Origin: Comamonas flocculans
Lineage (GTDB): Bacteria; Pseudomonadota; Gammaproteobacteria; Burkholderiales; Burkholderiaceae_C
Reading direction: 5' to 3'
Assembly (NCBI RefSeq): GCF_007954405.1
Contig: NZ_CP042344.1
Span: 2,170,001-2,234,000, forward strand
DNA: 64,000 nucleotides
This document shows, one piece after another, positions 1 through 64,000 of this stretch; position 1 is the first letter of the stretch, and the number at the start of each line of letters is the position of its first letter. The notes beneath the pieces are model-generated. The model saw nothing but the letters and a program-made list of their open reading frames with translations. It was not told the DNA's origin and did no database searches. The translations under genes and the position numbers were made by a program.

Positions 1-1655
1 ACTGGCAGCATGCCTTCAACACCGCCTACCACCAGCTCAAGAGCTGCCGCGTGAAGATCCTGCTGGCCAGCTATTTCGGGCCGCTGCTGGACAACAAATA
101 CCTGGCCGCCAACCTGCCGGTGGCCGGGCTGCACGTGGATGCATTGGCCGACCGCGCCGACGTGCAGCAACTCATCGGCCTGCTGCCGCCGCACAAAGTG
201 CTGTCGCTGGGCGTGATCGACGGGCGCAACGTCTGGAAGAGCGACCTCGGCGAGCTGCTGGCCTGGCTCGAACCCCTGGCCGCGCAGCTGGGCGAGCGCC
301 TGTGGCTGGCGCCCAGTTGCTCGCTGCTGCACGTGCCGGTCGATCTGGAGAGTGAAACCACGCTGGATCCGGAAATCAAATCCTGGCTCGCCTTCGGACT
401 GCAAAAGCTCGATGAGTTGCGCGTGCTCGGCCGCGCGCTCAACGAAGGGCGCGCAGCCGTGGCCAGCGAACTGGCGCACAACGCCGCCGCGCTCGCCAGC
501 CGCCGCGCTTCCCCCCGAGTGCACGATGCACAAGTGGCGCAGGCGCTGCAGCAGGCCACGCCCGCCCTGGAGCAGCGCCACAGCGCCTACGCTGTGCGCG
601 CGCCGCTGCAGGCCAAGAAGCTCGGCCTGCCCGCGTGGCCGACGACGACCATAGGGTCGTTTCCGCAAACCGCCGAAATCCGCCGTGCGCGCAAGGAGCA
701 CAAGGCCGGTCACTTGTCCGATGCGGATTACGAAAAGGCCATGCGCGCCGAGATCGCCCACTGCGTGCGCGAGCAGGAAGCCGTGGGCCTGGACGTGCTG
801 GTGCACGGCGAGGCCGAACGCAACGACATGGTCGAATACTTTGGCGAGCAGCTGGCGGGCTATGCCTTCAGCAGCCATGGCTGGGTGCAGTCTTACGGCT
901 CGCGCTGCGTCAAGCCGCCGATTCTCTATGGCGACGTCAAGCGCACCCGCCCCATCACCGTGGACTGGATCAAGTATGCGCAGTCGCTCACCCGGCGGCC
1001 CATGAAGGGCATGCTCACCGGCCCGGTCACCATGCTCAACTGGTCCTTCGTGCGCGACGACCAGCCGCGCTCGCTCAGTTGCCGCCAGCTGGCACTAGCC
1101 CTGCGCGGCGAGGTGCTGGACCTGGAAGCAGCGGGTGTGCCCATCATCCAGATCGACGAGGCGGCCTTTCGTGAAGGCTTGCCGCTGCGCCGTGCGCACT
1201 GGCAGGAATACCTGGATTGGGCGATTGCGTCCTTCCGTCTCATGGCCAACGGCGTGCGTGACGAGACGCAGATCCACAGCCACATGTGCTATTCGGAGTT
1301 CAACGACATCATCGCCTCCATCGCGGCCATGGATGCGGACGTGATCACCATCGAAAACTCCCGCTCGGGCCTGGAGCTGCTGGCCGCCTTCGAGGACTTT
1401 GCCTACCCCAACGGCATCGGCCCGGGCGTGTACGACATCCACTCGCCCAACGTGCCCACGCAGGCGCAGATCGTCGAGCGCATGCGCGCGGCGGCGCGGC
1501 GCATCGCGGCCAGCCAGCTCTGGGTCAACCCCGACTGCGGGCTGAAAACGCGTCAGTGGAAGGAGGTTGTGCCGTCGCTCGCGCACATGGTGGCGGCAGC
1601 GCGCCAGCTGCGCGTGCCCACGCCGCTGCGCGAAGCGGCGCAGGCCGCCGCCTAG
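1..1655 (+). CDS. metE: Cobalamin-independent methionine synthase MetE, C-terminal part (5' end outside window)
   Basis: This enzyme transfers a methyl group from 5-methyltetrahydropteroyl-triglutamate to homocysteine in the last step of methionine synthesis, in the cytoplasm. The frame is open from the first bases of the window with no stop, so the gene is cut by the left edge; the GTG at 51 is only an internal codon. About 550 of the family's usual ~750-770 residues are present. The zinc-binding set is visible in the C-terminal barrel: His and Cys in [12 protein letters not shown], Glu in TIENSRSG and Cys in NPDCGLKTR. The N-terminal half lies outside the window. It is followed by a 200-bp gap and then rplM. 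Confidence 0.97.
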
Positions 1656-1715
1656 CATGGCCGGCGCCTGCGCGTCCGGCGTCTGCGGCGGGGCGGGAGC
1701 TTTCCCGCAGCCCGC

Positions 1716-1721
1716 TATAAT
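1716..1721 (+). promoter_or_regulatory. Candidate -10 box upstream of rplM
   Basis: A perfect TATAAT stands in otherwise GC-rich sequence about 140 bp upstream of the rplM start. No good -35 match is seen 15-19 bp upstream. It is the best promoter candidate for the rplM-rpsI operon. The 202-bp gap between metE and rplM holds nothing else recognisable. Confidence 0.45.
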
Positions 1722-1857
1722 GCCCGGCTTCGCAGCGATTTCCTGGCCCCGCGGCGAAGCATGGCGCAAGCCGTGAACCCCACCTAAGAGGCTCCGCTTC
1801 CAAGAAGAGCACCGACCGTGGAAAAGGGCCTGCAAACCTTCTTTCCGAAGAAAACTC

Positions 1858-2286
1858 ATGACTACTTTCAGCGCAAAGCCCGCTGAGGTCGTGCACGAGT
1901 GGTTTGTGATTGACGCCACCGACAAGGTGCTCGGCAGGGTCGCCAGCGAAGTGGCCCACCGTTTGCGCGGCAAGCACAAAGCCATCTACACGCCTCACGT
2001 CGACACCGGCGACTACATCGTCGTGGTCAACGCCTCCAAACTCAAGGTCACCGGCACCAAGAGCATCGACAAGATGTACTACCGCCACTCGGGCTTCCCG
2101 GGCGGCATCCGTGCGACCAACTTCCGCGACATGCAGGCCAGGCACCCGGGCCGCGCGCTCGAGAAGGCCGTCAAGGGCATGCTGCCCAAGGGTCCGCTCG
2201 GTTACGCCATGATCAAGAAGCTCAAGGTCTACGGCGGCGCGGAACATCCGCACACCGCGCAGCAGCCCAAGGCACTGGAAATCTGA
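1858..2286 (+). CDS. rplM: 50S ribosomal protein L13
   Basis: L13 is an early-assembly protein of the large ribosomal subunit. The 142-residue product has the typical family length and motifs: [14 protein letters not shown] near the N-terminus, YRHSGFPGG in the middle and [12 protein letters not shown] before the C-terminus. The ATG follows a leader of at least 130 bp. rpsI starts 11 bp downstream, which is the standard L13-S9 operon, so the two are probably cotranscribed from the promoter upstream of rplM. Confidence 0.99.
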
Positions 2287-2297
2287 GGAGCCGGACC

Positions 2298-2690
2298 ATG
2301 ATAGGTGAATGGAACAATGGCACCGGCCGTCGCAAATCCAGCGTCGCCCGCGTGTTTCTGAAAAAAGGCAGCGGCAAGATCACGGTGAATGGCAAGGACA
2401 TTCAGCAGTATTTCGGCCGTGAAACCTCGATCATGATCGCCAAGCAGCCGCTGGTGCTCACCGACCATGTCGCCACGTTCGACATCCAGGTGAACGTGCA
2501 CGGCGGCGGTGAATCCGGCCAGGCCGGCGCCACCCGCCACGGCATCACGCGCGCGCTGATCGACTACGACGACACGCTCAAGCCCCAGCTCAGCGCTGCC
2601 GGCTTCGTGACCCGCGACGCGCGCGAAGTGGAACGCAAGAAGGTCGGTTTGCACTCCGCACGCCGCGCCAAGCAGTTCTCCAAGCGCTGA
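2298..2690 (+). CDS. rpsI: 30S ribosomal protein S9
   Basis: S9 is a small-subunit protein whose basic C-terminal tail reaches towards the P-site tRNA. The 130-residue product begins with the family pattern [13 protein letters not shown] and ends in the conserved [11 protein letters not shown] tail. The ATG follows a GAGGAG ribosome-binding site, and the gene lies 11 bp behind rplM. A strong intrinsic terminator follows about 125 bp downstream and ends the operon. Confidence 0.99.
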
Positions 2691-2815
2691 TCCGCGGCGC
2701 AAGCGCTGCCGCCATGCCGCCGCCGCATTCGCGTCTGCCTGCCGCCCCGCAGTGCGGGCGGAAAGGCGACATGCGCGCAGCCTTGGCGGCCCATGCGGGC
2801 TGCAGCAGCGACATC

Positions 2816-2839
2816 AAAACCGCCCCCGTGGCGGTTTTT
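2816..2839 (+). terminator. Intrinsic terminator of rplM-rpsI
   Basis: A perfect 9-bp stem (AAAACCGCC / GGCGGTTTT) with a 5-nt loop (CCCGT) ends in a run of five T. The A-run on the left arm also makes it plausible in the reverse direction, although no minus-strand gene needs it here. Confidence 0.85.
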
Positions 2840-2904
2840 GTGTCTCTGGCGCACGGGTGCGGTTCGCCGGCGCTCGGGCCCCGGGGCCGGGATGAGGGCC
2901 GCTG

Positions 2905-3627
2905 ATGCGCCTGCGCCGCCTGCGTCGCCGTTTCTCGCTTGGCGGTCCACGCCTGGTGGTGCGCCGCAGCCTGCCCTGGCCGCTGCGCTGGCTGGCGCTG
3001 GCGGTGCTGCTGGGGCTCAGCGCCGCCGTCGCGCTCTGGGCCTTCGAGTTCGGCAAGGCGATTGCCGGGCTGGATGCGAGCGCCAAGCAGGAGCTCGGCG
3101 AGCTGCGCAGCCAGACACGCCTGCTGCACGCGCGCATCAACGAACTGCAGCAGGAGAGCGCCGCGGCCGACAGCCTGCGCGCCACCGAACGGGCCGCGGC
3201 CGATGCGCTGGGCGAGCGCTTGCGCGCGCTCGAGGCGGACAACCGCAGCCTGCGCGACGATCTGGCGTTTTTCGAGAAGCTGATCCCGGCCGCCTCGTCG
3301 GCCAGCAACAGCACGCTCGATATCCGCGGCCTGCAGGCCGACGTGCTGGGCGGCGTGCAATTGCGCTGGCAGGTGCTGGTGATCCAGCCGGTGCGCAACG
3401 CGCCCGAGTTCAAGGGCCAACTCGAACTGGTGCTGGCCGGGCTGCGCGACGGCAAGCCCTGGACGTCCAGGCCGCCCGCCGTAGTGCGACCGCTGCAGAT
3501 GCAGCAGTACCGCCGCGTCGAGGGCCTGGTCGATCTGCCCGAGCGCGTTATGGTAAAAACCGTGACGGTGCGACTGCTGCAGGGCAGCTCGGTGCGCGCC
3601 CAGCAATCCCTCACTTTGCAAGACTGA
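2905..3627 (+). CDS. Membrane-anchored coiled-coil protein (DUF6776-like)
   Basis: The function is not known. The 240-residue product has a very basic N-terminus, one membrane helix at roughly residues 27-48, an Ala/Glu/Leu-rich stretch at about 55-125 that looks like a periplasmic coiled coil, and a C-terminal domain of about 100 residues. It resembles the family I know as DUF6776 in Burkholderiales, recalled and not searched. It lies 52 bp upstream of a bactofilin gene, so a link to cell shape or envelope organisation is possible, but this is inferred from position only. The ATG at 2905 fits the membrane topology. Confidence 0.7.
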   Translation: MRLRRLRRRFSLGGPRLVVRRSLPWPLRWLALAVLLGLSAAVALWAFEFGKAIAGLDASAKQELGELRSQTRLLHARINELQQESAAADSLRATERAAADALGERLRALEADNRSLRDDLAFFEKLIPAASSASNSTLDIRGLQADVLGGVQLRWQVLVIQPVRNAPEFKGQLELVLAGLRDGKPWTSRPPAVVRPLQMQQYRRVEGLVDLPERVMVKTVTVRLLQGSSVRAQQSLTLQD

Positions 3628-3679
3628 TACGGCAGCGGCGCCCGCTTTGCGCGCCGCGCTGCCTCAGGGAGTCCAGCCC

Positions 3680-4075
3680 ATGTTTTCGCGCAAGAAGCAA
3701 CCCCTGATCAAAAGCCTGATTGCCAAGGGCACCTGCGTGCAGGGTGACGTCTTGTTCACCGACGGCCTGCGCATCGACGGCGAGGTACACGGCGACGTGC
3801 GCGCCGATGTCGAGCCCAGCATCGTGGTGATTTCCGAATCGGCCCAGGTGCAGGGGCGCGTGCAGGCCGCGCACGTCATCGTCAACGGCACGGTGCTCGG
3901 GCCGGTGCATGCCGGCGAGCTGCTGGAGCTGCAGCCGCGTGCGCGCGTGACCGGCGACGTGCACTACAAGGCGCTGGAGATGCACCAGGGCGCGCTGATT
4001 TCCGGTCAGATGCGTCCGAGCGAGGTGGTGCTGCAAGAGGCGCCCCCGCTCAAGCTTGCCTCGTCCGGGGGCTGA
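3680..4075 (+). CDS. Bactofilin family polymer-forming cytoskeletal protein
   Basis: Bactofilins form nucleotide-free filaments from a right-handed beta-helix and scaffold envelope enzymes. The 131-residue product has the typical repeats of short strands (GDVLFTDGLRIDGEVHGDV, GRVQAAHVIVNGTVLGPV). The ATG at 3680 is chosen because AGGGAG lies 7 bp upstream and the product then begins MFSRKKQ; a GTG at 3647 would add 11 unlikely residues. The short lysine/arginine-rich N-terminal tail is the usual membrane-binding end. The upstream membrane protein is a natural candidate partner. Confidence 0.93.
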   Translation: MFSRKKQPLIKSLIAKGTCVQGDVLFTDGLRIDGEVHGDVRADVEPSIVVISESAQVQGRVQAAHVIVNGTVLGPVHAGELLELQPRARVTGDVHYKALEMHQGALISGQMRPSEVVLQEAPPLKLASSGG

Positions 4076-4139
4076 GCCAGCAGAAATTCGCGCGATGACT
4101 TAGCATCAGGCATTCCGTTTCCTTCTTACTTGGAGTCTT

Positions 4140-4469
4140 GTGGCGGCAACGATGGCAAATGCTTCGATTCAACTGACCGAGAGCGCGGCGGCGCGCCTGG
4201 CCGGCCTGATCGCCGAAAAGGGCAATGCAGCGCTCAAGTTGCGTGCACGCGTGGACGGCTGCGGCTGCGCGGGCTTTCAATACCTGTTTTCGCTCGACGA
4301 TGCGGTGCGCGAGGGGGACATCACCGTGAGCGACGCCGGCGCGACGCTGGTGGTCGATGCGCTGAGCTATCCGCACCTCGTGGGCTCGCAGATCGATTGC
4401 CTGGAAGGCTCGGGCGGCGCGCATTTCATCGTCGTCAACCCGAACGAGGAAGTCGGCTGCGAATGCTGA
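4140..4469 (+). CDS. erpA: Iron-sulfur cluster insertion protein ErpA
   Basis: ErpA is an A-type carrier that delivers Fe-S clusters to apoproteins. The 109-residue product has the HesB/IscA fold with its three conserved cysteines: one in GCAGFQY (Cys43) and two in the C-terminal C-E-C (107, 109), where the chain ends immediately. An extra cysteine (Cys41) stands just before the first. The start is uncertain: GTG at 4140 has GGAG only 4 nt upstream, while ATG at 4152 is 16 nt from it. A strong terminator follows. Confidence 0.93.
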   Translation: MAATMANASIQLTESAAARLAGLIAEKGNAALKLRARVDGCGCAGFQYLFSLDDAVREGDITVSDAGATLVVDALSYPHLVGSQIDCLEGSGGAHFIVVNPNEEVGCEC

Positions 4470-4495
4470 ACGCCCGCTTGCGGGTTCGATAGTGG

Positions 4496-4518
4496 AAGGC
4501 CGCCCTCGGGCGGCCTTT
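4496..4518. terminator. Terminator between convergent erpA and anmK
   Basis: The stem AAGGCCGCC / GGCGGCCTT (9 bp) closes over a CTCG loop and is followed by T on the plus strand, with A on the other side. It lies 27 bp after erpA and 39 bp beyond the end of the convergent anmK, so it may serve both. Confidence 0.8.
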
Positions 4519-4556
4519 GTCATGGCGCGCCCCGCAACGGGCAAGGGCTGGCCGAT

Positions 4557-5678
4557 TCAGGCGGGGTAGATCGCGCCCAGTATCCGCGGGCCGCGGGCGC
4601 CGGTGACGGCAGGCAGGTTGCCCGGCTCGCCGTGCAGGCATTGGCGGGCCAGCCAGGCGAAGGCGGCGGCCTCCACCTGTTCGGGCGCGATGCCCAGCGC
4701 GTCCGAGGACATCACGCGCACATCGGGCAGCTGCGCCTGCAGCCGGCGCATCAGCTCGCGATTGCGCACGCCGCCGCCGCAGACCACCAGCTGCCGCGTG
4801 GCCGGTGCGTGGCGGCGCAGGTCCTGGGCGCAGCAGTGCGCGCTGAGCTCGGTCAGCGTGGCCTGCACGTCCTGCACGCGCGCACCGGGCGCGGCCGCCA
4901 GGTGCTGCTGCAGCCAGCGCGCGTTGAACAGGTCGCGGCCGGTGCTCTTGGGCGCAGGCCGGGAGAAATACGGTTCGGTCAGCAGCGACCGCAGCAGCGC
5001 ATCCTGTACCTGGCCGCTGGCGGCCAGCGCGCCGTCGCGGTCGCAAGGCTGGCCGGTGTACCGCTGGCACCAGAGGTCGAGCAGCACGTTGCCTGGCCCG
5101 CAGTCCCAGCCCCGTACCTGCCCCGTCGCCGACAGCACCGTGAGGTTGGACATGCCGCCCAGATTCAGCACCGCCATGTCCTGTCCCGGCCGCGCGAAGC
5201 AGCTCTGGTGGAAGGCCGGCACCAGCGGTGCGCCCTGGCCGCCCGCGGCCAAGTCACGGCTGCGCAGGTCGGCCACCACGGTGATGCCGGTGAGTTCGGC
5301 CAGCAGCGCTGGGTTGTTCAGCTGCACGGTGTAACCGGTGGCGTCAAAGGCGCCGGGGCGGTGGCGCACGGTCTGGCCGTGGGCGCCTATGGCGGCGATA
5401 TCGGCCGCATCCAGCGCCGCCTGGCGCAGCAGCTGTTGCACCAGGGCGGCGCAGGCGCGCGCCAGCGCGTTGGCAGCGAGTTGCGCACGGTGCAGCTCGT
5501 TGTCGCCCGGGGTGTTGAGCGCGAGCAGTTCTGCTCTGAGTTCAGGAGCTAGCGGCGCAGACGCATGCTGCGTTACAAGGCATTTTCCCTGTGAAAAATC
5601 GGCGAGCACGCCGTCGATGCCGTCCAGCGAGGTGCCGGACATCAGCCCGATGTAGCGGCTCGCGGCAGCGGCGCGCAT
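4557..5678 (-). CDS. anmK: Anhydro-N-acetylmuramic acid kinase AnmK
   Basis: AnmK phosphorylates and opens 1,6-anhydro-MurNAc released by cell-wall turnover, giving MurNAc-6-P for recycling. The 373-residue product has the N-terminal ATP-binding signature GLMSGTSLDGIDG, the GAHGQTVRH motif and the late VCGGGVRN motif of the hexokinase-like fold. The family's usual length is about 370. The segment at about 5541-5600, which codes for the residues after VLADF, resembles a dispersed repeat found elsewhere in this window. The neighbour on the same strand is an M23 peptidase, and ampD in the same recycling pathway lies near 26 kb. Confidence 0.97.
   Translation of the reverse strand: MRAAAASRYIGLMSGTSLDGIDGVLADFSQGKCLVTQHASAPLAPELRAELLALNTPGDNELHRAQLAANALARACAALVQQLLRQAALDAADIAAIGAHGQTVRHRPGAFDATGYTVQLNNPALLAELTGITVVADLRSRDLAAGGQGAPLVPAFHQSCFARPGQDMAVLNLGGMSNLTVLSATGQVRGWDCGPGNVLLDLWCQRYTGQPCDRDGALAASGQVQDALLRSLLTEPYFSRPAPKSTGRDLFNARWLQQHLAAAPGARVQDVQATLTELSAHCCAQDLRRHAPATRQLVVCGGGVRNRELMRRLQAQLPDVRVMSSDALGIAPEQVEAAAFAWLARQCLHGEPGNLPAVTGARGPRILGAIYPA
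5541..5600 (+). repeat. Dispersed element copy 1 (degenerate, inside anmK)
   Basis: The segment runs GGAGCTAGCG ... GCATTTTCCCTGTGAAAAAT and matches the ends of the element described at 36610 and 58590. The middle is diverged. It is translated in frame as part of anmK. This is the weakest of the eight copies. Confidence 0.35.
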
Positions 5679-5719
5679 CGGCGGGCGCAGGCGATGCAGG
5701 GTGGTGTTCGCTCGCCCGC

Positions 5720-7132
5720 TCAGTCCACCTGCGCGGTCTGCAGCGTCTGCTGGGCGTAGTCGAGCTGCACGCGCATCTGCCCGGCCAGGCGCTCGAAGGC
5801 GCTGCGCTGCGCTGCGGCGATGGGCGCGGCGGCCTCGCTGCGCAGGGCCATGGCCATCGGATCCTGCTGCTTGCCGTTGACCCGGAATTCGAAATGCAGG
5901 TGCGGCCCGGTGGCCCAGCCGGTCTGGCCCACGGCGCCTATGGTCTGGCCTTGCGAGATCGCCTGGCCCTTGCGTACATCGATACGGCTCAGGTGCGCGT
6001 AGACGGTTTCGTGCTGGTTGGCGTGCTTGACGTAGACCACGTTGCCATAGCCGTTCTGCACCCCCGCGAAACTGACCGTGCCGTCACCGATGGTGCGCAC
6101 CGGCGTGCCGCTGGGGGCGGCCAGGTCGGTGCCCAGGTGGGCGCGCCAGGTCTTCTGGATGGGGTGAAAGCGCATCTTGAAGCCGCTGGAGACCCGGGTG
6201 TAGGCCACCGGCGAGGTCAGGTAGGCGCGGTTCATGCTGTTGCCATCGAGCGTGTAGTAGGCGCCCTTGGCCTCGGGTTTGTCCTGGAACCAGACGGCGT
6301 TGAAGGTCTTGCCGTTGTTGTGGAATTCGGCGCTGAGCACCCGGCCGGTGCGCATGGGCTCGCCGTCGGCCTCCAGGGTTTCGTAGACCACGCTGAAGTG
6401 GTCGCCCTTGCGCAGCGCCCGGCGAAAATCGATGTTGCCCGAGAAGATTTCGGCCAGCTGCACCGCGACCGCGTCCGGAATGCCGGCCGCGTCGGTCGCG
6501 GCGAACAGCGAGCTCGTGATGACGCCGCTGCCCAGGCGATTGCCTATGGCAAGCTCGGCCGTCTGCAGCTGCGAGCTGAAGCTGCCGTCGGCCTGGCGCT
6601 CGATCACCAGGCGCTTGAAGTTGCCGCTGTCGTCCGGCGCCCAGCGTGCGGTCAGCCGGCCCAGGCGGTGCTCGCTGTCGGCTTCGGCGGAGAGCACGCG
6701 GCCGGTGCGTCCGAGCAGGTTCTGCTGCGACAGCGCATCGGCGCGCAGAAAGGCCGAGGCCGCCGGGTCGGCGATGCCCAGGCGCTGCAGCATGGCTTCG
6801 GGGTTGTCGTTGCTGCGCGTGACGTCCGAGCGGTACAGCGCCAGGGCGTTGAGCTCGGAGAGGTCGGCCAGCTCCAGGTCGGTGGCGAGCGAGGGAACGC
6901 TTTCGGTGAGGGTCACCATTGGCAGATCGGCCGCGTCCGGACCCAGGGATGCCACGGCGAAGGCGCCGCCGCCGCCGGTGAGCAGCACCGCGGCAACGGC
7001 GGCGCTGACGCGTTTGGGATGCTTGTGCAGGGATTGTTTCAGGGAAGTCAAAAACGCCGTACCGGCGCTGTTCAATCCGTTGGTCAAGCTGGGCCCCAGG
7101 CAAGTGGGCGTGCACGCGGCAAGCCTTGGCAA
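5720..7132 (-). CDS. M23 family metallopeptidase (LytM/MepM-like)
   Basis: This is a predicted peptidoglycan endopeptidase or EnvC/NlpD-type activator, exported to the periplasm. One membrane segment or uncleaved signal ([18 protein letters not shown]) lies near residues 45-62. A middle region resembles the MepM N-terminal domains. The C-terminal M23 domain has the complete zinc and catalytic set: HxxxD at 332-336, His380 in YAHLS and HLH at 411-413. The start is unresolved. The first codon given is a TTG, and further TTG codons inside the next 30 residues would still precede the membrane segment. The gene diverges from tyrS. Confidence 0.9.
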
Positions 7133-7272
7133 AAGTGCGCTGCGTCACGCCTGTAACAATCCGCGGCGAAAGGGCCGAAATCCCGCTGCCTCGGGTGGCC
7201 ACTAGAATCCGCCACTGCGAAAACCGCAAGAGTATAGCCCCGCATGGCTGCCATGCATGGTCGAAAACCCTT

Positions 7273-8505
7273 ATGAATCAAGCCGTTGTTACAAAATTCC
7301 CGGTGACCGATGGCGTCCGGCATGCGCTGGAGGTTTCCTTGCGTGGCGCCGACGAGCTGCTGCCGGTGCCGGACTGGGCCCAAAAGCTCGCGCGCGCCGA
7401 GGCTACGGGCCAGCCGCTGCGCATCAAGCTGGGGCTGGATCCCACGGCGCCCGACATCCACATCGGCCATACCGTGGTGCTCAACAAGATGCGCCAGTTG
7501 CAGGACCTGGGCCATCAGGTGATCTTTCTGATTGGCGACTTCACGAGTCTCATTGGCGACCCTTCCGGGCGCAACGCCACGCGCCCGCCGCTCACGGCCG
7601 AGCAGATCCGCGCCAATGCGGAAACCTATTTCGCCCAGGCCAAGCTGGTGCTGGACGAGGCCAAGACCGAGATCCGCTACAACAGCGAATGGAGCGACCC
7701 GCTGGGCGCGCGCGGCATGATCGAGCTGGCGGCCAAGTACACCGTGGCGCGCATGATGGAGCGCGACGATTTTGACAAGCGCTTCAAGGCCGGGCAGTCG
7801 ATCAGCGTGCATGAATTTCTCTACCCGCTGATGCAGGGCTATGACTCGGTGGCGCTCAAGAGCGATCTGGAGCTGGGCGGCACCGACCAGAAGTTCAATC
7901 TGCTCGTGGGCCGCCACCTGCAGCAGGAATACGGGCAGGAGCCGCAGTGCATCCTGACGATGCCGCTGCTGGTGGGGCTGGACGGCGTCGAGAAGATGTC
8001 CAAGAGCAAGAACAACTACATCGGCATCACCGAAGAGGCCAACACCATGTTTGCCAAGGTGCTGTCCATTTCGGACGCGCTGATGTGGGACTGGTACACG
8101 CTGCTCTCGTTCAAGAGCCTGGCGGAGATCACGGCCTTGAAGCAGGAGGTGCAAGACGGGCGCAACCCCAAGGACGCCAAGGTGATGCTGGCCAAGGAGA
8201 TCACCACGCGCTTTCACAGTGCCAGCGCGGCCGAGGCGGCCGAGCAGGACTTCATGCTGCGCAGCAAGGGCGGTGTGCCCGACGATATTCCCGAGGTGCG
8301 GCTCGGCGGCGCGCCGCTGGGCGTGGCGGCCCTGCTCAAGCAGGCGGGCCTGGCGCCGTCGGGCAGCGAGGCGGGGCGTTTGATCGACGGCGGTGGCGTG
8401 CGCATTGACGGCGCCGTGGTCAGCGACCGGGGCCTGAAGCTGGCGGCCGGCAGCTATGTGGTGCAGGTGGGCAAGCGCAAATTCGCGCGGGTGCAATTGT
8501 CATGA
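7273..8505 (+). CDS. tyrS: Tyrosyl-tRNA synthetase
   Basis: This enzyme charges tRNA-Tyr with tyrosine. The 410-residue product has the class I signatures HIGH (63-66) and KMSKS (241-245), and a C-terminal S4 RNA-binding domain that ends in [12 protein letters not shown]. The KMSKS form marks the TyrZ-like subtype rather than the KFGKT type of E. coli TyrS. The ATG at 7273 is chosen because the frame upstream of it reads through the divergent promoter region and has no family similarity. The stop overlaps the glmU start in ATGA, so the two are translationally coupled. Confidence 0.98.
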
Positions 8506-9935
8506 GCAGGCCGCTGGACGTGGTGGTGATGGCCGCGGGCAAGGGCACGCGGATGAAGAGCCGCACGGCCAAGGTGTTGCAGCGCCTGGCCGGGCGTCCT
8601 TTGCTGTTTCACGTGCTGGGCCAGGCGGCCAGCCTGGGGGCACGGCGGGTGGTGGTCATCACCGGCCATGGCGCTACTGAAGTACAAGCTGCTTGCGCAG
8701 GCTGGGCGGGCGCTGCAGGCCAATTTGACCTGAAATTTGCATTGCAGCAGCCGCAGCTGGGCACGGGCCATGCGGTGCAGCAGGCGCTGCCGCTGTTGCA
8801 GGACGATGCCACGGTACTGGTGCTCTCGGGCGACGTGCCGCTGACGCAGGCCGAGACCCTGCGCGCGCTGGTGGCGGCCAGTGGTGGCGAGCGGCTGGCG
8901 CTGCTCACCGTGCGCCTTGACGATCCCGCGGGTTACGGGCGCATCGTGCGCGCGGGCGATGGGCAGGTGGAGCGCATCGTCGAGCACAGGGACGCGAGCG
9001 AGGCCGAGCGCGCCATCAACGAGATTTACAGCGGCATCATGGCCGTGCCCGCCGCGCGCTTGCGTGCCTGGCTTGCGCGGCTGAAGAACGACAACGCCCA
9101 GCAGGAGTACTACCTGACCGACGTGGTGGCCATGGCGGTGGCTGGCGGCGTGCCGGTGGTGGCGCATTGCATCACTGACGCGCTGCAGGTAGCGGGGGTG
9201 AACAGCCCGGTGCAATTGGCCGAGCTGGAGCGCGCGCACCAGCTGCGTCAGGCACGGGCGCTGTTGGAGCAGGGCGTGCGCCTGGCCGACCCGGCGCGTC
9301 TGGACCTGCGCGACGACCCGCGCCTGGGCATCCCGGCGGAGCTGGCCTGCGGGCAGGATGTGGAAATCGACGTGGGCTGCCTCTTCACCGGCCGGGTGGT
9401 GCTGGGGGATGGCGTGCAGGTGGGCGCCTACTGCTCGATCGCCAACGCCGTCATCGGCGCGGGCACGGTGATCCAGCCCTATACCCACATCGATGGCGAG
9501 AAGGCCGGCGTGCAGGTGGGCGAGGGTGCGCGCCTGGGGCCGTTTTCGCGCCTGCGCCCGGGCGCCAGCCTGGGGCGCGAAGTGCATGTGGGCAACTTCG
9601 TCGAAATCAAGAATTCGCAACTGGCCGATGGTGCCAAGGCCAACCATCTGGCCTATCTGGGTGACGCCACGGTGGGCGCGCGCGTGAACTACGGCGCGGG
9701 CTCGATCACCGCCAACTACGACGGCGTGAACAAGCACCGCACGGTGATAGGCGAGGACGTGCACGTGGGCAGCAACTGCGTGCTGGTGGCCCCAGTGCGC
9801 ATAGGTGCGGGCGGCGTGGTGGGCGCGGGCTCGGTCGTCACGCAGGATGCGCCGCCCGGCGTGCTGACCCTGGGGCGCGGGCGCCAGGTGAGCAAGAGTG
9901 AATGGCACCGCCCGGACAAGAAGGACAAGGGCTGA
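8502..9935 (+). CDS. glmU: Bifunctional GlmU: N-acetylglucosamine-1-P uridyltransferase / glucosamine-1-P acetyltransferase
   Basis: GlmU makes UDP-GlcNAc, the precursor of peptidoglycan and lipid A, in the cytoplasm. The N-terminal nucleotidyltransferase domain shows [11 protein letters not shown] near residue 10, QLGTGHA and LSGDVPL. The C-terminal half is a left-handed beta-helix with hexapeptide repeats ending in [10 protein letters not shown] and GAGSVVT. Compared with E. coli GlmU, the segment between GHGATEV and [10 protein letters not shown] is several residues longer. The DNA there resembles a dispersed element (8670-8738). The gene overlaps tyrS by 4 nt. glmS, the preceding step of the pathway, is at 12.8 kb. 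Confidence 0.98.
8670..8738 (+). repeat. Dispersed element copy 2 (in frame inside glmU)
   Basis: The segment contains CAAGCTGCTTGCGCAGG ... GGCGCTGCAGGCCAATTTG and ACCTGAAATTT, matching the element consensus along its length. It encodes about 20 residues of GlmU between GHGATEV and LQQPQLG, where the protein is longer than E. coli GlmU. Confidence 0.5.
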
Positions 9936-9936
9936 G

Positions 9937-10692
9937 ATGTCGCCCGAGCTGCAGCACCTGAGTGCCGAGCGCGATGCGCTGCGCGCGCAGCTGCGCAGCC
10001 TCGGCGCTGCCCACGACGAGCTGCTGCACGCCGTTTCGCACGACCTGCGCGCACCGCTGCGCCATGTGGTGTCCTACGCCGGTCTGCTGCGCGAGGTGCT
10101 GGCCGAGGTGGATCCGCCGCCGCAGCCGCTGGGCGAGGCGCTGGACTTCGCCGCCACGCTGCAGCGTTCGGCCCGGCACATGGGGCAGATGCTCGACGGG
10201 CTGCTCGCCATCAGCCGCGCCGGCCGCGCGCCGCTGCATCTGGCGGCGGTGGATCTGCAGGCCGCGGTGCGGGCGGCGCAGGCGCGGCTGCCGGGCGCAT
10301 CGGGCGTGCGCTGGGCGATCCAGGCCCCCATGCCGGCGGTGCAGGCCGATGCGGCGCTGCTGGAGCAGCTGCTGGAGCAGCTGCTGGGCAACGCGGTGAA
10401 GTTCTCGCAGGGCAGCGCGCAGGCATTGGTGCAGGTCAGCGCCCGCCGCGTGGGCGAGCAGGTGCAGATGGAGGTTGCCGACCAGGGTGCGGGCTTCGAC
10501 CCGGCGCGGGCGGACTCGCTGTTCCAGGTCTTCCAGAGCCTGCACCGTGAGGGCGACTTCCCGGGCGTGGGCGCGGGTCTGGCGCTGTGCCGGCGCATTG
10601 CCGAGCGCCACGGCGCGCGGATTGCGGCCGACAGTCCCGGCGCGGGCCGGGGCTGCACCGTCACCCTGCACTGGCCGGCCGCCCCAGTCTGA
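9937..10692 (+). CDS. Small cytoplasmic sensor histidine kinase
   Basis: The 251-residue product is a kinase core with no sensor domain. It has a short N-terminal coiled coil, a HisKA dimerisation domain with H box HAVSHDLRAPLRH (phospho-acceptor His35), then an HATPase domain with N box GNAVKFS, G1 box DQGAGFD and G2-like GVGAGLALCRRI. There is no membrane segment. The ATG at 9937 starts 1 bp after the glmU stop; the frame stays open upstream but only as a glmU shadow. No response regulator gene adjoins it, so the partner is unknown. It converges on cbpM with 10 bp between them. Confidence 0.85.
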   Translation: MSPELQHLSAERDALRAQLRSLGAAHDELLHAVSHDLRAPLRHVVSYAGLLREVLAEVDPPPQPLGEALDFAATLQRSARHMGQMLDGLLAISRAGRAPLHLAAVDLQAAVRAAQARLPGASGVRWAIQAPMPAVQADAALLEQLLEQLLGNAVKFSQGSAQALVQVSARRVGEQVQMEVADQGAGFDPARADSLFQVFQSLHREGDFPGVGAGLALCRRIAERHGARIAADSPGAGRGCTVTLHWPAAPV

Positions 10693-10702
10693 GGCGGCGG
10701 GC

Positions 10703-11035
10703 TCAGAGCGCCTCGCTCAGGTGGCGCTGCAGTTGCTGAAGCTGGCGGCGCAGCTGCGCCACTTCTTCCATCAGGTCGGCGGTCAGCGCCGCCAGCTGCG
10801 GATCGGCGTCGAAGGTGGTTTCCAGTTGCGCCAGACGGCGCGCGCGCACCACGGTGGTGCCCAGGCAGCGCCACTGGCCGCCTTGCAGCTCGCCCTGCAG
10901 CAGCCCTGCGCTCAGCCGCTCCAGCACCCATTCGGGCTGCATCTGCGTGGCGTGGGCCAGTTCTTGCACGCTCAGGCAGGCGCTGTCGTCCAGGATTTGC
11001 ATCATCGCGCGGTGCAGTTCGGTGGCTTGCGACAT
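10703..11035 (-). CDS. cbpM: Chaperone modulator CbpM
   Basis: CbpM is a small MerR-like adaptor that binds the J domain of CbpA and restrains its co-chaperone activity. The 110-residue product has an N-terminal helix-turn-helix-like part (LSVQELAHATQMQPEWVLERL) and a C-terminal leucine-rich coiled coil (LMEEVAQLRRQLQQLQ). The ATG at 11035 begins 1 nt after the cbpA stop, so the two genes are coupled. The pairing with cbpA directly upstream is the main support for the name. Confidence 0.9.
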   Translation of the reverse strand: MSQATELHRAMMQILDDSACLSVQELAHATQMQPEWVLERLSAGLLQGELQGGQWRCLGTTVVRARRLAQLETTFDADPQLAALTADLMEEVAQLRRQLQQLQRHLSEAL

Positions 11036-11036
11036 C

Positions 11037-12008
11037 TCAGACTCCTGCCGCCGTGCGCGGCGCAAACTGGGGAAAGGCCTCGGCCAGGGTGCGGTAGGCC
11101 TGCTGCTGGGCGGGCGTTTCGGCGGCCGGCAGCGCCACCTGCAGCTCCAGGTAGAGGTCGCCCGGCGTGGCGGCCGGTATGCCGCGCTCTTTCAGGCGCA
11201 GCTTGCGCCCGCTCTTGAAGCGCGCCGGCACCGTCACCTGCACGGTGGCGCCGCCGGGGGTGCTCACCTCGATCGGGCCGCCCAGCTCCGCCTCCCAGGG
11301 GGCGACGGGCACGCTCAGGTAGACGTCGCGGTCCTGGGTGCGCCAGCGCGCGTCGGGTTTGAACAGGACCTCAAGGAACAGGTCGCCAGCCGGCGCGCCG
11401 TTCAGGCCCGGTCCGCCCTGGCCGCTGAGGCGGATCAACTGGCCCTCGCGCACGCCCTTGGGGATCTTGACCTGCACCTGGCGCTCCTCACGTACCAGAT
11501 GGCCTTGCGCGTCCAGATGCGCGCCCTGCAGGGTGAGCAGGCGCTCGCCGCCCTGGTAGGCGTCGCGCAGGTCGAGCTCGATGCGCGCATGGTGGTCCGC
11601 GCCGCGCTGGGCGCTGGCGGTGGATGCGCGCCCCTGGCCCCGGCGTGCCTGTGCGGCGCGGCCGAACAGCTGCTCGAAGAATTCGCTGAACTGCGCCTCG
11701 TCCATGCCGCCGGCGGCGCCGGGCGCACCGGAAAATTCGTAGCCCGCGTCCCAGTGGGGCGGCGGGCGAAAGTCCTGCGCACCGGCCTGTGCCCCGCCGC
11801 TGCCCAGCGCGTCGTAGGCGGCGCGCTTCTCGGGGTCGGAGAGCACGGCGTTGGCCTCATTGACCTCGGCCATGCGCGCCGAGGCGTCTTTTTCCTTGCT
11901 CACGTCCGGGTGGTATTTGCGCGCCAGGCGGCGGTAGGCCTTCTTGATCTCTTCGCTGCCGGCGTCGCGTGCCACGCCCAGGATCCTGTAGTAATCCTTG
12001 AACTCCAT
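11037..12008 (-). CDS. cbpA: DnaJ-type co-chaperone CbpA (curved DNA-binding protein)
   Basis: CbpA is a DnaJ homologue that stimulates DnaK and also binds curved DNA. The 323-residue product has an N-terminal J domain with the HPD motif in YHPDVSKEK (about residues 33-35), a Gly/Ala-rich linker with FSEFFEQLFG, and two DnaJ C-terminal beta domains (IPKGVREGQLIRLSGQGGPG, then the DLYLELQV region). The DnaJ zinc finger is absent, which places it in the type II/CbpA class. It is followed directly by cbpM. Confidence 0.95.
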   Translation of the reverse strand: MEFKDYYRILGVARDAGSEEIKKAYRRLARKYHPDVSKEKDASARMAEVNEANAVLSDPEKRAAYDALGSGGAQAGAQDFRPPPHWDAGYEFSGAPGAAGGMDEAQFSEFFEQLFGRAAQARRGQGRASTASAQRGADHHARIELDLRDAYQGGERLLTLQGAHLDAQGHLVREERQVQVKIPKGVREGQLIRLSGQGGPGLNGAPAGDLFLEVLFKPDARWRTQDRDVYLSVPVAPWEAELGGPIEVSTPGGATVQVTVPARFKSGRKLRLKERGIPAATPGDLYLELQVALPAAETPAQQQAYRTLAEAFPQFAPRTAAGV

Positions 12009-12118
12009 GCTCGCTCCCTGCCGCTTCCTGTCAGCGGCGATGCATCAGCCACAGATTACGGCGAAGCGCCCCAAGGTCAAGAGCGATGCGGCAAAAGCGG
12101 AGCGGGGCAACTTGAAAA

Positions 12119-12174
12119 ACATAGCTGCAAGCGCTTGTCAGACTTGCCCGAGAGGCAGATTTGTCTGGAATTTT
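12119..12174 (+). repeat. Dispersed element copy 3 (over the 3' end of the Lrp/AsnC gene)
   Basis: The segment ACATAGCTGCAAGCGCTTGT ... AGGCAGATTTGTCTGGAATT matches the left half and right end of the element. Read on the minus strand it supplies the last 11-12 codons and the stop of the regulator gene, so the protein's C-terminus may be element-derived. Confidence 0.45.
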
Positions 12175-12620
12175 GCACGCCGCGTCGCGAAGAAGGCGCG
12201 CACGTTGCGCACGTTCGCGTCCTGGGTGAACAGGCGCTGCGCCAGCGCCTGATAGGCCGGCATGTCGCGCAGTTGCACCACCAGCACGAAGTCCGGCCCG
12301 GGCGAGACGCGCCAGCACTGCTGCACCGCCGCCTCGGCCACCGCGCGCGCCTCGAAGGCGTCGAGCAGCTCGGCGCCCTGGCGGTCGAGCGTGACCTCGA
12401 CGATCGCGGCCAGGCCATGCCCGAGAGCGCTCGCCAGCCTGTCGTGCGAGAGCAGCGCCACCTGGCGCTCGATCAAACCTTCGCGCCGCAGCGTGCGCAG
12501 CCGGCGCAGGCAGGTGGCGGGCGAGATGCCCACCGCCTGTGCCAGCGCCTGGTTGCTGGGTGTGGCGTCGTGCTGCAACAGTGCGAGCAGGGCGAGATCG
12601 GTGGCATCGGGCGTGTACAT
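12138..12620 (-). CDS. Lrp/AsnC family transcriptional regulator
   Basis: The 160-residue product has the family layout. An N-terminal helix-turn-helix (LLALLQHDATPSNQALAQAVGISPATCLRRLRTL, split by the usual turn) is followed by a RAM/AsnC ligand-binding domain ending in VRNVRAFFATR. Such regulators form octamers that sense amino acids or related metabolites. The effector cannot be read from sequence. It diverges from glmS over 149 bp of unusually AT-rich DNA with three inverted repeats, which are plausible binding sites, so it may control itself and glmS. Its last codons fall inside a dispersed repeat element. Confidence 0.92.
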   Translation of the reverse strand: MYTPDATDLALLALLQHDATPSNQALAQAVGISPATCLRRLRTLRREGLIERQVALLSHDRLASALGHGLAAIVEVTLDRQGAELLDAFEARAVAEAAVQQCWRVSPGPDFVLVVQLRDMPAYQALAQRLFTQDANVRNVRAFFATRRAKFQTNLPLGQV

Positions 12621-12623
12621 GGA

Positions 12624-12691
12624 ATTTCGTTTTGAAATACAAAATGAATGAAAATTGCATTATCCAGAGTCGATGCAATTTTTGATCAAAA
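12624..12691. promoter_or_regulatory. Cluster of inverted repeats between the Lrp/AsnC gene and glmS
   Basis: Three palindromes lie in 68 bp of AT-rich DNA: ATTTC-N5-GAAAT at 12624-12638; a perfect 10-bp inverted repeat AAAATTGCAT-N12-ATGCAATTTT at 12651-12682; and TTTTGATCAAAA at 12680-12691. AT-rich, phased inverted repeats are typical Lrp-family targets. The placement between divergent genes suggests operator function. Confidence 0.55.
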
Positions 12692-12769
12692 CACGCTGAA
12701 AAATGACCTGCAAAAAACACGTTCCAGCCCTAGCATCGGGCCTTTGCGATTCATCGTGAGGGTTCAGAC

Positions 12770-14674
12770 ATGTGCGGCATCGTGGCGGCCGTTGCGTCGC
12801 GCAACATCGTTCCCATCCTGGTGCAGGGGCTGCAGCGGCTCGAATACCGCGGCTATGACTCCTGCGGCGTGGCGGTGCATGAGGCCAGCCTGGGCAACAC
12901 CGGCGCCGGCGGCCTGCGCCGCGCGCGCAGCACGGCCCGCGTGGCCGAGCTCATGGCCCAGGTGCAGCACGAGCATCTGCAGGGCGCCACCGGCATCGCC
13001 CACACCCGCTGGGCCACGCACGGCGCGCCGGCGGTGTTCAACGCCCATCCGCACGCCAGCTACGGCCCGAACGTGGCACCGGCCGACTCCACGCGCGGCG
13101 GCCATGTGGCGCTGGTGCACAACGGCATCATCGAGAACTACGAGGCGCTGCGCACGCACCTGCGCTCGCGCGGCTACGAGTTCGCCAGCCAGACCGACAC
13201 CGAAGTCATCGCCCACCTCATCGACAGCCTCTACGACGGCGACCTGTTTGCCGCGGTGCGGCAGGCCGTGCAGCAGTTGCGCGGCGCCTATGCCATAGCG
13301 GTCATCCACAAGGACGAACCGCACCGCGTGGTGGGCGCCCGCGCCGGCTCGCCGCTGGTGCTGGGCGTGGGCACGGGCGCGCAGGCGGGCGAGCACTACC
13401 TGGCCAGCGACGCCATGGCGCTGGCCGGCGTGAGCGACCAGATCGTCTATCTGGAAGAGGGCGACCTGGTGGACCTGCAGCCGGGGCGCTATTGGCTCAC
13501 CACGCAGGGCGGCAAACCGATGGATGCGCAGCAGCGCCCGGTGCGCACCGTGGCCGCGCACAGCGGCGCGGCGGAGCTGGGGCCGTACCGCCATTACATG
13601 CAGAAGGAAATCTTCGAGCAGCCGCGCGCCATTGCCGACACGCTGGACGGCATCGAGGCCGTCGTGCCCGAGCTGTTTGACGGCCCCCATGCCGCCGCCT
13701 GGCGCGTGTTCAAGGAGATAGACCGCGTGCTGATCCTGGCCTGCGGCACCAGCTACTACAGCGGCTGCACCGCCAAATACTGGCTCGAGGACATCGCCGC
13801 CATCCCGACCCAGGTGGAGGTGGCCAGCGAATACCGCTACCGCACCAGCGTGCCCGATCCGCGCACGCTCGTCGTCACCATCAGCCAGAGCGGCGAGACG
13901 GCGGACACCCTGGCCGCGCTGCGCCACGCGCAAAGCCTGGGCATGCAGCACACGCTGACCATCTGCAACGTGGCCACCAGCGCCATGGTGCGCGAATGCA
14001 AGCTTGCCTACGTCACGCGCGCCGGGGTGGAAATCGGCGTGGCCAGCACCAAGGCTTTCACCACGCAGCTGGCGGGCCTGTTTCTGCTGACCCTGGCGCT
14101 GGCCCAGACCAAGGGCCGGCTCACGCCCGAGCAGGAGGCGGCGCAGCTCAAGACCATGCGCCACCTGCCGGTGGCGCTGCAGGCGGTGCTGGCGCTGGAG
14201 CCGCAGATCATGGGCTGGGCGGACGAATTCGCCAAGAAGGAAAATGCGCTCTTTCTGGGCCGCGGCCTGCACTATCCGATCGCACTCGAAGGCGCGCTGA
14301 AATTGAAGGAGATCAGCTACATCCACGCCGAGGCCTACCCCGCGGGCGAGCTCAAGCACGGGCCGCTGGCGCTGGTCACCAGCAGCATGCCGGTGGTGGC
14401 GGTGGCGCCGCACGATGCGCTGCTGGAAAAGCTCAAGAGCAACCTGCAGGAGGTGCGCGCGCGCGGCGGCGTGCTCTACGTGCTGGCCGACGCCGACACC
14501 CAGATCGAGAGCAGCGAGGGCATGCACGTGATCCGCATGCCCGAGCACTACGGCCAGCTCAGCCCGCTGCTGCACGTGGTGCCGCTGCAGCTGCTCGCCT
14601 ACCACACCGCCTGCGCGCGCGGCACCGACGTGGACAAGCCGCGCAACCTGGCCAAGAGCGTGACGGTGGAATGA
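12770..14674 (+). CDS. glmS: Glutamine--fructose-6-phosphate aminotransferase (isomerizing)
   Basis: GlmS makes glucosamine-6-P from fructose-6-P and glutamine and feeds the UDP-GlcNAc pathway. The 634-residue product has the N-terminal class II amidotransferase domain with catalytic Cys2 ([12 protein letters not shown]) and two SIS sugar-isomerase domains ([25 protein letters not shown]-like EIGVASTK). It ends in the conserved [12 protein letters not shown]. Its stop overlaps the next gene in ATGA. No glmS ribozyme, which occurs in Gram-positive bacteria, is seen upstream. Confidence 0.98.
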
Positions 14675-15558
14675 GCGGTGCCCCCCCATCCAGGCGCGGC
14701 GCACTGCTGGCGCTCGCGCTCATGGTCGCGATCTGGGCTTACAGCTGGATCGTGATGAAGCAGGTCATGCGCTGGGCCGGCCCGTTCGACTTTGCGGCGC
14801 TGCGCTTCGGCCTGGGTGCGCTGGTGCTGTTCGCGGTGCTGGTGCTGCGCGGCCATTCGCTCAGGCCGCCGCCGCTGGGCCTGACGCTGGCGGTGGGGCT
14901 GTGCCAGACGGCGGCCTTCCAGGGGCTGTCGCAGTGGGCGCTGGTCAGCGGCGGCGCGGGGCGCGTGTCCATGCTGGCCTACACCATGCCCTTCTGGTCG
15001 GTGCTGTTTGCCTGGTGGCTGTTGCGCGAGCGTCCCGGCCGGCGCCAGTGGGCAGGCATCGCGCTGGCCGTCGTCGGCCTGGTGTTCATCATCGAACCCT
15101 GGCATGCGCTGGGCAGCGGCCAGAGCACGCTGCTGGCGCTGGCCAGTGGCGGCCTGTGGGGCCTGGGCACGGTGCTGACCAAGCGCATGTTCCAGCTGCA
15201 CCGCCCGCCTGCGCTGTCCTTCACCGCCTGGCAGATGCTGCTGGGCAGCCTCATGCTGGCGCTGGTGGCCTGGCTGGTGCCCCAGCGCGCGATCGAATGG
15301 ACCACGGGCATGGTTCTGGGGCTGCTGTACGCGGCGGTGTTCGCTTCCAGCCTGGCCTGGGTGCTGTGGTTTCTGATCATTGACCGGCTGCCCGCGACGG
15401 TGGCCGGCCTGTCCAGCCTGTGCGTGCCGATCACCGCCATCCTGATGGCCTGGGGCTTGCTTGGCGAGCGCCCGGATGCGGCCGAGGGACTGGGTATCGT
15501 GCTCATTGTTCTCGGGCTTGTCACGGTGAGCGGCATGGGCCTGCGGCGCAAGGTCTGA
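14671..15558 (+). CDS. EamA/DMT family transporter
   Basis: This is an inner-membrane transporter of the drug/metabolite superfamily. The 295-residue product has about ten hydrophobic segments in two EamA halves, with the usual glycine-rich ends ([25 protein letters not shown]). The ATG at 14671 overlaps the glmS stop (ATGA), so it is coupled to glmS; the same frame stays open far upstream only as a glmS shadow. The substrate cannot be told from sequence; amino acid or metabolite export is common in the family. Confidence 0.9.
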
Positions 15559-15576
15559 GCAGGCTGGTGCCTGCTC
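15557..15576 (+). terminator. Weak terminator-like hairpin after the glmS operon
   Basis: The stem GAGCAGG / CCTGCTC (7 bp) with a 6-nt loop overlaps the EamA stop codon and is followed by GCCCTTCCT, which is only a weak T tract. Confidence 0.4.
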
Positions 15577-15714
15577 GCCCTTCCTGATGCAGATCAAACA
15601 AGTGCGCCGGCGGCATTGAACCCTGATCCGCCGCCCTCATCCATCGCGTGCAGACCTGCGCTTTTGCGCACCTCCCAACCGCGCCGAGTGCGCCCACCAC
15701 AAGGACCGTCCGCC

Positions 15715-16290
15715 ATGAAGAAGACCGCTTGCCTGCTTGCTGCCGCACTCGCGCTGGGCATGGGCGCCGCCCGGGCCGAACCCGCCAGCTACCAGATCGA
15801 CGCGGACCACACCTACGTCACCTTCGCCATCGACCACTACGGCGCCTCGGTCAACCGCGGGCGTTTCGACGCCGTGAGCGGCAGCGTGCGCTACGACCCG
15901 GCGGCCCGGCAGGGGCAGTTCGACATCACGGTGGACACGAACAGCATCTACAGCGGCTCCAGGGGTTTTGACGAACACCTGAAGAGCCCCGATCTGTTCG
16001 ACGCCGCCAGGCACCCGACGATGCGCTTCGTCGCCGACCGGCTGGACTTCGACGGCGAGCGGCTCGTGCAGGTCGCGGGCCAGCTCACGCTGCTCGGCCA
16101 GACCCGGCCGCTGACGCTCAAGGCGCTGCAGTTCAAGTGCTACCCGAACAAGCGCGCCAAGACCGAGGCCTGCGGCGGCGACTTCGAGGCGGTGATCGAC
16201 CGCACCGAGTGGGGCATGGATTACCTGGTGGCCGTGGGCATGCCCAAGAGCGTTCGCATCACCGCGACGATCGAGGCATTTCGGCAGTGA
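15715..16290 (+). CDS. YceI family periplasmic protein
   Basis: YceI-like proteins have a lipocalin-like barrel that can bind isoprenoid lipids. The exact role is not known. The 191-residue product has a clear signal peptide (MKKTACLLAAALALGMGAARA, cleavage before EPAS), then the family motifs DHTYVTFAIDHYG, FDEHLKSPDLFDAARHPTMRF and LTLLGQTRPL. Two cysteines (KCYPN, EACGG) could form a disulfide. The ATG at 15715 is chosen for the signal peptide. It stands alone, with 150 bp upstream and a convergent mpl downstream. Confidence 0.93.
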   Translation: MKKTACLLAAALALGMGAARAEPASYQIDADHTYVTFAIDHYGASVNRGRFDAVSGSVRYDPAARQGQFDITVDTNSIYSGSRGFDEHLKSPDLFDAARHPTMRFVADRLDFDGERLVQVAGQLTLLGQTRPLTLKALQFKCYPNKRAKTEACGGDFEAVIDRTEWGMDYLVAVGMPKSVRITATIEAFRQ

Positions 16291-16424
16291 GGCGGTGAGG
16301 CGCCGGCGCCGTGCGTGGCGTGGTCATGCCGCCTGGCTGGAGACGTGTGCCCACCGGCGGGCCGGCAGGCTGGGGAATGGGTGAAGAAATATGGCCAAAT
16401 CCCTTGCTGGGAAAGCGCGGCAAG

Positions 16425-17816
16425 CTATCGGTTTGAGAGCATTTCCAGCAGCATCGCATGAATGCCCCCAAAGCTGCCGTTGCTCATGCAGACGACATGG
16501 TCGCCCGGCCGCGCCGCCTTTGCCACCTGCGCCACCAGCGTGTTCAAGTCCCCGCCGGCCCAGGCGCGCTGGCCCAGGGGCGCGAGCGCTGCGGCGGCGT
16601 CCCAGTCCAGACCCAGGGTGTGGCAGAAGGCAAGGTCCGCGGCCTCGAGCGACCAGGGCAGCCGCGCCTTCATGGTGCCCAGCTTCATGGTGTTGCTGCG
16701 CGGCTCGAAGACCGCCAGGATGCGTGCTTGCGGGCCCACGCGTCGGCGCAGACCGTCCAGCGTGGTGCGGATTGCCGTAGGGTGGTGGGCGAAGTCGTCG
16801 TAGACCGCGATGCCGCCCGCCGTGCCGCGCAGCTCCATGCGCCGGCGCACGTTCTCGAAGTCCGCCAGCGCCTGCGCTGCCTGCGCGGGCGCCACGCCCA
16901 CGTGTTCGGCGGCGGCGATCGCGGCCAGGGCGTTCATCTGGTTGTGCGTGCCCGTCAGCTTCCAGCGCACGCGGCCCAGGCCCTGGCCGCTGCGCAGCAC
17001 CTCGAAGTCGTGCGGCTCGCCCCGGGCGCGGAAGTCGCCGGCGCTTGTGCCAAAGCCGGCCACCTCGCTCCACACGCCCTGGGCCAGCACGCGCTCCAGG
17101 CTCTCCGCATCGCGGTTGACGACGACGCGCCCGCTCTGCGGCACGGTGCGCACCAGGTGGTGGAACTGGCGCTCGATCGCCGCCAGGTCCGGGAAGATGT
17201 CGGCGTGGTCGAACTCCAGGTTGTTCAGCACCGCGGTGCGCGGGCGGTAGTGCACGAACTTGCTGCGCTTGTCGAAGAAGGCGGTGTCGTACTCGTCGGC
17301 CTCGATCACGAACAGCGGCCGCGCCTGGCCCGCGGCCTGCTGGCCCAGGCGCGCCGAAACGCCGAAGTTCAGCGGCACGCCGCCCACCAGGAAGCCGGGT
17401 GCAAGCCCGCAGGCATCGAGCAGCCAGGCGAGCATGGCGCTGGTCGTGGTCTTGCCGTGCGTGCCGGCCACGGCCAGCACGTGGCGGTCCGCCAGCACGT
17501 GTTCGGCCAGCCATTGCGGCCCGCTGGTGTAGGGCAGGCCGGCGTCCAGAATCGCTTCCATCAACGGGAATCTGGCCGTGCCATCGGCCAGGTGCACGCG
17601 GCTTACGACGTTGCCGACCACGAACACGTCGGGCTTGAGCTGCAGCTGGTCGGCGCCGTAGCCTTCGATCAGCTCGATGCCGAGCGCGCGCAGCTGCTCG
17701 CTCATCGGCGGATAGACGCCCGCGTCGCAGCCCGTCACCCGGTGCCCCGCCTCGCGCGCCAGCGCCGCCACCCCGCCCATGAAGGTGCCGCAGATGCCAA
17801 GAATGTGGATGTGCAT
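16425..17816 (-). CDS. mpl: UDP-MurNAc:L-Ala-gamma-D-Glu-meso-DAP ligase Mpl
   Basis: Mpl reattaches the recycled tripeptide to UDP-MurNAc and so completes murein recycling together with AnmK and AmpD, both in this window. The 463-residue product starts with the dinucleotide-like GICGTFMGG motif, carries the ATP loop GTHGKTTTSAML near residue 110 and the Mur ligase motifs NNLEFDHADIF and DDFAHHPTAI. Length and order fit the family (about 455-465). The ATG at 17816 fits the conserved N-terminus MHIHILGICG. Confidence 0.97.
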   Translation of the reverse strand: MHIHILGICGTFMGGVAALAREAGHRVTGCDAGVYPPMSEQLRALGIELIEGYGADQLQLKPDVFVVGNVVSRVHLADGTARFPLMEAILDAGLPYTSGPQWLAEHVLADRHVLAVAGTHGKTTTSAMLAWLLDACGLAPGFLVGGVPLNFGVSARLGQQAAGQARPLFVIEADEYDTAFFDKRSKFVHYRPRTAVLNNLEFDHADIFPDLAAIERQFHHLVRTVPQSGRVVVNRDAESLERVLAQGVWSEVAGFGTSAGDFRARGEPHDFEVLRSGQGLGRVRWKLTGTHNQMNALAAIAAAEHVGVAPAQAAQALADFENVRRRMELRGTAGGIAVYDDFAHHPTAIRTTLDGLRRRVGPQARILAVFEPRSNTMKLGTMKARLPWSLEAADLAFCHTLGLDWDAAAALAPLGQRAWAGGDLNTLVAQVAKAARPGDHVVCMSNGSFGGIHAMLLEMLSNR

Positions 17817-17846
17817 GGGCCGATTCTAAGCGGTTCATCTGCCAAG

Positions 17847-17908
17847 AATTTCAAGCCAAATCGGGCTTCAACGCCCGTGGATAAAGCGCGAGCAGCTAGC
17901 AAATTGAT
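17847..17908 (-). repeat. Dispersed element copy 4 (upstream of mpl)
   Basis: Read on the minus strand the segment runs TTTGCTAGCTGCTCGCGCTT ... GCCCGATTTGGCTTGAAATT, a near-complete match to the element. It lies in the short space between the divergent mpl and the gene starting at 17967, so it sits in the promoter region of both. Confidence 0.55.
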
Positions 17909-17966
17909 GGTGTTTGATCTACCGACCTGCGAGGCCGGGCGCCGCGGCTGTGGCATCCTGTGGCGC

Positions 17967-18578
17967 ATGCGCGCCGACCACACCACCGAGATCCTGCAGA
18001 CGGCCGCCCGCCTGGCGGTGGACGAAGGCATGGACTGGGGCAGTGCCAAGCGCCGGGCGCTGCGCGAGCTGGGCCTGCCGGCGCGCACACCGCTGCCCGA
18101 CAACCTGCAGCTGGAAGACGCGGTGCGTGAACACATCGCGCTGTTTCACGCCGACACCCAGCCGGGCGAGCTGCGTGCGCTGCGCGAGCTGGCGCTGGCC
18201 TGGATGCGGCGCATGCAGGCGTTTCGCCCCTATCTTGGCGGCGCGGTCTGGTGGGGCACGGCCACGCGGCGCAGCGACGTGGTGATTTCGCTGTTCTGCG
18301 ACGATCCGAAGTCGGCCGAAATCGCCCTGATCAATCTGCAGCAAAGCTATGAGCCGCACACCACCACCGGCCTGCGCGGCGAGCAGGTCGACGCCCTGGC
18401 GGTACCGGCCAGGCTGGCCGAGTTCAATGAAGACGTCTGGGTACACCTGCTGATCTACGACCTCGATGACCTGCGTGGCGCCCTGCGCACCGATCCGCGC
18501 GGGCGCCTGCCGCGTGGCGACATCGCCGCGGTGCAGCGCCTCCTGCAGGGCGACGGGTCTGCTACGCTCGCACCATGA
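17967..18578 (+). CDS. Conserved hypothetical protein, possibly nucleotidyltransferase-like
   Basis: The 203-residue product is not assigned to a known function. It has a helical N-terminal part (residues 1-75), then a segment with YLGGAVWWGTATRRSDVVISLFCDD that resembles the strand-acid pattern of nucleotidyltransferase folds, and a late WVHLLIYDLDDLRGAL motif. It has no signal peptide or membrane segment. The ATG at 17967 follows a long open frame that is only a shadow of mpl. Its stop overlaps the start of the tlpA-like gene (ATGA), so the two are coupled. In databases, relatives may carry a misleading Mur-ligase name because of the neighbouring mpl. Confidence 0.75.
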   Translation: MRADHTTEILQTAARLAVDEGMDWGSAKRRALRELGLPARTPLPDNLQLEDAVREHIALFHADTQPGELRALRELALAWMRRMQAFRPYLGGAVWWGTATRRSDVVISLFCDDPKSAEIALINLQQSYEPHTTTGLRGEQVDALAVPARLAEFNEDVWVHLLIYDLDDLRGALRTDPRGRLPRGDIAAVQRLLQGDGSATLAP

Positions 18579-19159
18579 ACGCGCAAGAGCACAGCGAAGC
18601 CAGGGACGCCGCCACCGGCGTTGCCGGTCCCGCGAGCAGGCAGCGCCGGCATGGGCTGTTGCTGGGCGTGGGCCTGGCGGCGGCCGCTACGGGTGCGGGC
18701 CTGGCGTGGTGGCGCTTCAGTCCGCGCAACGAGGACGCGCAGGCGCTGGCGCAATTCTGGTCTTCCAGCTTCGAAAGCCCCCAGGGCGAGCCGCTGGCGA
18801 TGGCGGCATTCCGCGGGCGCCCGCTGCTGCTCAACTTCTGGGCCACCTGGTGTCCGCCCTGCGTGCAGGAGCTGCCGCGCCTGAACGCCTTCCACGCGGC
18901 GCACCAGGCCCAGGGTTGGCAGGTGCTGGGCCTGGCCATAGACCAGCTGGCCAGCGTGCGCAGCTTCCTGCAGCGCACGCCGCTCGGCTTTCCGCAGGCC
19001 TTGCCGGGAGCGGCGGGACTGGCGCTGGTGCGCGGTCTGGGCAACCCCGGCGGCGGTTTGCCCTTCTCCGTCTTATTCGCGCCGAGCGGCCAGATCGTCG
19101 AGCGTAAAATCGGCGAACTTTCAAGCGTCGACCTGCAGCAGTGGCGGGCTGCCCTCTGA
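18575..19159 (+). CDS. TlpA-type thiol-disulfide oxidoreductase
   Basis: This is a periplasmic membrane-anchored thioredoxin-like reductase, probably supplying reducing equivalents to cytochrome c maturation or other envelope thiols. The 194-residue product has a signal-anchor helix at about residues 27-46 and a thioredoxin fold with the WCPPC active site (Cys93, Cys96) in NFWATWCPPCVQELP. A cis-Pro-like GLPFSVLF lies in the C-terminal half. The start overlaps the previous stop. accB follows after 111 bp and may have its own promoter. Confidence 0.93.
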   Translation: MNAQEHSEARDAATGVAGPASRQRRHGLLLGVGLAAAATGAGLAWWRFSPRNEDAQALAQFWSSSFESPQGEPLAMAAFRGRPLLLNFWATWCPPCVQELPRLNAFHAAHQAQGWQVLGLAIDQLASVRSFLQRTPLGFPQALPGAAGLALVRGLGNPGGGLPFSVLFAPSGQIVERKIGELSSVDLQQWRAAL

Positions 19160-19210
19160 ATTCCGCCTTCGGTCGCGCCCTCCGGGCAAGCCAATAAGTT
19201 CCGCAAGAAT

Positions 19211-19240
19211 TTGTCTGTTGAATGCAGATTGCGGTAAATT
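19211..19240 (+). promoter_or_regulatory. Candidate promoter of accB
   Basis: TTGTCT (19211-19216) and TAAATT (19235-19240) each match four of six consensus bases with an 18-bp spacer, 31 bp before the accB ATG. The local sequence is AT-richer than its surroundings. Confidence 0.35.
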
Positions 19241-19270
19241 GCCGCTTGTTCGCATCATTTTGGAATATTC

Positions 19271-19735
19271 ATGGATTTGCGAAAACTCAAGACTCTGATC
19301 GATCTCGTATCCGAGTCGAACGTCTCCGAACTGGAAATCACCGAGGCCGAGGGCAAGGTGCGCATCGTCAAGAGCGGCGCGGGGGCGGCCGGCCAGATGG
19401 TGCCCATGGCGATGCAGGCGCCCGCTCCGGCGTCCGTGGTGCAGGTGCCGGCCCAGGCTGCGCCTGCGCCGGCCGCGGCCCCGGCCGAAGAGGCCATTGC
19501 CGGCAACGTGGTCAAGTCGCCTATGGTCGGGACCTTCTATCGCTCGTCCAGCCCGGGCGGCGCGGCCTTCGTGGACGTGGGCAGCCACGTCAAGGAGGGC
19601 GACGTGCTGTGCATCATCGAAGCCATGAAGATCCTCAACGAGATCGAGGCAGACCAGAGCGGCGTCATCACCCGCGTGCTCGCGGAAAACGGCCAGGCGG
19701 TCGAATACGGCCAGCCCCTGTTCGTCATCGAGTGA
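19271..19735 (+). CDS. accB: Biotin carboxyl carrier protein of acetyl-CoA carboxylase
   Basis: AccB carries the biotin that AccC carboxylates, for malonyl-CoA synthesis. The 154-residue product has the N-terminal LKTLIDLVSESNVSELEI segment, a flexible Pro/Ala-rich linker at about residues 45-75, and the biotinyl domain with EAMKI, where Lys120 is the biotin site. The more usual form is EAMKLMN; here it is EAMKILN. It lies upstream of accC, but the normally short accB-accC gap is expanded by a hairpin and a three-unit tandem array. Confidence 0.98.
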   Translation: MDLRKLKTLIDLVSESNVSELEITEAEGKVRIVKSGAGAAGQMVPMAMQAPAPASVVQVPAQAAPAPAAAPAEEAIAGNVVKSPMVGTFYRSSSPGGAAFVDVGSHVKEGDVLCIIEAMKILNEIEADQSGVITRVLAENGQAVEYGQPLFVIE

Positions 19736-19742
19736 TGTGTCT

Positions 19743-19769
19743 GGGCGCCGGGGTCGACCCCGGGCGCCC
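19743..19769 (+). other. Strong hairpin between accB and the accC leader array
   Basis: The near-perfect inverted repeat GGGCGCC-GGGGTCGACCCC-GGGCGCC starts 8 bp after the accB stop. It would form a very stable RNA hairpin. No T tract follows, so it looks more like an mRNA-stability, processing or attenuation structure than a terminator. Confidence 0.55.
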
Positions 19770-19792
19770 GATCAGCCAAGCACAAGGACGCC

Positions 19793-19909
19793 ATGTTCAA
19801 GAAAATTCTGGTCGCCAATCGCGGCGTTCTTGCCGCAGGCAAGGCGAAGCAAATCGCACTGGCGCGCGCCAGCGCGCGGGCGATGAGCCGCGAGAGCAGC
19901 CATGTTTAA
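19793..19909 (+). CDS. Leader ORF 1 of the accC array (38 codons)
   Basis: The ORF begins [11 protein letters not shown] like AccC and then runs into the unit-specific [20 protein letters not shown] and ends [13 protein letters not shown] lies a few bases before the ATG, the best ribosome-binding site in the array. The stop TAA at 19907-19909 lies inside the start of unit 2 and overlaps its ATG (19902). Whether the peptide is made is unknown. A role as a translated leader is inferred from the silent substitutions and the stop/start overlaps. Confidence 0.45.
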   Translation: MFKKILVANRGVLAAGKAKQIALARASARAMSRESSHV

Positions 19910-20018
19910 AAAGATTCTGGTCGCCAATCGCGGCGTTCTTGCCGCAGGCAAGGCGAAGCAAATCGCACTGGCGCGCGCCAGCGCGCGGGCGATGAGCCGC
20001 GAGAGCAGCCATGTTTAA
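19902..20018 (+). CDS. Leader ORF 2 of the accC array (38 codons)
   Basis: It has the same 38-residue product as leader ORF 1, encoded with different silent codons in the first lines (TTT AAA AAG). It starts inside the end of ORF 1 and stops inside the start of ORF 3, each time by an 8-nt overlap ATGTTTAA. Its ribosome-binding site would be the GAGAG about 6-10 nt upstream. Translation may depend on termination-reinitiation. Confidence 0.4.
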   Translation: MFKKILVANRGVLAAGKAKQIALARASARAMSRESSHV

Positions 20019-20127
20019 AAAGATTCTGGTCGCCAATCGCGGCGTTCTTGCCGCAGGCAAGGCGAAGCAAATCGCACTGGCGCGCGCCAGCGCGCGGGCG
20101 ATGAGCCGCGAGAGCAGCCATGTTTAA
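20011..20127 (+). CDS. Leader ORF 3 of the accC array (38 codons), overlapping the accC start
   Basis: It is identical to leader ORF 2. Its TAA stop (20125-20127) overlaps the accC ATG at 20120 by 8 nt, so a ribosome finishing this ORF ends exactly at the accC start. This would couple accC translation to passage through the leader chain. Confidence 0.4.
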
Positions 20128-21469
20128 AAAGATTCTGGTCGCCAATCGCGGCGAAATCGCCCTTCGCATCCAGCGCGCCTGCGCCGAGCTCGGCGTCAAG
20201 GCCGTGATGGTCTATTCCGAGGCCGACCGCGACGCCAAGTACGTCAAGCTCGCCGACGAGGCGGTGTGCATAGGCCCCGCGCCGTCTGCGCAGTCCTACC
20301 TCAACATGCCGGCGATCATCTCGGCCGCCGAGGTGACGGACGCCGAAGCCATCCACCCCGGCTATGGCTTCCTGTCGGAAAACGCCGACTTTGCCGAGCG
20401 CGTGGAGCAAAGCGGCTTCCAGTTCATCGGCCCGACGCCCGAGAACATCCGCATGATGGGCGACAAGGTCTCGGCCAAGAGGGCGATGATCAAGGCCGGC
20501 GTGCCCTGCGTCCCCGGCTCCGATGGCGAACTGCCCGACGACCCGGCGCAGTGGCGCAAGATCGCCAAGAGCATAGGCTACCCCGTCATCATCAAGGCCG
20601 CGGGCGGCGGTGGCGGGCGCGGCATGCGCGAGGTGCACACCGAGGCGGCGCTGATCAATGCGGTGCAGCTGACCAAGGCCGAGGCCGAGGCGGCTTTCGG
20701 CAACCCTGCGGTCTACATGGAAAAATTCCTGCAGAACCCGCGCCACATCGAGATCCAGATCCTCGCGGACAAGCACAAGAACGCGGTCTACCTGGCCGAG
20801 CGCGACTGCTCCATGCAGCGGCGCCACCAGAAGGTGGTGGAAGAGGCGCCGGCGCTGGGCATACCGCGCAAGCAGATCGAGAAGATCGGCGAGCGCTGCG
20901 TCAGCGCCTGCAAGAAGATCGGCTACCGCGGCGCGGGCACCTTCGAATTCCTGTACGAAAACGGCGAGTTCTACTTCATCGAGATGAACACCCGCGTGCA
21001 GGTCGAGCACCCGGTGACCGAATGGATCACCGGCGTGGACATCGTGCGCTGGCAGATCAAGGTGGCGGCGGGCGAGAAGCTCGATTTCGCGCAGAAACAC
21101 GTGCAGGTGCGGGGTCACGCCATCGAGTGCCGCATCAATGCCGAGGACCCCTACAAGTTCACCCCTTCGCCGGGGCGCATCACCAAGTGGCATGCGCCGG
21201 GCGGACCGGGCGTGCGGGTGGATTCGCACATCTACACCAACTACTACGTGCCGCCGAACTACGACTCCATGATCGGCAAGATCATCGTGCATGGCGACAC
21301 CCGCGAGCAGGCGCTGGCGCGCATGCGCACCGCGCTCAACGAAACCGTGGTCGAGGGCATTTCCTCCAACATCCCGCTGCACAGCGAACTCATGGTGGAT
21401 GCGCGCTTCGTCGCCGGCGGCACCAGCATCCACTATCTTGAAGAGTGGCTCGCGGCGCGCAAGCGCTGA
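20120..21469 (+). CDS. accC: Biotin carboxylase subunit of acetyl-CoA carboxylase
   Basis: AccC carboxylates the biotin on AccB with ATP and bicarbonate, the first half-reaction of fatty-acid synthesis. The 449-residue product has the full family length: N-terminal [20 protein letters not shown]-grasp loop [11 protein letters not shown] and the catalytic [14 protein letters not shown]. The ATG at 20120 is the only one of the four [11 protein letters not shown] starts that reads into the enzyme. prmA follows after 9 bp. Confidence 0.99.
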
Positions 21470-21478
21470 CGACGCGCG

Positions 21479-22372
21479 ATGGGCCTGTTCGAGTTGCGCC
21501 TGCTCTGCCCCGAGGCGGGGGTCGAGCCGATGAGCGAGGCGCTCGATGCGCTGGACGCGCTCAGCGTCTCGGTTGAAGATGCCGATGCACTGACCGAGCA
21601 CGAACGCCCGCTGTTCGGCGAGCCTGGCATGCCTGCACCCCAGCAGGGCTGGCAGCGCAGCCGGGTGAGCGCGCTGTTCGCCAGCCACGAGGCGGCGGAC
21701 GAGGCCGCCGCGCTGCTGCTGCTGCAGGATTTCTTCGCGGACTGCACGCTGATCGGCGTGGCGCCCGTCGCCGAGCAGGACTGGGTAGGCCTCACGCAAG
21801 CCCAGTTTGCGCCGGTGCAGATCACGCCCGAATTCTGGATCGTCCCCACCTGGCACGAGCCGCCTGCGCAGGCGCGGCTTGCCATACGGCTGGACCCGGG
21901 CATGGCCTTCGGCACCGGCACGCATCCGACCACGCGCATGTGCCTGCGCTGGCTTGCCGCGCACGCCGAACATGTGGGCGCGCACCGCGTGCTCGATTAC
22001 GGCTGCGGCTCCGGCATCCTGGCCATGGGGGCGGCCCGCTTCGGCGCGCGCGAGATCGATGCGGTGGACATTGACGAGGCGGCGGTGCAGGCCACGCGCG
22101 CCAACGCCCGGGCCAATGCCCTGCAGCTCAACGCCGGCACGCCGGAGCTCGCCCAGGGTGTCTACGGTACCGTGCTCGCCAACATCCTGGCAACGCCGCT
22201 GAAGGTGCTGGCGCCACTGCTGTGCGCGCATGTGGCCGACGGAGGCCGGCTGGTGCTTGCCGGCATCCTCGAGCGCCAGGCCGACGAGCTGCGTCAGGCC
22301 TATGCCCCCTGGCTGGCACTGGAAGTGGCAGACCACGAGGACGGCTGGATACTGATGAGCGCGAGCCGCTGA
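21479..22372 (+). CDS. prmA: Ribosomal protein L11 methyltransferase
   Basis: PrmA trimethylates several amino groups of L11. The 297-residue product has the N-terminal substrate-recognition domain, the PrmA signature GMAFGTGTHPTTRMCLRWL and the SAM-binding motif VLDYGCGSGILAMGA, followed by VLANILATPL. The gene is 9 bp behind accC, the usual order in this group, and is followed by the zinc-ribbon/DUF3426 gene. Confidence 0.97.
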   Translation: MGLFELRLLCPEAGVEPMSEALDALDALSVSVEDADALTEHERPLFGEPGMPAPQQGWQRSRVSALFASHEAADEAAALLLLQDFFADCTLIGVAPVAEQDWVGLTQAQFAPVQITPEFWIVPTWHEPPAQARLAIRLDPGMAFGTGTHPTTRMCLRWLAAHAEHVGAHRVLDYGCGSGILAMGAARFGAREIDAVDIDEAAVQATRANARANALQLNAGTPELAQGVYGTVLANILATPLKVLAPLLCAHVADGGRLVLAGILERQADELRQAYAPWLALEVADHEDGWILMSASR

Positions 22373-22417
22373 AGCGCGGGCGCGCTGGCTGCAGGCGTTT
22401 TCTACAATCGCTGCCCG

Positions 22418-23944
<1,527 letters not shown>

Positions 23945-23967
23945 TTTCTTCGGACTACGGACCTGAC

Positions 23968-24864
23968 ATGGCTGCACTGATTTGCGGATCGCTGGCATTT
24001 GACACCATCATGGGATTCGAGGGGCGTTTTGCCGACCAGATCCTGCCGCAGCAGTTGCATATCCTGAACGTGTCCTTTCTGGTGCCGGGCCTGCGCCGCG
24101 ACTTTGGCGGTTGCGCCGGCAACATCGCGTATGCGCTCAAGCTGCTCGGCGGCGATCCGCGCCCCATGGCTACGCTGGGCAGCGATGGCGAGGCCTATCT
24201 CGAGCGACTGCGCACGCTGGGCATACGCACCGACGCGGTGCAACTGCTCAGCGAGGTCTACACCGCGCAGGCCATGATCATGACCGACCGCGACAACAAC
24301 CAGATCACCGCCTTCCATCCCGGTGCGATGGCGCTTGCGCACCGCAACCGCGTGGTGGCCGAGGATGGCGTGCGCGTGGGCATCATCGCGCCGGACGGAC
24401 GCGAAGCCATGCTCGAACATGCCGAGCAGATGGCGGCCGCCGGCATCCCCTTCGTGTTCGATCCGGGCCAGGGCCTGCCCATGTTCGATGGCGATGCCTT
24501 GCGCCGCTTCGTGGGCCTGGCGAGCTGGGTCGCGGTCAACGACTATGAGGGTCAGATGCTGTGCGAGCGCACCGGCTGGAGCAAGGCGCAGATTTCGCGT
24601 CAGGTGCGCGGCCTCTTCGTCACGCTGGGCGCCCAGGGCTGCGAGGTCTGGGAGCAGGGGCAGAGCCAGGCCCTTGCTGCTGCAAAGCCGCGCGAGGTGC
24701 GCGACCCCACGGGCTGCGGCGACGCCTGGCGGGGCGCGCTGCTCTATGGTCTGGAGCGCGGCTGGCCTCTTGCACGCTGCGCTGAACTGGGCAATCGCCT
24801 GGGCGCGCTCAAGGTGGCGCACGAAGGGCCGCAGAACTACACCCTCGATTTTTCCGTCGCCTGA
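23968..24864 (+). CDS. PfkB family carbohydrate/nucleoside kinase
   Basis: This is a ribokinase-fold kinase, probably acting on a sugar or nucleoside (adenosine-kinase-like). The 298-residue product begins AALICGSLAFDTIMGFEG, has the family signature DFGGCAGNIAYALKLLGG near residue 45 and the C-terminal catalytic motif DPTGCGDAWRGALLYGLE, where GCGDAW replaces the common GAGDAF. The catalytic Asp and the anion-hole glycines are kept. The substrate is not evident. The ATG at 23968 is 23 bp after the previous stop. It converges on the histone-like gene with a terminator between. Confidence 0.9.
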   Translation: MAALICGSLAFDTIMGFEGRFADQILPQQLHILNVSFLVPGLRRDFGGCAGNIAYALKLLGGDPRPMATLGSDGEAYLERLRTLGIRTDAVQLLSEVYTAQAMIMTDRDNNQITAFHPGAMALAHRNRVVAEDGVRVGIIAPDGREAMLEHAEQMAAAGIPFVFDPGQGLPMFDGDALRRFVGLASWVAVNDYEGQMLCERTGWSKAQISRQVRGLFVTLGAQGCEVWEQGQSQALAAAKPREVRDPTGCGDAWRGALLYGLERGWPLARCAELGNRLGALKVAHEGPQNYTLDFSVA

Positions 24865-24930
24865 GTTGCGCTGCGGGCCCGCCGCCGGCGGGCGGCAGCA
24901 GCGCAGCCGTGCGACGCGGGGCGCAATGAC

Positions 24931-24962
24931 AAAACCCTCCGGGCCATCAAGGCCGCGGAGGG
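24931..24962 (-). terminator. Terminator of the histone-like gene
   Basis: Read on the minus strand, CCCTCCG ... GGCC ... GGCC ... CGGAGGG folds into a nested stem followed by TTTT. It lies 21 bp beyond the end of the histone-like gene. Confidence 0.75.
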
Positions 24963-24982
24963 TCGGGCAGGTGCCAAAAGGC

Positions 24983-25525
24983 TCAGGGCTTGCTCTGGGT
25001 CGGGAAGGGCCAGGCGGCTTGCGGGTTCAGCGTGGTCTTGGCCGGCGCCGTCTTCTTGGCGGGGGCGGCCTTTTTTGCGCTCGCCTTCCTGGCCGGTGCC
25101 GCTGCCTTCTTTGCAGGCGCCGCCTTCTTGGCCGGTGCTGCGGCCTTCTTCGCTGGCGCTGCGGCCTTCTTGGCCGGGGCCGCCTTCTTCACTGCCGCCT
25201 TTTTTGCGGGTGCGGCCTTTTTCGCCGGAGCGGCTTTTTTCACCGCCGCCTTCTTGGCCGGTGCCGCAGCTTTCTTGGCGGGCGCGGCCTTCTTGGCCGG
25301 CGCTGCGGCCTTCTTCACGGGAGCCTTCTTGGTCGGCGCCGCCTTCTTCACCGCCGCCTTCTTGGCGGGCGTTGCCGCCTTCTTTGCCGGCGCGGCCTTC
25401 TTGGCGGGCACGGCCGCCGCCTTCTTCACGGCGGCTTTTTTGGCCGGCGCTGCTGCCTTCTTTGCAGGGGCAGCCTTCTTCGCTGGTGCCGCCTTCTTCG
25501 CGGCGGGCTTCTTCGCAGTTGCCAT
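24983..25525 (-). CDS. Histone H1-like Lys/Ala/Pro-rich DNA-binding protein
   Basis: This is a nucleoid-associated protein of the eukaryotic-H1-tail type found in Burkholderiales and Bordetella. The 180-residue product is almost wholly built of PAKKA and KKAAVKKA repeats with no globular domain; only the last 20 residues (NPQAAWPFPTQSKP) differ. It is predicted to bind DNA through its high positive charge and to be disordered. Two ATGs are adjacent: the one at 25525 has AAGGAG 6 nt upstream, the one at 25528 only 3 nt, so the second is preferred. Repeat copy number often varies between strains in this family. Confidence 0.88.
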   Translation of the reverse strand: MATAKKPAAKKAAPAKKAAPAKKAAAPAKKAAVKKAAAVPAKKAAPAKKAATPAKKAAVKKAAPTKKAPVKKAAAPAKKAAPAKKAAAPAKKAAVKKAAPAKKAAPAKKAAVKKAAPAKKAAAPAKKAAAPAKKAAPAKKAAAPARKASAKKAAPAKKTAPAKTTLNPQAAWPFPTQSKP

Positions 25526-25968
25526 CATGTTCTCCTTGAGTCGATTAGCAAAGAGCACTGCCTGCTTGCATGGCGCATGCAGCGATCCATGGCCACCGGG
25601 CGGGGTGCCTGGGGTCACGAATATGGAAACGCCCCGCACCTGTCGCATGGCCTTGCATGGCAGGGGTCGGGGGCGCCGTGAAATGCGTGGTGGATGGGTG
25701 GCGCAAAACCATGGCGGGGTGATTCAACGCCCTGACGCGTGGAGGCCGGCGTTGGGTTGGAGAGCCATGCGATCAGCACGGGCTTGCAGTGGCATGTCTA
25801 TCGTGGTGCAGCTGTCCATCACGCACGGATTATGAAAGCAGTGCTTCAGAATGAAAAGCACACCAGGCTTGCCAGGCGGTGTTCTGTTGCTTGCATGCAG
25901 CGCTTGCGCGGGCCATCACGCCGCGCGCATGCCATGCACCGGTTCATGCTGCGGTGCGAGCCCGTGCT
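25526..25968. other. 443-bp intergenic region, no gene seen
   Basis: The region upstream of the histone-like gene holds its ribosome-binding site and presumably its promoter. No convincing gene, RNA or repeat was recognised. An open frame at 25851 with a lipoprotein-like start runs antisense through ampD and was rejected. Confidence 0.6.
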
Positions 25969-26559
25969 TCAGCGGCGCACGGTGGGCGCCAGCAGGATGC
26001 CGCTGCCCGCGCAGTGGCGCGACAGCAGCTCCCAGTCGAAGCCCGATCCGGGGTCGTTCTTGCGTGCGGGCGCGATGTGCTCGTGGCCCGCGACGTAGCG
26101 CACCGGATAGCGTGTGCGCAGGGCATCGAACAGGCACAGCAGCGTCGCGTACTGCGCGGGCTCGAAGCATTCGCCCTCCAGTCCTTCGAGCTCCACGCCG
26201 ACCGCGTCGTCGTTGCAGCGCCCGCGCAAGCGCCAGTGCGAGGCGCCCGCATGCCAGGCGCGCTGGTCCGCATCGACGAACTGCCAAAGCACGCCCTTGC
26301 GCGTGATGAAGAAGTGGCTGGATACGCGCAGACCCCGGATCTGCGCGTAATAGGGATGGGCATCCCAGTCCAGCTGGTTGAGGAACAGCGCGGCTGTCGC
26401 CCCAGTGCCGTAGGCGCCCGGTGGCAGGCTGATGGAGTGCAGCACGATCAGATCGACGCAGGCGTTCTGCGGGCGTGCGTCGAAATTCGGCGAAGGGCGG
26501 GTGCGCGCGCAGGCCAGCCAGCCGCCGCGCCAGACGCCGGGCTCAGGACTGCGCGCCAT
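25969..26559 (-). CDS. ampD: 1,6-anhydro-MurNAc-L-alanine amidase AmpD
   Basis: AmpD removes the peptide from anhydromuropeptides in the cytoplasm. The 196-residue product has no signal peptide and carries the zinc ligands His41 (VLHSISLP), His159 (GHEHIAP) and Asp169 (KNDPG), with the [12 protein letters not shown] motif. Its start overlaps the end of pilR by 17 bp, so it is probably cotranscribed with the pilS-pilR operon. By removing inducer muropeptides it would keep an AmpR-type beta-lactamase switch off if one exists in this genome. AnmK and Mpl of the same recycling route are also in this window. Confidence 0.97.
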
Positions 26560-28027
26560 GGTGCACGTCGGCCTCGGGCGCGTGCGGCAGGCCCAGGCGC
26601 CGCAGCCGCACCGTCCATTGGCGCGCGCTCAGGCCCAGCTTGGCCGCTGCTGCGCCGTGGTCGCCGGCGCATTCGTCCAGGGTGTGGCGAAGCAGGGCGG
26701 CTTCGCGCGCATCGAGCCAGGCGAGCAACGAGCCGCCGCTGCGCGCCGCTGCGCCGTCCTGATCATGCTGCGCCGGTGCCGCTGCGGCAGTGTTGCGGAG
26801 GGCCGACTCGGGCGCATCGCCGGACGGCAGGTATGGGGGTATCTGCAGGCCGGTGCCGTCGCTCAGTGCGAGCGCGCGGTGCAGCAGGTTCTCGAGCTCG
26901 CGCACGTTGCCGCTGAGCGGGTACTGCGCCAGCCGCGCGAGCATCGCCTCGTCCAGCGTCGGTGTGGCTACGCCCGACTCCTGTGCCAGGCGCTCGAGCA
27001 GCGTGGCGCACAGCACCGGCAGGTCCTCCAGACGTTCGCGCAAGGGGGCGGTGGCCAGCTCGATGACGTTGAGCCGGTAGTACAGGTCCTGGCGAAAGCG
27101 TCCGCTGTGTACGTCGGCCGCCAGGTCGCGATGGGTGGCGCTGACGATGCGCACGTCCACGGTTTCCTCCTGCGTGGCGCCGAGCGGGCGGATGGTGCGT
27201 TCCTGTACCGCACGCAGCAGCTTGGGTTGCATGGACAGCGGCAGCTCGCCGATCTCGTCGAGAAACAGCGTGCCGCCGCTGGCCGCCTGGAAATAGCCCA
27301 CGCGGTCCTGCGTTGCGCCGGTGTAGGAACCTTTGCGCGCGCCGAAGAATTCGGCCTCGAGCAGCGCTTCGGGGATGGCGCCGCAGTTGACCGCCACCAG
27401 CGGGCCGGCCGCGCGCGGGCTGCAGGCGTGCAGCGCGCGCGCCACCAGTTCCTTGCCGGTGCCCGATTCGCCGCGCACCAGCACCGGCGCCATGCTGCGC
27501 GCCACCTTGGCGATGTCCGTGCGCAGCCGGCGCATGGCCTGTGACACCCCGACCAGCCGCGCCAGCGCCGCGGGCCGCACCTCGGCCTCCGCGTCGGTCC
27601 GGGGCTTTTGCCTTGCCGCAGCGAGCATGGCCGTGCCCGGCGCCTGCCGCGCGGCGGAGGCGACGACACTACGCACCTGCTTGAGGTCGACCGGCTTGGT
27701 CAGATAGTCGAAGGCGCCGGCGCGCAACGCCTCGACCGCGTTTTCCGCCGAGCCGTAGGCGGTCATGACGATGCAGCGTTCGCCGCGCCGCTGGGCGTGC
27801 ATCTCGTGCAGCAGCTCCATGCCCAGGCCGTCGGGCAAGCGCATGTCGGTGATCACCACGTCAAAGCTCTGGCGCGCCAGCTCGGCCCGTGCCTGTTCCA
27901 GGCTGGCCGCCGTCTGCACGCGGTAGCCTTCACGCAGCAGGGTTAGCTCGCACAGCGTGCGCAGGTCAGGCTCGTCGTCGATCACGAGCACCTGGGAGGG
28001 GGCGTTGCCGGTCATGGTCGCGTTCAT
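26543..28027 (-). CDS. pilR: Sigma-54-dependent response regulator PilR
   Basis: PilR activates type IV pilin transcription when phosphorylated by PilS. The 494-residue product has a receiver domain with phospho-acceptor Asp61 ([10 protein letters not shown]), an AAA+ domain with Walker A GESGTGKE (186-193), the sigma-54 contact loop as GSYTGA (233-238) in place of the usual [19 protein letters not shown] and the R-finger region, and a C-terminal Fis-type helix-turn-helix ([17 protein letters not shown]). It lies downstream of pilS and overlaps ampD. The pilin gene is not in the window. Confidence 0.95.
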
Positions 28028-28051
28028 TGTTGCAGAGAGCCCGCGGCGGGT

Positions 28052-29752
28052 TCAAACCACGATCGCGTCCAGCGTCGAGGAGGCATCGGGCGGGCGGCTG
28101 GAGGCGCGGAAGGTGAGGGTGAAGGCATTGCCCTGCACCGTGCCGCGCGCCAGCTCCAGCGCGCGGCGTGCGTAGTGCAGCGTGGCGCCGTGGCGCTGGC
28201 ACAGCTCGCGGCAGATGTACAGACCCAGGCCGCTGGAGCGGCTTTCGGACGAGAAGAAGGGCTCGAACAGGTGCTGCTGCACCGAGCGGTCCAGCGGCGC
28301 TCCGTCGCTCCATACCTGTACCGTTGCCGGCCGTCCGACGCTGCCCTGGGTGATGAGCTGCAGCGCGTCGGCCTCTGTGCTCGCGTAGCGCGCCGCGTTG
28401 TCCAGCAGGTTCACCAGCACGCGGCGCAGGTGTTCGGGGTCGAAGACCACCTGCGCCTGGCGTGCCAGCAGATTGAGCGTCACCGCGGTGCCGGGGTGGG
28501 CCGCCTGCCAGTCGGCGGCGATGCGCTGCACCGCCTCGTCCAGCACCAGCGCGCGCGAACTGGCGTTGCCCATCTGGTGGTGCACCCGGGCGATGTCGAG
28601 CACGTCTTCGGTGATGCGTGCCAGGCGCTCGGCGTTTTGCGCCACCATGGCCGACAGGCGCTGCTGCGCCGGGTCGCTCAAGTCCTCGGCCAGCAGTTCA
28701 TTGGCCTGGATGATGGCGGCCAGCGGGTTGCGGATCTCGTGGGCCACCGCGGCCGACATGCGTCCCATCGCGGCCATCTTCTCGGTGCGCAGGCGCGCTT
28801 CCATCTCGCGCAGGTCCTGCAGGAACATGACGCACAACTGTTCCTGTTCGTCGCGTGCGCCGGGCTGCGCGGTACTGGTCAGCCAGGTGCGCACGCGCAG
28901 CACCAGCGGACTCTGGCCCTCGTGCGTGATGGTCACGTCGGCCGCCTGCGATTGCAGCTCGCAGCAGGTCTGGTGCGCAAGCTGCAGCAGCGGGCGCCAG
29001 CGCAGGTCGGGGGCCAGCGGGAAGGGCAGGGGCTCGTCGCCCTTGCGATCCATCAGCACCAGTGCCACGGGGTTGGCCAGGCGCACGCGCCCGTGCGGGT
29101 CCAGCACCAGTACGCCGTCGCTCACATGCTGCATCACCATGTGGCTGATGGCCGCCTGGGTGTGCGCGGCGATGCGGCTCTGGCGCGCATGGTGCTGTTC
29201 GTGCAGCAAGCGCGTGGCCAGCTGGTGCGCGAGCCAGGCGACGATGAAGTAGGCGGTGCCGGTGAGCGCGGCGCCCAGGTAGGCGCCGGTCGTCTCGGTG
29301 CCGCCGCGCCAGCCGGTCCACCAGGCCAGGGCCAGCAGCAGCAGCGTGGCGGCGGCTGCGCCGCCCAGGGCCACGCTGCGATTGCCCAGCACGCCCGCCA
29401 TCAATACGGCAAAGCCGAACAGCGGCGTGTAGCTCATAGGCTCCTGCGTCTGCATCTGCAGCAGCTGCAGCCCGGTGTAGGCCAGCAGGTCCACGCCTAT
29501 GGAGGCGAGCCAGGGCCAGGCGGAAGTGCCGGGCCAGTTGTCCGAGCGCGGCCACGAGCGCAGCGCGAGCGTGGCCGCAAGATAGGCGCCGCTGGCCAGC
29601 AGCAGGCGCGCGGTCACCGGCTGGCCCAAGGCCAGTGCGGCCAAGTGCAGTCCCAGCAGGGCCAGCGCCACCAGCACGCGTGCGGAGAGAAAACCGCTCC
29701 ACAGGCGTGCGCTGCCCTGGGCGCTGCCGGGGCTGAGGGTGCCGCGTTTCAA
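28052..29752 (-). CDS. pilS: Sensor histidine kinase PilS
   Basis: PilS is the inner-membrane kinase partner of PilR. The 566-residue product has about six membrane helices in the first 200 residues, a PAS-like domain (VMQHVSDGVLVLDPHGRVRLAN), a HisKA H box AAVAHEIRNPLAA and an HATPase domain with NLLDNAARYAS and SSGLGLYICREL. The start is taken as TTG at 29752 because it overlaps the previous stop in TTGA, which couples the two genes; the frame is open further upstream but lies inside other genes. The order ypjD, small membrane protein, pilS, pilR, ampD is one operon. Confidence 0.92.
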   Translation of the reverse strand: MKRGTLSPGSAQGSARLWSGFLSARVLVALALLGLHLAALALGQPVTARLLLASGAYLAATLALRSWPRSDNWPGTSAWPWLASIGVDLLAYTGLQLLQMQTQEPMSYTPLFGFAVLMAGVLGNRSVALGGAAAATLLLLALAWWTGWRGGTETTGAYLGAALTGTAYFIVAWLAHQLATRLLHEQHHARQSRIAAHTQAAISHMVMQHVSDGVLVLDPHGRVRLANPVALVLMDRKGDEPLPFPLAPDLRWRPLLQLAHQTCCELQSQAADVTITHEGQSPLVLRVRTWLTSTAQPGARDEQEQLCVMFLQDLREMEARLRTEKMAAMGRMSAAVAHEIRNPLAAIIQANELLAEDLSDPAQQRLSAMVAQNAERLARITEDVLDIARVHHQMGNASSRALVLDEAVQRIAADWQAAHPGTAVTLNLLARQAQVVFDPEHLRRVLVNLLDNAARYASTEADALQLITQGSVGRPATVQVWSDGAPLDRSVQQHLFEPFFSSESRSSGLGLYICRELCQRHGATLHYARRALELARGTVQGNAFTLTFRASSRPPDASSTLDAIVV

Positions 29753-29976
29753 GCGGGGCCCTGGTCGCGGTGGGCGCTGCAGCAGTAAAACTGCCCGTCC
29801 TGCGCCAGCGCATCGGCCTGGGGCAGGTGCAGGCCGCAGCGGGCACAGGCCACCATGGCCTGCGGCTTCCTGAGCCGGCGCGGCGCCGTCGCGCCTTGCG
29901 AGGGTGGCTTGCGGCCGCTGCGCGTGAGCGCGTAGAGCAGCACCACGATGAGGAGGATCAGCAGGTATTTGCTCAT
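29749..29976 (-). CDS. Small membrane protein of the PP0621 type
   Basis: The function is unknown. The 75-residue product has one N-terminal membrane helix (MSKYLLILLIVVLLYALTR) and a C-terminal zinc-ribbon-like part with two cysteine pairs (CARCGLHLP ... CCSAH). It overlaps the ypjD stop by 4 nt (ATGA) and its own stop overlaps the TTG start of pilS. This arrangement, next to pilS, is what I know of the PP0621 family in betaproteobacteria. A zinc-binding accessory role is only a guess. Confidence 0.8.
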   Translation of the reverse strand: MSKYLLILLIVVLLYALTRSGRKPPSQGATAPRRLRKPQAMVACARCGLHLPQADALAQDGQFYCCSAHRDQGPA

Positions 29977-30779
29977 GCCGAACGTCCCAGCACGACCTCC
30001 AGCACGAAGCGCGAGCCCACGTAGGCCAGCAGCAGCAGCGCCGCGCCCGCATACAGCACGCGCCTGGCCTTGCGTCCACGCCAGCCGAAGCGCGCGCGCC
30101 CGACCAGCAAGATGGCGATGGTCAGCCAGGCCAGCAGCGAAAACACGTTCTTGTGGTCCCAGCGCGGCGCATGGCCGTAGAGCTGCTCGCCGAACAGCCA
30201 GCCTTCGGCCAGCGTGGCGCTGAGCAGAACGAAGCCGGCGGTGATGAAGCGAAAGGTCAGGCGCTCCAGCGCCAGCAGCGGCAGCCTGCCGGGCACCTGC
30301 TCGGCCTGGCGTATGCGCTGCTCGGCGCGGCCCATGAGCCAGGCGTGCACCACGGCCGCCGCGATCAGGCCGTAGCTGGCGATGCCCAGCGTCAGATGCA
30401 GCGCCAGCCAGGGAGATGAGCGCTCCTGCAGCGCGAGCCCCGGAAAGACGGCGGCTGCGAGCACCACCACGGCGGCGAGGATGGCCATGCCGACCACCGC
30501 GCCGCGCGACTGCATCTGCGGCAGCACCTGGTGCTCCACCGCGTAGGTGGCGAGCACCAGCCACAGCGTCATCGACAGCGCCGGCGCAAAACCGAAATGC
30601 GGGGTGCTGCCCAGCACGCCGGCAGCCAGCGCCAGCGCGTGCAGCAGCCAGCCCGGCGTCATGGCCAGGCGCTGGGCGCGGCCCGACACCTGGCGTCCCA
30701 TGAAGACCGGCACCAGATAGGCGAGCGCCGCCGCGCCTGCCAGCGGCCATCCCGGCGATGATGCGGTCGGTAAAATCAT
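29973..30779 (-). CDS. CcsA/YpjD-type cytochrome c assembly membrane protein
   Basis: This is an integral membrane protein of the CcsA/CcmC heme-handling family; the YpjD branch has no proven role. The 268-residue product has eight hydrophobic segments and the family's histidines and tryptophans, including LALHLTLGIASYG and the WDHKNVFSLLAW motif that corresponds to the WWD-like region. It is the first gene of the operon leading to pilS-pilR-ampD and diverges from ffh over about 80 bp. Confidence 0.88.
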   Translation of the reverse strand: MILPTASSPGWPLAGAAALAYLVPVFMGRQVSGRAQRLAMTPGWLLHALALAAGVLGSTPHFGFAPALSMTLWLVLATYAVEHQVLPQMQSRGAVVGMAILAAVVVLAAAVFPGLALQERSSPWLALHLTLGIASYGLIAAAVVHAWLMGRAEQRIRQAEQVPGRLPLLALERLTFRFITAGFVLLSATLAEGWLFGEQLYGHAPRWDHKNVFSLLAWLTIAILLVGRARFGWRGRKARRVLYAGAALLLLAYVGSRFVLEVVLGRSA

Positions 30780-30860
30780 GGTCCCGTCAGTTTAGCCTCT
30801 GGCCGTCGTGGCTGGAGCGCCACCCATTGGGGCCCAGCCGCCCCGCAGGAGCACCACCGC

Positions 30861-32234
30861 ATGGCGTCCGCCCTTACCGACAAGCTCTCGCGCCTGGTCA
30901 AACAGATGCGCGGCCAGGCGCGCATCACCGAAGCCAACGTGCAGGACATGCTGCGCGAGGTACGCATGGCGCTGCTGGAGGCGGACGTGGCGCTGCCGGT
31001 GGTGCGCGACTTCATCGCGCGCGTCAAGGAAAAGGCGCTGGGCCAGGAGGTGCTGGGCAGCCTGAAGCCCGGGCAGGCACTGGTCGGCATCGTCAACAAG
31101 GAGCTTGCGGCGACCATGGGCGAGGGCGTGGCCGACATCAACCTGGCCGCGCAGCCGCCCGCCGTCATCCTGATGGCCGGCCTGCAGGGCGCGGGCAAGA
31201 CCACGACCACCGCCAAGCTGGCGAAACACCTGCAAGAGAAGCGCAAGAAGAAGGTGCTCACCGTCTCGGGCGACGTGTACCGGCCGGCCGCCATCGAGCA
31301 GCTCAGGACCGTGACCGCGCAGGCCGGGGCAGAGTGGTTTGCCTCCGGCCCCGAACAGAAGCCGCGCGAGATCGCGCTTGCCGCACTGGACTATGCAAAG
31401 AAGCATTTCTTCGACGTGCTGCTGGTCGATACCGCCGGGCGCCTGGCCATCGACGAAGTGCTGATGCAGGAAATCAAGGAGCTGCATGCCGTCCTGAACC
31501 CGGTGGAGACCTTGTTCGTCGTCGATGCGATGCAGGGCCAAGACGCGGTCAACACCGCCCGCGCCTTCAAGGAGGCGCTGCCGCTCACCGGCATCGTGCT
31601 CACCAAGCTCGATGGCGACTCGCGCGGCGGCGCGGCGCTGTCGGTGCGACAGATCACCGGCGCGCCGATCAAGTTCGCGGGCGTGTCGGAAAAGCTCGAC
31701 GGACTGGAGGTCTTCGACGCCGAGCGCCATGCCGGGCGCATCCTGGGCATGGGCGACATCGTCGCGCTGGTCGAGCAGGTGGCCCAGGGTGTGGACATGG
31801 AGGCGGCGCAAAAGCTCGCGGCCAAGGTCAAGAGCGGCGACGGCTTTGACCTCAACGACTTCCTCGGCCAGCTGCAGCAGATGAAGCAGATGGGCGGGCT
31901 GTCCAGCCTCATGGACAAGTTGCCCGCGCAGCTTGCCGCCAAGGCCGGCCAGGTGGACATGGGCAAGGCCGAGCGCGACATCCGGCGCAAGGAAGGCATC
32001 ATCTGCAGCATGACGCCGCACGAGCGCCGCCGCCCCGACATCATCAAGGCCACGCGCAAGAAGCGCATCGCGGCCGGCGCGGGCGTGCAGGTGCAGGAGG
32101 TGAACCGCCTGCTCAACGAATTCGACCAGATGCGCACCATGATGAAGAAGATGAAGAGCGGCGGCCTGATGAAGATGATGAAGAAGATGGGCGGGATGAA
32201 GGGCATGCCGGGCATGCCGGGCATGCCGTTCTGA
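30861..32234 (+). CDS. ffh: Signal recognition particle protein Ffh
   Basis: Ffh is the SRP54 GTPase that binds signal peptides and 4.5S RNA and targets membrane proteins to the Sec translocon. The 457-residue product has the N domain, the G domain with P-loop GLQGAGKTTTT (from residue 107), DTAGRL and TKLDGDSRGG, and the M domain with the RNA-binding region and a methionine-rich end (GGMKGMPGMPGMPF). Length is normal. It diverges from ypjD. A dispersed element lies between it and the next gene. Confidence 0.98.
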   Translation: MASALTDKLSRLVKQMRGQARITEANVQDMLREVRMALLEADVALPVVRDFIARVKEKALGQEVLGSLKPGQALVGIVNKELAATMGEGVADINLAAQPPAVILMAGLQGAGKTTTTAKLAKHLQEKRKKKVLTVSGDVYRPAAIEQLRTVTAQAGAEWFASGPEQKPREIALAALDYAKKHFFDVLLVDTAGRLAIDEVLMQEIKELHAVLNPVETLFVVDAMQGQDAVNTARAFKEALPLTGIVLTKLDGDSRGGAALSVRQITGAPIKFAGVSEKLDGLEVFDAERHAGRILGMGDIVALVEQVAQGVDMEAAQKLAAKVKSGDGFDLNDFLGQLQQMKQMGGLSSLMDKLPAQLAAKAGQVDMGKAERDIRRKEGIICSMTPHERRRPDIIKATRKKRIAAGAGVQVQEVNRLLNEFDQMRTMMKKMKSGGLMKMMKKMGGMKGMPGMPGMPF

Positions 32235-32249
32235 GGCCCATGAAAGCAA

Positions 32250-32300
32250 GAGTGTTTTTGGCCTCTGGCGCTTTCTGGCAAGGCGCTGGCAGCTATTGAA
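32250..32300 (-). repeat. Dispersed element copy 5 (between ffh and the DSD1-like gene)
   Basis: Read on the minus strand the segment runs CAATAGCTGCCAGCGCCTTG ... GCGCCAGAGGCCAAAAACAC, a clear match to the element. It fills most of the 79-bp intergenic space. Confidence 0.55.
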
Positions 32301-32313
32301 TTCGGAGTATTTC

Positions 32314-33591
32314 ATGGCGGCGGATTTCCGGCTGGACGCATCGCTCAAGGGTTATCCGCCCGCTGCCGCGCCCTGCCTTGCCAGCGAGATCGGCGGGCAG
32401 GGCTGGAACGTGCTCGCCGGCGACCTGCCGCTGCCGCTGGCAGTGCTGCGCCGCGGCGCGCTGGCGCACAACCTTGCGTGGATGCAGCGCTACGCGAGCG
32501 CGCGCGGCGTGGTGCTGGCGCCCCACGGCAAGACCACGATGTCGCCCGAGCTGTGCGCCATGCAGCTGGCTGCCGGCGCCTGGGGCCTGAGCTTTGCCAA
32601 CGTCTGGCAGGCGCAGCTGGGTGTGGCCGCGGGCGCGGTGCGCATCGTGATCGCGAACCAGGTATTGCAAGATGCGGATCTCGATGCGCTGGATGCGCTG
32701 CTGGCCAGCCATGCGGGATTGCGCGTGTACTTTCTTGTTGATTCTTTGCGCCAGCTGGCCTTGATCGAAGACTGGGAACGCCGCCATGCCAGCGCGCGGG
32801 TGTTCGACGTGCTGCTGGAGCTGGGTGTCCCGGGCCAGCGCACGGGCTACCGTACGCACGAGCAGGCGCTGGCGCTGGCCCGCGCGGCTGCGGCCAGCAC
32901 GGCGGTGCGCCTGTGCGGCATCGAGTGTTACGAGGGGCTGCTTGCCACCGGCGACAGCGCGCACGACGCGCTGGCCGTCACCGAGCTGGTGCGGCGCGCC
33001 CTGGCGCTGGCGCGCGCCGTGGATGCCGAAGACCTGTGGGCCGCGGGCGAGGCGCAAATCCTGCTTTCCGCGGGCGGCTCGGCGGTGTTCGACCTGGTGC
33101 TGCCGCTGCTGCGGGCACAGGGGCTGTCGCGCCCCGTCACCGGCGTGCTGCGTTCGGGTTGCTACCTCACGCACGACCATGGCAACTACCAGCGTTTCGT
33201 GCATCTGGTGGCCGAGCGCGAAGGCTTGCGAGACAGCCTGCAGCCCGCGCTCACCGTCTGGGCATTGGTGCAGTCCGTGCCGGAACCCGGCCTGGCGTTG
33301 CTCAATGCAGGGCGGCGCGACCTGTCCTTCGATATCGACCTGCCCAAGCCGGTGCGCTGGGCCGCGGCCGCCACGCGCGTTGCGCGCCCGGCGCCCGAGG
33401 GCTGGAAGATCAGCGCGCTCAACGACCAGCACGCCTACCTGCGCTTTCCCGCCGGAGCCGCTGCACCGGCTGTGGGCGACCGCGTGGAGCTGGGCATTTC
33501 CCACCCCTGCACCACCTTCGACAAGTGGCGCTGGATGGCGCTGGTGGAAGACGATGGCGCGGTGAGCGGCGCCATCCATACCTGTTTCTAG
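32314..33591 (+). CDS. DSD1-like PLP-dependent amino acid deaminase (D-serine/D-threonine type)
   Basis: This is a fold-type III PLP enzyme of the alanine-racemase-like/D-serine dehydratase group. The 425-residue product has an N-terminal barrel with the PLP lysine in [12 protein letters not shown] and a C-terminal beta domain with [11 protein letters not shown], the His/Cys zinc site of eukaryotic-type D-serine dehydratase. The likely reaction is deamination of a D-hydroxy amino acid to a keto acid and ammonia; the exact substrate is open. The ATG at 32314 is preferred over an upstream TTG because GGAG lies before it. Its TAG stop shares CTAG with the convergent miaB stop. Confidence 0.88.
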
Positions 33592-34925
33592 GCGCTCGCC
33601 GTCTCGCGGCAGAGCTCGCCGCGCAGCGTGTAGTGGCGCGCTTCGGTGATGCGCACGTCCACCATCTGGCCGACCAGCGCGGCGTCGGCCGCGAAGTTGA
33701 CCACGCGGTTGCATTCGGTGCGGCCCATGAGTTCCTTGGGGTCGCGCTTGCTCGGGCCTTCCACCAGGATGCGCTGCACCGTGCCCACGCGCTCTTCGCT
33801 GATCGCGTGCATCTGGCGGTCGATGAGCGCCTGTACCTCTAGCAGGCGGCGCTGCTTGACCTCTTGCGGCGTTTCGTCGTGCAGGCTGGCCGCGGGGGTG
33901 CCGGGGCGGGCGCTGAAGATGAAGCTGAAGGAGTTGTCGAAGCCCACTTCCTCGATCAGTGCGAGCAGCTGGGCGTGGTCGTCCTCGGTTTCGCGCGGAA
34001 AGCCGATGATGAAATCGCTGCCTATGGCCATGCCCGGGCGCACCGCGCGCAGCGCGGCGATGGTCCTCTTGTACTGCGCGGCGGTGTAGCCGCGCTTCAT
34101 GTACGACAGGATCTTGTCGCTGCCGTGCTGCACCGGCAGGTGCACGTGGCTCACCAGTTTTGGAATGCGCGCGTAGGCCTCGATCAAGCGCGGCGAAAAA
34201 TCGTTGGGGTGGCTCGTCGTGTAGCGGATGCGCTCGATGCCGGGGATTTCGGCCACGTATTCGAGCAGCAGCGCAAAGTCGGCAATTTCCTTGCTCTTGC
34301 CCATGGGTCCGCGGTAGGCGTTGACGTTCTGGCCCAGCAGCGTGACCTCCTTGACGCCCTGTTCGGCCAGCTGCGCAATCTCGAGCAGCACGCTCTCGAA
34401 GGGGCGGCTCATCTCCTCGCCGCGCGTGTAGGGCACGACGCAGTAGCTGCAGTATTTGGAGCAGCCTTCCATGATCGAGACGTAGGCCGTGCAGCCTTCG
34501 GTACGCGCCGGCGGCAGGTGATCGAACTTCTCGATCTCGGGAAAGCTCACGTCCACCTGCGGGCGGTTTTCCTTCAACCGCGCGTCCAGCATCTGCGGCA
34601 GGCGGTGCAAGGTCTGCGGGCCGAAGACCAGGTCGACGAAGGGCGCGCGCTTGACGATCTCCTCGCCCTCCTGGCTGGCCACGCAGCCGGCCACGCCGAT
34701 CAGTGTGCCCTTGTCCTTGAGGTGCTTGACGCGCCCGAGGTCGGAGAACACCTTCTCCTGCGCCTTCTCGCGTACCGAACAGGTGTTGAACAGCACCAGG
34801 TCGGCCTCGTCGGGGTTGTCGGTGGCTTCATAGCCCCGGGCATCGGCCAGCACGTCCAGCATCTTGCCCGAGTCGTACTCGTTCATCTGGCAGCCGAAGG
34901 TTTTGATGAAGACTTTCTTGCTCAT
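33588..34925 (-). CDS. miaB: tRNA-2-methylthio-N6-dimethylallyladenosine synthase MiaB
   Basis: MiaB is a radical-SAM enzyme that adds the 2-methylthio group to i6A37 of tRNAs reading UNN codons. The 445-residue product has the N-terminal UPF0004 domain with three cluster cysteines ([32 protein letters not shown]), the radical-SAM CxxxCxxC in [13 protein letters not shown] and a C-terminal TRAM domain. Its TAG stop lies in the same CTAG as the stop of the convergent DSD1-like gene. Confidence 0.98.
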
Positions 34926-34999
34926 GGGGTTCTCGCGGGGAAGGGGTCAGGACGGGCACCGGCCAGCGGCACGCAGGCGCGGCGTCCGGGCGCGGTGGC

Positions 35000-35431
35000 T
35001 CAGTGGCGCTGGATGCCGCCGTCCGGCAGTTCGGACTCGAAGCGGAAGTTGCGCAACTGCATGCCGGGCGCGGCGCGCGGGCGCGCGGCTTCGGCCTCGC
35101 TCAGGAGCCAGACGGTGTGCAGCATGCCGGTGGAGCGTTCGATCACGTAGTGCACCGTGAAGGTCTTGCCACGCAGGGTGTGCGCCATGACAAGGCGGTT
35201 GTGCGTGTCGAACACCCGCAGCCCGGGTGCGCTGCGCAGCGGCTGGCCGTTGAGCAGCACGCGCTGTGCCGACTCGAAGGTGACGCTGCCGCGCAGCGCC
35301 GCATCGGGAAAGTTGCGTGCCGCGCCGCCCGAAGGCGCCAGCGGCTGCTGCTGGGCCTGTGCGGGCAGGCCCGGGCCGGCCAGCAGCAGGGCCAGCGCGG
35401 CGGGGGCGAGTAGGCGGCGACAGCGGTTCAT
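35000..35431 (-). CDS. Exported hypothetical protein
   Basis: The function is not recognised. The 143-residue product has a signal peptide (MNRCRRLLAPAALALLLAGPGLPAQA, cleavage before QQQP) and a small mature domain of about 115 residues with RGSVTFESAQRVLLNGQPLRS and VIERSTGMLHTVWLLSEAEA. An alternative ATG at 35440 would add three residues; neither start has a strong ribosome-binding site. Related short exported proteins are common in Comamonadaceae near miaB, recalled and not searched. Confidence 0.7.
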   Translation of the reverse strand: MNRCRRLLAPAALALLLAGPGLPAQAQQQPLAPSGGAARNFPDAALRGSVTFESAQRVLLNGQPLRSAPGLRVFDTHNRLVMAHTLRGKTFTVHYVIERSTGMLHTVWLLSEAEAARPRAAPGMQLRNFRFESELPDGGIQRH

Positions 35432-35462
35432 GGTGTTCATCCAGGGGCTGAAGCGGGGCATT

Positions 35463-36524
35463 TTAGGCGGCGGCCCGCGCCTGGCCGAGCAGCGTCTCGG
35501 CCAGCGCTGCGATGCCCGCATCGGACAGATCGCCAGCGGCGATGCGCTGGCGGGCGTCCCAGCGCGCGAAGTTGCGCTGTTGTGAGCGCCCGTAGTGCGG
35601 GTCGTAGTGACGTGCAATCAGCTCGCCGAACAGCGGGGCGAGCTCGCGCCCATGCGCCCAGGCCTGCCAGCGCTGCACGGTTTTGTGCCCGTGCATTTCG
35701 GTCAGCATCGCAAGGCGCTCGGCCAGCTCTTCGGGTTCGTCGCCGAGGTAGGCATAGTCGCGCAGCAGGTAGCGCAGGCGCTCGTCCAGCGGCGCATCGA
35801 TCTCGATGCAAGGCGCCTGGCGCAGCCGCTGCACCAGCGCCGGCGGTACCGACAGGCGGCCGATGCGCGCGCTCTCGCCTTCCACATAGACGGGTTGCGC
35901 CAGGTCCATGGCCTGCAGCGCGTGCCAGATCCGGGTCTCGAAGTGTTTTTGCGAGGGCTGCTCCACCCCCGGCAGTCCGCCCAGCAGCGAGCCCTTGTGC
36001 CGTGCCAAACCTTCCAGATCGAGCACCTGCGCGCCGCGTGCGGCCAGGGCGTGCAGGATGCGGGTCTTGGCGCTGCCGGTGGCGCCCACCACCGCGCGAA
36101 TCTGCAGCTGCGCCGCACCCGCCTGCAGGCCATCGATCACATGGCGGCGAAAAGCCTTGTAGCCGCCGGCGAGCTGCTCGGCCTTCCAGCCCACCAGGCG
36201 CATCCACTGCACCATGGCGCCGCTTCTCATGCCGCCGCGCCAGCAGTACACCAGCGGGCGCCAGCCGGCGGGCTGCTCGGCAAAGGCGCCGCGCAGGTGC
36301 TCGGCCAGGTGCGCCGCCACCATCGCGCCGCCCACGCGCCGCGCCTCGAAGGCGCCTTGCTGCACGTACAGCGTTCCGACGGTGGCGCGTTCGGCGTCGT
36401 CCAGCACCGGGCAGTTGATCGCGCCGGGGAGGTGGTCTTCGGCAAACTCGGCGGGCGAGCGCGCATCGATCAGCGCATCAAAGCGGCCGATGTCGGCGGG
36501 GCGTATGGGGCAGGGGTGGGACAC
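35463..36524 (-). CDS. mnmH: tRNA 2-selenouridine synthase
   Basis: This enzyme (SelU/MnmH) replaces sulfur by selenium in the wobble 2-thiouridine of some tRNAs, and can geranylate the same base. The 353-residue product has an N-terminal rhodanese domain with catalytic Cys94 in VYCWRGGMRSG and a C-terminal P-loop domain GATGSAKT (147-154). The start is GTG at 36524, giving MSHPCPIRPADIG. It diverges from mrp. Its presence implies a selenophosphate synthetase (selD) elsewhere in the genome. Confidence 0.93.
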   Translation of the reverse strand: MSHPCPIRPADIGRFDALIDARSPAEFAEDHLPGAINCPVLDDAERATVGTLYVQQGAFEARRVGGAMVAAHLAEHLRGAFAEQPAGWRPLVYCWRGGMRSGAMVQWMRLVGWKAEQLAGGYKAFRRHVIDGLQAGAAQLQIRAVVGATGSAKTRILHALAARGAQVLDLEGLARHKGSLLGGLPGVEQPSQKHFETRIWHALQAMDLAQPVYVEGESARIGRLSVPPALVQRLRQAPCIEIDAPLDERLRYLLRDYAYLGDEPEELAERLAMLTEMHGHKTVQRWQAWAHGRELAPLFGELIARHYDPHYGRSQQRNFARWDARQRIAAGDLSDAGIAALAETLLGQARAAA

Positions 36525-36609
36525 GGCAATCGAAGGCGGCGGGCCGCTCGGCTGCAGGCGTGCAGCGGGCCGGTATTTTCGCCCACGCACCGCCGTGGCG
36601 CGGTGGCCT

Positions 36610-36670
36610 ATGAAAATAATAGCTTGTAGCGCTTGCCAACAAAGCGTTTGGGGCATATTTTGCTTGAAAT
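36610..36670 (+). repeat. Dispersed element copy 6 (between mnmH and mrp)
   Basis: The segment ATAATAGCTTGTAGCGCTTG ... AAAGCGTTTGGGGCATATTT and TGCTTGAAAT is one of the fullest copies. It lies in the divergent promoter region of mnmH and mrp and can form an imperfect AGCGCTTG/CAAAGCGT stem. Confidence 0.6.
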
Positions 36671-36749
36671 CACCGCACTTGCTCAAATGGCTAGCCGCCC
36701 TGACTAGACTAGCCGGGTTCACAGACCAGAGGTACGGAAACCACAGGAC

Positions 36750-37841
36750 ATGGCCATTACCGAACAGGATTTGCTGGCGGCGCTCGCCGGCGTGAAGGAC
36801 CCGGTCTCGAGCAAGCCGCTGGCGACGGCCCGCAGCGTGCGCAACCTGCAGGTGGCGGGCGACAGCATTTCCTTCGAAGTGCAGATGGACTACCCGGCCA
36901 AAAGTCTGGTGCCCGATCTGCAGGCGCAGCTGTCGGCTGCGGCGCGCAGCCTGGCCGGGGTGCGCAGCGCGGCGGTGCACATCAGCAGCAGAATTACTGC
37001 ACAGGTGGCGGGGCGCGGCGCGCGCCTGATTCCGGGCGTGAAGAACATCATCGCCGTGGCCTCGGGCAAGGGCGGCGTGGGCAAGAGCACCACGGCGGTG
37101 AACCTGGCGCTGGCGCTGTCGGCCGAAGGTGCGCAGGTGGGCATTCTGGATGCCGACATCTACGGCCCGAGCCAGCCGATGATGACCGGCACCTCGGGCA
37201 AGCCGGAGACGCGCGACGGCAAGCTCATGGAGCCCAAGCGCGCCATGGGGCTGCAGATCAATTCCATAGGCTTTCTGGTGCGCGAGGAGCAGGCCATGGC
37301 CTGGCGCGGCCCCATGGCGAGCAATGCGCTGGAGCAGCTCATCAACCAGACGCGCTGGCAGGACCTGGACTACCTCGTCGTGGACATGCCGCCGGGCACG
37401 GGCGACATCCAGTTGACGCTGGCGCAGAAGGTGCCGCTGACCGGCGCGGTCATCGTCACCACGCCGCAGGACATTGCGCTGCTGGACGCGAAGAAGGGCA
37501 TCACCATGTTCCAGAAGGTGGGCGTGCCCATCCTGGGCATCGTGGAGAACATGGCGGTGCACATCTGCAGCCACTGCGGCCACGCCGAGCACATCTTTGG
37601 CGAAGACGGTGGCAGGCGCCTGGCCCAGGACTACGAGATGCCCTACCTGGGCGCGCTGCCGCTGGCACTGCACATCCGCCTGCAGGCCGACTCGGGCCGC
37701 CCCACGGTCTTTGCCGAGCCTGATGGCGAGGTCGCGCGCCTGTACAAGGCGATGGCGCGCCAGCTCGCGAGCAATGTCGCGCGCCAGGCTGGCAACGAGC
37801 TGCCGGCCTTCCCCGACATCATCATCAGCAAGGACACCTGA
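36750..37841 (+). CDS. apbC: Mrp/ApbC family iron-sulfur carrier ATPase
   Basis: This is a cytoplasmic P-loop ATPase that carries and transfers 4Fe-4S clusters. The 363-residue product has an N-terminal DUF59/FSCA domain (residues 5-80), the deviant Walker A GKGGVGKST (106-114), DMPPGTGDIQLTL, and the cluster-binding CxxC in HICSHCGHAEHIFG. Its length is normal. The gene stands alone between the divergent mnmH and the convergent folE. Confidence 0.95.
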   Translation: MAITEQDLLAALAGVKDPVSSKPLATARSVRNLQVAGDSISFEVQMDYPAKSLVPDLQAQLSAAARSLAGVRSAAVHISSRITAQVAGRGARLIPGVKNIIAVASGKGGVGKSTTAVNLALALSAEGAQVGILDADIYGPSQPMMTGTSGKPETRDGKLMEPKRAMGLQINSIGFLVREEQAMAWRGPMASNALEQLINQTRWQDLDYLVVDMPPGTGDIQLTLAQKVPLTGAVIVTTPQDIALLDAKKGITMFQKVGVPILGIVENMAVHICSHCGHAEHIFGEDGGRRLAQDYEMPYLGALPLALHIRLQADSGRPTVFAEPDGEVARLYKAMARQLASNVARQAGNELPAFPDIIISKDT

Positions 37842-37871
37842 GGGCGGTGTCGCCCCAGCCCTTTGCGCGTC

Positions 37872-38591
37872 TTACCTGACGAACCCGAGGAACTCGCGGC
37901 GCAGCGCCGCGTTCGTGAGGAATTCGCCGCGCATGATGGAGTTGCTCATGCGCGCGCCCTCGTCTTTCACGCCGCGCCAGTGCATGCAGGCGTGGCTGGC
38001 CTGCATCACTACCGCCAGGCCGTCGGGCTGGATGCGCCGCTGCAGCTCATCGGCCAGCATGGTGATGGCCTCCTCCTGGATTTGGGGGCGGCGCATGATC
38101 CAGTCGCAGATGCGCGCGTATTTCGACAGGCCTATGAGGTCGGATTCGGCATTGGGCAGCACGCCGACCCAGACCTTGCCCTCGATCGGGCACAAATGGT
38201 GCGAACAGGCGCTGCGCACCGTGATCGGCCCGATCACCATGAGCTGGTTGAGCTGCGCCACGTTGGGAAAGGCCGTCACCTGCGGCGCGGCCTCGTAGCG
38301 CCCGCCAAACACCTCGTCGATGTAGAGCTTGGCCATGCGCCGCGCGGTATCGAAGGTGTTGTGGTCGTGGTCGGTATCGATGACGAGCGCGCGCAGCACG
38401 GCCTGCATCCTGGCCTGCACCTCGTCGCGCAGTTCGTCGAGCTCGCCTTCCTCGATGAAGTCGGCAATGTTGTCGTTGGCGTTGAAGCGCTGGCCGGCGC
38501 ACATCAGGCGATAGCGTATGCGTTCGGAGACCGCCATGCCTGCACCGGCTTGCTTCTCGTTGTCGGGACTGGCTTGTACATGCATGAGCAT
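37872..38591 (-). CDS. folE: GTP cyclohydrolase I
   Basis: FolE converts GTP to dihydroneopterin triphosphate, the first step of folate synthesis. The 239-residue product has the zinc ligands in SACSHHLCPIEG and HACMHWRG and the decamer core motif LSKYARICDWIMRRPQIQE. The ATG at 38591 (MLMHVQ) has GGGAG 6 nt upstream; another ATG lies two codons later. Confidence 0.95.
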   Translation of the reverse strand: MLMHVQASPDNEKQAGAGMAVSERIRYRLMCAGQRFNANDNIADFIEEGELDELRDEVQARMQAVLRALVIDTDHDHNTFDTARRMAKLYIDEVFGGRYEAAPQVTAFPNVAQLNQLMVIGPITVRSACSHHLCPIEGKVWVGVLPNAESDLIGLSKYARICDWIMRRPQIQEEAITMLADELQRRIQPDGLAVVMQASHACMHWRGVKDEGARMSNSIMRGEFLTNAALRREFLGFVR

Positions 38592-38987
38592 TTGCGGCTC
38601 CCTTTCGTGTGGTTCCAAATCAGTCTGCCCTGCGGGCAGGAAAAATCAAGCGCTGGCACGGTTGCCGCTCGCGCAAACGCCACGAGGCGAGGGCCAACAA
38701 GGCGACGACGGTTCGGCTGAGCATGGAGGCGGGCCTGTTTTCCGGAGCGGGATGCGCCGGCACGCAGGCTGTGGTGCTCCCGCCGTGTCCGCAACCGTTG
38801 TGGCCCATTGGATGCGCGGGCACGCCCTTGCGTTTCAGGTGGCGGCGGACCGCGTGTCGCGCCCGCCCCGTCTGGCAGCCCGCTGGCATGTGTGCGAAGA
38901 TCGCCCGCCGCCTGCGCGCCCCGACCCTTGCCTGAGTCTGCGGGCGAGGCGATCTGCCAAGCCGGCCGGCAGCCCCCCAGAGACACC
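38592..38987. other. 396-bp divergent intergenic region, no gene seen
   Basis: The region holds the promoters of folE and of the Bug receptor. No RNA gene, repeat or convincing short gene was found. Open frames here have no start context or recognisable motif. Confidence 0.55.
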
Positions 38988-39950
38988 ATGCGACGACGCC
39001 AACTGATCCATGCCAGCGCTCTGGCCACCCTCCTGCCAGGCGCGGCGCTGTGCGCGCGCTGGCCCGAGCAGCCGCTGCGCTGGGTCGTGCCGTTTTCGCC
39101 TGGCGGCACCACCGATTTCGTGACTCGCATGCTGGCGCAGGCGCTCGCGCCGCTGCTGGGTCAGAGCGTGGAGGTGGACAACGTGCCCGGCCGCGGCACG
39201 GTGCATGGCGTCAAGCAGGTGGCCGACGCGCCGGCGGACGGCTACTCCTGGCTTTCCGTCACCAACAGCTTGTGCGCCAATGAAACCCTGGTGCGCCGTC
39301 TGCCCTACCGCATGCACGATCTGCAACCGGTCTCGGCCATGGCGCGCTCGGAACACGTGCTCGTGGCCTATCCGGGCAGCGGTCTGAAGAATGTGGCCGA
39401 CATCGTCGCCCAGTACGAGAGCGGCAGGGGGTTGAGCTATGCCTCTTTCGGCCCGGGCAGCTCGGCCCATCTGGCGGGCGAGCTGCTCAAGACCATCCTG
39501 GGTACGCCGGGCATCGTGCACCTGCCCTACAGCGGCGAAGCGCCGGCGCTTGCCCAGCTGCTGCAGGGCAAGGTCGCGCTGATGTTCGGCACCTGGCCGC
39601 AGCTGCGCACTGCGATCGCCCAAGGCAAGCTCAATGCGCTGGGCGTGGCCAGCGAGAAACGCTCGGGCTTCGCGCCGCACTTGCCCACCCTGGGCGAGCA
39701 GGGCGCCAGCGTCGAGTCGGCTTCATGGAGCGGCGTGATGGCGCCGGCCGGGGTCGATGAGGCCGTGGTGCAGCAGATGAGCCAGGCGATTGCTGCGGTG
39801 TTCCAGACCCAATCCGCGCAGAGCCTGTTGCAGGCGCACGGTCTTGTCTCGATCGCCGGCAGTACCGATCAGTTTGCCCGGTTTCTGCGCAGCGAAGTCA
39901 AACGCAATGCAGACGTCATCTACCGCACCGGTATTGCCTTTGAAGACTGA
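38988..39950 (+). CDS. Bug family tripartite tricarboxylate transporter receptor
   Basis: This is a periplasmic solute receptor of the TctC/Bug type, greatly expanded in Burkholderiales. The 320-residue product has a signal peptide (RRQLIHASALATLLPGAALCA) and the family's ligand-anchoring motifs WVVPFSPGGTTDFVTRM and VDNVPGRGTVHG. No TctA/TctB membrane genes adjoin it, which is usual for orphan Bug proteins. The ligand, generally a carboxylate, cannot be inferred. The ATG at 38988 is chosen for the signal peptide. Confidence 0.9.
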   Translation: MRRRQLIHASALATLLPGAALCARWPEQPLRWVVPFSPGGTTDFVTRMLAQALAPLLGQSVEVDNVPGRGTVHGVKQVADAPADGYSWLSVTNSLCANETLVRRLPYRMHDLQPVSAMARSEHVLVAYPGSGLKNVADIVAQYESGRGLSYASFGPGSSAHLAGELLKTILGTPGIVHLPYSGEAPALAQLLQGKVALMFGTWPQLRTAIAQGKLNALGVASEKRSGFAPHLPTLGEQGASVESASWSGVMAPAGVDEAVVQQMSQAIAAVFQTQSAQSLLQAHGLVSIAGSTDQFARFLRSEVKRNADVIYRTGIAFED

Positions 39951-40019
39951 AGCGATGCGCAAGCTGCCGGACTGCGGACCCGCGAGCCTGGCCAGTGGCG
40001 CCCGCGGGCGAGGGCCGGC

Positions 40020-40922
40020 ATGAGCGGGGTTCGCCGCGGCGCCGGTGCGGGATTTGCCCTGCTCCTGCTCATTGCGCTGCTCATGGCCTGCAACCACGTG
40101 GCCGCGCGCCTGGCCTTCGACCATGGCGCGAGCGTTGCCACTGCCGTCGGCTTTCGCAGCCTGGGCACTGCGCTGGTGGTGACGCTGCTGGTGTGGCGCC
40201 AGGGTGCCTGGCGCTCCCTGCGCGCGCGCGAATGGCGCAGCCTCTTGTTCATCGGCGCGCTGATCGGGGTGCAGAGCCTGCTGCTGTATTCGGCGGTGGC
40301 ACGCCTGCCGGTGGCGCTGGCGCTGCTGGTGTTCAACACCTTTCCGCTGCTCACCGCCTTCTGGGCACGCGTGCTCTATGGACACCGCCCCGAGCCCGCG
40401 GTGCTCGTGGCCATGCCGGTGATCCTGATCGGCCTGGTGCTGGCGCTCGACGTGCTGGGCGCGGCCTCCGGCCTGGGCGCAGCGGGTCAATGGCGCGAGA
40501 TTGGCGCGGGCGTGGCCTTTGCGCTCTCCGGTGCGGTGATGTTCGCGCTGGCTCTGGTGCTCACCCAGCATGAGGCGGGCGCAGTCGACGGGCGCGTGCG
40601 CACCCTGGTGTCGATGGCGGTGGTGGTGGTCGTGGCCTGCGCCGCGGCGGCGGCACAGGGCGGTTTCCAGCTGCCCGATGCGGCGCCCGGCTGGTGGGGC
40701 CTGGTCCTGCTCACCGTGCTCTATGGCACGGGCATCACGATCTTGTTCACGGTCCTGCCGCGCCTGGGGGTGGTGGGAAATTCCGCGGTGCTCAATGTGG
40801 AGCCGGTGTTTGCCCTGATCGTCGGCTGGCTGGTGCTGCGCCAGTCGGTGGCGGGGATGCAGATGCTCGGGGCCATCATCGTCGTCGCCGCCGTGCTCTG
40901 GCTCGGTTCGCGACGGCGCTGA
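40020..40922 (+). CDS. EamA/DMT family transporter
   Basis: The 300-residue product has about ten membrane helices in two EamA repeats ([20 protein letters not shown] at the start, [13 protein letters not shown] at the end). It is a second, diverged relative of the transporter at 14671. The substrate is unknown. It starts 69 bp after the Bug receptor and may share its transcript. The next gene follows closely. Confidence 0.88.
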
Positions 40923-40959
40923 GGCTTACCATGCCGCCTTGTCCAAGCAAGGCATCGCC

Positions 40960-41760
<801 letters not shown>

Positions 41761-41769
41761 GCTACCCCC

Positions 41770-43257
41770 TCAGCGCTGCACATCCGCCAGGCACAGGTAC
41801 TTGATCTCCAGGTACTCCTCTATCCCGTGCACCGAGCCCTCGCGCCCCAGGCCCGACTGCTTGACGCCGCCAAAGGGCACATGCTCGGTGGAGATGAGCC
41901 CGGTGTTGATGCCCACCATGCCGTACTCCAGCTGCTCGCTCACGCGCGTGATGCGCCCCACGTCGCGCGCATAGAAATAGCTCGCCAGGCCGAACTCCGT
42001 GGCATTGGCCGCGGCAATCGCCTCCTGCTCCGTGTGAAAGCGAAACACTGGCGCCAGCGGCCCGAACGTCTCCTCACGCGCCACCAGCATCTTGTCCGAC
42101 GCATCGGCAAGCACCGTCGGCTCGAAAAACTGCCCCCTGAGCCTCTTGCCCCCCGTGACAATGCGCGCGCCCTTCTTGAGCGCATCCTTCACATGCTTGT
42201 CCACCTTGGCCAGCGCCGCCGGCTCGATCAAGGGCCCCACACTCACCCCCTCCTCAAAGCCATTGCCCACCTTCATCGCCTTCACGCGCGCAGCCAGCTT
42301 CTTGACAAACACCTCATAGACACCGTCTTGCACATACAGCCGGTTGGCGCACACGCAAGTCTGACCCGCATTGCGGTACTTGCTCGCCAGCGCCCCCTCC
42401 ACCGCCGAATCCAGATCGGCATCATCGAACACGATGAAAGGCGCATTGCCCCCCAGCTCCAGCGAGAGCTTCTTGACCGTGGGGGCGCACTGCGCCATCA
42501 AAATGCGCCCCACCTCGGTGGAGCCGGTAAACGACAGATGGCGCACCACGGCACTCTCGCACAGCGCCTGGCCGATGGCCGGCGCATCCGTGCCCGTCAC
42601 CACATTGACCACCCCTGCGGGGAAGCCCGCACGCTGGGCCAGCTCGGCCGCCGCCAGCGCCGTGAGCGGCGTGAGCTCGGCCGGCTTGATCACCACGGTG
42701 CAGCCTGCCGCCAGCGCCGGAGCCACCTTGCGCGTGATCATCGCCAGCGGGAAATTCCACGGCGTGATCGCCGCGCACACCCCTATGGGCTGCTTGAGCA
42801 CCAGATAGCGCTTGTTGGCATCGTAGGTGGCCAGCGTCTGGCCGCTCACACGCTTGGCCTCCTCGGCAAACCACTGCACGAAGCTGGCGCCATAGGCCAC
42901 CTCGGCGCGTGCCTCGGCCAGGGGCTTGCCCTGCTCGGCCGTCATCAGGCGCGCCAGATCCTCCTGGTGCTGCATGAGCAGCTCATACCAGCGCATCAGG
43001 ACGGCAAAGCGCTCCTTGGCGCTCTTGCTGCGCCAGGGGCCCCAGGCGGCGTTGGCCGCCTCGATGGCCGTGCGCGTCTCCCTGGCGCCCAGGTCGGCCA
43101 CGTCGGCGAGCTTGTGGCCGCTGGCCGGGTCCAGCACGTCAAAGCGCTGGCGGCCCTTGAGCCAGCGGCCATTGATCAGACCGTCGGTGATGAGGAGGCT
43201 GGGATCGGCCAGGTCGGCCAGCGGGGAGACGGAAGAGGAAGAGACAGTAGATGGCAT
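41770..43257 (-). CDS. gabD: NAD(P)-dependent succinate-semialdehyde dehydrogenase, copy 1
   Basis: This enzyme oxidises succinic semialdehyde to succinate. The 495-residue product has the aldehyde dehydrogenase fold: TPWNFPLAMITRKVAPALAAG, FTGSTEVGR, the general-base Glu in LELGGNAPF and the catalytic Cys in NAGQTCVCANR. Except for the first about 12 and last about 5-8 residues it is the same protein as the gene at 61346-62818. The DNA agrees over about 1.39 kb. HpaI, encoded in the operon between the copies, produces its substrate. It follows the ABC receptor gene on the same strand, separated by a terminator. Confidence 0.93.
   Translation of the reverse strand: MPSTVSSSSVSPLADLADPSLLITDGLINGRWLKGRQRFDVLDPASGHKLADVADLGARETRTAIEAANAAWGPWRSKSAKERFAVLMRWYELLMQHQEDLARLMTAEQGKPLAEARAEVAYGASFVQWFAEEAKRVSGQTLATYDANKRYLVLKQPIGVCAAITPWNFPLAMITRKVAPALAAGCTVVIKPAELTPLTALAAAELAQRAGFPAGVVNVVTGTDAPAIGQALCESAVVRHLSFTGSTEVGRILMAQCAPTVKKLSLELGGNAPFIVFDDADLDSAVEGALASKYRNAGQTCVCANRLYVQDGVYEVFVKKLAARVKAMKVGNGFEEGVSVGPLIEPAALAKVDKHVKDALKKGARIVTGGKRLRGQFFEPTVLADASDKMLVAREETFGPLAPVFRFHTEQEAIAAANATEFGLASYFYARDVGRITRVSEQLEYGMVGINTGLISTEHVPFGGVKQSGLGREGSVHGIEEYLEIKYLCLADVQR
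41812..43203. repeat. Long direct repeat, left copy (gabD copy 1)
   Basis: About 1,392 bp recur at 61388-62779 with an exact offset of 19,576 bp and the same orientation. No mismatch was seen in the stretches compared, and all reading frames give the same translations. The match stops just inside both ends of the gene, with mismatches from 43204/62780 onward. Confidence 0.9.
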
Positions 43258-43278
43258 GGCCTTGTGCCGTGAAGGGTG

Positions 43279-43302
43279 AAAAAACCCCGCACTGTGGCGG
43301 GG
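43279..43302 (-). terminator. Terminator downstream of the ABC receptor gene
   Basis: Read on the minus strand, CCCCGC-CACAGT-GCGGGG forms a perfect 6-bp stem followed by six T. It lies 59 bp after the receptor gene and 22 bp before the gabD start, so the two are probably separate transcripts or are coupled only by read-through. Confidence 0.8.
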
Positions 43303-43360
43303 CAGGAGGAAGAGGGCGCGCTGGCGTCTGGCCAGCGGCAGATCGTGCAAGGCGGGTGCC

Positions 43361-44521
43361 TTACTTCATCAGCTTCCAGTCGCCGTTGACGATCTCGACC
43401 AGCACTACGCCCTGCTCGTCCAGGCCGTTGTGGTCGGTGGCGGTCATGGTGTAGACACCGCCCGCGGCGGGCACGTTCTTCAGGCCTTCGAGCGCATCAC
43501 GCAGCGCAGCACTGAAGGCCTTGCGGTCGCTCGGCTTGGCGCTCTTGAGTGCCACCGGGATGGCTTGCTCCAGCAGCACGCCCGAATCCCAGGCGTTGGC
43601 GCCGAACTGCGTCAGCGTCTTGGGGCCGTGGGCTGCCTGGTAGGTGTCGGCGAAGCGCATGGCCGCAGCCTTGAACGAGGCACTGTCCGGCAGCTGTGGA
43701 GCGACCAGCCCCGGCGCCGCCGCGACGATGGTGCCGTTGCAATCGGCGCCGCAGATGCGCAGGAAGTCGGGGTTGGCCACGCCGCCGCTCTGGTAGAGCT
43801 TGCCCTTGTAGCCGATCTGGTTGAAGGAGCGCTCGGGCAGCGCCGCGGCCGTGCCCGAGGCGCCGATCATGACCGCATCGGGCTTGGCGGCCCTGATGTG
43901 CAGGGTCTGTCCGGTCACCGAGGTGGCGGCGCGGCTGTAGCGCTCCGAAGCCACGAGCTCGATGCCGTTGGCCTTGGCCGATTCCGCGAAGTTGATCGAC
44001 CAGTCTTCGCCGAAGGCGTCGTCAAAGCCGATGTAGGCTGCCTTCTTCACGCCCTGGTCCTTCATGTGGCGCGCGATGGCGTTGGCCATCAGCGCCGTGG
44101 AAGGAGCGGTGTTGAACACCCAGCGGCGCTTGTCGTCCATGGGGTACACGATGGAGCGCCCCGCCGCCACCGAGATCTGCGGCACGCCGGCGTCGGCCAG
44201 GGTGTCGCGCATGGCCAGCGAACTCGGGGTGGTGGTCGAGCCTATGACGGTATGCACGCCGTCCTCGGTCACCAGCTTCTTTGTCGCCTTGACGGCGCCC
44301 GTGGGGTCGGAAGCGTCATCGAGGATGATGTACTGCACCGCTTCACCGCCGATCTGCTTGGGGAACAGCTCCACCGTTTTCTGCTCGGGTATGCCGAGGG
44401 AAGCGGCCGGACCGGTGGTGGACAGCACGACACCGATCTTGATCTGGCTGTGCGCGCTCGCCGCCGCGAGCGTGAGGGCGGCCAGCGTGAAGACGGCCCG
44501 ATACAGGTTGCTGCAATTCAT
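43361..44521 (-). CDS. Branched-chain-type ABC transporter substrate-binding protein
   Basis: This is the periplasmic receptor for the Liv-type importer encoded at 48160-51793 on the other strand. The 386-residue product has a signal peptide (cleavage near AASAHS) and the type I periplasmic-binding fold (IKIGVVLSTTGPAASLGIPE at the start). Relatives in aromatic-degradation clusters bind aromatic acids, and the neighbouring hpa genes make a hydroxyphenylacetate-like ligand plausible. The ATG at 44521 is chosen for the signal peptide. Inverted repeats about 110-140 bp upstream look like LysR sites. Confidence 0.92.
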   Translation of the reverse strand: MNCSNLYRAVFTLAALTLAAASAHSQIKIGVVLSTTGPAASLGIPEQKTVELFPKQIGGEAVQYIILDDASDPTGAVKATKKLVTEDGVHTVIGSTTTPSSLAMRDTLADAGVPQISVAAGRSIVYPMDDKRRWVFNTAPSTALMANAIARHMKDQGVKKAAYIGFDDAFGEDWSINFAESAKANGIELVASERYSRAATSVTGQTLHIRAAKPDAVMIGASGTAAALPERSFNQIGYKGKLYQSGGVANPDFLRICGADCNGTIVAAAPGLVAPQLPDSASFKAAAMRFADTYQAAHGPKTLTQFGANAWDSGVLLEQAIPVALKSAKPSDRKAFSAALRDALEGLKNVPAAGGVYTMTATDHNGLDEQGVVLVEIVNGDWKLMK

Positions 44522-44630
44522 CGTGGTTTCCTTGGTTGTCTCCGGATATGGAAAGGCTCCAGCGCCCGCCCGCGGGTCGATGGAGCCCTGTACCGTAGCG
44601 ACGCCAAGGCCATCAATCAATGAAGCTTGT

Positions 44631-44658
44631 GTGGACATAATGTTCACGAAATTGAACA
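44631..44658. promoter_or_regulatory. Candidate LysR binding site upstream of the receptor gene
   Basis: Two overlapping inverted repeats occur here: GTGGACAT-A-ATGTTCAC (one mismatch per arm) and the perfect TGTTCA-N6-TGAACA at 44641-44658. They lie between the LysR gene and the receptor gene it precedes. Their size and form fit LysR-type operator boxes. Confidence 0.5.
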
Positions 44659-44707
44659 ATCCTTGGGGGCCGAAGCCGGCTTTTCAGGCGGTTTGGCCCG
44701 GATGGGC

Positions 44708-45601
44708 TCAGCGCAGAGCGTGCGAATACGCCGCCAAGGCTTCGAGAAAGTAGCGCACCTTCTCCGGCACCATGCGCTTGCCCGGCAGCAAGGCGTAGAT
44801 GCGCAGCGGCTCGCAGGTGTAGTCGGGCAGGCGCACGCGCACCAGTTCGCCGCGGGACACTGCCGGCGCGCAGAAATTGGCCGTGACGCGCGTGATGCCG
44901 AAGCTGCTGGTCGCCGCCTGCAGGCGAAAGTCGGCGTTGGCGCTGATCACGCGCGGGTTCTGGATCGGCACGCCATGGTCCACGCCGTCCTTGTCGGTGA
45001 AGGTCCATTCGGTGTCCGCGCTGCTCACCACCAGCGGCCAGGACTTGAGGTCTGCGGGGTGCAGCGGCTGCCCCATCTGCCGCAGCAGCGCCGGCGAGGT
45101 GAACAGGCCGCGCTCGAGCGAAAACATGCGCCGTATCACGATGCTCGACGAGGGCAGCTGGTGCTCGAGCATGGCGAAAACGATGTCGTAGGGCTCGACG
45201 TGCGGATTGATCTGGCGGTGTTCCACGTCGATCTGCAGCTGCAGGTGCGGATAGGTTTCCATCACGCGGCAGGCCACCGGCCCGAGGTGGTGGGCGCCGA
45301 ACTCGTAGGGCGCGGCGATGCGCAGCGTGCCCGCGACTTCGCGCCGGCTCGACAGTGCCTCGTTGCAGGCTTCGTGCAGGTTGGTGAACAGATGGGCTGC
45401 GCGCTTGTAGAGGATTTCACCGGCCTCGGTGGTCCGCACGCTGCGTGTGGTGCGCTCCAGCAGCCGTGTATCGAGCTCCTGCTCCAGGCGTTGCACCGCG
45501 CTGCTGATGCTCGATTTGGGATGCCCCAGATAGTGCGCCGCCGCCGAGAAACCGCCGTGCTCTACAACATGGCAGAACATTTCGCAATCGTTCCAGTTCA
45601 T
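44708..45601 (-). CDS. LysR family transcriptional regulator
   Basis: This is the likely regulator of the aromatic catabolic operon. The 297-residue product has the N-terminal winged helix-turn-helix (FCHVVEHGGFSAAAHYLGHPKS-type, residues 9-30, then RLEQELDTRLLERTTR) and a C-terminal co-inducer domain. It is divergent from the flavoprotein hydroxylase operon (420 bp between) and upstream of the receptor gene. Inverted repeats lie on both sides. The inducer is probably the pathway substrate or an early intermediate, which is inferred. Confidence 0.92.
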   Translation of the reverse strand: MNWNDCEMFCHVVEHGGFSAAAHYLGHPKSSISSAVQRLEQELDTRLLERTTRSVRTTEAGEILYKRAAHLFTNLHEACNEALSSRREVAGTLRIAAPYEFGAHHLGPVACRVMETYPHLQLQIDVEHRQINPHVEPYDIVFAMLEHQLPSSSIVIRRMFSLERGLFTSPALLRQMGQPLHPADLKSWPLVVSSADTEWTFTDKDGVDHGVPIQNPRVISANADFRLQAATSSFGITRVTANFCAPAVSRGELVRVRLPDYTCEPLRIYALLPGKRMVPEKVRYFLEALAAYSHALR

Positions 45602-46021
45602 GGAAAAAGATTATCCAAAAATTTGGACAGTGTGTCCGGCTGGCGTCGGTTTATCTGCCGCTGCCGTACTCCTAGACTGCGGGCGACTCGCATGGACCTG
45701 AAGGAGACATCGCAAGTGGCCAGGACTGAGTCATGTAGCCGGCACCGCACGGCGGCCTGTGGGCGCGTGTGCGCGCCGCCAGCGCCGGCACGGGGCGGCG
45801 CGAGCTCGCGAGCGCTCCTTGGCGCTCCGTCCGGTGGGGCGCGGTTGCAGCCCGAGCTGCATGCATGGCCGTTTGCCCTGTCTGCCCGTGCCCCGCACGG
45901 TCCGTGAGCGGAATTTCCCGCCGCGGGCGCCTCGCTGCGGCGGGGCGATTGCATCAAATTTCAAGCCGGCGTGCAGCGCATGGACATGCGGGCACCAATC
46001 AAACCAAACGAAGGAGAATGA
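45602..46021. other. 420-bp divergent control region
   Basis: The space between the LysR gene and the operon starting at 46022 holds two overlapping operator-like palindromes near the LysR start, and AAGGAG before the hydroxylase ATG. No gene was recognised. Confidence 0.6.
45614..45637. promoter_or_regulatory. Candidate operator next to the LysR start
   Basis: The perfect inverted repeats TCCAAA-AA-TTTGGA (45614-45627) and GGACA-GTG-TGTCC (45625-45637) overlap by three bases. They begin 13 bp upstream of the LysR start codon, a position typical of autorepression. Confidence 0.5.
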
Positions 46022-47233
46022 ATGCTTAGTCAAGATACCAGGATCGCGATCGTGGGCGGCGGGCTGGCCGGACTCACGGCTGCGGTCGCCCTGCAGAAGA
46101 TAGCCGGCGTTAGGGCCACGGTGTTCGAGCAGTCGAACAAGCACGACGAGGTCGGTGCGGGCGTTACCGTGGCGCCCAACGGCTCGCGCATGCTCGACAA
46201 GCTGGGCTTGTTCGAGCCCATCCGCGATGCCGGGGCCACCCCTGACGGGCACGGGGTCTATCTCGATGCGCTGGGCAATGTGGTGACCGACGCCGCCTGG
46301 GAAGACAGCGCGAAAAAGTACCAGAACGTCGGCATATTCAGACCGGACCTGATCGACATCCTTGCCGGGGCGGTGGATCCCGACATGATCCGGCTGCACC
46401 ACCGGGCCAGCTCGGTCGAGCTGCTGGACAAGGGCGTGCGCGTGCATTTCACCAATGGCGAGCAGGAAGACTTTGACGCCGTCATCGGTGCCGATGGCAT
46501 CCGTTCGGTGGTGCGGGCGGCGGTGGGGCAGCAGACCGGCTTCGTCTATTCCGGCTTCATCGCCTACCGCGGCGTGATCGATGCCGCGGACCTGCCCAGG
46601 GACTGGAACAGGATCAGCCAGACCTGGATGGGCAACGACCGCCACCTGATGACCTACCCGCTGCAGCAGCACAAGCTCTACAACTACGTGGCCTGCGTGC
46701 CCAGCAGCCGGCCCCTGCACGGCCCCTGGTCCGGCCCCGCACAGGTGTCCGAGGTGCATGCCGAATTCGAACGCCAGAAATGGGACCCGCGGGTGCATGA
46801 GTTCCTCTCGCACATCAAGGAGACATTCTGGTGGGGGTTGTTTGACATCGAGCCCCTGACCAACTGGTCGCGCGGGCCGATCGCGCTGCTGGGCGATGCG
46901 GCCCACAGCATGATCCCGCACCAGGGACAGGGCGTGAACCAGGCCTTCGAGGACTGTCTCACCCTGGCCTACTTCCTCAAGGAGGCGGACAGCGTCAGCG
47001 ACATTGCGCTGGCCTTCAGGCGCTACACCGCCGTGCGCATGCAGCGCGCGACCATCCTGCAGGTGGGTTCGCGCCGGGCGGGCTGGATGTTTGATTCGCA
47101 GTTCCAGTTCACCGATACCGAAAAGCGCGACGTCGACATCACCTCGGGGCGCGACTTCCGCCGCGCCGCGGTTTTCGACTACGACGCGCTCAAGGTTGCC
47201 GAGATGGCGCTCAAGCGGTTCAAGAAGCTTTGA
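46022..47233 (+). CDS. FAD-dependent aromatic-ring monooxygenase (salicylate-hydroxylase-like)
   Basis: This is a single-component flavoprotein hydroxylase that would add a hydroxyl group to a phenolic acid using NAD(P)H and oxygen. The 403-residue product has the FAD-binding GxGxxG as GGGLAG (12-17), the DG motif GADGIRS and the GD motif GDAAHSMIPHQGQGVNQAFED-type sequence near residue 300. It opens the plus-strand operon. No two-component HpaBC hydroxylase is in the window, so this enzyme may make the ring-cleavage substrate. The substrate cannot be read from sequence. AAGGAG lies before the ATG. Confidence 0.88.
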   Translation: MLSQDTRIAIVGGGLAGLTAAVALQKIAGVRATVFEQSNKHDEVGAGVTVAPNGSRMLDKLGLFEPIRDAGATPDGHGVYLDALGNVVTDAAWEDSAKKYQNVGIFRPDLIDILAGAVDPDMIRLHHRASSVELLDKGVRVHFTNGEQEDFDAVIGADGIRSVVRAAVGQQTGFVYSGFIAYRGVIDAADLPRDWNRISQTWMGNDRHLMTYPLQQHKLYNYVACVPSSRPLHGPWSGPAQVSEVHAEFERQKWDPRVHEFLSHIKETFWWGLFDIEPLTNWSRGPIALLGDAAHSMIPHQGQGVNQAFEDCLTLAYFLKEADSVSDIALAFRRYTAVRMQRATILQVGSRRAGWMFDSQFQFTDTEKRDVDITSGRDFRRAAVFDYDALKVAEMALKRFKKL

Positions 47234-47288
47234 TTCGCATTGGACATCGCGCAGTCAGCACCCCAACGTACCAACAGGATTTACTCGC

Positions 47289-47906
47289 ATGACATCGATA
47301 AGCATCATTGGCAGAGGCAAGATGGGCTCGGCAATCGCCGGGATCGCGCAGCGCGCGGGAGCGCAGATACAACTCGTCAACCGCAGCGCCACGCCAGCCG
47401 ACGACCGCCCCGACACCACCCACGCGGTTCTGGGCGAGGACCTCACCGGGGACATCGTCGTTCTTGCGGTTCCGCACGGCGCCTACCCCAACATCCTCAA
47501 GCATTACCGCGATCGGCTCGGTGGCAAGGTCGTCATCGACATCAGCAACCCGATGGATTTCACGACCTACGAGCAGCCCGAAGCCCTGCGCAACACCTCC
47601 ACCGCGCTGGAGCTGGCCAGGGAGCTGCCCGAGGACGTGGCGGTGCTCAAGGCCTTCAACGTGAACCTGGCGGACACGCTCAAGACCCGCACGAACGGCA
47701 TGACGGCGACGACGGTGCTGTTCGCCGGGGACGATGCGGCGGGAAAGCTCGCGCTCACCGAGCTGCTGCAGGCCGCGGGGCTGCGCGCCGTGGACGTCGG
47801 GCCCCTTCCGCGGTCGGTACAGCTGGAGGCGATGGGCTATCTGCAGATCGTGCTGGCGTCGTCGGGCAAGACGCGCTTCGAGTCGGGCTTCAGTCTGCTG
47901 CCATGA
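47289..47906 (+). CDS. NADP-binding F420-reductase-like oxidoreductase
   Basis: The 205-residue product is a compact Rossmann protein of the NADPH-dependent F420 reductase family: ISIIGRGKMGSAIAG at the N-terminus, VVLAVPHGAYP, VVIDISNPMDF and the late FAGDDAAGK. Family members without F420 reduce other small substrates or flavins. The ATG at 47289 begins at the nucleotide-binding motif. It lies 55 bp after the flavoprotein hydroxylase, so it may support it, for example as a reductase, but this is position only. Confidence 0.82.
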   Translation: MTSISIIGRGKMGSAIAGIAQRAGAQIQLVNRSATPADDRPDTTHAVLGEDLTGDIVVLAVPHGAYPNILKHYRDRLGGKVVIDISNPMDFTTYEQPEALRNTSTALELARELPEDVAVLKAFNVNLADTLKTRTNGMTATTVLFAGDDAAGKLALTELLQAAGLRAVDVGPLPRSVQLEAMGYLQIVLASSGKTRFESGFSLLP

Positions 47907-48159
47907 ACCCTGGCCTTCGCGTCTGCAGTCGCGCGCGGCCGCGCGGCATGTTCCGTGAAGCGGCGGCATGCCAGCGCGTGGCCGCGGCGCGCCCGGCTCG
48001 CAGGTGCGAGCAGGTGCATGGCGGCCGACGCAAGAACGGTTGCGGCGCCATGGCTGCGGCCGGCCTTCGCATCGTGCCGCAAGCTGAACCGGCGCGCTTC
48101 ATCGCCAGCCCACGGCGGTGTCTCTCACGCTCTCGGAAACGCACAGGTGGTGTAGTCAC

Positions 48160-49188
48160 ATGGATCTGCAGATAGCTTTGATGTTGGGGCAGGATGGCTT
48201 GGTCAACGGCGCCATCTACGCCTTGATGGCACTGGCCCTGGTGCTGGTGTTTTCGGTGACGCGCGTCATCCTGATCGCGCAGGGCGAGTTCGTCACCTAT
48301 GCGGCACTGTCCATGGCGGCCATCCAGGCCGGGACGCGCCCGGCCATCGTCTGGCTGCTGCTGGCGCTGGCGCTGCTGACCTTGCTCATGGAGGCCTGGC
48401 GCCACCACCAGGGCCTGCGCGTGGACTGGAAGTCGACGGTGGTCTGGGCCGTCGTGCTGCCGGCGGTTGCGGCCGCGATGGTCTTCGGCTTCAAGCCGCA
48501 GAGCGCCTGGATGCAGGCTGCCGTCGTGCTCGCGCTGATCGTGCCCATGGGCCCCTTGCTGTACCGCCTGGTGTTTCGGCCGCTGGCGCACACGAGCGTG
48601 CTGTTCCTGCTCATCGTCTCGGTGGCGCTGCATCTGGTGATGGCGGGCCTGGGGCTGTACTTCTTCGGTGCCGAAGGTTCGCGCACCAGCGCCGTCTGGG
48701 ACGCGTCATGGGATCTGGGCGGTGTGCCGGTCAGCGGCCAGTCGCTCGTGGTGGTGTGCGCGGCCACGGTGCTGCTGGTGGCCATGTATCTGTTCTTCGA
48801 GCGCTCCATCATCGGCAAGGCCCTGCGTGCCACGGCGATCAACCGGGTCGGCGCGCGCCTCATGGGCGTGCCGACCGACCTCTCGGGCGACGTCTGCTTT
48901 GCCCTGGCGGCATTGATCGGCGTGGTGTCGGGCATCCTGATCGCGCCGGTCACGACGATCTACTACGACACCGGCTTCCTGATCGGACTCAAGGGCTTCG
49001 TGGCGGCCATCGTCGGTGCGCTGACCGGCTATCCGGCGGCCGTGGCCGGTGCGGTGCTGGTGGGGCAGCTCGAATCGTTTTCCTCCTTCTGGGCCAGCGC
49101 CTACAAGGAGGTGATCGTCTTCACCCTGATCATCCCGGTGCTGTGGTGGCGCTCGCTCAACACCCGCCATGTGGAGGACGAGGAATGA
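48160..49188 (+). CDS. livH: Branched-chain-type ABC transporter permease LivH
   Basis: This is an inner-membrane permease of the Liv-type importer. The 342-residue product has about eight to nine hydrophobic segments, begins with the usual GLVNGAIYALMALALVLVFS and has the family's loop VGARLMGVPTD. The ATG at 48160 is chosen as the first that gives this N-terminus. It follows a 253-bp gap after the previous gene with no recognised feature. Its stop overlaps the next start in ATGA. The receptor is encoded at 43361. Confidence 0.93.
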   Translation: MDLQIALMLGQDGLVNGAIYALMALALVLVFSVTRVILIAQGEFVTYAALSMAAIQAGTRPAIVWLLLALALLTLLMEAWRHHQGLRVDWKSTVVWAVVLPAVAAAMVFGFKPQSAWMQAAVVLALIVPMGPLLYRLVFRPLAHTSVLFLLIVSVALHLVMAGLGLYFFGAEGSRTSAVWDASWDLGGVPVSGQSLVVVCAATVLLVAMYLFFERSIIGKALRATAINRVGARLMGVPTDLSGDVCFALAALIGVVSGILIAPVTTIYYDTGFLIGLKGFVAAIVGALTGYPAAVAGAVLVGQLESFSSFWASAYKEVIVFTLIIPVLWWRSLNTRHVEDEE

Positions 49189-51008
49189 GTTCACGCCACT
49201 GGACCTGGCTCGCCATCGCGCTGCTCGCGGTCGCCTGGCCGCTGCTCTCGCCCTTTTCCATCACGCTGCTCAACTACATCGGGCTGTACGCGCTGGTTGC
49301 CGTCGGCCTGGTACTGCTGACCGGCGTGGGTGGCATCACCTCCTTCGGCCAGGCGGCCTTCGTCGGGCTTGGCGCTTATGCCACCGCCTGGGTTTGCACC
49401 TCGCCGCTGGCGGCGCAGGCGCTCTCGGGGCTGCCTGCGGGGCTGCTGCCCTGGCTGGGCCTGCTGCTGGGCCTGCTCGTGACCGGCTTGATCGCCTGGA
49501 TACTCGGCGCGGTCACCTTGCCGCTGTCGGGGCATTTCCTGGCGCTGGGCACGCTGGCCTGGGGTCTGAGCCTGTACTACCTGTTCGGCAACATCGAGGG
49601 GCTGGGCGGTTTCACCGGCATCGCCGGCGTGCGGCCGCTGTCGATCGCAGGACTGGAGCTGGCCTCGCCGCGCCTCATGGGCATCGTCATCTGGGCCGTG
49701 CTGCTGCTGGCGATCTGGGCGATGCACAACCTGCTCGACTCGCGCGAGGGGCGGGCGATCCGCGCGCTCAAGAGCGGGCGGGTGATGGCCGAATCCATGG
49801 GCGTCGACACCTCGCGCCAGCGCATGAAGCTGTTCCTGCTGGCGGCGCTGCTGGCGGCCATCTCGGGCTGGCTCTACACCCATCTGCAGCGCTTCGTCAA
49901 CCCGACCCCGTTCAACCTGGAAATCGGCATCGAATACCTGTTCATGGCGGTGGTCGGCGGCTCCGGCCACCTCTGGGGTGCGGTCCTCGGTGCGACGCTG
50001 ATCACGCTGCTCAAGGAGCAGCTGCAGGACTGGCTGCCCAAGCTGCTGGGCACCAGCGGCAACTTTGAGGCGATCGTCTTCGGTCTCTTGATGATCCTGC
50101 TGCTGCAGCGCGCGGCCGATGGCCTGTGGCCCCTGATCGCCGCGCGCGCAGGACGCTGGATCAAGCCGGCGCCGGCGCGCACCGCCCGAACGACGCAGGC
50201 GGCGCTGGGCCGGCGCAAGCTGCCGCCACCGGGCCAGGTGGTGCTGCGCGCCGAGCAGGTGACCAAGCGCTTTGCCGGCCTGGTGGCCAACGACGCGGTG
50301 GACCTGGAAGTCAAGGCCGGCGAAGTGCATGCGCTGATCGGGCCCAACGGCGCAGGCAAGAGCACCTTCTTCAACATGATTTCCGGCGTGGACGACCCGA
50401 GCGCCGGCCAGGTGGCGCTGCTCGGCCAGCCCATGACGGGCAAGCCGGCGCGCGCGTTTGCCGCGCTGGGCATGGGGCGCACCTTCCAGCACGTGCGCCT
50501 GCTCGGACAGCGCACGGTGCTGGAGAACGTGGCACTGGGCGCGCACCTGCGCGGGCGCCGCGGCTGGCTGTCGGCCATGCTGCAGACCGACCGCCACGAA
50601 GAGGCGGCGCTGCTGGCCGAGGCGCGCAAGCAGATCGAGCGCTGCGGGCTGCAGAGCTACATCGACACGCCGGCGGCATCGCTGCCGCTGGGCCAGCAGC
50701 GCATCGTGGAGATCGCGCGCGCGCTGGCGGGGCAGCCCTCGATCCTGCTGCTGGACGAGCCGGCAGCCGGTCTGCGCCACCTGGAAAAGCAGGCGCTGGT
50801 GCAGTTGCTCGTGCAGCTGCGCGCCGAGGGCCTGGCGGTGCTCGTCGTCGAGCACGACATGGAGTTCGTGATGAACCTGGCCGACCGCGTCACGGTGCTG
50901 GAGTTCGGCCGCGTGATCGCGCTGGGCACGCCCGACGAGGTGCAGGCCAATCCGCGCGTGATGCAGGCCTACCTGGGCGTGGAAGACATCGAGGGAGATG
51001 CCGCATGA
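49185..51008 (+). CDS. livM: Fused Liv permease-ATPase (LivM-LivG)
   Basis: One polypeptide combines the second permease and the first ATPase of the importer. The 607-residue product has a LivM domain of about ten helices (residues 1-315), a basic/proline linker, then a LivG domain with Walker A GPNGAGKS (386-393), the degenerate signature SLPLGQQR usual for LivG, and LLLDEPAAGL. Overlaps of 4 nt on both sides couple it to livH and livF. Such fusions occur in Burkholderiales aromatic-acid importers. Confidence 0.93.
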   Translation: MSSRHWTWLAIALLAVAWPLLSPFSITLLNYIGLYALVAVGLVLLTGVGGITSFGQAAFVGLGAYATAWVCTSPLAAQALSGLPAGLLPWLGLLLGLLVTGLIAWILGAVTLPLSGHFLALGTLAWGLSLYYLFGNIEGLGGFTGIAGVRPLSIAGLELASPRLMGIVIWAVLLLAIWAMHNLLDSREGRAIRALKSGRVMAESMGVDTSRQRMKLFLLAALLAAISGWLYTHLQRFVNPTPFNLEIGIEYLFMAVVGGSGHLWGAVLGATLITLLKEQLQDWLPKLLGTSGNFEAIVFGLLMILLLQRAADGLWPLIAARAGRWIKPAPARTARTTQAALGRRKLPPPGQVVLRAEQVTKRFAGLVANDAVDLEVKAGEVHALIGPNGAGKSTFFNMISGVDDPSAGQVALLGQPMTGKPARAFAALGMGRTFQHVRLLGQRTVLENVALGAHLRGRRGWLSAMLQTDRHEEAALLAEARKQIERCGLQSYIDTPAASLPLGQQRIVEIARALAGQPSILLLDEPAAGLRHLEKQALVQLLVQLRAEGLAVLVVEHDMEFVMNLADRVTVLEFGRVIALGTPDEVQANPRVMQAYLGVEDIEGDAA

Positions 51009-51793
51009 CAGCCAGGGCCTTGCTGCAACTGAAGGGTTTTTCTGTTTCCTACGGACCGGTGGAGGCGGTGCACCAGGTGGACCTGACGGTCAACGAGGGC
51101 GAGATCGTCACCGTCATCGGCCCCAATGGCGCGGGCAAGTCCACGCTGCTGAACGCGGCCATGGGGCTGCTGCCCTCGCGCGGCGAGCTGCGCTTCGAAG
51201 GCGCGCCGGTGCCGCGCCCCTCGGTGGAGGCCATGGTGGCGCACGGCGTCGGGCTGGTGCCCGAGAAGCGGGAGCTGTTCGGCGAGATGTCGGTGCAGGA
51301 CAACCTGCTGCTGGGCGGTTTTGCGCGCTGGCGCCGCGGGCAGCGCGACCAGGCCGAGCGCATGCAGGAAGTGTTTGCGCTGTTTCCGCGCCTGCAGGAG
51401 CGCAGCGCCCAGCTCGCGGCCACGCTCTCGGGCGGCGAGCGCCAGATGCTGGCCATCGGCCGCGCGCTGATGGCGCGCCCGCGCCTGCTGATGCTGGACG
51501 AGCCTTCGCTCGGCCTGGCGCCGCTCATCGTGCGCGAGGTGCTCAAGATCGTCGCCTCGCTGCGCGGCATGGGCGTGTCGGTGCTGCTGGTGGAGCAGAA
51601 CGCGCGCGCCGCGCTGCAGGTGGCCGACCGCGGCTACGTGCTGGAGATGGGCGCGATCGCGCTCAGCGGCCCGGCCCGCAGCCTGATGAGCGACCGGCGC
51701 GTGATTGAAACCTATCTGGGCGCCGGCAAGGGCCGCGCGCCGCAACCCGCGGAGAGCGCTGCCGCGGCGCCCGCGGGCACACCGGAGTCGTGA
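51005..51793 (+). CDS. livF: Branched-chain-type ABC transporter ATPase LivF
   Basis: This is the second ATPase of the importer. The 262-residue product has Walker A GPNGAGKS near residue 38, the signature LSGGERQMLAIGRAL and Walker B LLMLDEPSLGLAP. A C-terminal Ala/Pro-rich tail of about 20 residues exceeds the usual LivF length (about 235-240). It overlaps livM by 4 nt, and its stop TGA shares an A with the ATG of the next gene. Confidence 0.95.
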   Translation: MTARALLQLKGFSVSYGPVEAVHQVDLTVNEGEIVTVIGPNGAGKSTLLNAAMGLLPSRGELRFEGAPVPRPSVEAMVAHGVGLVPEKRELFGEMSVQDNLLLGGFARWRRGQRDQAERMQEVFALFPRLQERSAQLAATLSGGERQMLAIGRALMARPRLLMLDEPSLGLAPLIVREVLKIVASLRGMGVSVLLVEQNARAALQVADRGYVLEMGAIALSGPARSLMSDRRVIETYLGAGKGRAPQPAESAAAAPAGTPES

Positions 51794-52434
51794 TGCAGAT
51801 GAAAGCCAAACTGGCCTGGCAGCCACAGGGCACGGTCTATGGCGCCTTGCTGAACCTGCGCCGTGAATTCGAGCTGTGGGCGCCGCAGATGCATGAGGCG
51901 CCCTACGAGGCGCCGCCCGCGGCCCCCGTGCTCTACGTGAAGACCGCCAACACCTTTGCACCCGATGGCGCCGCCGTCCCCGTGCCCGGCCCGGTGCGTG
52001 TGGGCGCGACGCTGGGGCTGATCGCCGGCGCCGCGGGCGAGCCGACGCACGCCGTGCTGCTGGACGATTTGTGCCTGCCGCACGAGAGTTACTTTCGCCC
52101 GCCGATCCGTTACCGCAACCGCGACGGTTTTCTGGTCTGCGCGCCGCGGAGCACGCCGCTGGCGCAACTTGCGCTGGACACGCTGCAGATTGCGGTGCAC
52201 ATCAACGGCGCGCTGGTGCAGAGCGTGGACCTGGCGACGCTGGTGCGCCCGGCGCTCGGCCTCTGGGCCGAGGTATCGGCCTTCATGACGCTGCAGCTCG
52301 GTGACGTGCTGATGCTGGGCACCGACTGCCTGCCCGATGGCAGGCCGCTGCTGGCCGCGGCGGGCGAGCGCATCGAGCTCAGCGCGCCGGGCCTGGCACC
52401 GCTGGCGCACGCACTGGTGGAGGAGCACGCATGA
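51793..52434 (+). CDS. hpaG1: Fumarylacetoacetase-family HpaG subunit 1 (N-terminal type)
   Basis: This protein corresponds to the N-terminal half of HpaG, the isomerase/decarboxylase of the homoprotocatechuate pathway. The 213-residue product has the FAH fold (VLYVKTANTFAPDGAAVPVP, VSAFMTLQLGDVLMLGTD). In E. coli HpaG is a single fused protein; here the two halves are separate genes overlapping by 4 nt. A GTG directly before the ATG (51790) is an alternative start. It begins within the livF stop (TGATG). Confidence 0.88.
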   Translation: MQMKAKLAWQPQGTVYGALLNLRREFELWAPQMHEAPYEAPPAAPVLYVKTANTFAPDGAAVPVPGPVRVGATLGLIAGAAGEPTHAVLLDDLCLPHESYFRPPIRYRNRDGFLVCAPRSTPLAQLALDTLQIAVHINGALVQSVDLATLVRPALGLWAEVSAFMTLQLGDVLMLGTDCLPDGRPLLAAAGERIELSAPGLAPLAHALVEEHA

Positions 52435-53225
52435 AACACGCACGCATTGCCTGGGGCGGCGCCATCCACGAGGCCGTTGAAGCCGGTGGCGCGCTGGAGC
52501 TGCGCACCCCGGCCCTGCGCGGACGGCGCCTGTCCTTCGACGAAGTGGTCTGGCTGCCGCCGCTGGCGCCCACGCCGCGCGCGCGCACCATCCTCGCGCT
52601 GGGGCTCAACTACGCCGACCATGCGCGCGAACTGGCGTTCAAGCCGCCCGAGGAGCCGCTGGCCTTTGCCAAGGGCAGCGGCTCGCTCACGGGCCACCGC
52701 GGCTTCACGCTGCGCCCAGAGGGCGTGCGCCACATGCACTACGAATGCGAGCTGGCGGTGGTGATCGGGCGCGAGGCGCGCAAGGTGGGCAAGGACGACG
52801 CCTACGACTTCATCGCCGGCTACACCGTGGCCAACGACTACGCGATCCGCGACTATCTGGAGAACTGGTACCGCCCCAATCTGCGCGTGAAGAACCGCGA
52901 CACCTGCACGCCCATCGGCCCCTGGCTGGTGGACGCGGGCGACGTGCCCGACCCGATGGCGTTGCGCCTGAGCACGCACGTGGACGGGCAGCTCACGCAG
53001 CAGGGCAGCACCGCGGACATGGTGTTCGACGTACCCACGCTGGTGGAACATTTCTCCAGCTTCATGACCCTGTACCCGGGCGACCTGATCCTGACCGGCA
53101 CGCCCGATGGCGTGGTCGACTGCCCCATAGGCAGCCACGTGGTGTGCAGCATCGAAGGCCTGGGTAGCCTGGAAAACACGATTATCGGCAAAAACCCGAT
53201 CCAACCCATACCAGCCAAGCGGTAG
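52431..53225 (+). CDS. hpaG2: 5-oxopent-3-ene-1,2,5-tricarboxylate decarboxylase / HHDD isomerase HpaG subunit 2
   Basis: This subunit decarboxylates the product of HpaF action and isomerises the resulting dienoate. The 264-residue product has the FAH-family core with metal ligands in YECELAVVIGR and the conserved TPIGPWLVD, FSSFMTLYPGDLILTGTP. It contains the catalytic half of the split HpaG. Its last about 14 codons and the start of hpaE lie in a dispersed element. Confidence 0.93.
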   Translation: MKHARIAWGGAIHEAVEAGGALELRTPALRGRRLSFDEVVWLPPLAPTPRARTILALGLNYADHARELAFKPPEEPLAFAKGSGSLTGHRGFTLRPEGVRHMHYECELAVVIGREARKVGKDDAYDFIAGYTVANDYAIRDYLENWYRPNLRVKNRDTCTPIGPWLVDAGDVPDPMALRLSTHVDGQLTQQGSTADMVFDVPTLVEHFSSFMTLYPGDLILTGTPDGVVDCPIGSHVVCSIEGLGSLENTIIGKNPIQPIPAKR

Positions 53226-53240
53226 CAGCTATGAAAATTG
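53181..53240 (-). repeat. Dispersed element copy 7 (hpaG2/hpaE junction)
   Basis: Read on the minus strand the segment runs CAATTTTCATAGCTGCTACC ... TGGATCGGGTTTTTGCCGAT and matches the element. It contains the hpaG2 stop (53223-53225) and the hpaE start (53231). Confidence 0.5.
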
Positions 53241-54706
53241 AGAATCTCATCGACGGCAAGCCGGTCGCAGCGCGCGACTATTTCGAAACCATCAACCCTG
53301 CCACGCAAGAGGTGCTGGCCGAGGTGGCCAGCAGCGGCGCCCCCGAGGTGGACGCCGCCGTGGCCGCGGCCAAGGCGGCCTTCCCCAAGTGGGCCGGCCT
53401 GCCCGCGCCCGAACGCGCGCGCAAGCTGCGCGCGCTCGGTGACCTGATCGCGCGGCACGTGCCCGAGCTTGCGGCCACCGAGACCGACGACACCGGCCAG
53501 ACCATCGCCCAGACCGGCAAGGCGCTGGTGCCGCGCGCGGCGGACAACTTCCACTACTTCGCCGAGATGTGCACGCGCGTGGATGGCCACACCTACCCCA
53601 CGCCCACGCACCTGAATTACACGCTCTACCACCCGGTGGGCGTGTGCGCGCTGATCAGCCCCTGGAACGTGCCCTTCATGACGGCCACCTGGAAGGTTGC
53701 GCCCTGCCTGGCCTTCGGCAACACCGCGGTGCTCAAGATGAGCGAGCTCAGCCCGCTCACCGCCGCGCGCCTGGGCGAGCTGGCGCTCGAAGCGGGCATA
53801 CCCGCGGGCGTGCTCAACCTGGTGCACGGCTATGGCAAGGAGGCGGGCGAGCCGCTGGTAGCGCATCCGGACGTGCGTGCCATCAGCTTCACCGGCTCCA
53901 CCCTGACGGGCAACCGCATCGTGCGCAGCGCCGGGCTGAAGAAGTTCAGCATGGAGCTCGGTGGCAAGAGCCCCTTCGTGGTCTTTGACGACGCCGACCT
54001 GGAACGCGCGCTGGATGCCGCCGTCTTCATGATCTTCTCCAACAACGGCGAGCGCTGCACCGCGGGCAGCCGCATCCTGGTGCAGCAGAGCATCTATGCC
54101 GACTTTGCAGCCAGGTTTGCCGAGCGCGCCAGGAAGATCGTCGTCGGCGATCCGCGGGATGAGCAAACCATCATCGGCCCCATGGTCAGCAAGAACCATC
54201 TGGCGAAAGTACGCAGCTACATCGAGCTGGGCCCCAGGGAGGGGGCGACCCTGCTGTGCGGCGGCGTCGACCGCCCCTCCTACGCGCCCGAGCTGTCCGC
54301 GCGCGTGGCCGGCGGCAACTTCGTCTGGCCCACGGTGTTTGCCGACGTGGACAACCGCATGAAGATCGCGCAGGAAGAGATCTTCGGCCCCGTCGCCTGC
54401 CTGATTGCGTTCAAGGACGAGCAGGACGCGATCGCCAAGGCCAACGACATCGACTACGGGCTCTCCAGCTACGTCTGGAGCGAGAACATCGGCCGCGCCC
54501 ACCGCGTGGCCGCGGCGATCGAGGCCGGCATGTGCTTCGTCAACAGCCAGAACGTGCGCGACCTGCGTCAGCCCTTCGGCGGCACCAAGGCCAGCGGCAC
54601 CGGCCGCGAGGGCGGCAGCTGGAGCTACGAGGTGTTCCTCGAGCCCAAGAACGTGGCGGTCTCCATGGGCAGCCACGCCATCCCGCGCTGGGGAGTAGCG
54701 CCGTGA
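53231..54706 (+). CDS. hpaE: 5-carboxymethyl-2-hydroxymuconate semialdehyde dehydrogenase HpaE
   Basis: HpaE oxidises the ring-cleavage semialdehyde with NAD. The 491-residue product has the aldehyde dehydrogenase motifs ISPWNVPFMTATWKVAP, FTGSTLTGNR, the general-base Glu in MELGGKSPF and the catalytic Cys in NNGERCTAGSR. Its ATG lies 5 bp after the hpaG2 stop, inside a dispersed repeat copy. The cluster context (hpaG, hpaD, hpaF) decides the substrate. Confidence 0.95.
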   Translation: MKIENLIDGKPVAARDYFETINPATQEVLAEVASSGAPEVDAAVAAAKAAFPKWAGLPAPERARKLRALGDLIARHVPELAATETDDTGQTIAQTGKALVPRAADNFHYFAEMCTRVDGHTYPTPTHLNYTLYHPVGVCALISPWNVPFMTATWKVAPCLAFGNTAVLKMSELSPLTAARLGELALEAGIPAGVLNLVHGYGKEAGEPLVAHPDVRAISFTGSTLTGNRIVRSAGLKKFSMELGGKSPFVVFDDADLERALDAAVFMIFSNNGERCTAGSRILVQQSIYADFAARFAERARKIVVGDPRDEQTIIGPMVSKNHLAKVRSYIELGPREGATLLCGGVDRPSYAPELSARVAGGNFVWPTVFADVDNRMKIAQEEIFGPVACLIAFKDEQDAIAKANDIDYGLSSYVWSENIGRAHRVAAAIEAGMCFVNSQNVRDLRQPFGGTKASGTGREGGSWSYEVFLEPKNVAVSMGSHAIPRWGVAP

Positions 54707-54711
54707 GGCGT

Positions 54712-54737
54712 TGGCCGGCGCCAGCGCGCGCCGGCCG
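54712..54737 (+). other. Intercistronic hairpin between hpaE and hpaD
   Basis: A perfect GGCCGGCG / CGCCGGCC stem (8 bp, extendable by one C-G pair) lies just after the hpaE stop. It has no T tract and could act on mRNA stability or on relative expression within the operon. Confidence 0.5.
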
Positions 54738-54800
54738 GCACGCCATGCAGCGGCAAGCGATGCCGCTGACACCTTTGCAGCATTTTCAGGAGACAGCACC

Positions 54801-55724
54801 ATGGGACAACTGGCACTGGCAGCCAAGATCACCCACGTACCGAGCATGTACCTTTCGGAACTGCCGGGCACGCGCCAGGGCACGCGCGAAGCGGCGATCG
54901 AAGGCCACCGCGAGATCAGCCGGCGCTGCCGCGCGCTTGGCGTGGACACGCTGGTGGTGTTCGACACGCACTGGCTGGTCAACGCCGGCTACCACCTCAA
55001 CTGTGCCGAGCACTGGCAGGGCAACTACACCAGCAACGAGCTGCCGCACTTCATCAGCAACATGGCCTACGGCTTCAGCGGCAACCCCGAGCTCGGCCGC
55101 CTGCTGGCGCGGGAATGCAATGCCCAGGGCGTGGAGACGCTGGCGCACGACGCGACCACGCTGCAGCCCGAGTACGGCACGCTGGTGCCGATGCGCTACA
55201 TGAACGAGGACGAGCACTTCAAGGTGGTGTCCGTCTCGGCGCTGTGCACCAGCCACTACCTCAACGACAGCGCGCGTCTGGGCTGGGCGATGCGCGAAGC
55301 GGTGGAAAAGCACTACGACGGCAAGGTGGCCTTCCTGGCGAGCGGCTCGCTCTCCCACCGCTTTGCGCAAAACGGCATGGCGCCGGACATGGCCTTCAAG
55401 ATCTGGAGCCCCTTCCTGGAGCGCCTGGACCACGAGGTGGTGCAGATGTGGCAGGACGGCCAGTGGCAGGACTTCTGCGCCATGCTGCCCGAGTACGCGG
55501 TCAAGGGTCACGGCGAGGGCATGATGCACGACACCGCCATGCTGCTGGGTGCGCTCGGCTGGTCCGCCTACGAGGGCAAGGCCGAAGTGCTCACGCCGTA
55601 TTTCGGCGCCTCGGGCACGGGGCAGATCAACGCCGTCTTCCCGGTGAGCGCGCAGGACGGCCATGCCGTGCCAGCGCCCGATGCTTCGCGCGCCACCAGC
55701 TTCAAGGCTTTTCCCAGACTGTGA
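54801..55724 (+). CDS. hpaD: 3,4-dihydroxyphenylacetate 2,3-dioxygenase HpaD
   Basis: HpaD is the extradiol ring-cleaving enzyme that opens homoprotocatechuate. The 307-residue product closely follows the E. coli LigB-type HpaD: LALAAKITHVPSMYLSELPG with a metal His near residue 12, VFDTHWLVN with a second metal His near 58, and LASGSLSHRF. It is a non-heme Fe(II) enzyme. The ATG at 54801 has AGGAGA upstream. Confidence 0.96.
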   Translation: MGQLALAAKITHVPSMYLSELPGTRQGTREAAIEGHREISRRCRALGVDTLVVFDTHWLVNAGYHLNCAEHWQGNYTSNELPHFISNMAYGFSGNPELGRLLARECNAQGVETLAHDATTLQPEYGTLVPMRYMNEDEHFKVVSVSALCTSHYLNDSARLGWAMREAVEKHYDGKVAFLASGSLSHRFAQNGMAPDMAFKIWSPFLERLDHEVVQMWQDGQWQDFCAMLPEYAVKGHGEGMMHDTAMLLGALGWSAYEGKAEVLTPYFGASGTGQINAVFPVSAQDGHAVPAPDASRATSFKAFPRL

Positions 55725-55731
55725 GGGCGAC

Positions 55732-56190
55732 ATGCCGCATTTGGTAATGCTTTATTCCGGCAACCTCGACGCCGTGCTCGACATGCCGCGCCTGTGCCGC
55801 GACGCGGCCGACGCCATGCTGGCGGTGCGCGACGAACACGGCGCGCAGGTCTTTCCCACGGGCGGCACCCGCGTGCTGGCCTACCCTGCGCCGCACTTCG
55901 CGCTGGCCGACGGCGGCCCCGCAGGGCGCGCGGCCGGTGCCGGCAAGACCGGTCTTTCCGGCGCCGACCCGGGCGAGTACGGCTTTCTCTACGCCAACTT
56001 GCGCATGGCGCGCGGGCGCAGCAGCGCCACGCAGCAGCGCGCCGGCGCGGCGGTGCTTGCGGCGCTGCGCGCCCATCTCGATCCGGTGATGGCCACGCGC
56101 CACATCGGCCTGACCGTGCAGGTGGACGAAGGCCAGGAGGTGTTCGGCGCCAAGCACAGCACCCTGCACCCGCTGTTTCGCAAGGACTGA
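55732..56190 (+). CDS. hpaF: 5-carboxymethyl-2-hydroxymuconate delta-isomerase HpaF
   Basis: HpaF isomerises the oxidised ring-cleavage product before HpaG acts. The 152-residue product is a tautomerase-superfamily protein. Pro2 (MPHLVMLYSGNL) is the catalytic base after removal of Met1, which confirms ATG 55732 as the start. It ends in KHSTLHPLFRKD. It lies 7 bp after hpaD. Confidence 0.93.
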   Translation: MPHLVMLYSGNLDAVLDMPRLCRDAADAMLAVRDEHGAQVFPTGGTRVLAYPAPHFALADGGPAGRAAGAGKTGLSGADPGEYGFLYANLRMARGRSSATQQRAGAAVLAALRAHLDPVMATRHIGLTVQVDEGQEVFGAKHSTLHPLFRKD

Positions 56191-56193
56191 GCC

Positions 56194-57009
56194 ATGCTGA
56201 GTGACGCCCACATCGCCCAGCTGGCGGCCGAGCTGCACGCCAGCGAGCGCTCGCGCCAGCAGGTCGAGCATTTTTCCAAGCGCTTTCCCGGCATGAGCAT
56301 CGAAGACGGCTACCGCGTGAGCCGCGCCTGGGTCGCGCTGCAACTGGCCGAAGGCCGCAGCGTCATAGGCCACAAGATAGGACTGACCAGCCGCGCGATG
56401 CAGCTGAGCAGCCAGATCAGCGAGCCCGACTACGGCACGCTGCTCGACTCCATGCTCTACCAGGCCACGCCGGGCCAGGTGCTGGAGCTGCCGGCAGAAC
56501 GCTTCATCGCGCCGCGCGTCGAGGTGGAGCTGGCCTTCGTGCTCAAGCGCGACCTGCAGGGTCCGCAGGTGGATGTCGAGCAGGTGCTCGACGCCACCGA
56601 CTACGTCACGCCCGCGGTCGAGATCATCGATGCGCGCATCGAGCAGTTCGACCGCCACAGCCGCGCCATGCGCAAGGTGCAGGACACCATCAGCGACAAC
56701 GCCGCCAACGCCGCCATCGTGGTCGGCGCGGGCCGCAGCGGCGCGCGCGCGATCGACCGGCCCTGGGTCGGCGCCATCCTGCGCCAGAACGGCGTGGTGG
56801 AAGAAACAGGCCTGGCCGCCGGCGTGCAGGGCGACCCGGCCGTCGGCATCGCCTGGCTGGCCAACAAGCTCGCACCCTGGGGCGAGCGCCTGAAGGCCGG
56901 GCACATCGTGCTGGCCGGCTCCTTCACGCGCCCGGTCGCAGCCCGCGCCGGCGATGTCTTCGACGCAGACTACGGCCCGCTGGGCCGGCTGCAATTCATG
57001 TTTGTCTGA
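56194..57009 (+). CDS. hpaH: 2-oxo-hept-4-ene-1,7-dioate hydratase HpaH
   Basis: HpaH hydrates the dienoate to 4-hydroxy-2-oxoheptanedioate. The 271-residue product belongs to the MhpD/HpaH hydratase family: [25 protein letters not shown] with metal-binding Glu residues, and [18 protein letters not shown]. Spacing is 3 bp after hpaF and 6 bp before hpaI, which is a tight operon. Confidence 0.95.
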
Positions 57010-57015
57010 GTTTTC

Positions 57016-57810
57016 ATGGAAACACCACACAACCTGTTCAAGCAGGCGCTCAGTGAAAAGCGCCCCCAGATCGGCTACTGGCTCAACCTCAGGGACACCG
57101 TCGCGGGCGAGATCGCCGCGGGCGCCGGCTTCGACTGGCTGCTCGTCGATGGCGAGCACACCGCGCACGACCTGGGCAGCATCCTGCACCAGCTGCAGAC
57201 CATCGCCGCCTACCCCGGCGTGCAGGCGGTTGCGCGCATACCCATGGGCCAGGGGCCGCTGGCGCAGATGCTGATCAAGCAGTACCTGGACCTGGGCGTG
57301 AGCAACCTGCTCGTGCCCATGGTGGACACGCCCGAACAGGCGGCCGAGATCGTGCGTGCGGCGCGCTACCCCGGCGCCGGGGGCCTGGGCGGGGTGCGCG
57401 GCATGGCCGGCGGCCGGGCGGCGCGCTGGGGACGCTACCCGCGCTATATGCACGAGGCCAATGAGCGCATCTGCGTGCTGGTGCAGGCCGAGACGCGCAC
57501 TGCCATCGACAACCTGGAAGCCATCGCCGCGGTGGACGGCGTGGACGGCGTGTTCATCGGCCCGGCCGATTTGTCGGCCTCCATGGGCCACCGGGGCAAT
57601 CCGGCCCACCCGGAGATGCAGGCCTTGTTCGAAGATGCCACGCGGCGCATCGTCGCCACCGGCAAGGCCGCGGGCAGTCTGGCGGTGGACGAGGCCATGG
57701 CGCGCCGCTATCTGTCGTGGGGCGCGAGCTTCGTGGCTGTCGGGCTCGATACCGTGACCCTGGCGCGCGAGACCGCGCGCCTGGCCAAGACCTTCAAGGA
57801 CGCGCCATGA
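57016..57810 (+). CDS. hpaI: 4-hydroxy-2-oxoheptanedioate aldolase HpaI
   Basis: HpaI cleaves 4-hydroxy-2-oxoheptanedioate to pyruvate and succinic semialdehyde. The 264-residue product has the HpcH/HpaI class II aldolase motifs: GYWLNLRDTVAGEIAAGAGF-type start, LVDGEHTAHD, GLGGVRGMAGGRAARWG and VFIGPADLSASMG. Succinic semialdehyde is the substrate of the two flanking gabD genes. The stop overlaps the next gene by ATGA. Confidence 0.96.
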   Translation: METPHNLFKQALSEKRPQIGYWLNLRDTVAGEIAAGAGFDWLLVDGEHTAHDLGSILHQLQTIAAYPGVQAVARIPMGQGPLAQMLIKQYLDLGVSNLLVPMVDTPEQAAEIVRAARYPGAGGLGGVRGMAGGRAARWGRYPRYMHEANERICVLVQAETRTAIDNLEAIAAVDGVDGVFIGPADLSASMGHRGNPAHPEMQALFEDATRRIVATGKAAGSLAVDEAMARRYLSWGASFVAVGLDTVTLARETARLAKTFKDAP

Positions 57811-58592
57811 GCGCCGCGCACAACGACGGCGCTGCGCTGCGCGAGCGCGTGCATCCCGACGAATGGGCTGCGCGCGTGCAGCTGGCGGCGTGCTACCGCA
57901 TCTTCGCGATGCTCGGCTGGACCGAGCTGATCTACAACCACATCACGCTGCGCGTGCCCGACAGCGCCAGCGGCGGCGAGATGCAGTTCCTGATCAACCC
58001 CTTCGGCCTGCACTACAGCGAGGTGTGCGCGAGCAACCTGGTCAAGATCAACCTCGCGGGCGAGATCCTGGACGGCTCGCCCCATCCGATCAACCCGGCG
58101 GGCTATGTGCTGCACAGCTGCATCCACGCGGGCGTGCCGGGCGCGCACTGCGTGATGCACACCCACACCACGGCGGGCGTGGCGGTGGCTTCGCTTGCCA
58201 CCGGCCTGAGCCAGAGCAATTTCTACAGCGCCCAGCTGCACGGCATGGTGGCCTACCACGACTTCGAGGGCATCACCATCCGTGCCGACGAAGGCCCGCG
58301 CGTGGTCGCGAGCATAGGGCGGCGCAAGGCGGTGATCCTGCGCAACCACGGGCTGCTGGCCTGGGGCGAGACGCTGCCGCTGGCTTTTGCCGTGCTCTGG
58401 ACGCTGCAGCGCGCCTGCGACGTGCAACTGGCCACGCAGAGCATGGGCGCGCCGCTGCCCGTGCCCGAAGCGATTGCCGCGCAGTGCACGCGCGACTCCT
58501 TCCAGTTCGACCCCGCCATGAGCGCCGGCCAGGACGTGTTCGACGCCCTGGTGCGCTTGCTCGAGCGCGGCGACGACAGCTACAAACAATGA
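57807..58592 (+). CDS. Class II aldolase/adducin family protein
   Basis: The 261-residue product has the fold of fuculose-phosphate aldolase/adducin: NHITLRVP near residue 45, the zinc histidines in VMHTHTTAG and a third in ILRNHGLLAWG. It is most likely a metal-dependent aldolase or decarboxylase, and the substrate is unknown. It is coupled to hpaI by a 4-nt overlap but is not part of the known homoprotocatechuate pathway. The next gene follows after a dispersed element. Confidence 0.88.
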   Translation: MSAAHNDGAALRERVHPDEWAARVQLAACYRIFAMLGWTELIYNHITLRVPDSASGGEMQFLINPFGLHYSEVCASNLVKINLAGEILDGSPHPINPAGYVLHSCIHAGVPGAHCVMHTHTTAGVAVASLATGLSQSNFYSAQLHGMVAYHDFEGITIRADEGPRVVASIGRRKAVILRNHGLLAWGETLPLAFAVLWTLQRACDVQLATQSMGAPLPVPEAIAAQCTRDSFQFDPAMSAGQDVFDALVRLLERGDDSYKQ

Positions 58593-58640
58593 AGCTGCTT
58601 GCGCTTGCTGGACAAGCGTTTGAGCCATAAAACAGTCCAA
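58590..58640 (+). repeat. Dispersed element copy 8 (between the aldolase and TPP genes)
   Basis: The segment AAGCTGCTTGCGCTTGCTGG ... CAAGCGTTTGAGCCATAAAA is the clearest copy. CGCTTG (58602-58607) and CAAGCG (58613-58618) form a perfect stem with a CTGGA loop. Confidence 0.6.
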
Positions 58641-58650
58641 GGATTGCTGG

Positions 58651-60288
58651 ATGAAAATGAACGACACCATCGCCCGCCTGCTCAAGGACCTGGGCGTGGA
58701 GCAGATGTTTGGCGTGATCGGCGACGTGAACCTGTTCGTCGTCGACCGCTTCATGAAGGAGGGCGGGCGCTACACCAGCGCCACCACCGAATCGGCGGCG
58801 GTGCTGATGGCCTCGGGCTATGCCCAGGTGACGGGGCGCACCGGCGTGGCCACCGTGACCTGCGGGCCGGGCCTGGTCAATTCGCTCACGCCCATCGTCG
58901 AGGCGGTCAAGGGCCATGTGCCCATGGTGATCATCACCGGCGACAGCCTCGCCCGGTTCAAGTACCACCCGCAAAGCGCCTCGCACCGCGAGTTCGTGCT
59001 GGCCACGGGCGCGGCCTACGAGGCGCCGGCGCGCGTCGAGGACGTGGCGCGCGACCTGGCCTATGCCTTCCAGCGCGCCTGGGCCGAGCGCCGGCCCGTG
59101 GTCGTCAACTTCCCTTCCTACGACCTGCAATGGGAAGACGTGGGCGAATACCAGGCGCCGCGCGTGAGCTATCCCGAGCGCCACTGCGCCGAACTCGACA
59201 GCGAAGCGCTGGAGCTGGCCGTGGGCATCCTCGCGACGGCGCGCCGCCCCATCGTACTGGCCGGCTACGGCGTGGTCACCAGCGGCCAGGCCGAGGCGGT
59301 GGCGCGCCTGGCGCGGCGGCTGGACGCGCCGCTCATGACCACGCTGCGCGCCAAGGACCTGTTCCGCGGCGAGCCGGCCAACCTCGGGGTGCTGGGGATT
59401 TCCGGGCGCGAGGAGGTCACCGAAGCGGTGGCCTTGAGCGACTGCATCGTCTCTTTCGGCGCGAGCCTGCACATGTTCACTACCGCCAACGGCACGCTGC
59501 TGAACAAGAAGCGCCTGGTGATGGTGGTGTCCGAGCGTGGCGAAGTAGGCCGCACCATGGCGGCCGATGCCACCGTGCTCGGCGAGCCGGGTGCGGTGGC
59601 CGAGCGCATGCTCTACTGGATCGAGGAGGCGGAGATCGCACCCTCGCAGTTCGCTTCGGAAGAGGTGGTCACGGGCGCGGTGGCCGCGATCGCGCAGGCC
59701 TACGAGGCGCCGCTGGCCGAGCCGCTGGACGCGCCCGTCACCATTCAGGAGGCCTTGATCGCGATCGAGCATGCGGTCGAGCCCGAGCGCCTGCTGGTCA
59801 CGGACGGCGGGCGCTTCATGCGCCAGCCCTGGCAGCTCATGCGCGTGCGGCAGCCGCGCCACTTCATCGCCGGCAACCTGTTCGGCGCCATCGGCACCGG
59901 CATAGGCTATGCGATCGGCGCGGCGGTGGCCGAGCGCGGCATGCCGACGGTGGCGGTGGTGGGCGACGGCGGCTTCATGCTGGGCGGGCTGACGGAATTC
60001 CACACCGCCGTGCGCGAAAAGCTCGATTTCATCGTCGTACTGTGCAACGATGGCGGCTATGGCGCCGAATACCTGCATTTCACCGACCGCGACATGGACC
60101 CCTCGCTGGCGCTGTTCGACTGGCCCGAGTTTTCCGAGATCGCGCAGACCATGGGCGGCCAGAGTCTGGTGCTGCGCACGCGCGCCGACCTGCCCGCGGC
60201 GCAGCAGGCGATACGCGAGCGCCGCCGCGACCGGCCGCTGCTGATCGACCTCAAGCTCGACCCCCGAACCATGCCGCGCACCTTCTGA
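58651..60288 (+). CDS. Thiamine-diphosphate-dependent enzyme (acetolactate-synthase/decarboxylase-like)
   Basis: This is a TPP enzyme of the POX/benzoylformate decarboxylase/acetolactate synthase family. The 545-residue product has the N-terminal PYR domain with the catalytic Glu in TTESAAVLMASGYA, a central domain, and the C-terminal PP domain with the metal motif GDGGF ... NDGGYG. It could decarboxylate a 2-oxo acid such as an arylpyruvate, feeding the pathway, but the substrate is not determined. The ATG at 58651 has AAGGA 7 nt upstream; another ATG lies two codons on. Confidence 0.88.
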   Translation: MKMNDTIARLLKDLGVEQMFGVIGDVNLFVVDRFMKEGGRYTSATTESAAVLMASGYAQVTGRTGVATVTCGPGLVNSLTPIVEAVKGHVPMVIITGDSLARFKYHPQSASHREFVLATGAAYEAPARVEDVARDLAYAFQRAWAERRPVVVNFPSYDLQWEDVGEYQAPRVSYPERHCAELDSEALELAVGILATARRPIVLAGYGVVTSGQAEAVARLARRLDAPLMTTLRAKDLFRGEPANLGVLGISGREEVTEAVALSDCIVSFGASLHMFTTANGTLLNKKRLVMVVSERGEVGRTMAADATVLGEPGAVAERMLYWIEEAEIAPSQFASEEVVTGAVAAIAQAYEAPLAEPLDAPVTIQEALIAIEHAVEPERLLVTDGGRFMRQPWQLMRVRQPRHFIAGNLFGAIGTGIGYAIGAAVAERGMPTVAVVGDGGFMLGGLTEFHTAVREKLDFIVVLCNDGGYGAEYLHFTDRDMDPSLALFDWPEFSEIAQTMGGQSLVLRTRADLPAAQQAIRERRRDRPLLIDLKLDPRTMPRTF

Positions 60289-60294
60289 AGGGCC

Positions 60295-61302
60295 ATGTTG
60301 CGCAAGATCTGCATCTACGGAGCGGGCGCGGTCGGCGGCTGGCTGGGCGCGCGCCTGGCTGCCCAGCCCGGCCTGAGCGTCAGCGTGGTGGCGCGCGGCG
60401 CGCGCCTGCAGGCGTTGCGCGCCGAGGGCCTGCGCCTGGTCGAGACCGGTGCGCACGGCACGCCGCAGGAAAGCCGCCATGTGGTGCGGGCGAGCGACGA
60501 GCCCGCGCTGCTGGGCGTGCAGGACCTGGTGGTTGTCGTGGTCAAGGCGCCGGCGTTGGTCGAGGTCGCGGCGCACGTCGCCCCGCTGCTTGCGCCGCAC
60601 ACCGTGGTGCTCACCGCGATGAACGGCGTGCCATGGTGGTTTCTGCAGGGCTTTGGCGGACCGGTGGCAGGGCGGCGGCTGCAAAGCGTCGACCCGGACG
60701 GCGCGATCGAGCGCGGCATCCCGCTCGCCAGGGTACTGGGCTGCGTGGTGCACGCGAGCTGTTCGGTGCAGGCCGACGGCGTGGTGCGCCACCATTTTGG
60801 CAACGAGCTCATCCTCGGCGAGCCCTCGGGCGCGGACACTGAACGCGTGCGCGCCTTGCAGGCGCTGCTGCAGCAGGCGGGCCTGGCAGCCACGCGCTCG
60901 GCGAGCATCCAGAAGGACATCTGGTACAAGCTCTGGGGCAACATGACCATGAACCCGATCTGCGCGCTCACCGGCGCAAGCAGCTCGCCGGTACTCAGCG
61001 ACCCGCTGGTGCGCGACTTTGCCAGCCGCGTGATGCTGGAGGCGCGCGAGATCGGTCAGCGCATCGGCGTGCCCCTGAGCGAGTCGCCCGAGGACCGGCA
61101 CCGCGTCACCCAGGCGCTGGGCGACTTCAGCCCTTCCATGCTGCAGGACGTGCGCGCGGGCAAGGCGCTGGAAATCGACGCGCTGCTCGCCTCGGTGCGC
61201 GAGATCGGCCAGCTGCTGGGCCTGCAGACGCCGTTCACCGACGCCCTGCTGGGCCTGGCGCGGCTGCACGCGCGCCAGCTTGGCCTGTATCCGCCCGCCT
61301 GA
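60295..61302 (+). CDS. Ketopantoate reductase family protein (PanE/ApbA-like)
   Basis: This is an NADP-dependent 2-oxo-acid reductase. The 335-residue product begins with the nucleotide-binding KICIYGAGAVGGWLGARL and contains the family's Lys/Asn pair (VVKAPA, AMNGVPWWFLQGFGG) and the C-terminal helical domain with KDIWYKLWGNMTMNP. As the last gene of a catabolic operon it is unlikely to be the biosynthetic PanE and may reduce a pathway oxo acid; this is inferred. It starts 6 bp after the TPP gene. Confidence 0.87.
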   Translation: MLRKICIYGAGAVGGWLGARLAAQPGLSVSVVARGARLQALRAEGLRLVETGAHGTPQESRHVVRASDEPALLGVQDLVVVVVKAPALVEVAAHVAPLLAPHTVVLTAMNGVPWWFLQGFGGPVAGRRLQSVDPDGAIERGIPLARVLGCVVHASCSVQADGVVRHHFGNELILGEPSGADTERVRALQALLQQAGLAATRSASIQKDIWYKLWGNMTMNPICALTGASSSPVLSDPLVRDFASRVMLEAREIGQRIGVPLSESPEDRHRVTQALGDFSPSMLQDVRAGKALEIDALLASVREIGQLLGLQTPFTDALLGLARLHARQLGLYPPA

Positions 61303-61310
61303 GCCTCGGG

Positions 61311-61327
61311 GCCGGCCGCCGGCCGGC
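61311..61327. terminator. Hairpin between convergent operon end and gabD copy 2
   Basis: GCCGGCC-GCC-GGCCGGC is a perfect 7-bp stem that lies 8 bp after the last gene of the plus-strand operon and 18 bp beyond the gabD stop. It has no T tract, so termination is uncertain. Confidence 0.4.
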
Positions 61328-61345
61328 GCTGCCTGCGCGCAGGCG

Positions 61346-62818
61346 CTAGCGGCTCACGTCGGCAATGCACAGGTATTTCATCTCCAAGTACTCCTCTATC
61401 CCGTGCACCGAGCCCTCGCGCCCCAGGCCCGACTGCTTGACGCCGCCAAAGGGCACATGCTCGGTGGAGATGAGCCCGGTGTTGATGCCCACCATGCCGT
61501 ACTCCAGCTGCTCGCTCACGCGCGTGATGCGCCCCACGTCGCGCGCATAGAAATAGCTCGCCAGGCCGAACTCCGTGGCATTGGCCGCGGCAATCGCCTC
61601 CTGCTCCGTGTGAAAGCGAAACACTGGCGCCAGCGGCCCGAACGTCTCCTCACGCGCCACCAGCATCTTGTCCGACGCATCGGCAAGCACCGTCGGCTCG
61701 AAAAACTGCCCCCTGAGCCTCTTGCCCCCCGTGACAATGCGCGCGCCCTTCTTGAGCGCATCCTTCACATGCTTGTCCACCTTGGCCAGCGCCGCCGGCT
61801 CGATCAAGGGCCCCACACTCACCCCCTCCTCAAAGCCATTGCCCACCTTCATCGCCTTCACGCGCGCAGCCAGCTTCTTGACAAACACCTCATAGACACC
61901 GTCTTGCACATACAGCCGGTTGGCGCACACGCAAGTCTGACCCGCATTGCGGTACTTGCTCGCCAGCGCCCCCTCCACCGCCGAATCCAGATCGGCATCA
62001 TCGAACACGATGAAAGGCGCATTGCCCCCCAGCTCCAGCGAGAGCTTCTTGACCGTGGGGGCGCACTGCGCCATCAAAATGCGCCCCACCTCGGTGGAGC
62101 CGGTAAACGACAGATGGCGCACCACGGCACTCTCGCACAGCGCCTGGCCGATGGCCGGCGCATCCGTGCCCGTCACCACATTGACCACCCCTGCGGGGAA
62201 GCCCGCACGCTGGGCCAGCTCGGCCGCCGCCAGCGCCGTGAGCGGCGTGAGCTCGGCCGGCTTGATCACCACGGTGCAGCCTGCCGCCAGCGCCGGAGCC
62301 ACCTTGCGCGTGATCATCGCCAGCGGGAAATTCCACGGCGTGATCGCCGCGCACACCCCTATGGGCTGCTTGAGCACCAGATAGCGCTTGTTGGCATCGT
62401 AGGTGGCCAGCGTCTGGCCGCTCACACGCTTGGCCTCCTCGGCAAACCACTGCACGAAGCTGGCGCCATAGGCCACCTCGGCGCGTGCCTCGGCCAGGGG
62501 CTTGCCCTGCTCGGCCGTCATCAGGCGCGCCAGATCCTCCTGGTGCTGCATGAGCAGCTCATACCAGCGCATCAGGACGGCAAAGCGCTCCTTGGCGCTC
62601 TTGCTGCGCCAGGGGCCCCAGGCGGCGTTGGCCGCCTCGATGGCCGTGCGCGTCTCCCTGGCGCCCAGGTCGGCCACGTCGGCGAGCTTGTGGCCGCTGG
62701 CCGGGTCCAGCACGTCAAAGCGCTGGCGGCCCTTGAGCCAGCGGCCATTGATCAGACCGTCGGTGATGAGGAGGCTGGGGTCGGCCAGGTCGGCCAGGGG
62801 GGAGGTGCGTGTGTCCAT
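61346..62818 (-). CDS. gabD: NAD(P)-dependent succinate-semialdehyde dehydrogenase, copy 2
   Basis: The 490-residue product is the same enzyme as that encoded at 41770-43257 apart from the extreme ends (starts MDTRTSPLAD and ends EMKYLCIADVSR, against EIKYLCLADVQR). The catalytic Cys (GQTCVCANR) and Glu (LELGGNAPF) are identical. It would oxidise succinic semialdehyde from HpaI to succinate. The ATG at 62818 has GGAG 9 nt upstream. It diverges from the alcohol dehydrogenase and converges on the hpa operon. Identity at DNA level suggests recent duplication or gene conversion. Confidence 0.93.
   Translation of the reverse strand: MDTRTSPLADLADPSLLITDGLINGRWLKGRQRFDVLDPASGHKLADVADLGARETRTAIEAANAAWGPWRSKSAKERFAVLMRWYELLMQHQEDLARLMTAEQGKPLAEARAEVAYGASFVQWFAEEAKRVSGQTLATYDANKRYLVLKQPIGVCAAITPWNFPLAMITRKVAPALAAGCTVVIKPAELTPLTALAAAELAQRAGFPAGVVNVVTGTDAPAIGQALCESAVVRHLSFTGSTEVGRILMAQCAPTVKKLSLELGGNAPFIVFDDADLDSAVEGALASKYRNAGQTCVCANRLYVQDGVYEVFVKKLAARVKAMKVGNGFEEGVSVGPLIEPAALAKVDKHVKDALKKGARIVTGGKRLRGQFFEPTVLADASDKMLVAREETFGPLAPVFRFHTEQEAIAAANATEFGLASYFYARDVGRITRVSEQLEYGMVGINTGLISTEHVPFGGVKQSGLGREGSVHGIEEYLEMKYLCIADVSR
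61388..62779. repeat. Long direct repeat, right copy (gabD copy 2)
   Basis: Partner of 41812-43203. Recombination between the two copies would delete, or as a tandem amplify, the 19.6-kb segment that carries the receptor, the LysR gene and the whole hpa operon. Confidence 0.9.
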
Positions 62819-62976
62819 GTCTGAATCTCCTGCGCGTTCGCGAAGTGTCCTGTCGGTGTCTGCCGCATGCGCGACGGCGCGCGCATACTCGTGGACAACT
62901 GTAGTGCGTTGAGGGTGTTTGCGCAGCGGCTCGCGCGCCCGGCCCTGGCGCCATCGGCAGGAAAAGGAGACCAAAG

Positions 62977-64000
62977 ATGAAGATGCGTGCTGCGGTATTG
63001 CGGCAGATGGGCCTGCCCGCGCCCTATGCCCTGAGCCGCCCGGTGCAGGTTGAAGAAGTGCAGCTGGACGCGCCCGGCGCCGGCGAGGTGCTGCTCAAGA
63101 TCCGGGTGGCGGGCCTGTGCCACTCCGACCTCTCGGTCATCAACGGCGACCGGCCGCGCGTCATGCCGCTGGCGCTGGGGCACGAGTCTTCGGGCGAGGT
63201 GGTCGAAGTCGGAGCGGGTGTGAAGGACCTGCGCGTGGGCGACCACGTGGTGACCGTCTTCGTGCCCAGTTGCGGCGGCTGCGGGCCTTGCATGTCCGGG
63301 CGCCCGGCCCTGTGCGAGCCGGGTGCGCAGGCCAACACCCAAGGGCTGCTGCTGGGCGGCGGGCGGCGCCTGCACACGGAAGGCGGGGAGCTCAACCACC
63401 ATCTGGGCGTGTCCTGTTTTGCCGAATACGCCGTGGTTTCCAGCCGTTCCTGCGTCAAGGTGGCAGAGGGCCTGAGCCACCGTGAGGCGGCGCTGTTCGG
63501 CTGCGCGGTGCTGACCGGCGCCGGTGCGGTGATCCACCGGGCGCGTCTGAAGGCAGGCGACAGCATTGCCATCGTCGGACTGGGCGGCGTGGGCCTGAGC
63601 GCGCTGCTGGCGGCGGTGGTGGCGGGAGCGCGGCGCGTCGTCGCCGTCGAGCCGGACGAGCGCAAACGCACGCTAGCACTGTCTTTGGGTGCCACCCGCG
63701 CGATAGATCCGCGCGCCGTCAAGGACAAGGCGCAGCTGCTGGCGGCGGCCGAGGGCCCGGTGGACGTCGGCTACGACACCGCGGGCGTGCTCGCCGCCTT
63801 TGAATCGGCGCATGCGCTCACGCGCCGTGGCGGCATGACCATCACTTCGGGCCTGCCCCACCCCCAGACCACCTTTGCATTGCCGATTTCGCAGCTGGTC
63901 GGCGAAGAGCGCGAAATCCGCGGCAGCTATCTGGGCTCGGGCGTGCCGGCGGTGGACATCCCGCGCTATATCGACCTGTATCGCGCCGGGCGCCTGCCGG
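62977..64000 (+). CDS. Zinc-dependent alcohol dehydrogenase, 3' end outside window
   Basis: This is a medium-chain NAD(P)-dependent dehydrogenase. The visible 341 residues hold the catalytic-zinc motif GLCHSDLSVING and GHESSGEVVEVG (His of the catalytic site), a structural-zinc loop with clustered cysteines (SCGGCGPCMSG ... LCEPG) and the nucleotide-binding GLGGVGLSALLA. The frame runs open to the right edge. AAGGAGA lies 7 nt before ATG 62977; an ATG two codons on is also possible. It diverges from gabD copy 2. A role in oxidising an alcohol of the aromatic pathway is possible. Confidence 0.92.
   Translation, partial: MKMRAAVLRQMGLPAPYALSRPVQVEEVQLDAPGAGEVLLKIRVAGLCHSDLSVINGDRPRVMPLALGHESSGEVVEVGAGVKDLRVGDHVVTVFVPSCGGCGPCMSGRPALCEPGAQANTQGLLLGGGRRLHTEGGELNHHLGVSCFAEYAVVSSRSCVKVAEGLSHREAALFGCAVLTGAGAVIHRARLKAGDSIAIVGLGGVGLSALLAAVVAGARRVVAVEPDERKRTLALSLGATRAIDPRAVKDKAQLLAAAEGPVDVGYDTAGVLAAFESAHALTRRGGMTITSGLPHPQTTFALPISQLVGEEREIRGSYLGSGVPAVDIPRYIDLYRAGRLP

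Follow-up and report, generated by a model that had tools for sequence, protein, structure and literature searches.

The accB-accC junction

In the window, as we call the whole 64,000-nucleotide stretch of DNA analysed here, the gene accB for the biotin carboxyl carrier protein (19271..19735, plus strand; NCBIfam TIGR00531 BCCP, 180.1 bits at a cutoff of 115.2) is located upstream of accC, which encodes a biotin carboxylase of 449 aa (20120..21469, plus strand; TIGR00514, 731.9 bits at a cutoff of 626.5). Between the two genes lie three exact 109-bp units on the plus strand (19793..19901, 19902..20010 and 20011..20119), the third of which adjoins accC. Each unit consists of the first 34 bp of accC, termed head, and a body of 75 bp; for unit 1 these are the native head at 19793-19826 and the body at 19827-19901. 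TRF over 19790-20153 gives a period of 109 with 3.3 copies and a match of 98%, and the three 146-nt copies show a mutual identity of 98–100%. Every unit gives rise to a leader ORF of 38 codons on the plus strand (19793..19909, 19902..20018 and 20011..20127), whose TAA is located inside the ATGTTTAA of the next head and overlaps the next ATG; for leader 3 this is the ATGTTTAA of accC. Heads within the array differ only by TTC/TTT, AAG/AAA and AAA/AAG, all of them silent, and over its first 29 nt the unit 1 head agrees exactly with the one accC head of the unit-free sister species G007. An earlier note on this DNA had described the units, their composition, the 38-residue leaders and the silent differences in the same way, and coordinates, TRF and alignments agree with it.

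Several structural features can be assigned to unit 3 on the plus strand. Hairpin A, CTTGCC-GCA-GGCAAG at 20047..20061, is apparent from the sequence and the DNA fold and is repeated at 19829 and 19938; the RNA minimum-energy fold draws this region of unit 3 differently. Hairpin C at 20080..20095 is found in both RNA and DNA folds and is supported by covariation. It is followed by GGGCGAT..GCCGCGA at 20096..20111, which we termed antihead and which, judged by pairing statistics and fold, is the putative 5' arm of a start-hiding stem; the 3' arm, TCGCGGC gaa ATCGCCC at 20146..20162, lies within accC codons 9-15. In the predicted fold of the window hairpin C is followed by this stem with the accC ATG in its loop (z -2.92). 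By inspection, a Shine-Dalgarno-like GAGAG precedes this ATG at 20110..20114.

Within the 3.33-Mb genome the complete 75-bp body is present in three copies, all of them in the accC array, which excludes a chance origin of the array. Three other genome matches to the body cover 23–45 bases, and one of them is a second carboxylase cassette (L006). In this genome (G000) the conserved carboxylase-head motif is matched at five sites, of which three have a cassette. L006 and L067 (G000:C1:967513-967647 and 3091647-3091781) are carboxylase genes with one 115-bp cassette each, the bodies being unlike the accC one.

Across independent genomes of many genera the arrays comprise 1 to 5 units, with a single unit in 141 of 162 by a loose count. 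The longest array found consists of five ~139-nt units in front of a carboxylase gene (L274, G129:C12 ~836500-837200). Conserved units in variable copy number, as anticipated in the earlier note, are thus present in relatives. An assembly artefact, which had been offered as an alternative, was rejected as very unlikely because the assembly is a single contig and units are found in many genomes. Neutral tandem duplication, the other alternative proposed, cannot account for everything, given that different genera share a conserved body, but the copy number itself may be neutral.

We also noticed two repeats elsewhere in the window. A Pro-Glu repeat tract is located near the accC region at 23099-23209 in the ORF 22418-23944. 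From 25036 to 25498, GC-rich units of 18-39 bp (TTCTTGGCCGGC...) form a long imperfect repeat that could, by eye, read Ala/Lys-rich on the minus strand.

Distribution and host genes

A query of unit plus head was matched in 36 of 60 relatives, many of the matches covering the head only. Among the loci read, units precede accC in G002, G004, G005, G006, G023 and G031, and the sister species G007 and G008 have accC without a unit. Absence in close relatives, which together with a lack of effect on the AccC level had been put forward as an argument against the coupled leaders, applies to these two species but not to the other relatives. Other carboxylase genes of the relatives carry different bodies between duplicated heads. 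The strict two-head pattern was detected in 47 of 399 genomes of the same family, with 0 matches for the reversed control, and in 1 of 229 genomes drawn across the class, namely the window's own. This pattern requires an intact first head, which biases estimates of first-head conservation upward. In the named collection at least 119 stretches match; among the matches listed (80 of these) most belong to Burkholderiales, and Azonexus, Dechloromonas, Thauera, Propionivibrio, Methylophilus and three Pseudomonas are represented as well. With a covariance model built on the body core, 46 matches were obtained in 25 of 100 family genomes. Such a patchy distribution indicates that the cassette is dispensable.

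Some matches deviate from the usual form. The pattern is matched without the usual body in L190 (Aeromonas rivuli) and L201 (a Lysobacteraceae MAG). In L190 and L241 carboxylase heads are duplicated around an unrelated-looking body without the hairpins, which may represent a decayed copy or an independent event. In the Pseudomonas loci L172, L187 and L198 the cassette precedes a urea-carboxylase-like gene; over its first 37 nt the L172 body is identical to that of the betaproteobacterial L214, which hints at transfer or strong constraint.

Searches of mobile DNA were also carried out. On viral contigs one pattern gave one unrelated match and the body-core pattern gave none; this sole viral match, L254, consists of repetitive coding sequence and lacks a body, and a phage origin was discarded. 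A plasmid search with one unit returned 220 records, none of them covering 80% of the query, and the plasmid rows listed with a named gene are carboxylase genes; a plasmid origin was likewise discarded.

All 38 matches of the body model in 20 genomes are located behind a copy of the host's head, and all 46 matches in 100 genomes behind a carboxylase head copy; the two sets overlap. One match (G093:C119) lies at a contig end and its gene is cut off. The first head is eroded in L262, L266, L268, L270, L271, L281 and L282. Each paralogue duplicates its own head (MFKK, MFEK, MKK, MFET and others). The body model was built from carboxylase cassettes, includes the antihead and scored 55-150 candidates per genome, so that this test of confinement is not fully independent. 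With the same bias of the model, copies at many unrelated genome sites, as expected of MITE- or REP-like repeats, were not found. Seven host proteins were compared with NCBIfam: accC of the window passes the accC cutoff (626.5) and L067 does so narrowly (629.2), and the other five, several of them given as fragments, match the same models strongly but below the whole-protein cutoffs. The best match of a Pseudomonas host is urea carboxylase (885 bits over the first 500 residues), that of the L130 host pyruvate carboxylase; the labels 'PCC/ACC-alpha-like' and 'MCC-type' were assigned from head residues and neighbours. Among the matches examined, the cassette has so far been found only at the starts of biotin-carboxylase-family genes.

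The host range bears on the purpose suggested in the earlier note, namely metering of AccC against AccB by the array, for which copy number would serve as the dial. Three units do lie between accB and accC in the window, and a BCCP motif was detected upstream of 46 of 49 accC-class or other EIALR cassettes. By their post-head residues, however, only 47 of 142 distinct bodies precede accC-class genes and 5 other EIALR genes, the remaining 90 being found before other carboxylase classes. The BCCP motif is present in just 1 of 87 of these other loci and thus missing from 86 (6 loci had too little upstream sequence), and most arrays consist of one unit. We consider metering of AccC against AccB very unlikely to be what the array is for.

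The leader stop and the stem with the following gene

Most units measure 108-119 bp (149 of the 153 distinct ones), within an overall range of 97-209. The leader stop was mapped relative to the second start, ATG2, in those 143 of the 153 units whose leader start is contained in the contig. Excluded were L212, which is cut by a contig end and has no leader start, and, from both leader and stem counts, the non-canonical L190, L201, L241 and L251 as well as the 181-bp pair in L197. In 142 of the 143 units, which like all sequences counted here are related and do not represent independent events, the leader stops between -24 and +19 nt from ATG2. L163 has a 117-bp unit without a leader stop; it reads through, and leader and gene may be fused in frame. 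Three modes, one per frame, place the stop near the start: ATGTTTAA, ATGA and an upstream TGA. A +1 frameshift from the leader into accC at GTT TAA A was rejected as an explanation because the stop falls near the start in all three frames.

Where the unit length is 1 mod 3, 107 of 109 leaders end at +8 or +11 and the remaining two at -13 and -16. The stops at +8 and +11 are formed by TTTAA, TTTGA or an equivalent. In this length class the first head has TTC and the second TTT 47 times, with the reverse found once. In the remaining frames, which place the leader stop elsewhere, TTC/TTT occurs 6 times, the reverse once and TTC/TTC 14 times. If TTT is read as TTC in silico, only 2 of 98 leaders still stop within +20 and the median stop moves to +180.5. 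Unit-free heads in the fetched loci have TTC in 12 cases and TTT in 5. The proposal that the change from TTC to TTT creates the stop of the preceding leader is borne out by this one-sided difference and by the loss of most stops in silico. Judged from these comparisons of sequences, the leader stop is under selection, and coupled translation of the leader and the real start, which had been suspected from the window, looks supported.

The leader peptide itself appears to matter less. In the body before the antihead, diversity at codon positions 1/2/3 is 0.449/0.384/0.437 for 118-bp units, 0.352/0.310/0.377 for 109-bp units and 0.488/0.463/0.555 for 115-bp units; no codon-phase conservation is thus visible across the three lengths, and the peptide seems unimportant. 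Classical control by a leader peptide that stalls the ribosome could draw on the presence of a leader ORF which ends at the start in nearly all units. Given a body without codon-phase pattern and several eroded first-head peptides, we regard it as hardly credible.

The predicted fold of the body is itself conserved. For hairpin C, 47 sequences contain 27 cells changed on both sides compared to 4.9 in shuffled alignments, and 97.9% of cells are paired. All 27 both-side-changed cells of the two-helix structure fall in the helix of hairpin C. In hairpins A and B compensated variants were recognized by eye, those of hairpin A including CATGCC/GGCATG and CTGGCC/GGCCAG.

At its 3' end the body consists of the antihead, whose sequence is complementary to codons ~9-15 of the downstream gene. 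In 143 terminal units, pairing of the antihead with its own gene scores 14.79 compared to 12.43 +/- 0.12 for permuted partners (0 of 5000 permutations as high) and 7.0 for shuffled antiheads. The antihead matches the silent third position of the Asn, Arg, Gly, Glu, Ile and Ala codons by several types of Watson-Crick pair: at Gly C-G 81, T-A 25, A-T 11 and G-C 5, at Glu A-T 81 and G-C 30, and at Ile C-G 104, T-A 13 and A-T 7. In alignment A1, pairing extends to 85.5% of the stem cells at register 0 and to 33-43% in the other registers, and 71 cells are changed on both sides compared to 23.8 when shuffled and at most 21 when slid. Two A1 stem columns are mostly non-standard pairs (34 of 58 and 38 of 58), many of which read as tandem G-A mismatches on inspection. 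In one pair of close accC sequences the two arms have changed in a compensatory way, GCG/CGC versus GCA/TGC.

Since the duplicated head does not reach as far as the Glu, Ile and Ala codons, the partner of the antihead is the real gene. Consistently, at 106 sites differing between the two heads, the antihead matches only the second head in 73, only the first in 23 and neither in 10. The antihead triplet opposite codon 15 decodes Cys in 39 of 73 Cys-class but in 3 of 49 Leu-class units, Arg in 6 of 6 and Val in 5 of 5, with 10 of 143 units giving no assignment. Only 10 of 49 Leu-class antiheads decode Leu, so that the outer end of the stem appears loose in accC-type genes. Templated mutation at quasi-palindromes could be behind part of the covariation; conservation of the mismatched columns and the one-sided stop codon speak against it as the only cause. 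In L281 (G118:C1 ~722000), which also has an eroded first head, and in L130 the antihead is displaced upstream of the ATG; these are perhaps dying copies.

We also assessed the predicted accessibility of the starts. In the window the mean unpaired probability over -14..+5 is predicted to be 0.23, compared to 0.38 at the native start. Across loci the unpaired probability of the start region is modestly lower with units (0.41) than in 17 unit-free genes (0.51), although by fold energy the region is far more structured, with -48.0 as against -30.7 kcal/mol. The Shine-Dalgarno duplex in the window amounts to -3.0 kcal/mol at the accC ATG versus -5.1 kcal/mol at the native start 19793. A weak Shine-Dalgarno at the second start is nevertheless wrong as a general rule: for 134 units the mean is -6.59 at ATG2 and -5.19 at the first head, ATG2 being stronger in 80 and weaker in 27. 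Since the site is not weak on average, unaided initiation at ATG2 is conceivable.

Covariation of both stem and hairpin C would also be expected of a regulatory RNA whose start-hiding stem is switched in response to a shared signal, be it biotin, bicarbonate, acyl-CoA or ribosome supply, and the hosts examined are indeed biotin-carboxylase-family genes of different pathways. Such an RNA nevertheless appears unlikely to us, as the conserved unpaired sequence is short (~CAAATYGC) and the matches examined are tied to head duplication, which to our knowledge is true of no known riboswitch. Moreover, no Rfam family reached its gathering score in the window array, and nothing came near it in 8 further loci. 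The best sub-threshold match in the array, the Xoo2 sRNA (23.4 bits, gathering score 45), was dismissed. Xoo2 is conserved only within Xanthomonas oryzae (PMC3039613), and no link to the array is apparent to us.

Proposed ribosome hand-over, possible mobility, and descent

We propose that the cassette is a heritable cis element which hides the true start, hands ribosomes on by termination and reinitiation and spreads via the repeated heads, and assign this reading a probability of about 0.58. The original start of the gene would become the start of a short leader ORF. The body with its small hairpins would end in the antihead, whose pairing with codons ~9-15 of the real gene would place the real Shine-Dalgarno and ATG in the loop of a stem of ~14-19 bp. 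Ribosomes loading at the native site would translate the leader, open body and stem, terminate at or just before the real ATG (ATGTTTAA, ATGA or a TGA few nt upstream) and reinitiate there. The gene would then be translated mainly by ribosomes passed on from its old start, which may tune its expression. Arrays of 1-5 units would expand and contract by recombination between the repeated heads, and the same homology would occasionally let cassettes move between carboxylase genes. The earlier reading of the window is thus upheld in part; it had overlooked that the stem involves codons of the host gene itself and that the cassette is restricted to a single enzyme family.

The main rival is a selfish site-specific mobile element with the target ANRG^EIA, which would insert after codon 11 and carry or duplicate the head, leaving the target gene functional. 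The antihead would serve to recognize the target or would have been templated from it, and leader stop and Shine-Dalgarno would render the insertion harmless. This would account at once for the confinement, the head duplication and an antihead complementary to the target. Occupation of only this site in several paralogues and the patchy occurrence (47 of 399 genomes) fit as well, as does the fact that the antihead spans both sides of the insertion junction. The small hairpins have GNA triloops, which are unusually stable in DNA. Between the sister species G004 (one unit) and G008 (none) the alignment shows a clean 109-bp gap at 92.3% identity over aligned bases; for G000 with three units and G007 with none the identity is 91.1%. 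Such absence, however, is explained equally well by an exact loss through recombination of the 34-bp repeats. We noticed no transposase, integrase or larger autonomous version when reading the fetched loci, the two patterns used on viral contigs retrieved no true copy, and no plasmid record covered 80% of the one unit used as query. In addition, the nearest body belongs to the same paralogue class in 116 of 142 cases, which points to mostly vertical or within-class descent with some exchange. We judge a selfish element of this kind to be rather unlikely.

A combined reading is also possible, if speculative: an undescribed element of ~100 bp would home into ANRG^EIA of biotin carboxylases and duplicate the start of the paralogue it enters, and would at the same time carry an antisense copy of the host codons in silent-site register and protect itself by handing ribosomes over to the masked start.

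Translational coupling with overlapping stop and start and a start-sequestering stem is known from RNA phages and ribosomal-protein operons. As in these, the upstream ORF of the cassette ends at the downstream start, and a predicted long-range stem would mask that start until opened by the upstream ribosome. Unlike in those operons, the upstream ORF is a duplicate of the gene's own first codons instead of a neighbouring gene, and the stem would be formed with the coding sequence of the gene itself, whose silent sites the antihead follows from paralogue to paralogue. Rickettsia palindromic elements, MITEs and REP sequences are likewise short, hairpin-rich and patchy and partly located in genes, but they are dispersed at many sites, whereas the cassette was found only at carboxylase starts and carries the head of the gene. 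Integrative elements that restore an interrupted gene end share with it an insertion that regenerates the complete target gene; they carry an integrase and kilobases of cargo, in contrast to the ~100 bp of the cassette.

In the literature searched, largely freely available work by titles and abstracts, we found no description of the cassette. A GeneTack cluster from a table of 2013 possibly represents the same phenomenon: cluster 697472870, 'Biotin carboxylase', comprises 128 genes with a frame transition in 44 genera (+1), in 75% of which the ATG of ORF2 lies within 10 nt of the ORF1 stop, and is labelled translational coupling (PMC3711429, Table 2). It appears there as a line of the table, and duplication, structure and target specificity are not mentioned in the parts of the text available to us (PMC3711429). 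The mechanism would be a variant of translational coupling, and we leave open that the element itself is possibly a new class.

If the proposal is true, control or a selfish element would be specific to one enzyme superfamily and touch fatty-acid, acyl-CoA and urea metabolism. Coding sequence and inserted antisense copy would evolve together at silent sites, which may constrain codon choice in essential genes. Annotation is affected because the gene start is repeated. The arrays also offer a natural, countable series of 1-5 reinitiation steps for testing the passage of ribosomes between ORFs.

Two observations may reflect exchange. Third positions of the two heads agree more within a unit (0.733) than between units (0.538), which is what recombination between heads would give. 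The cassettes of L067 (G000) and L068 (G002) are identical, with flanks of 96.8% identity upstream and 99.6% downstream, and the accC units of the two genomes match at 93%; on these identities, the whole L067/L068 locus may have been transferred between the two species.
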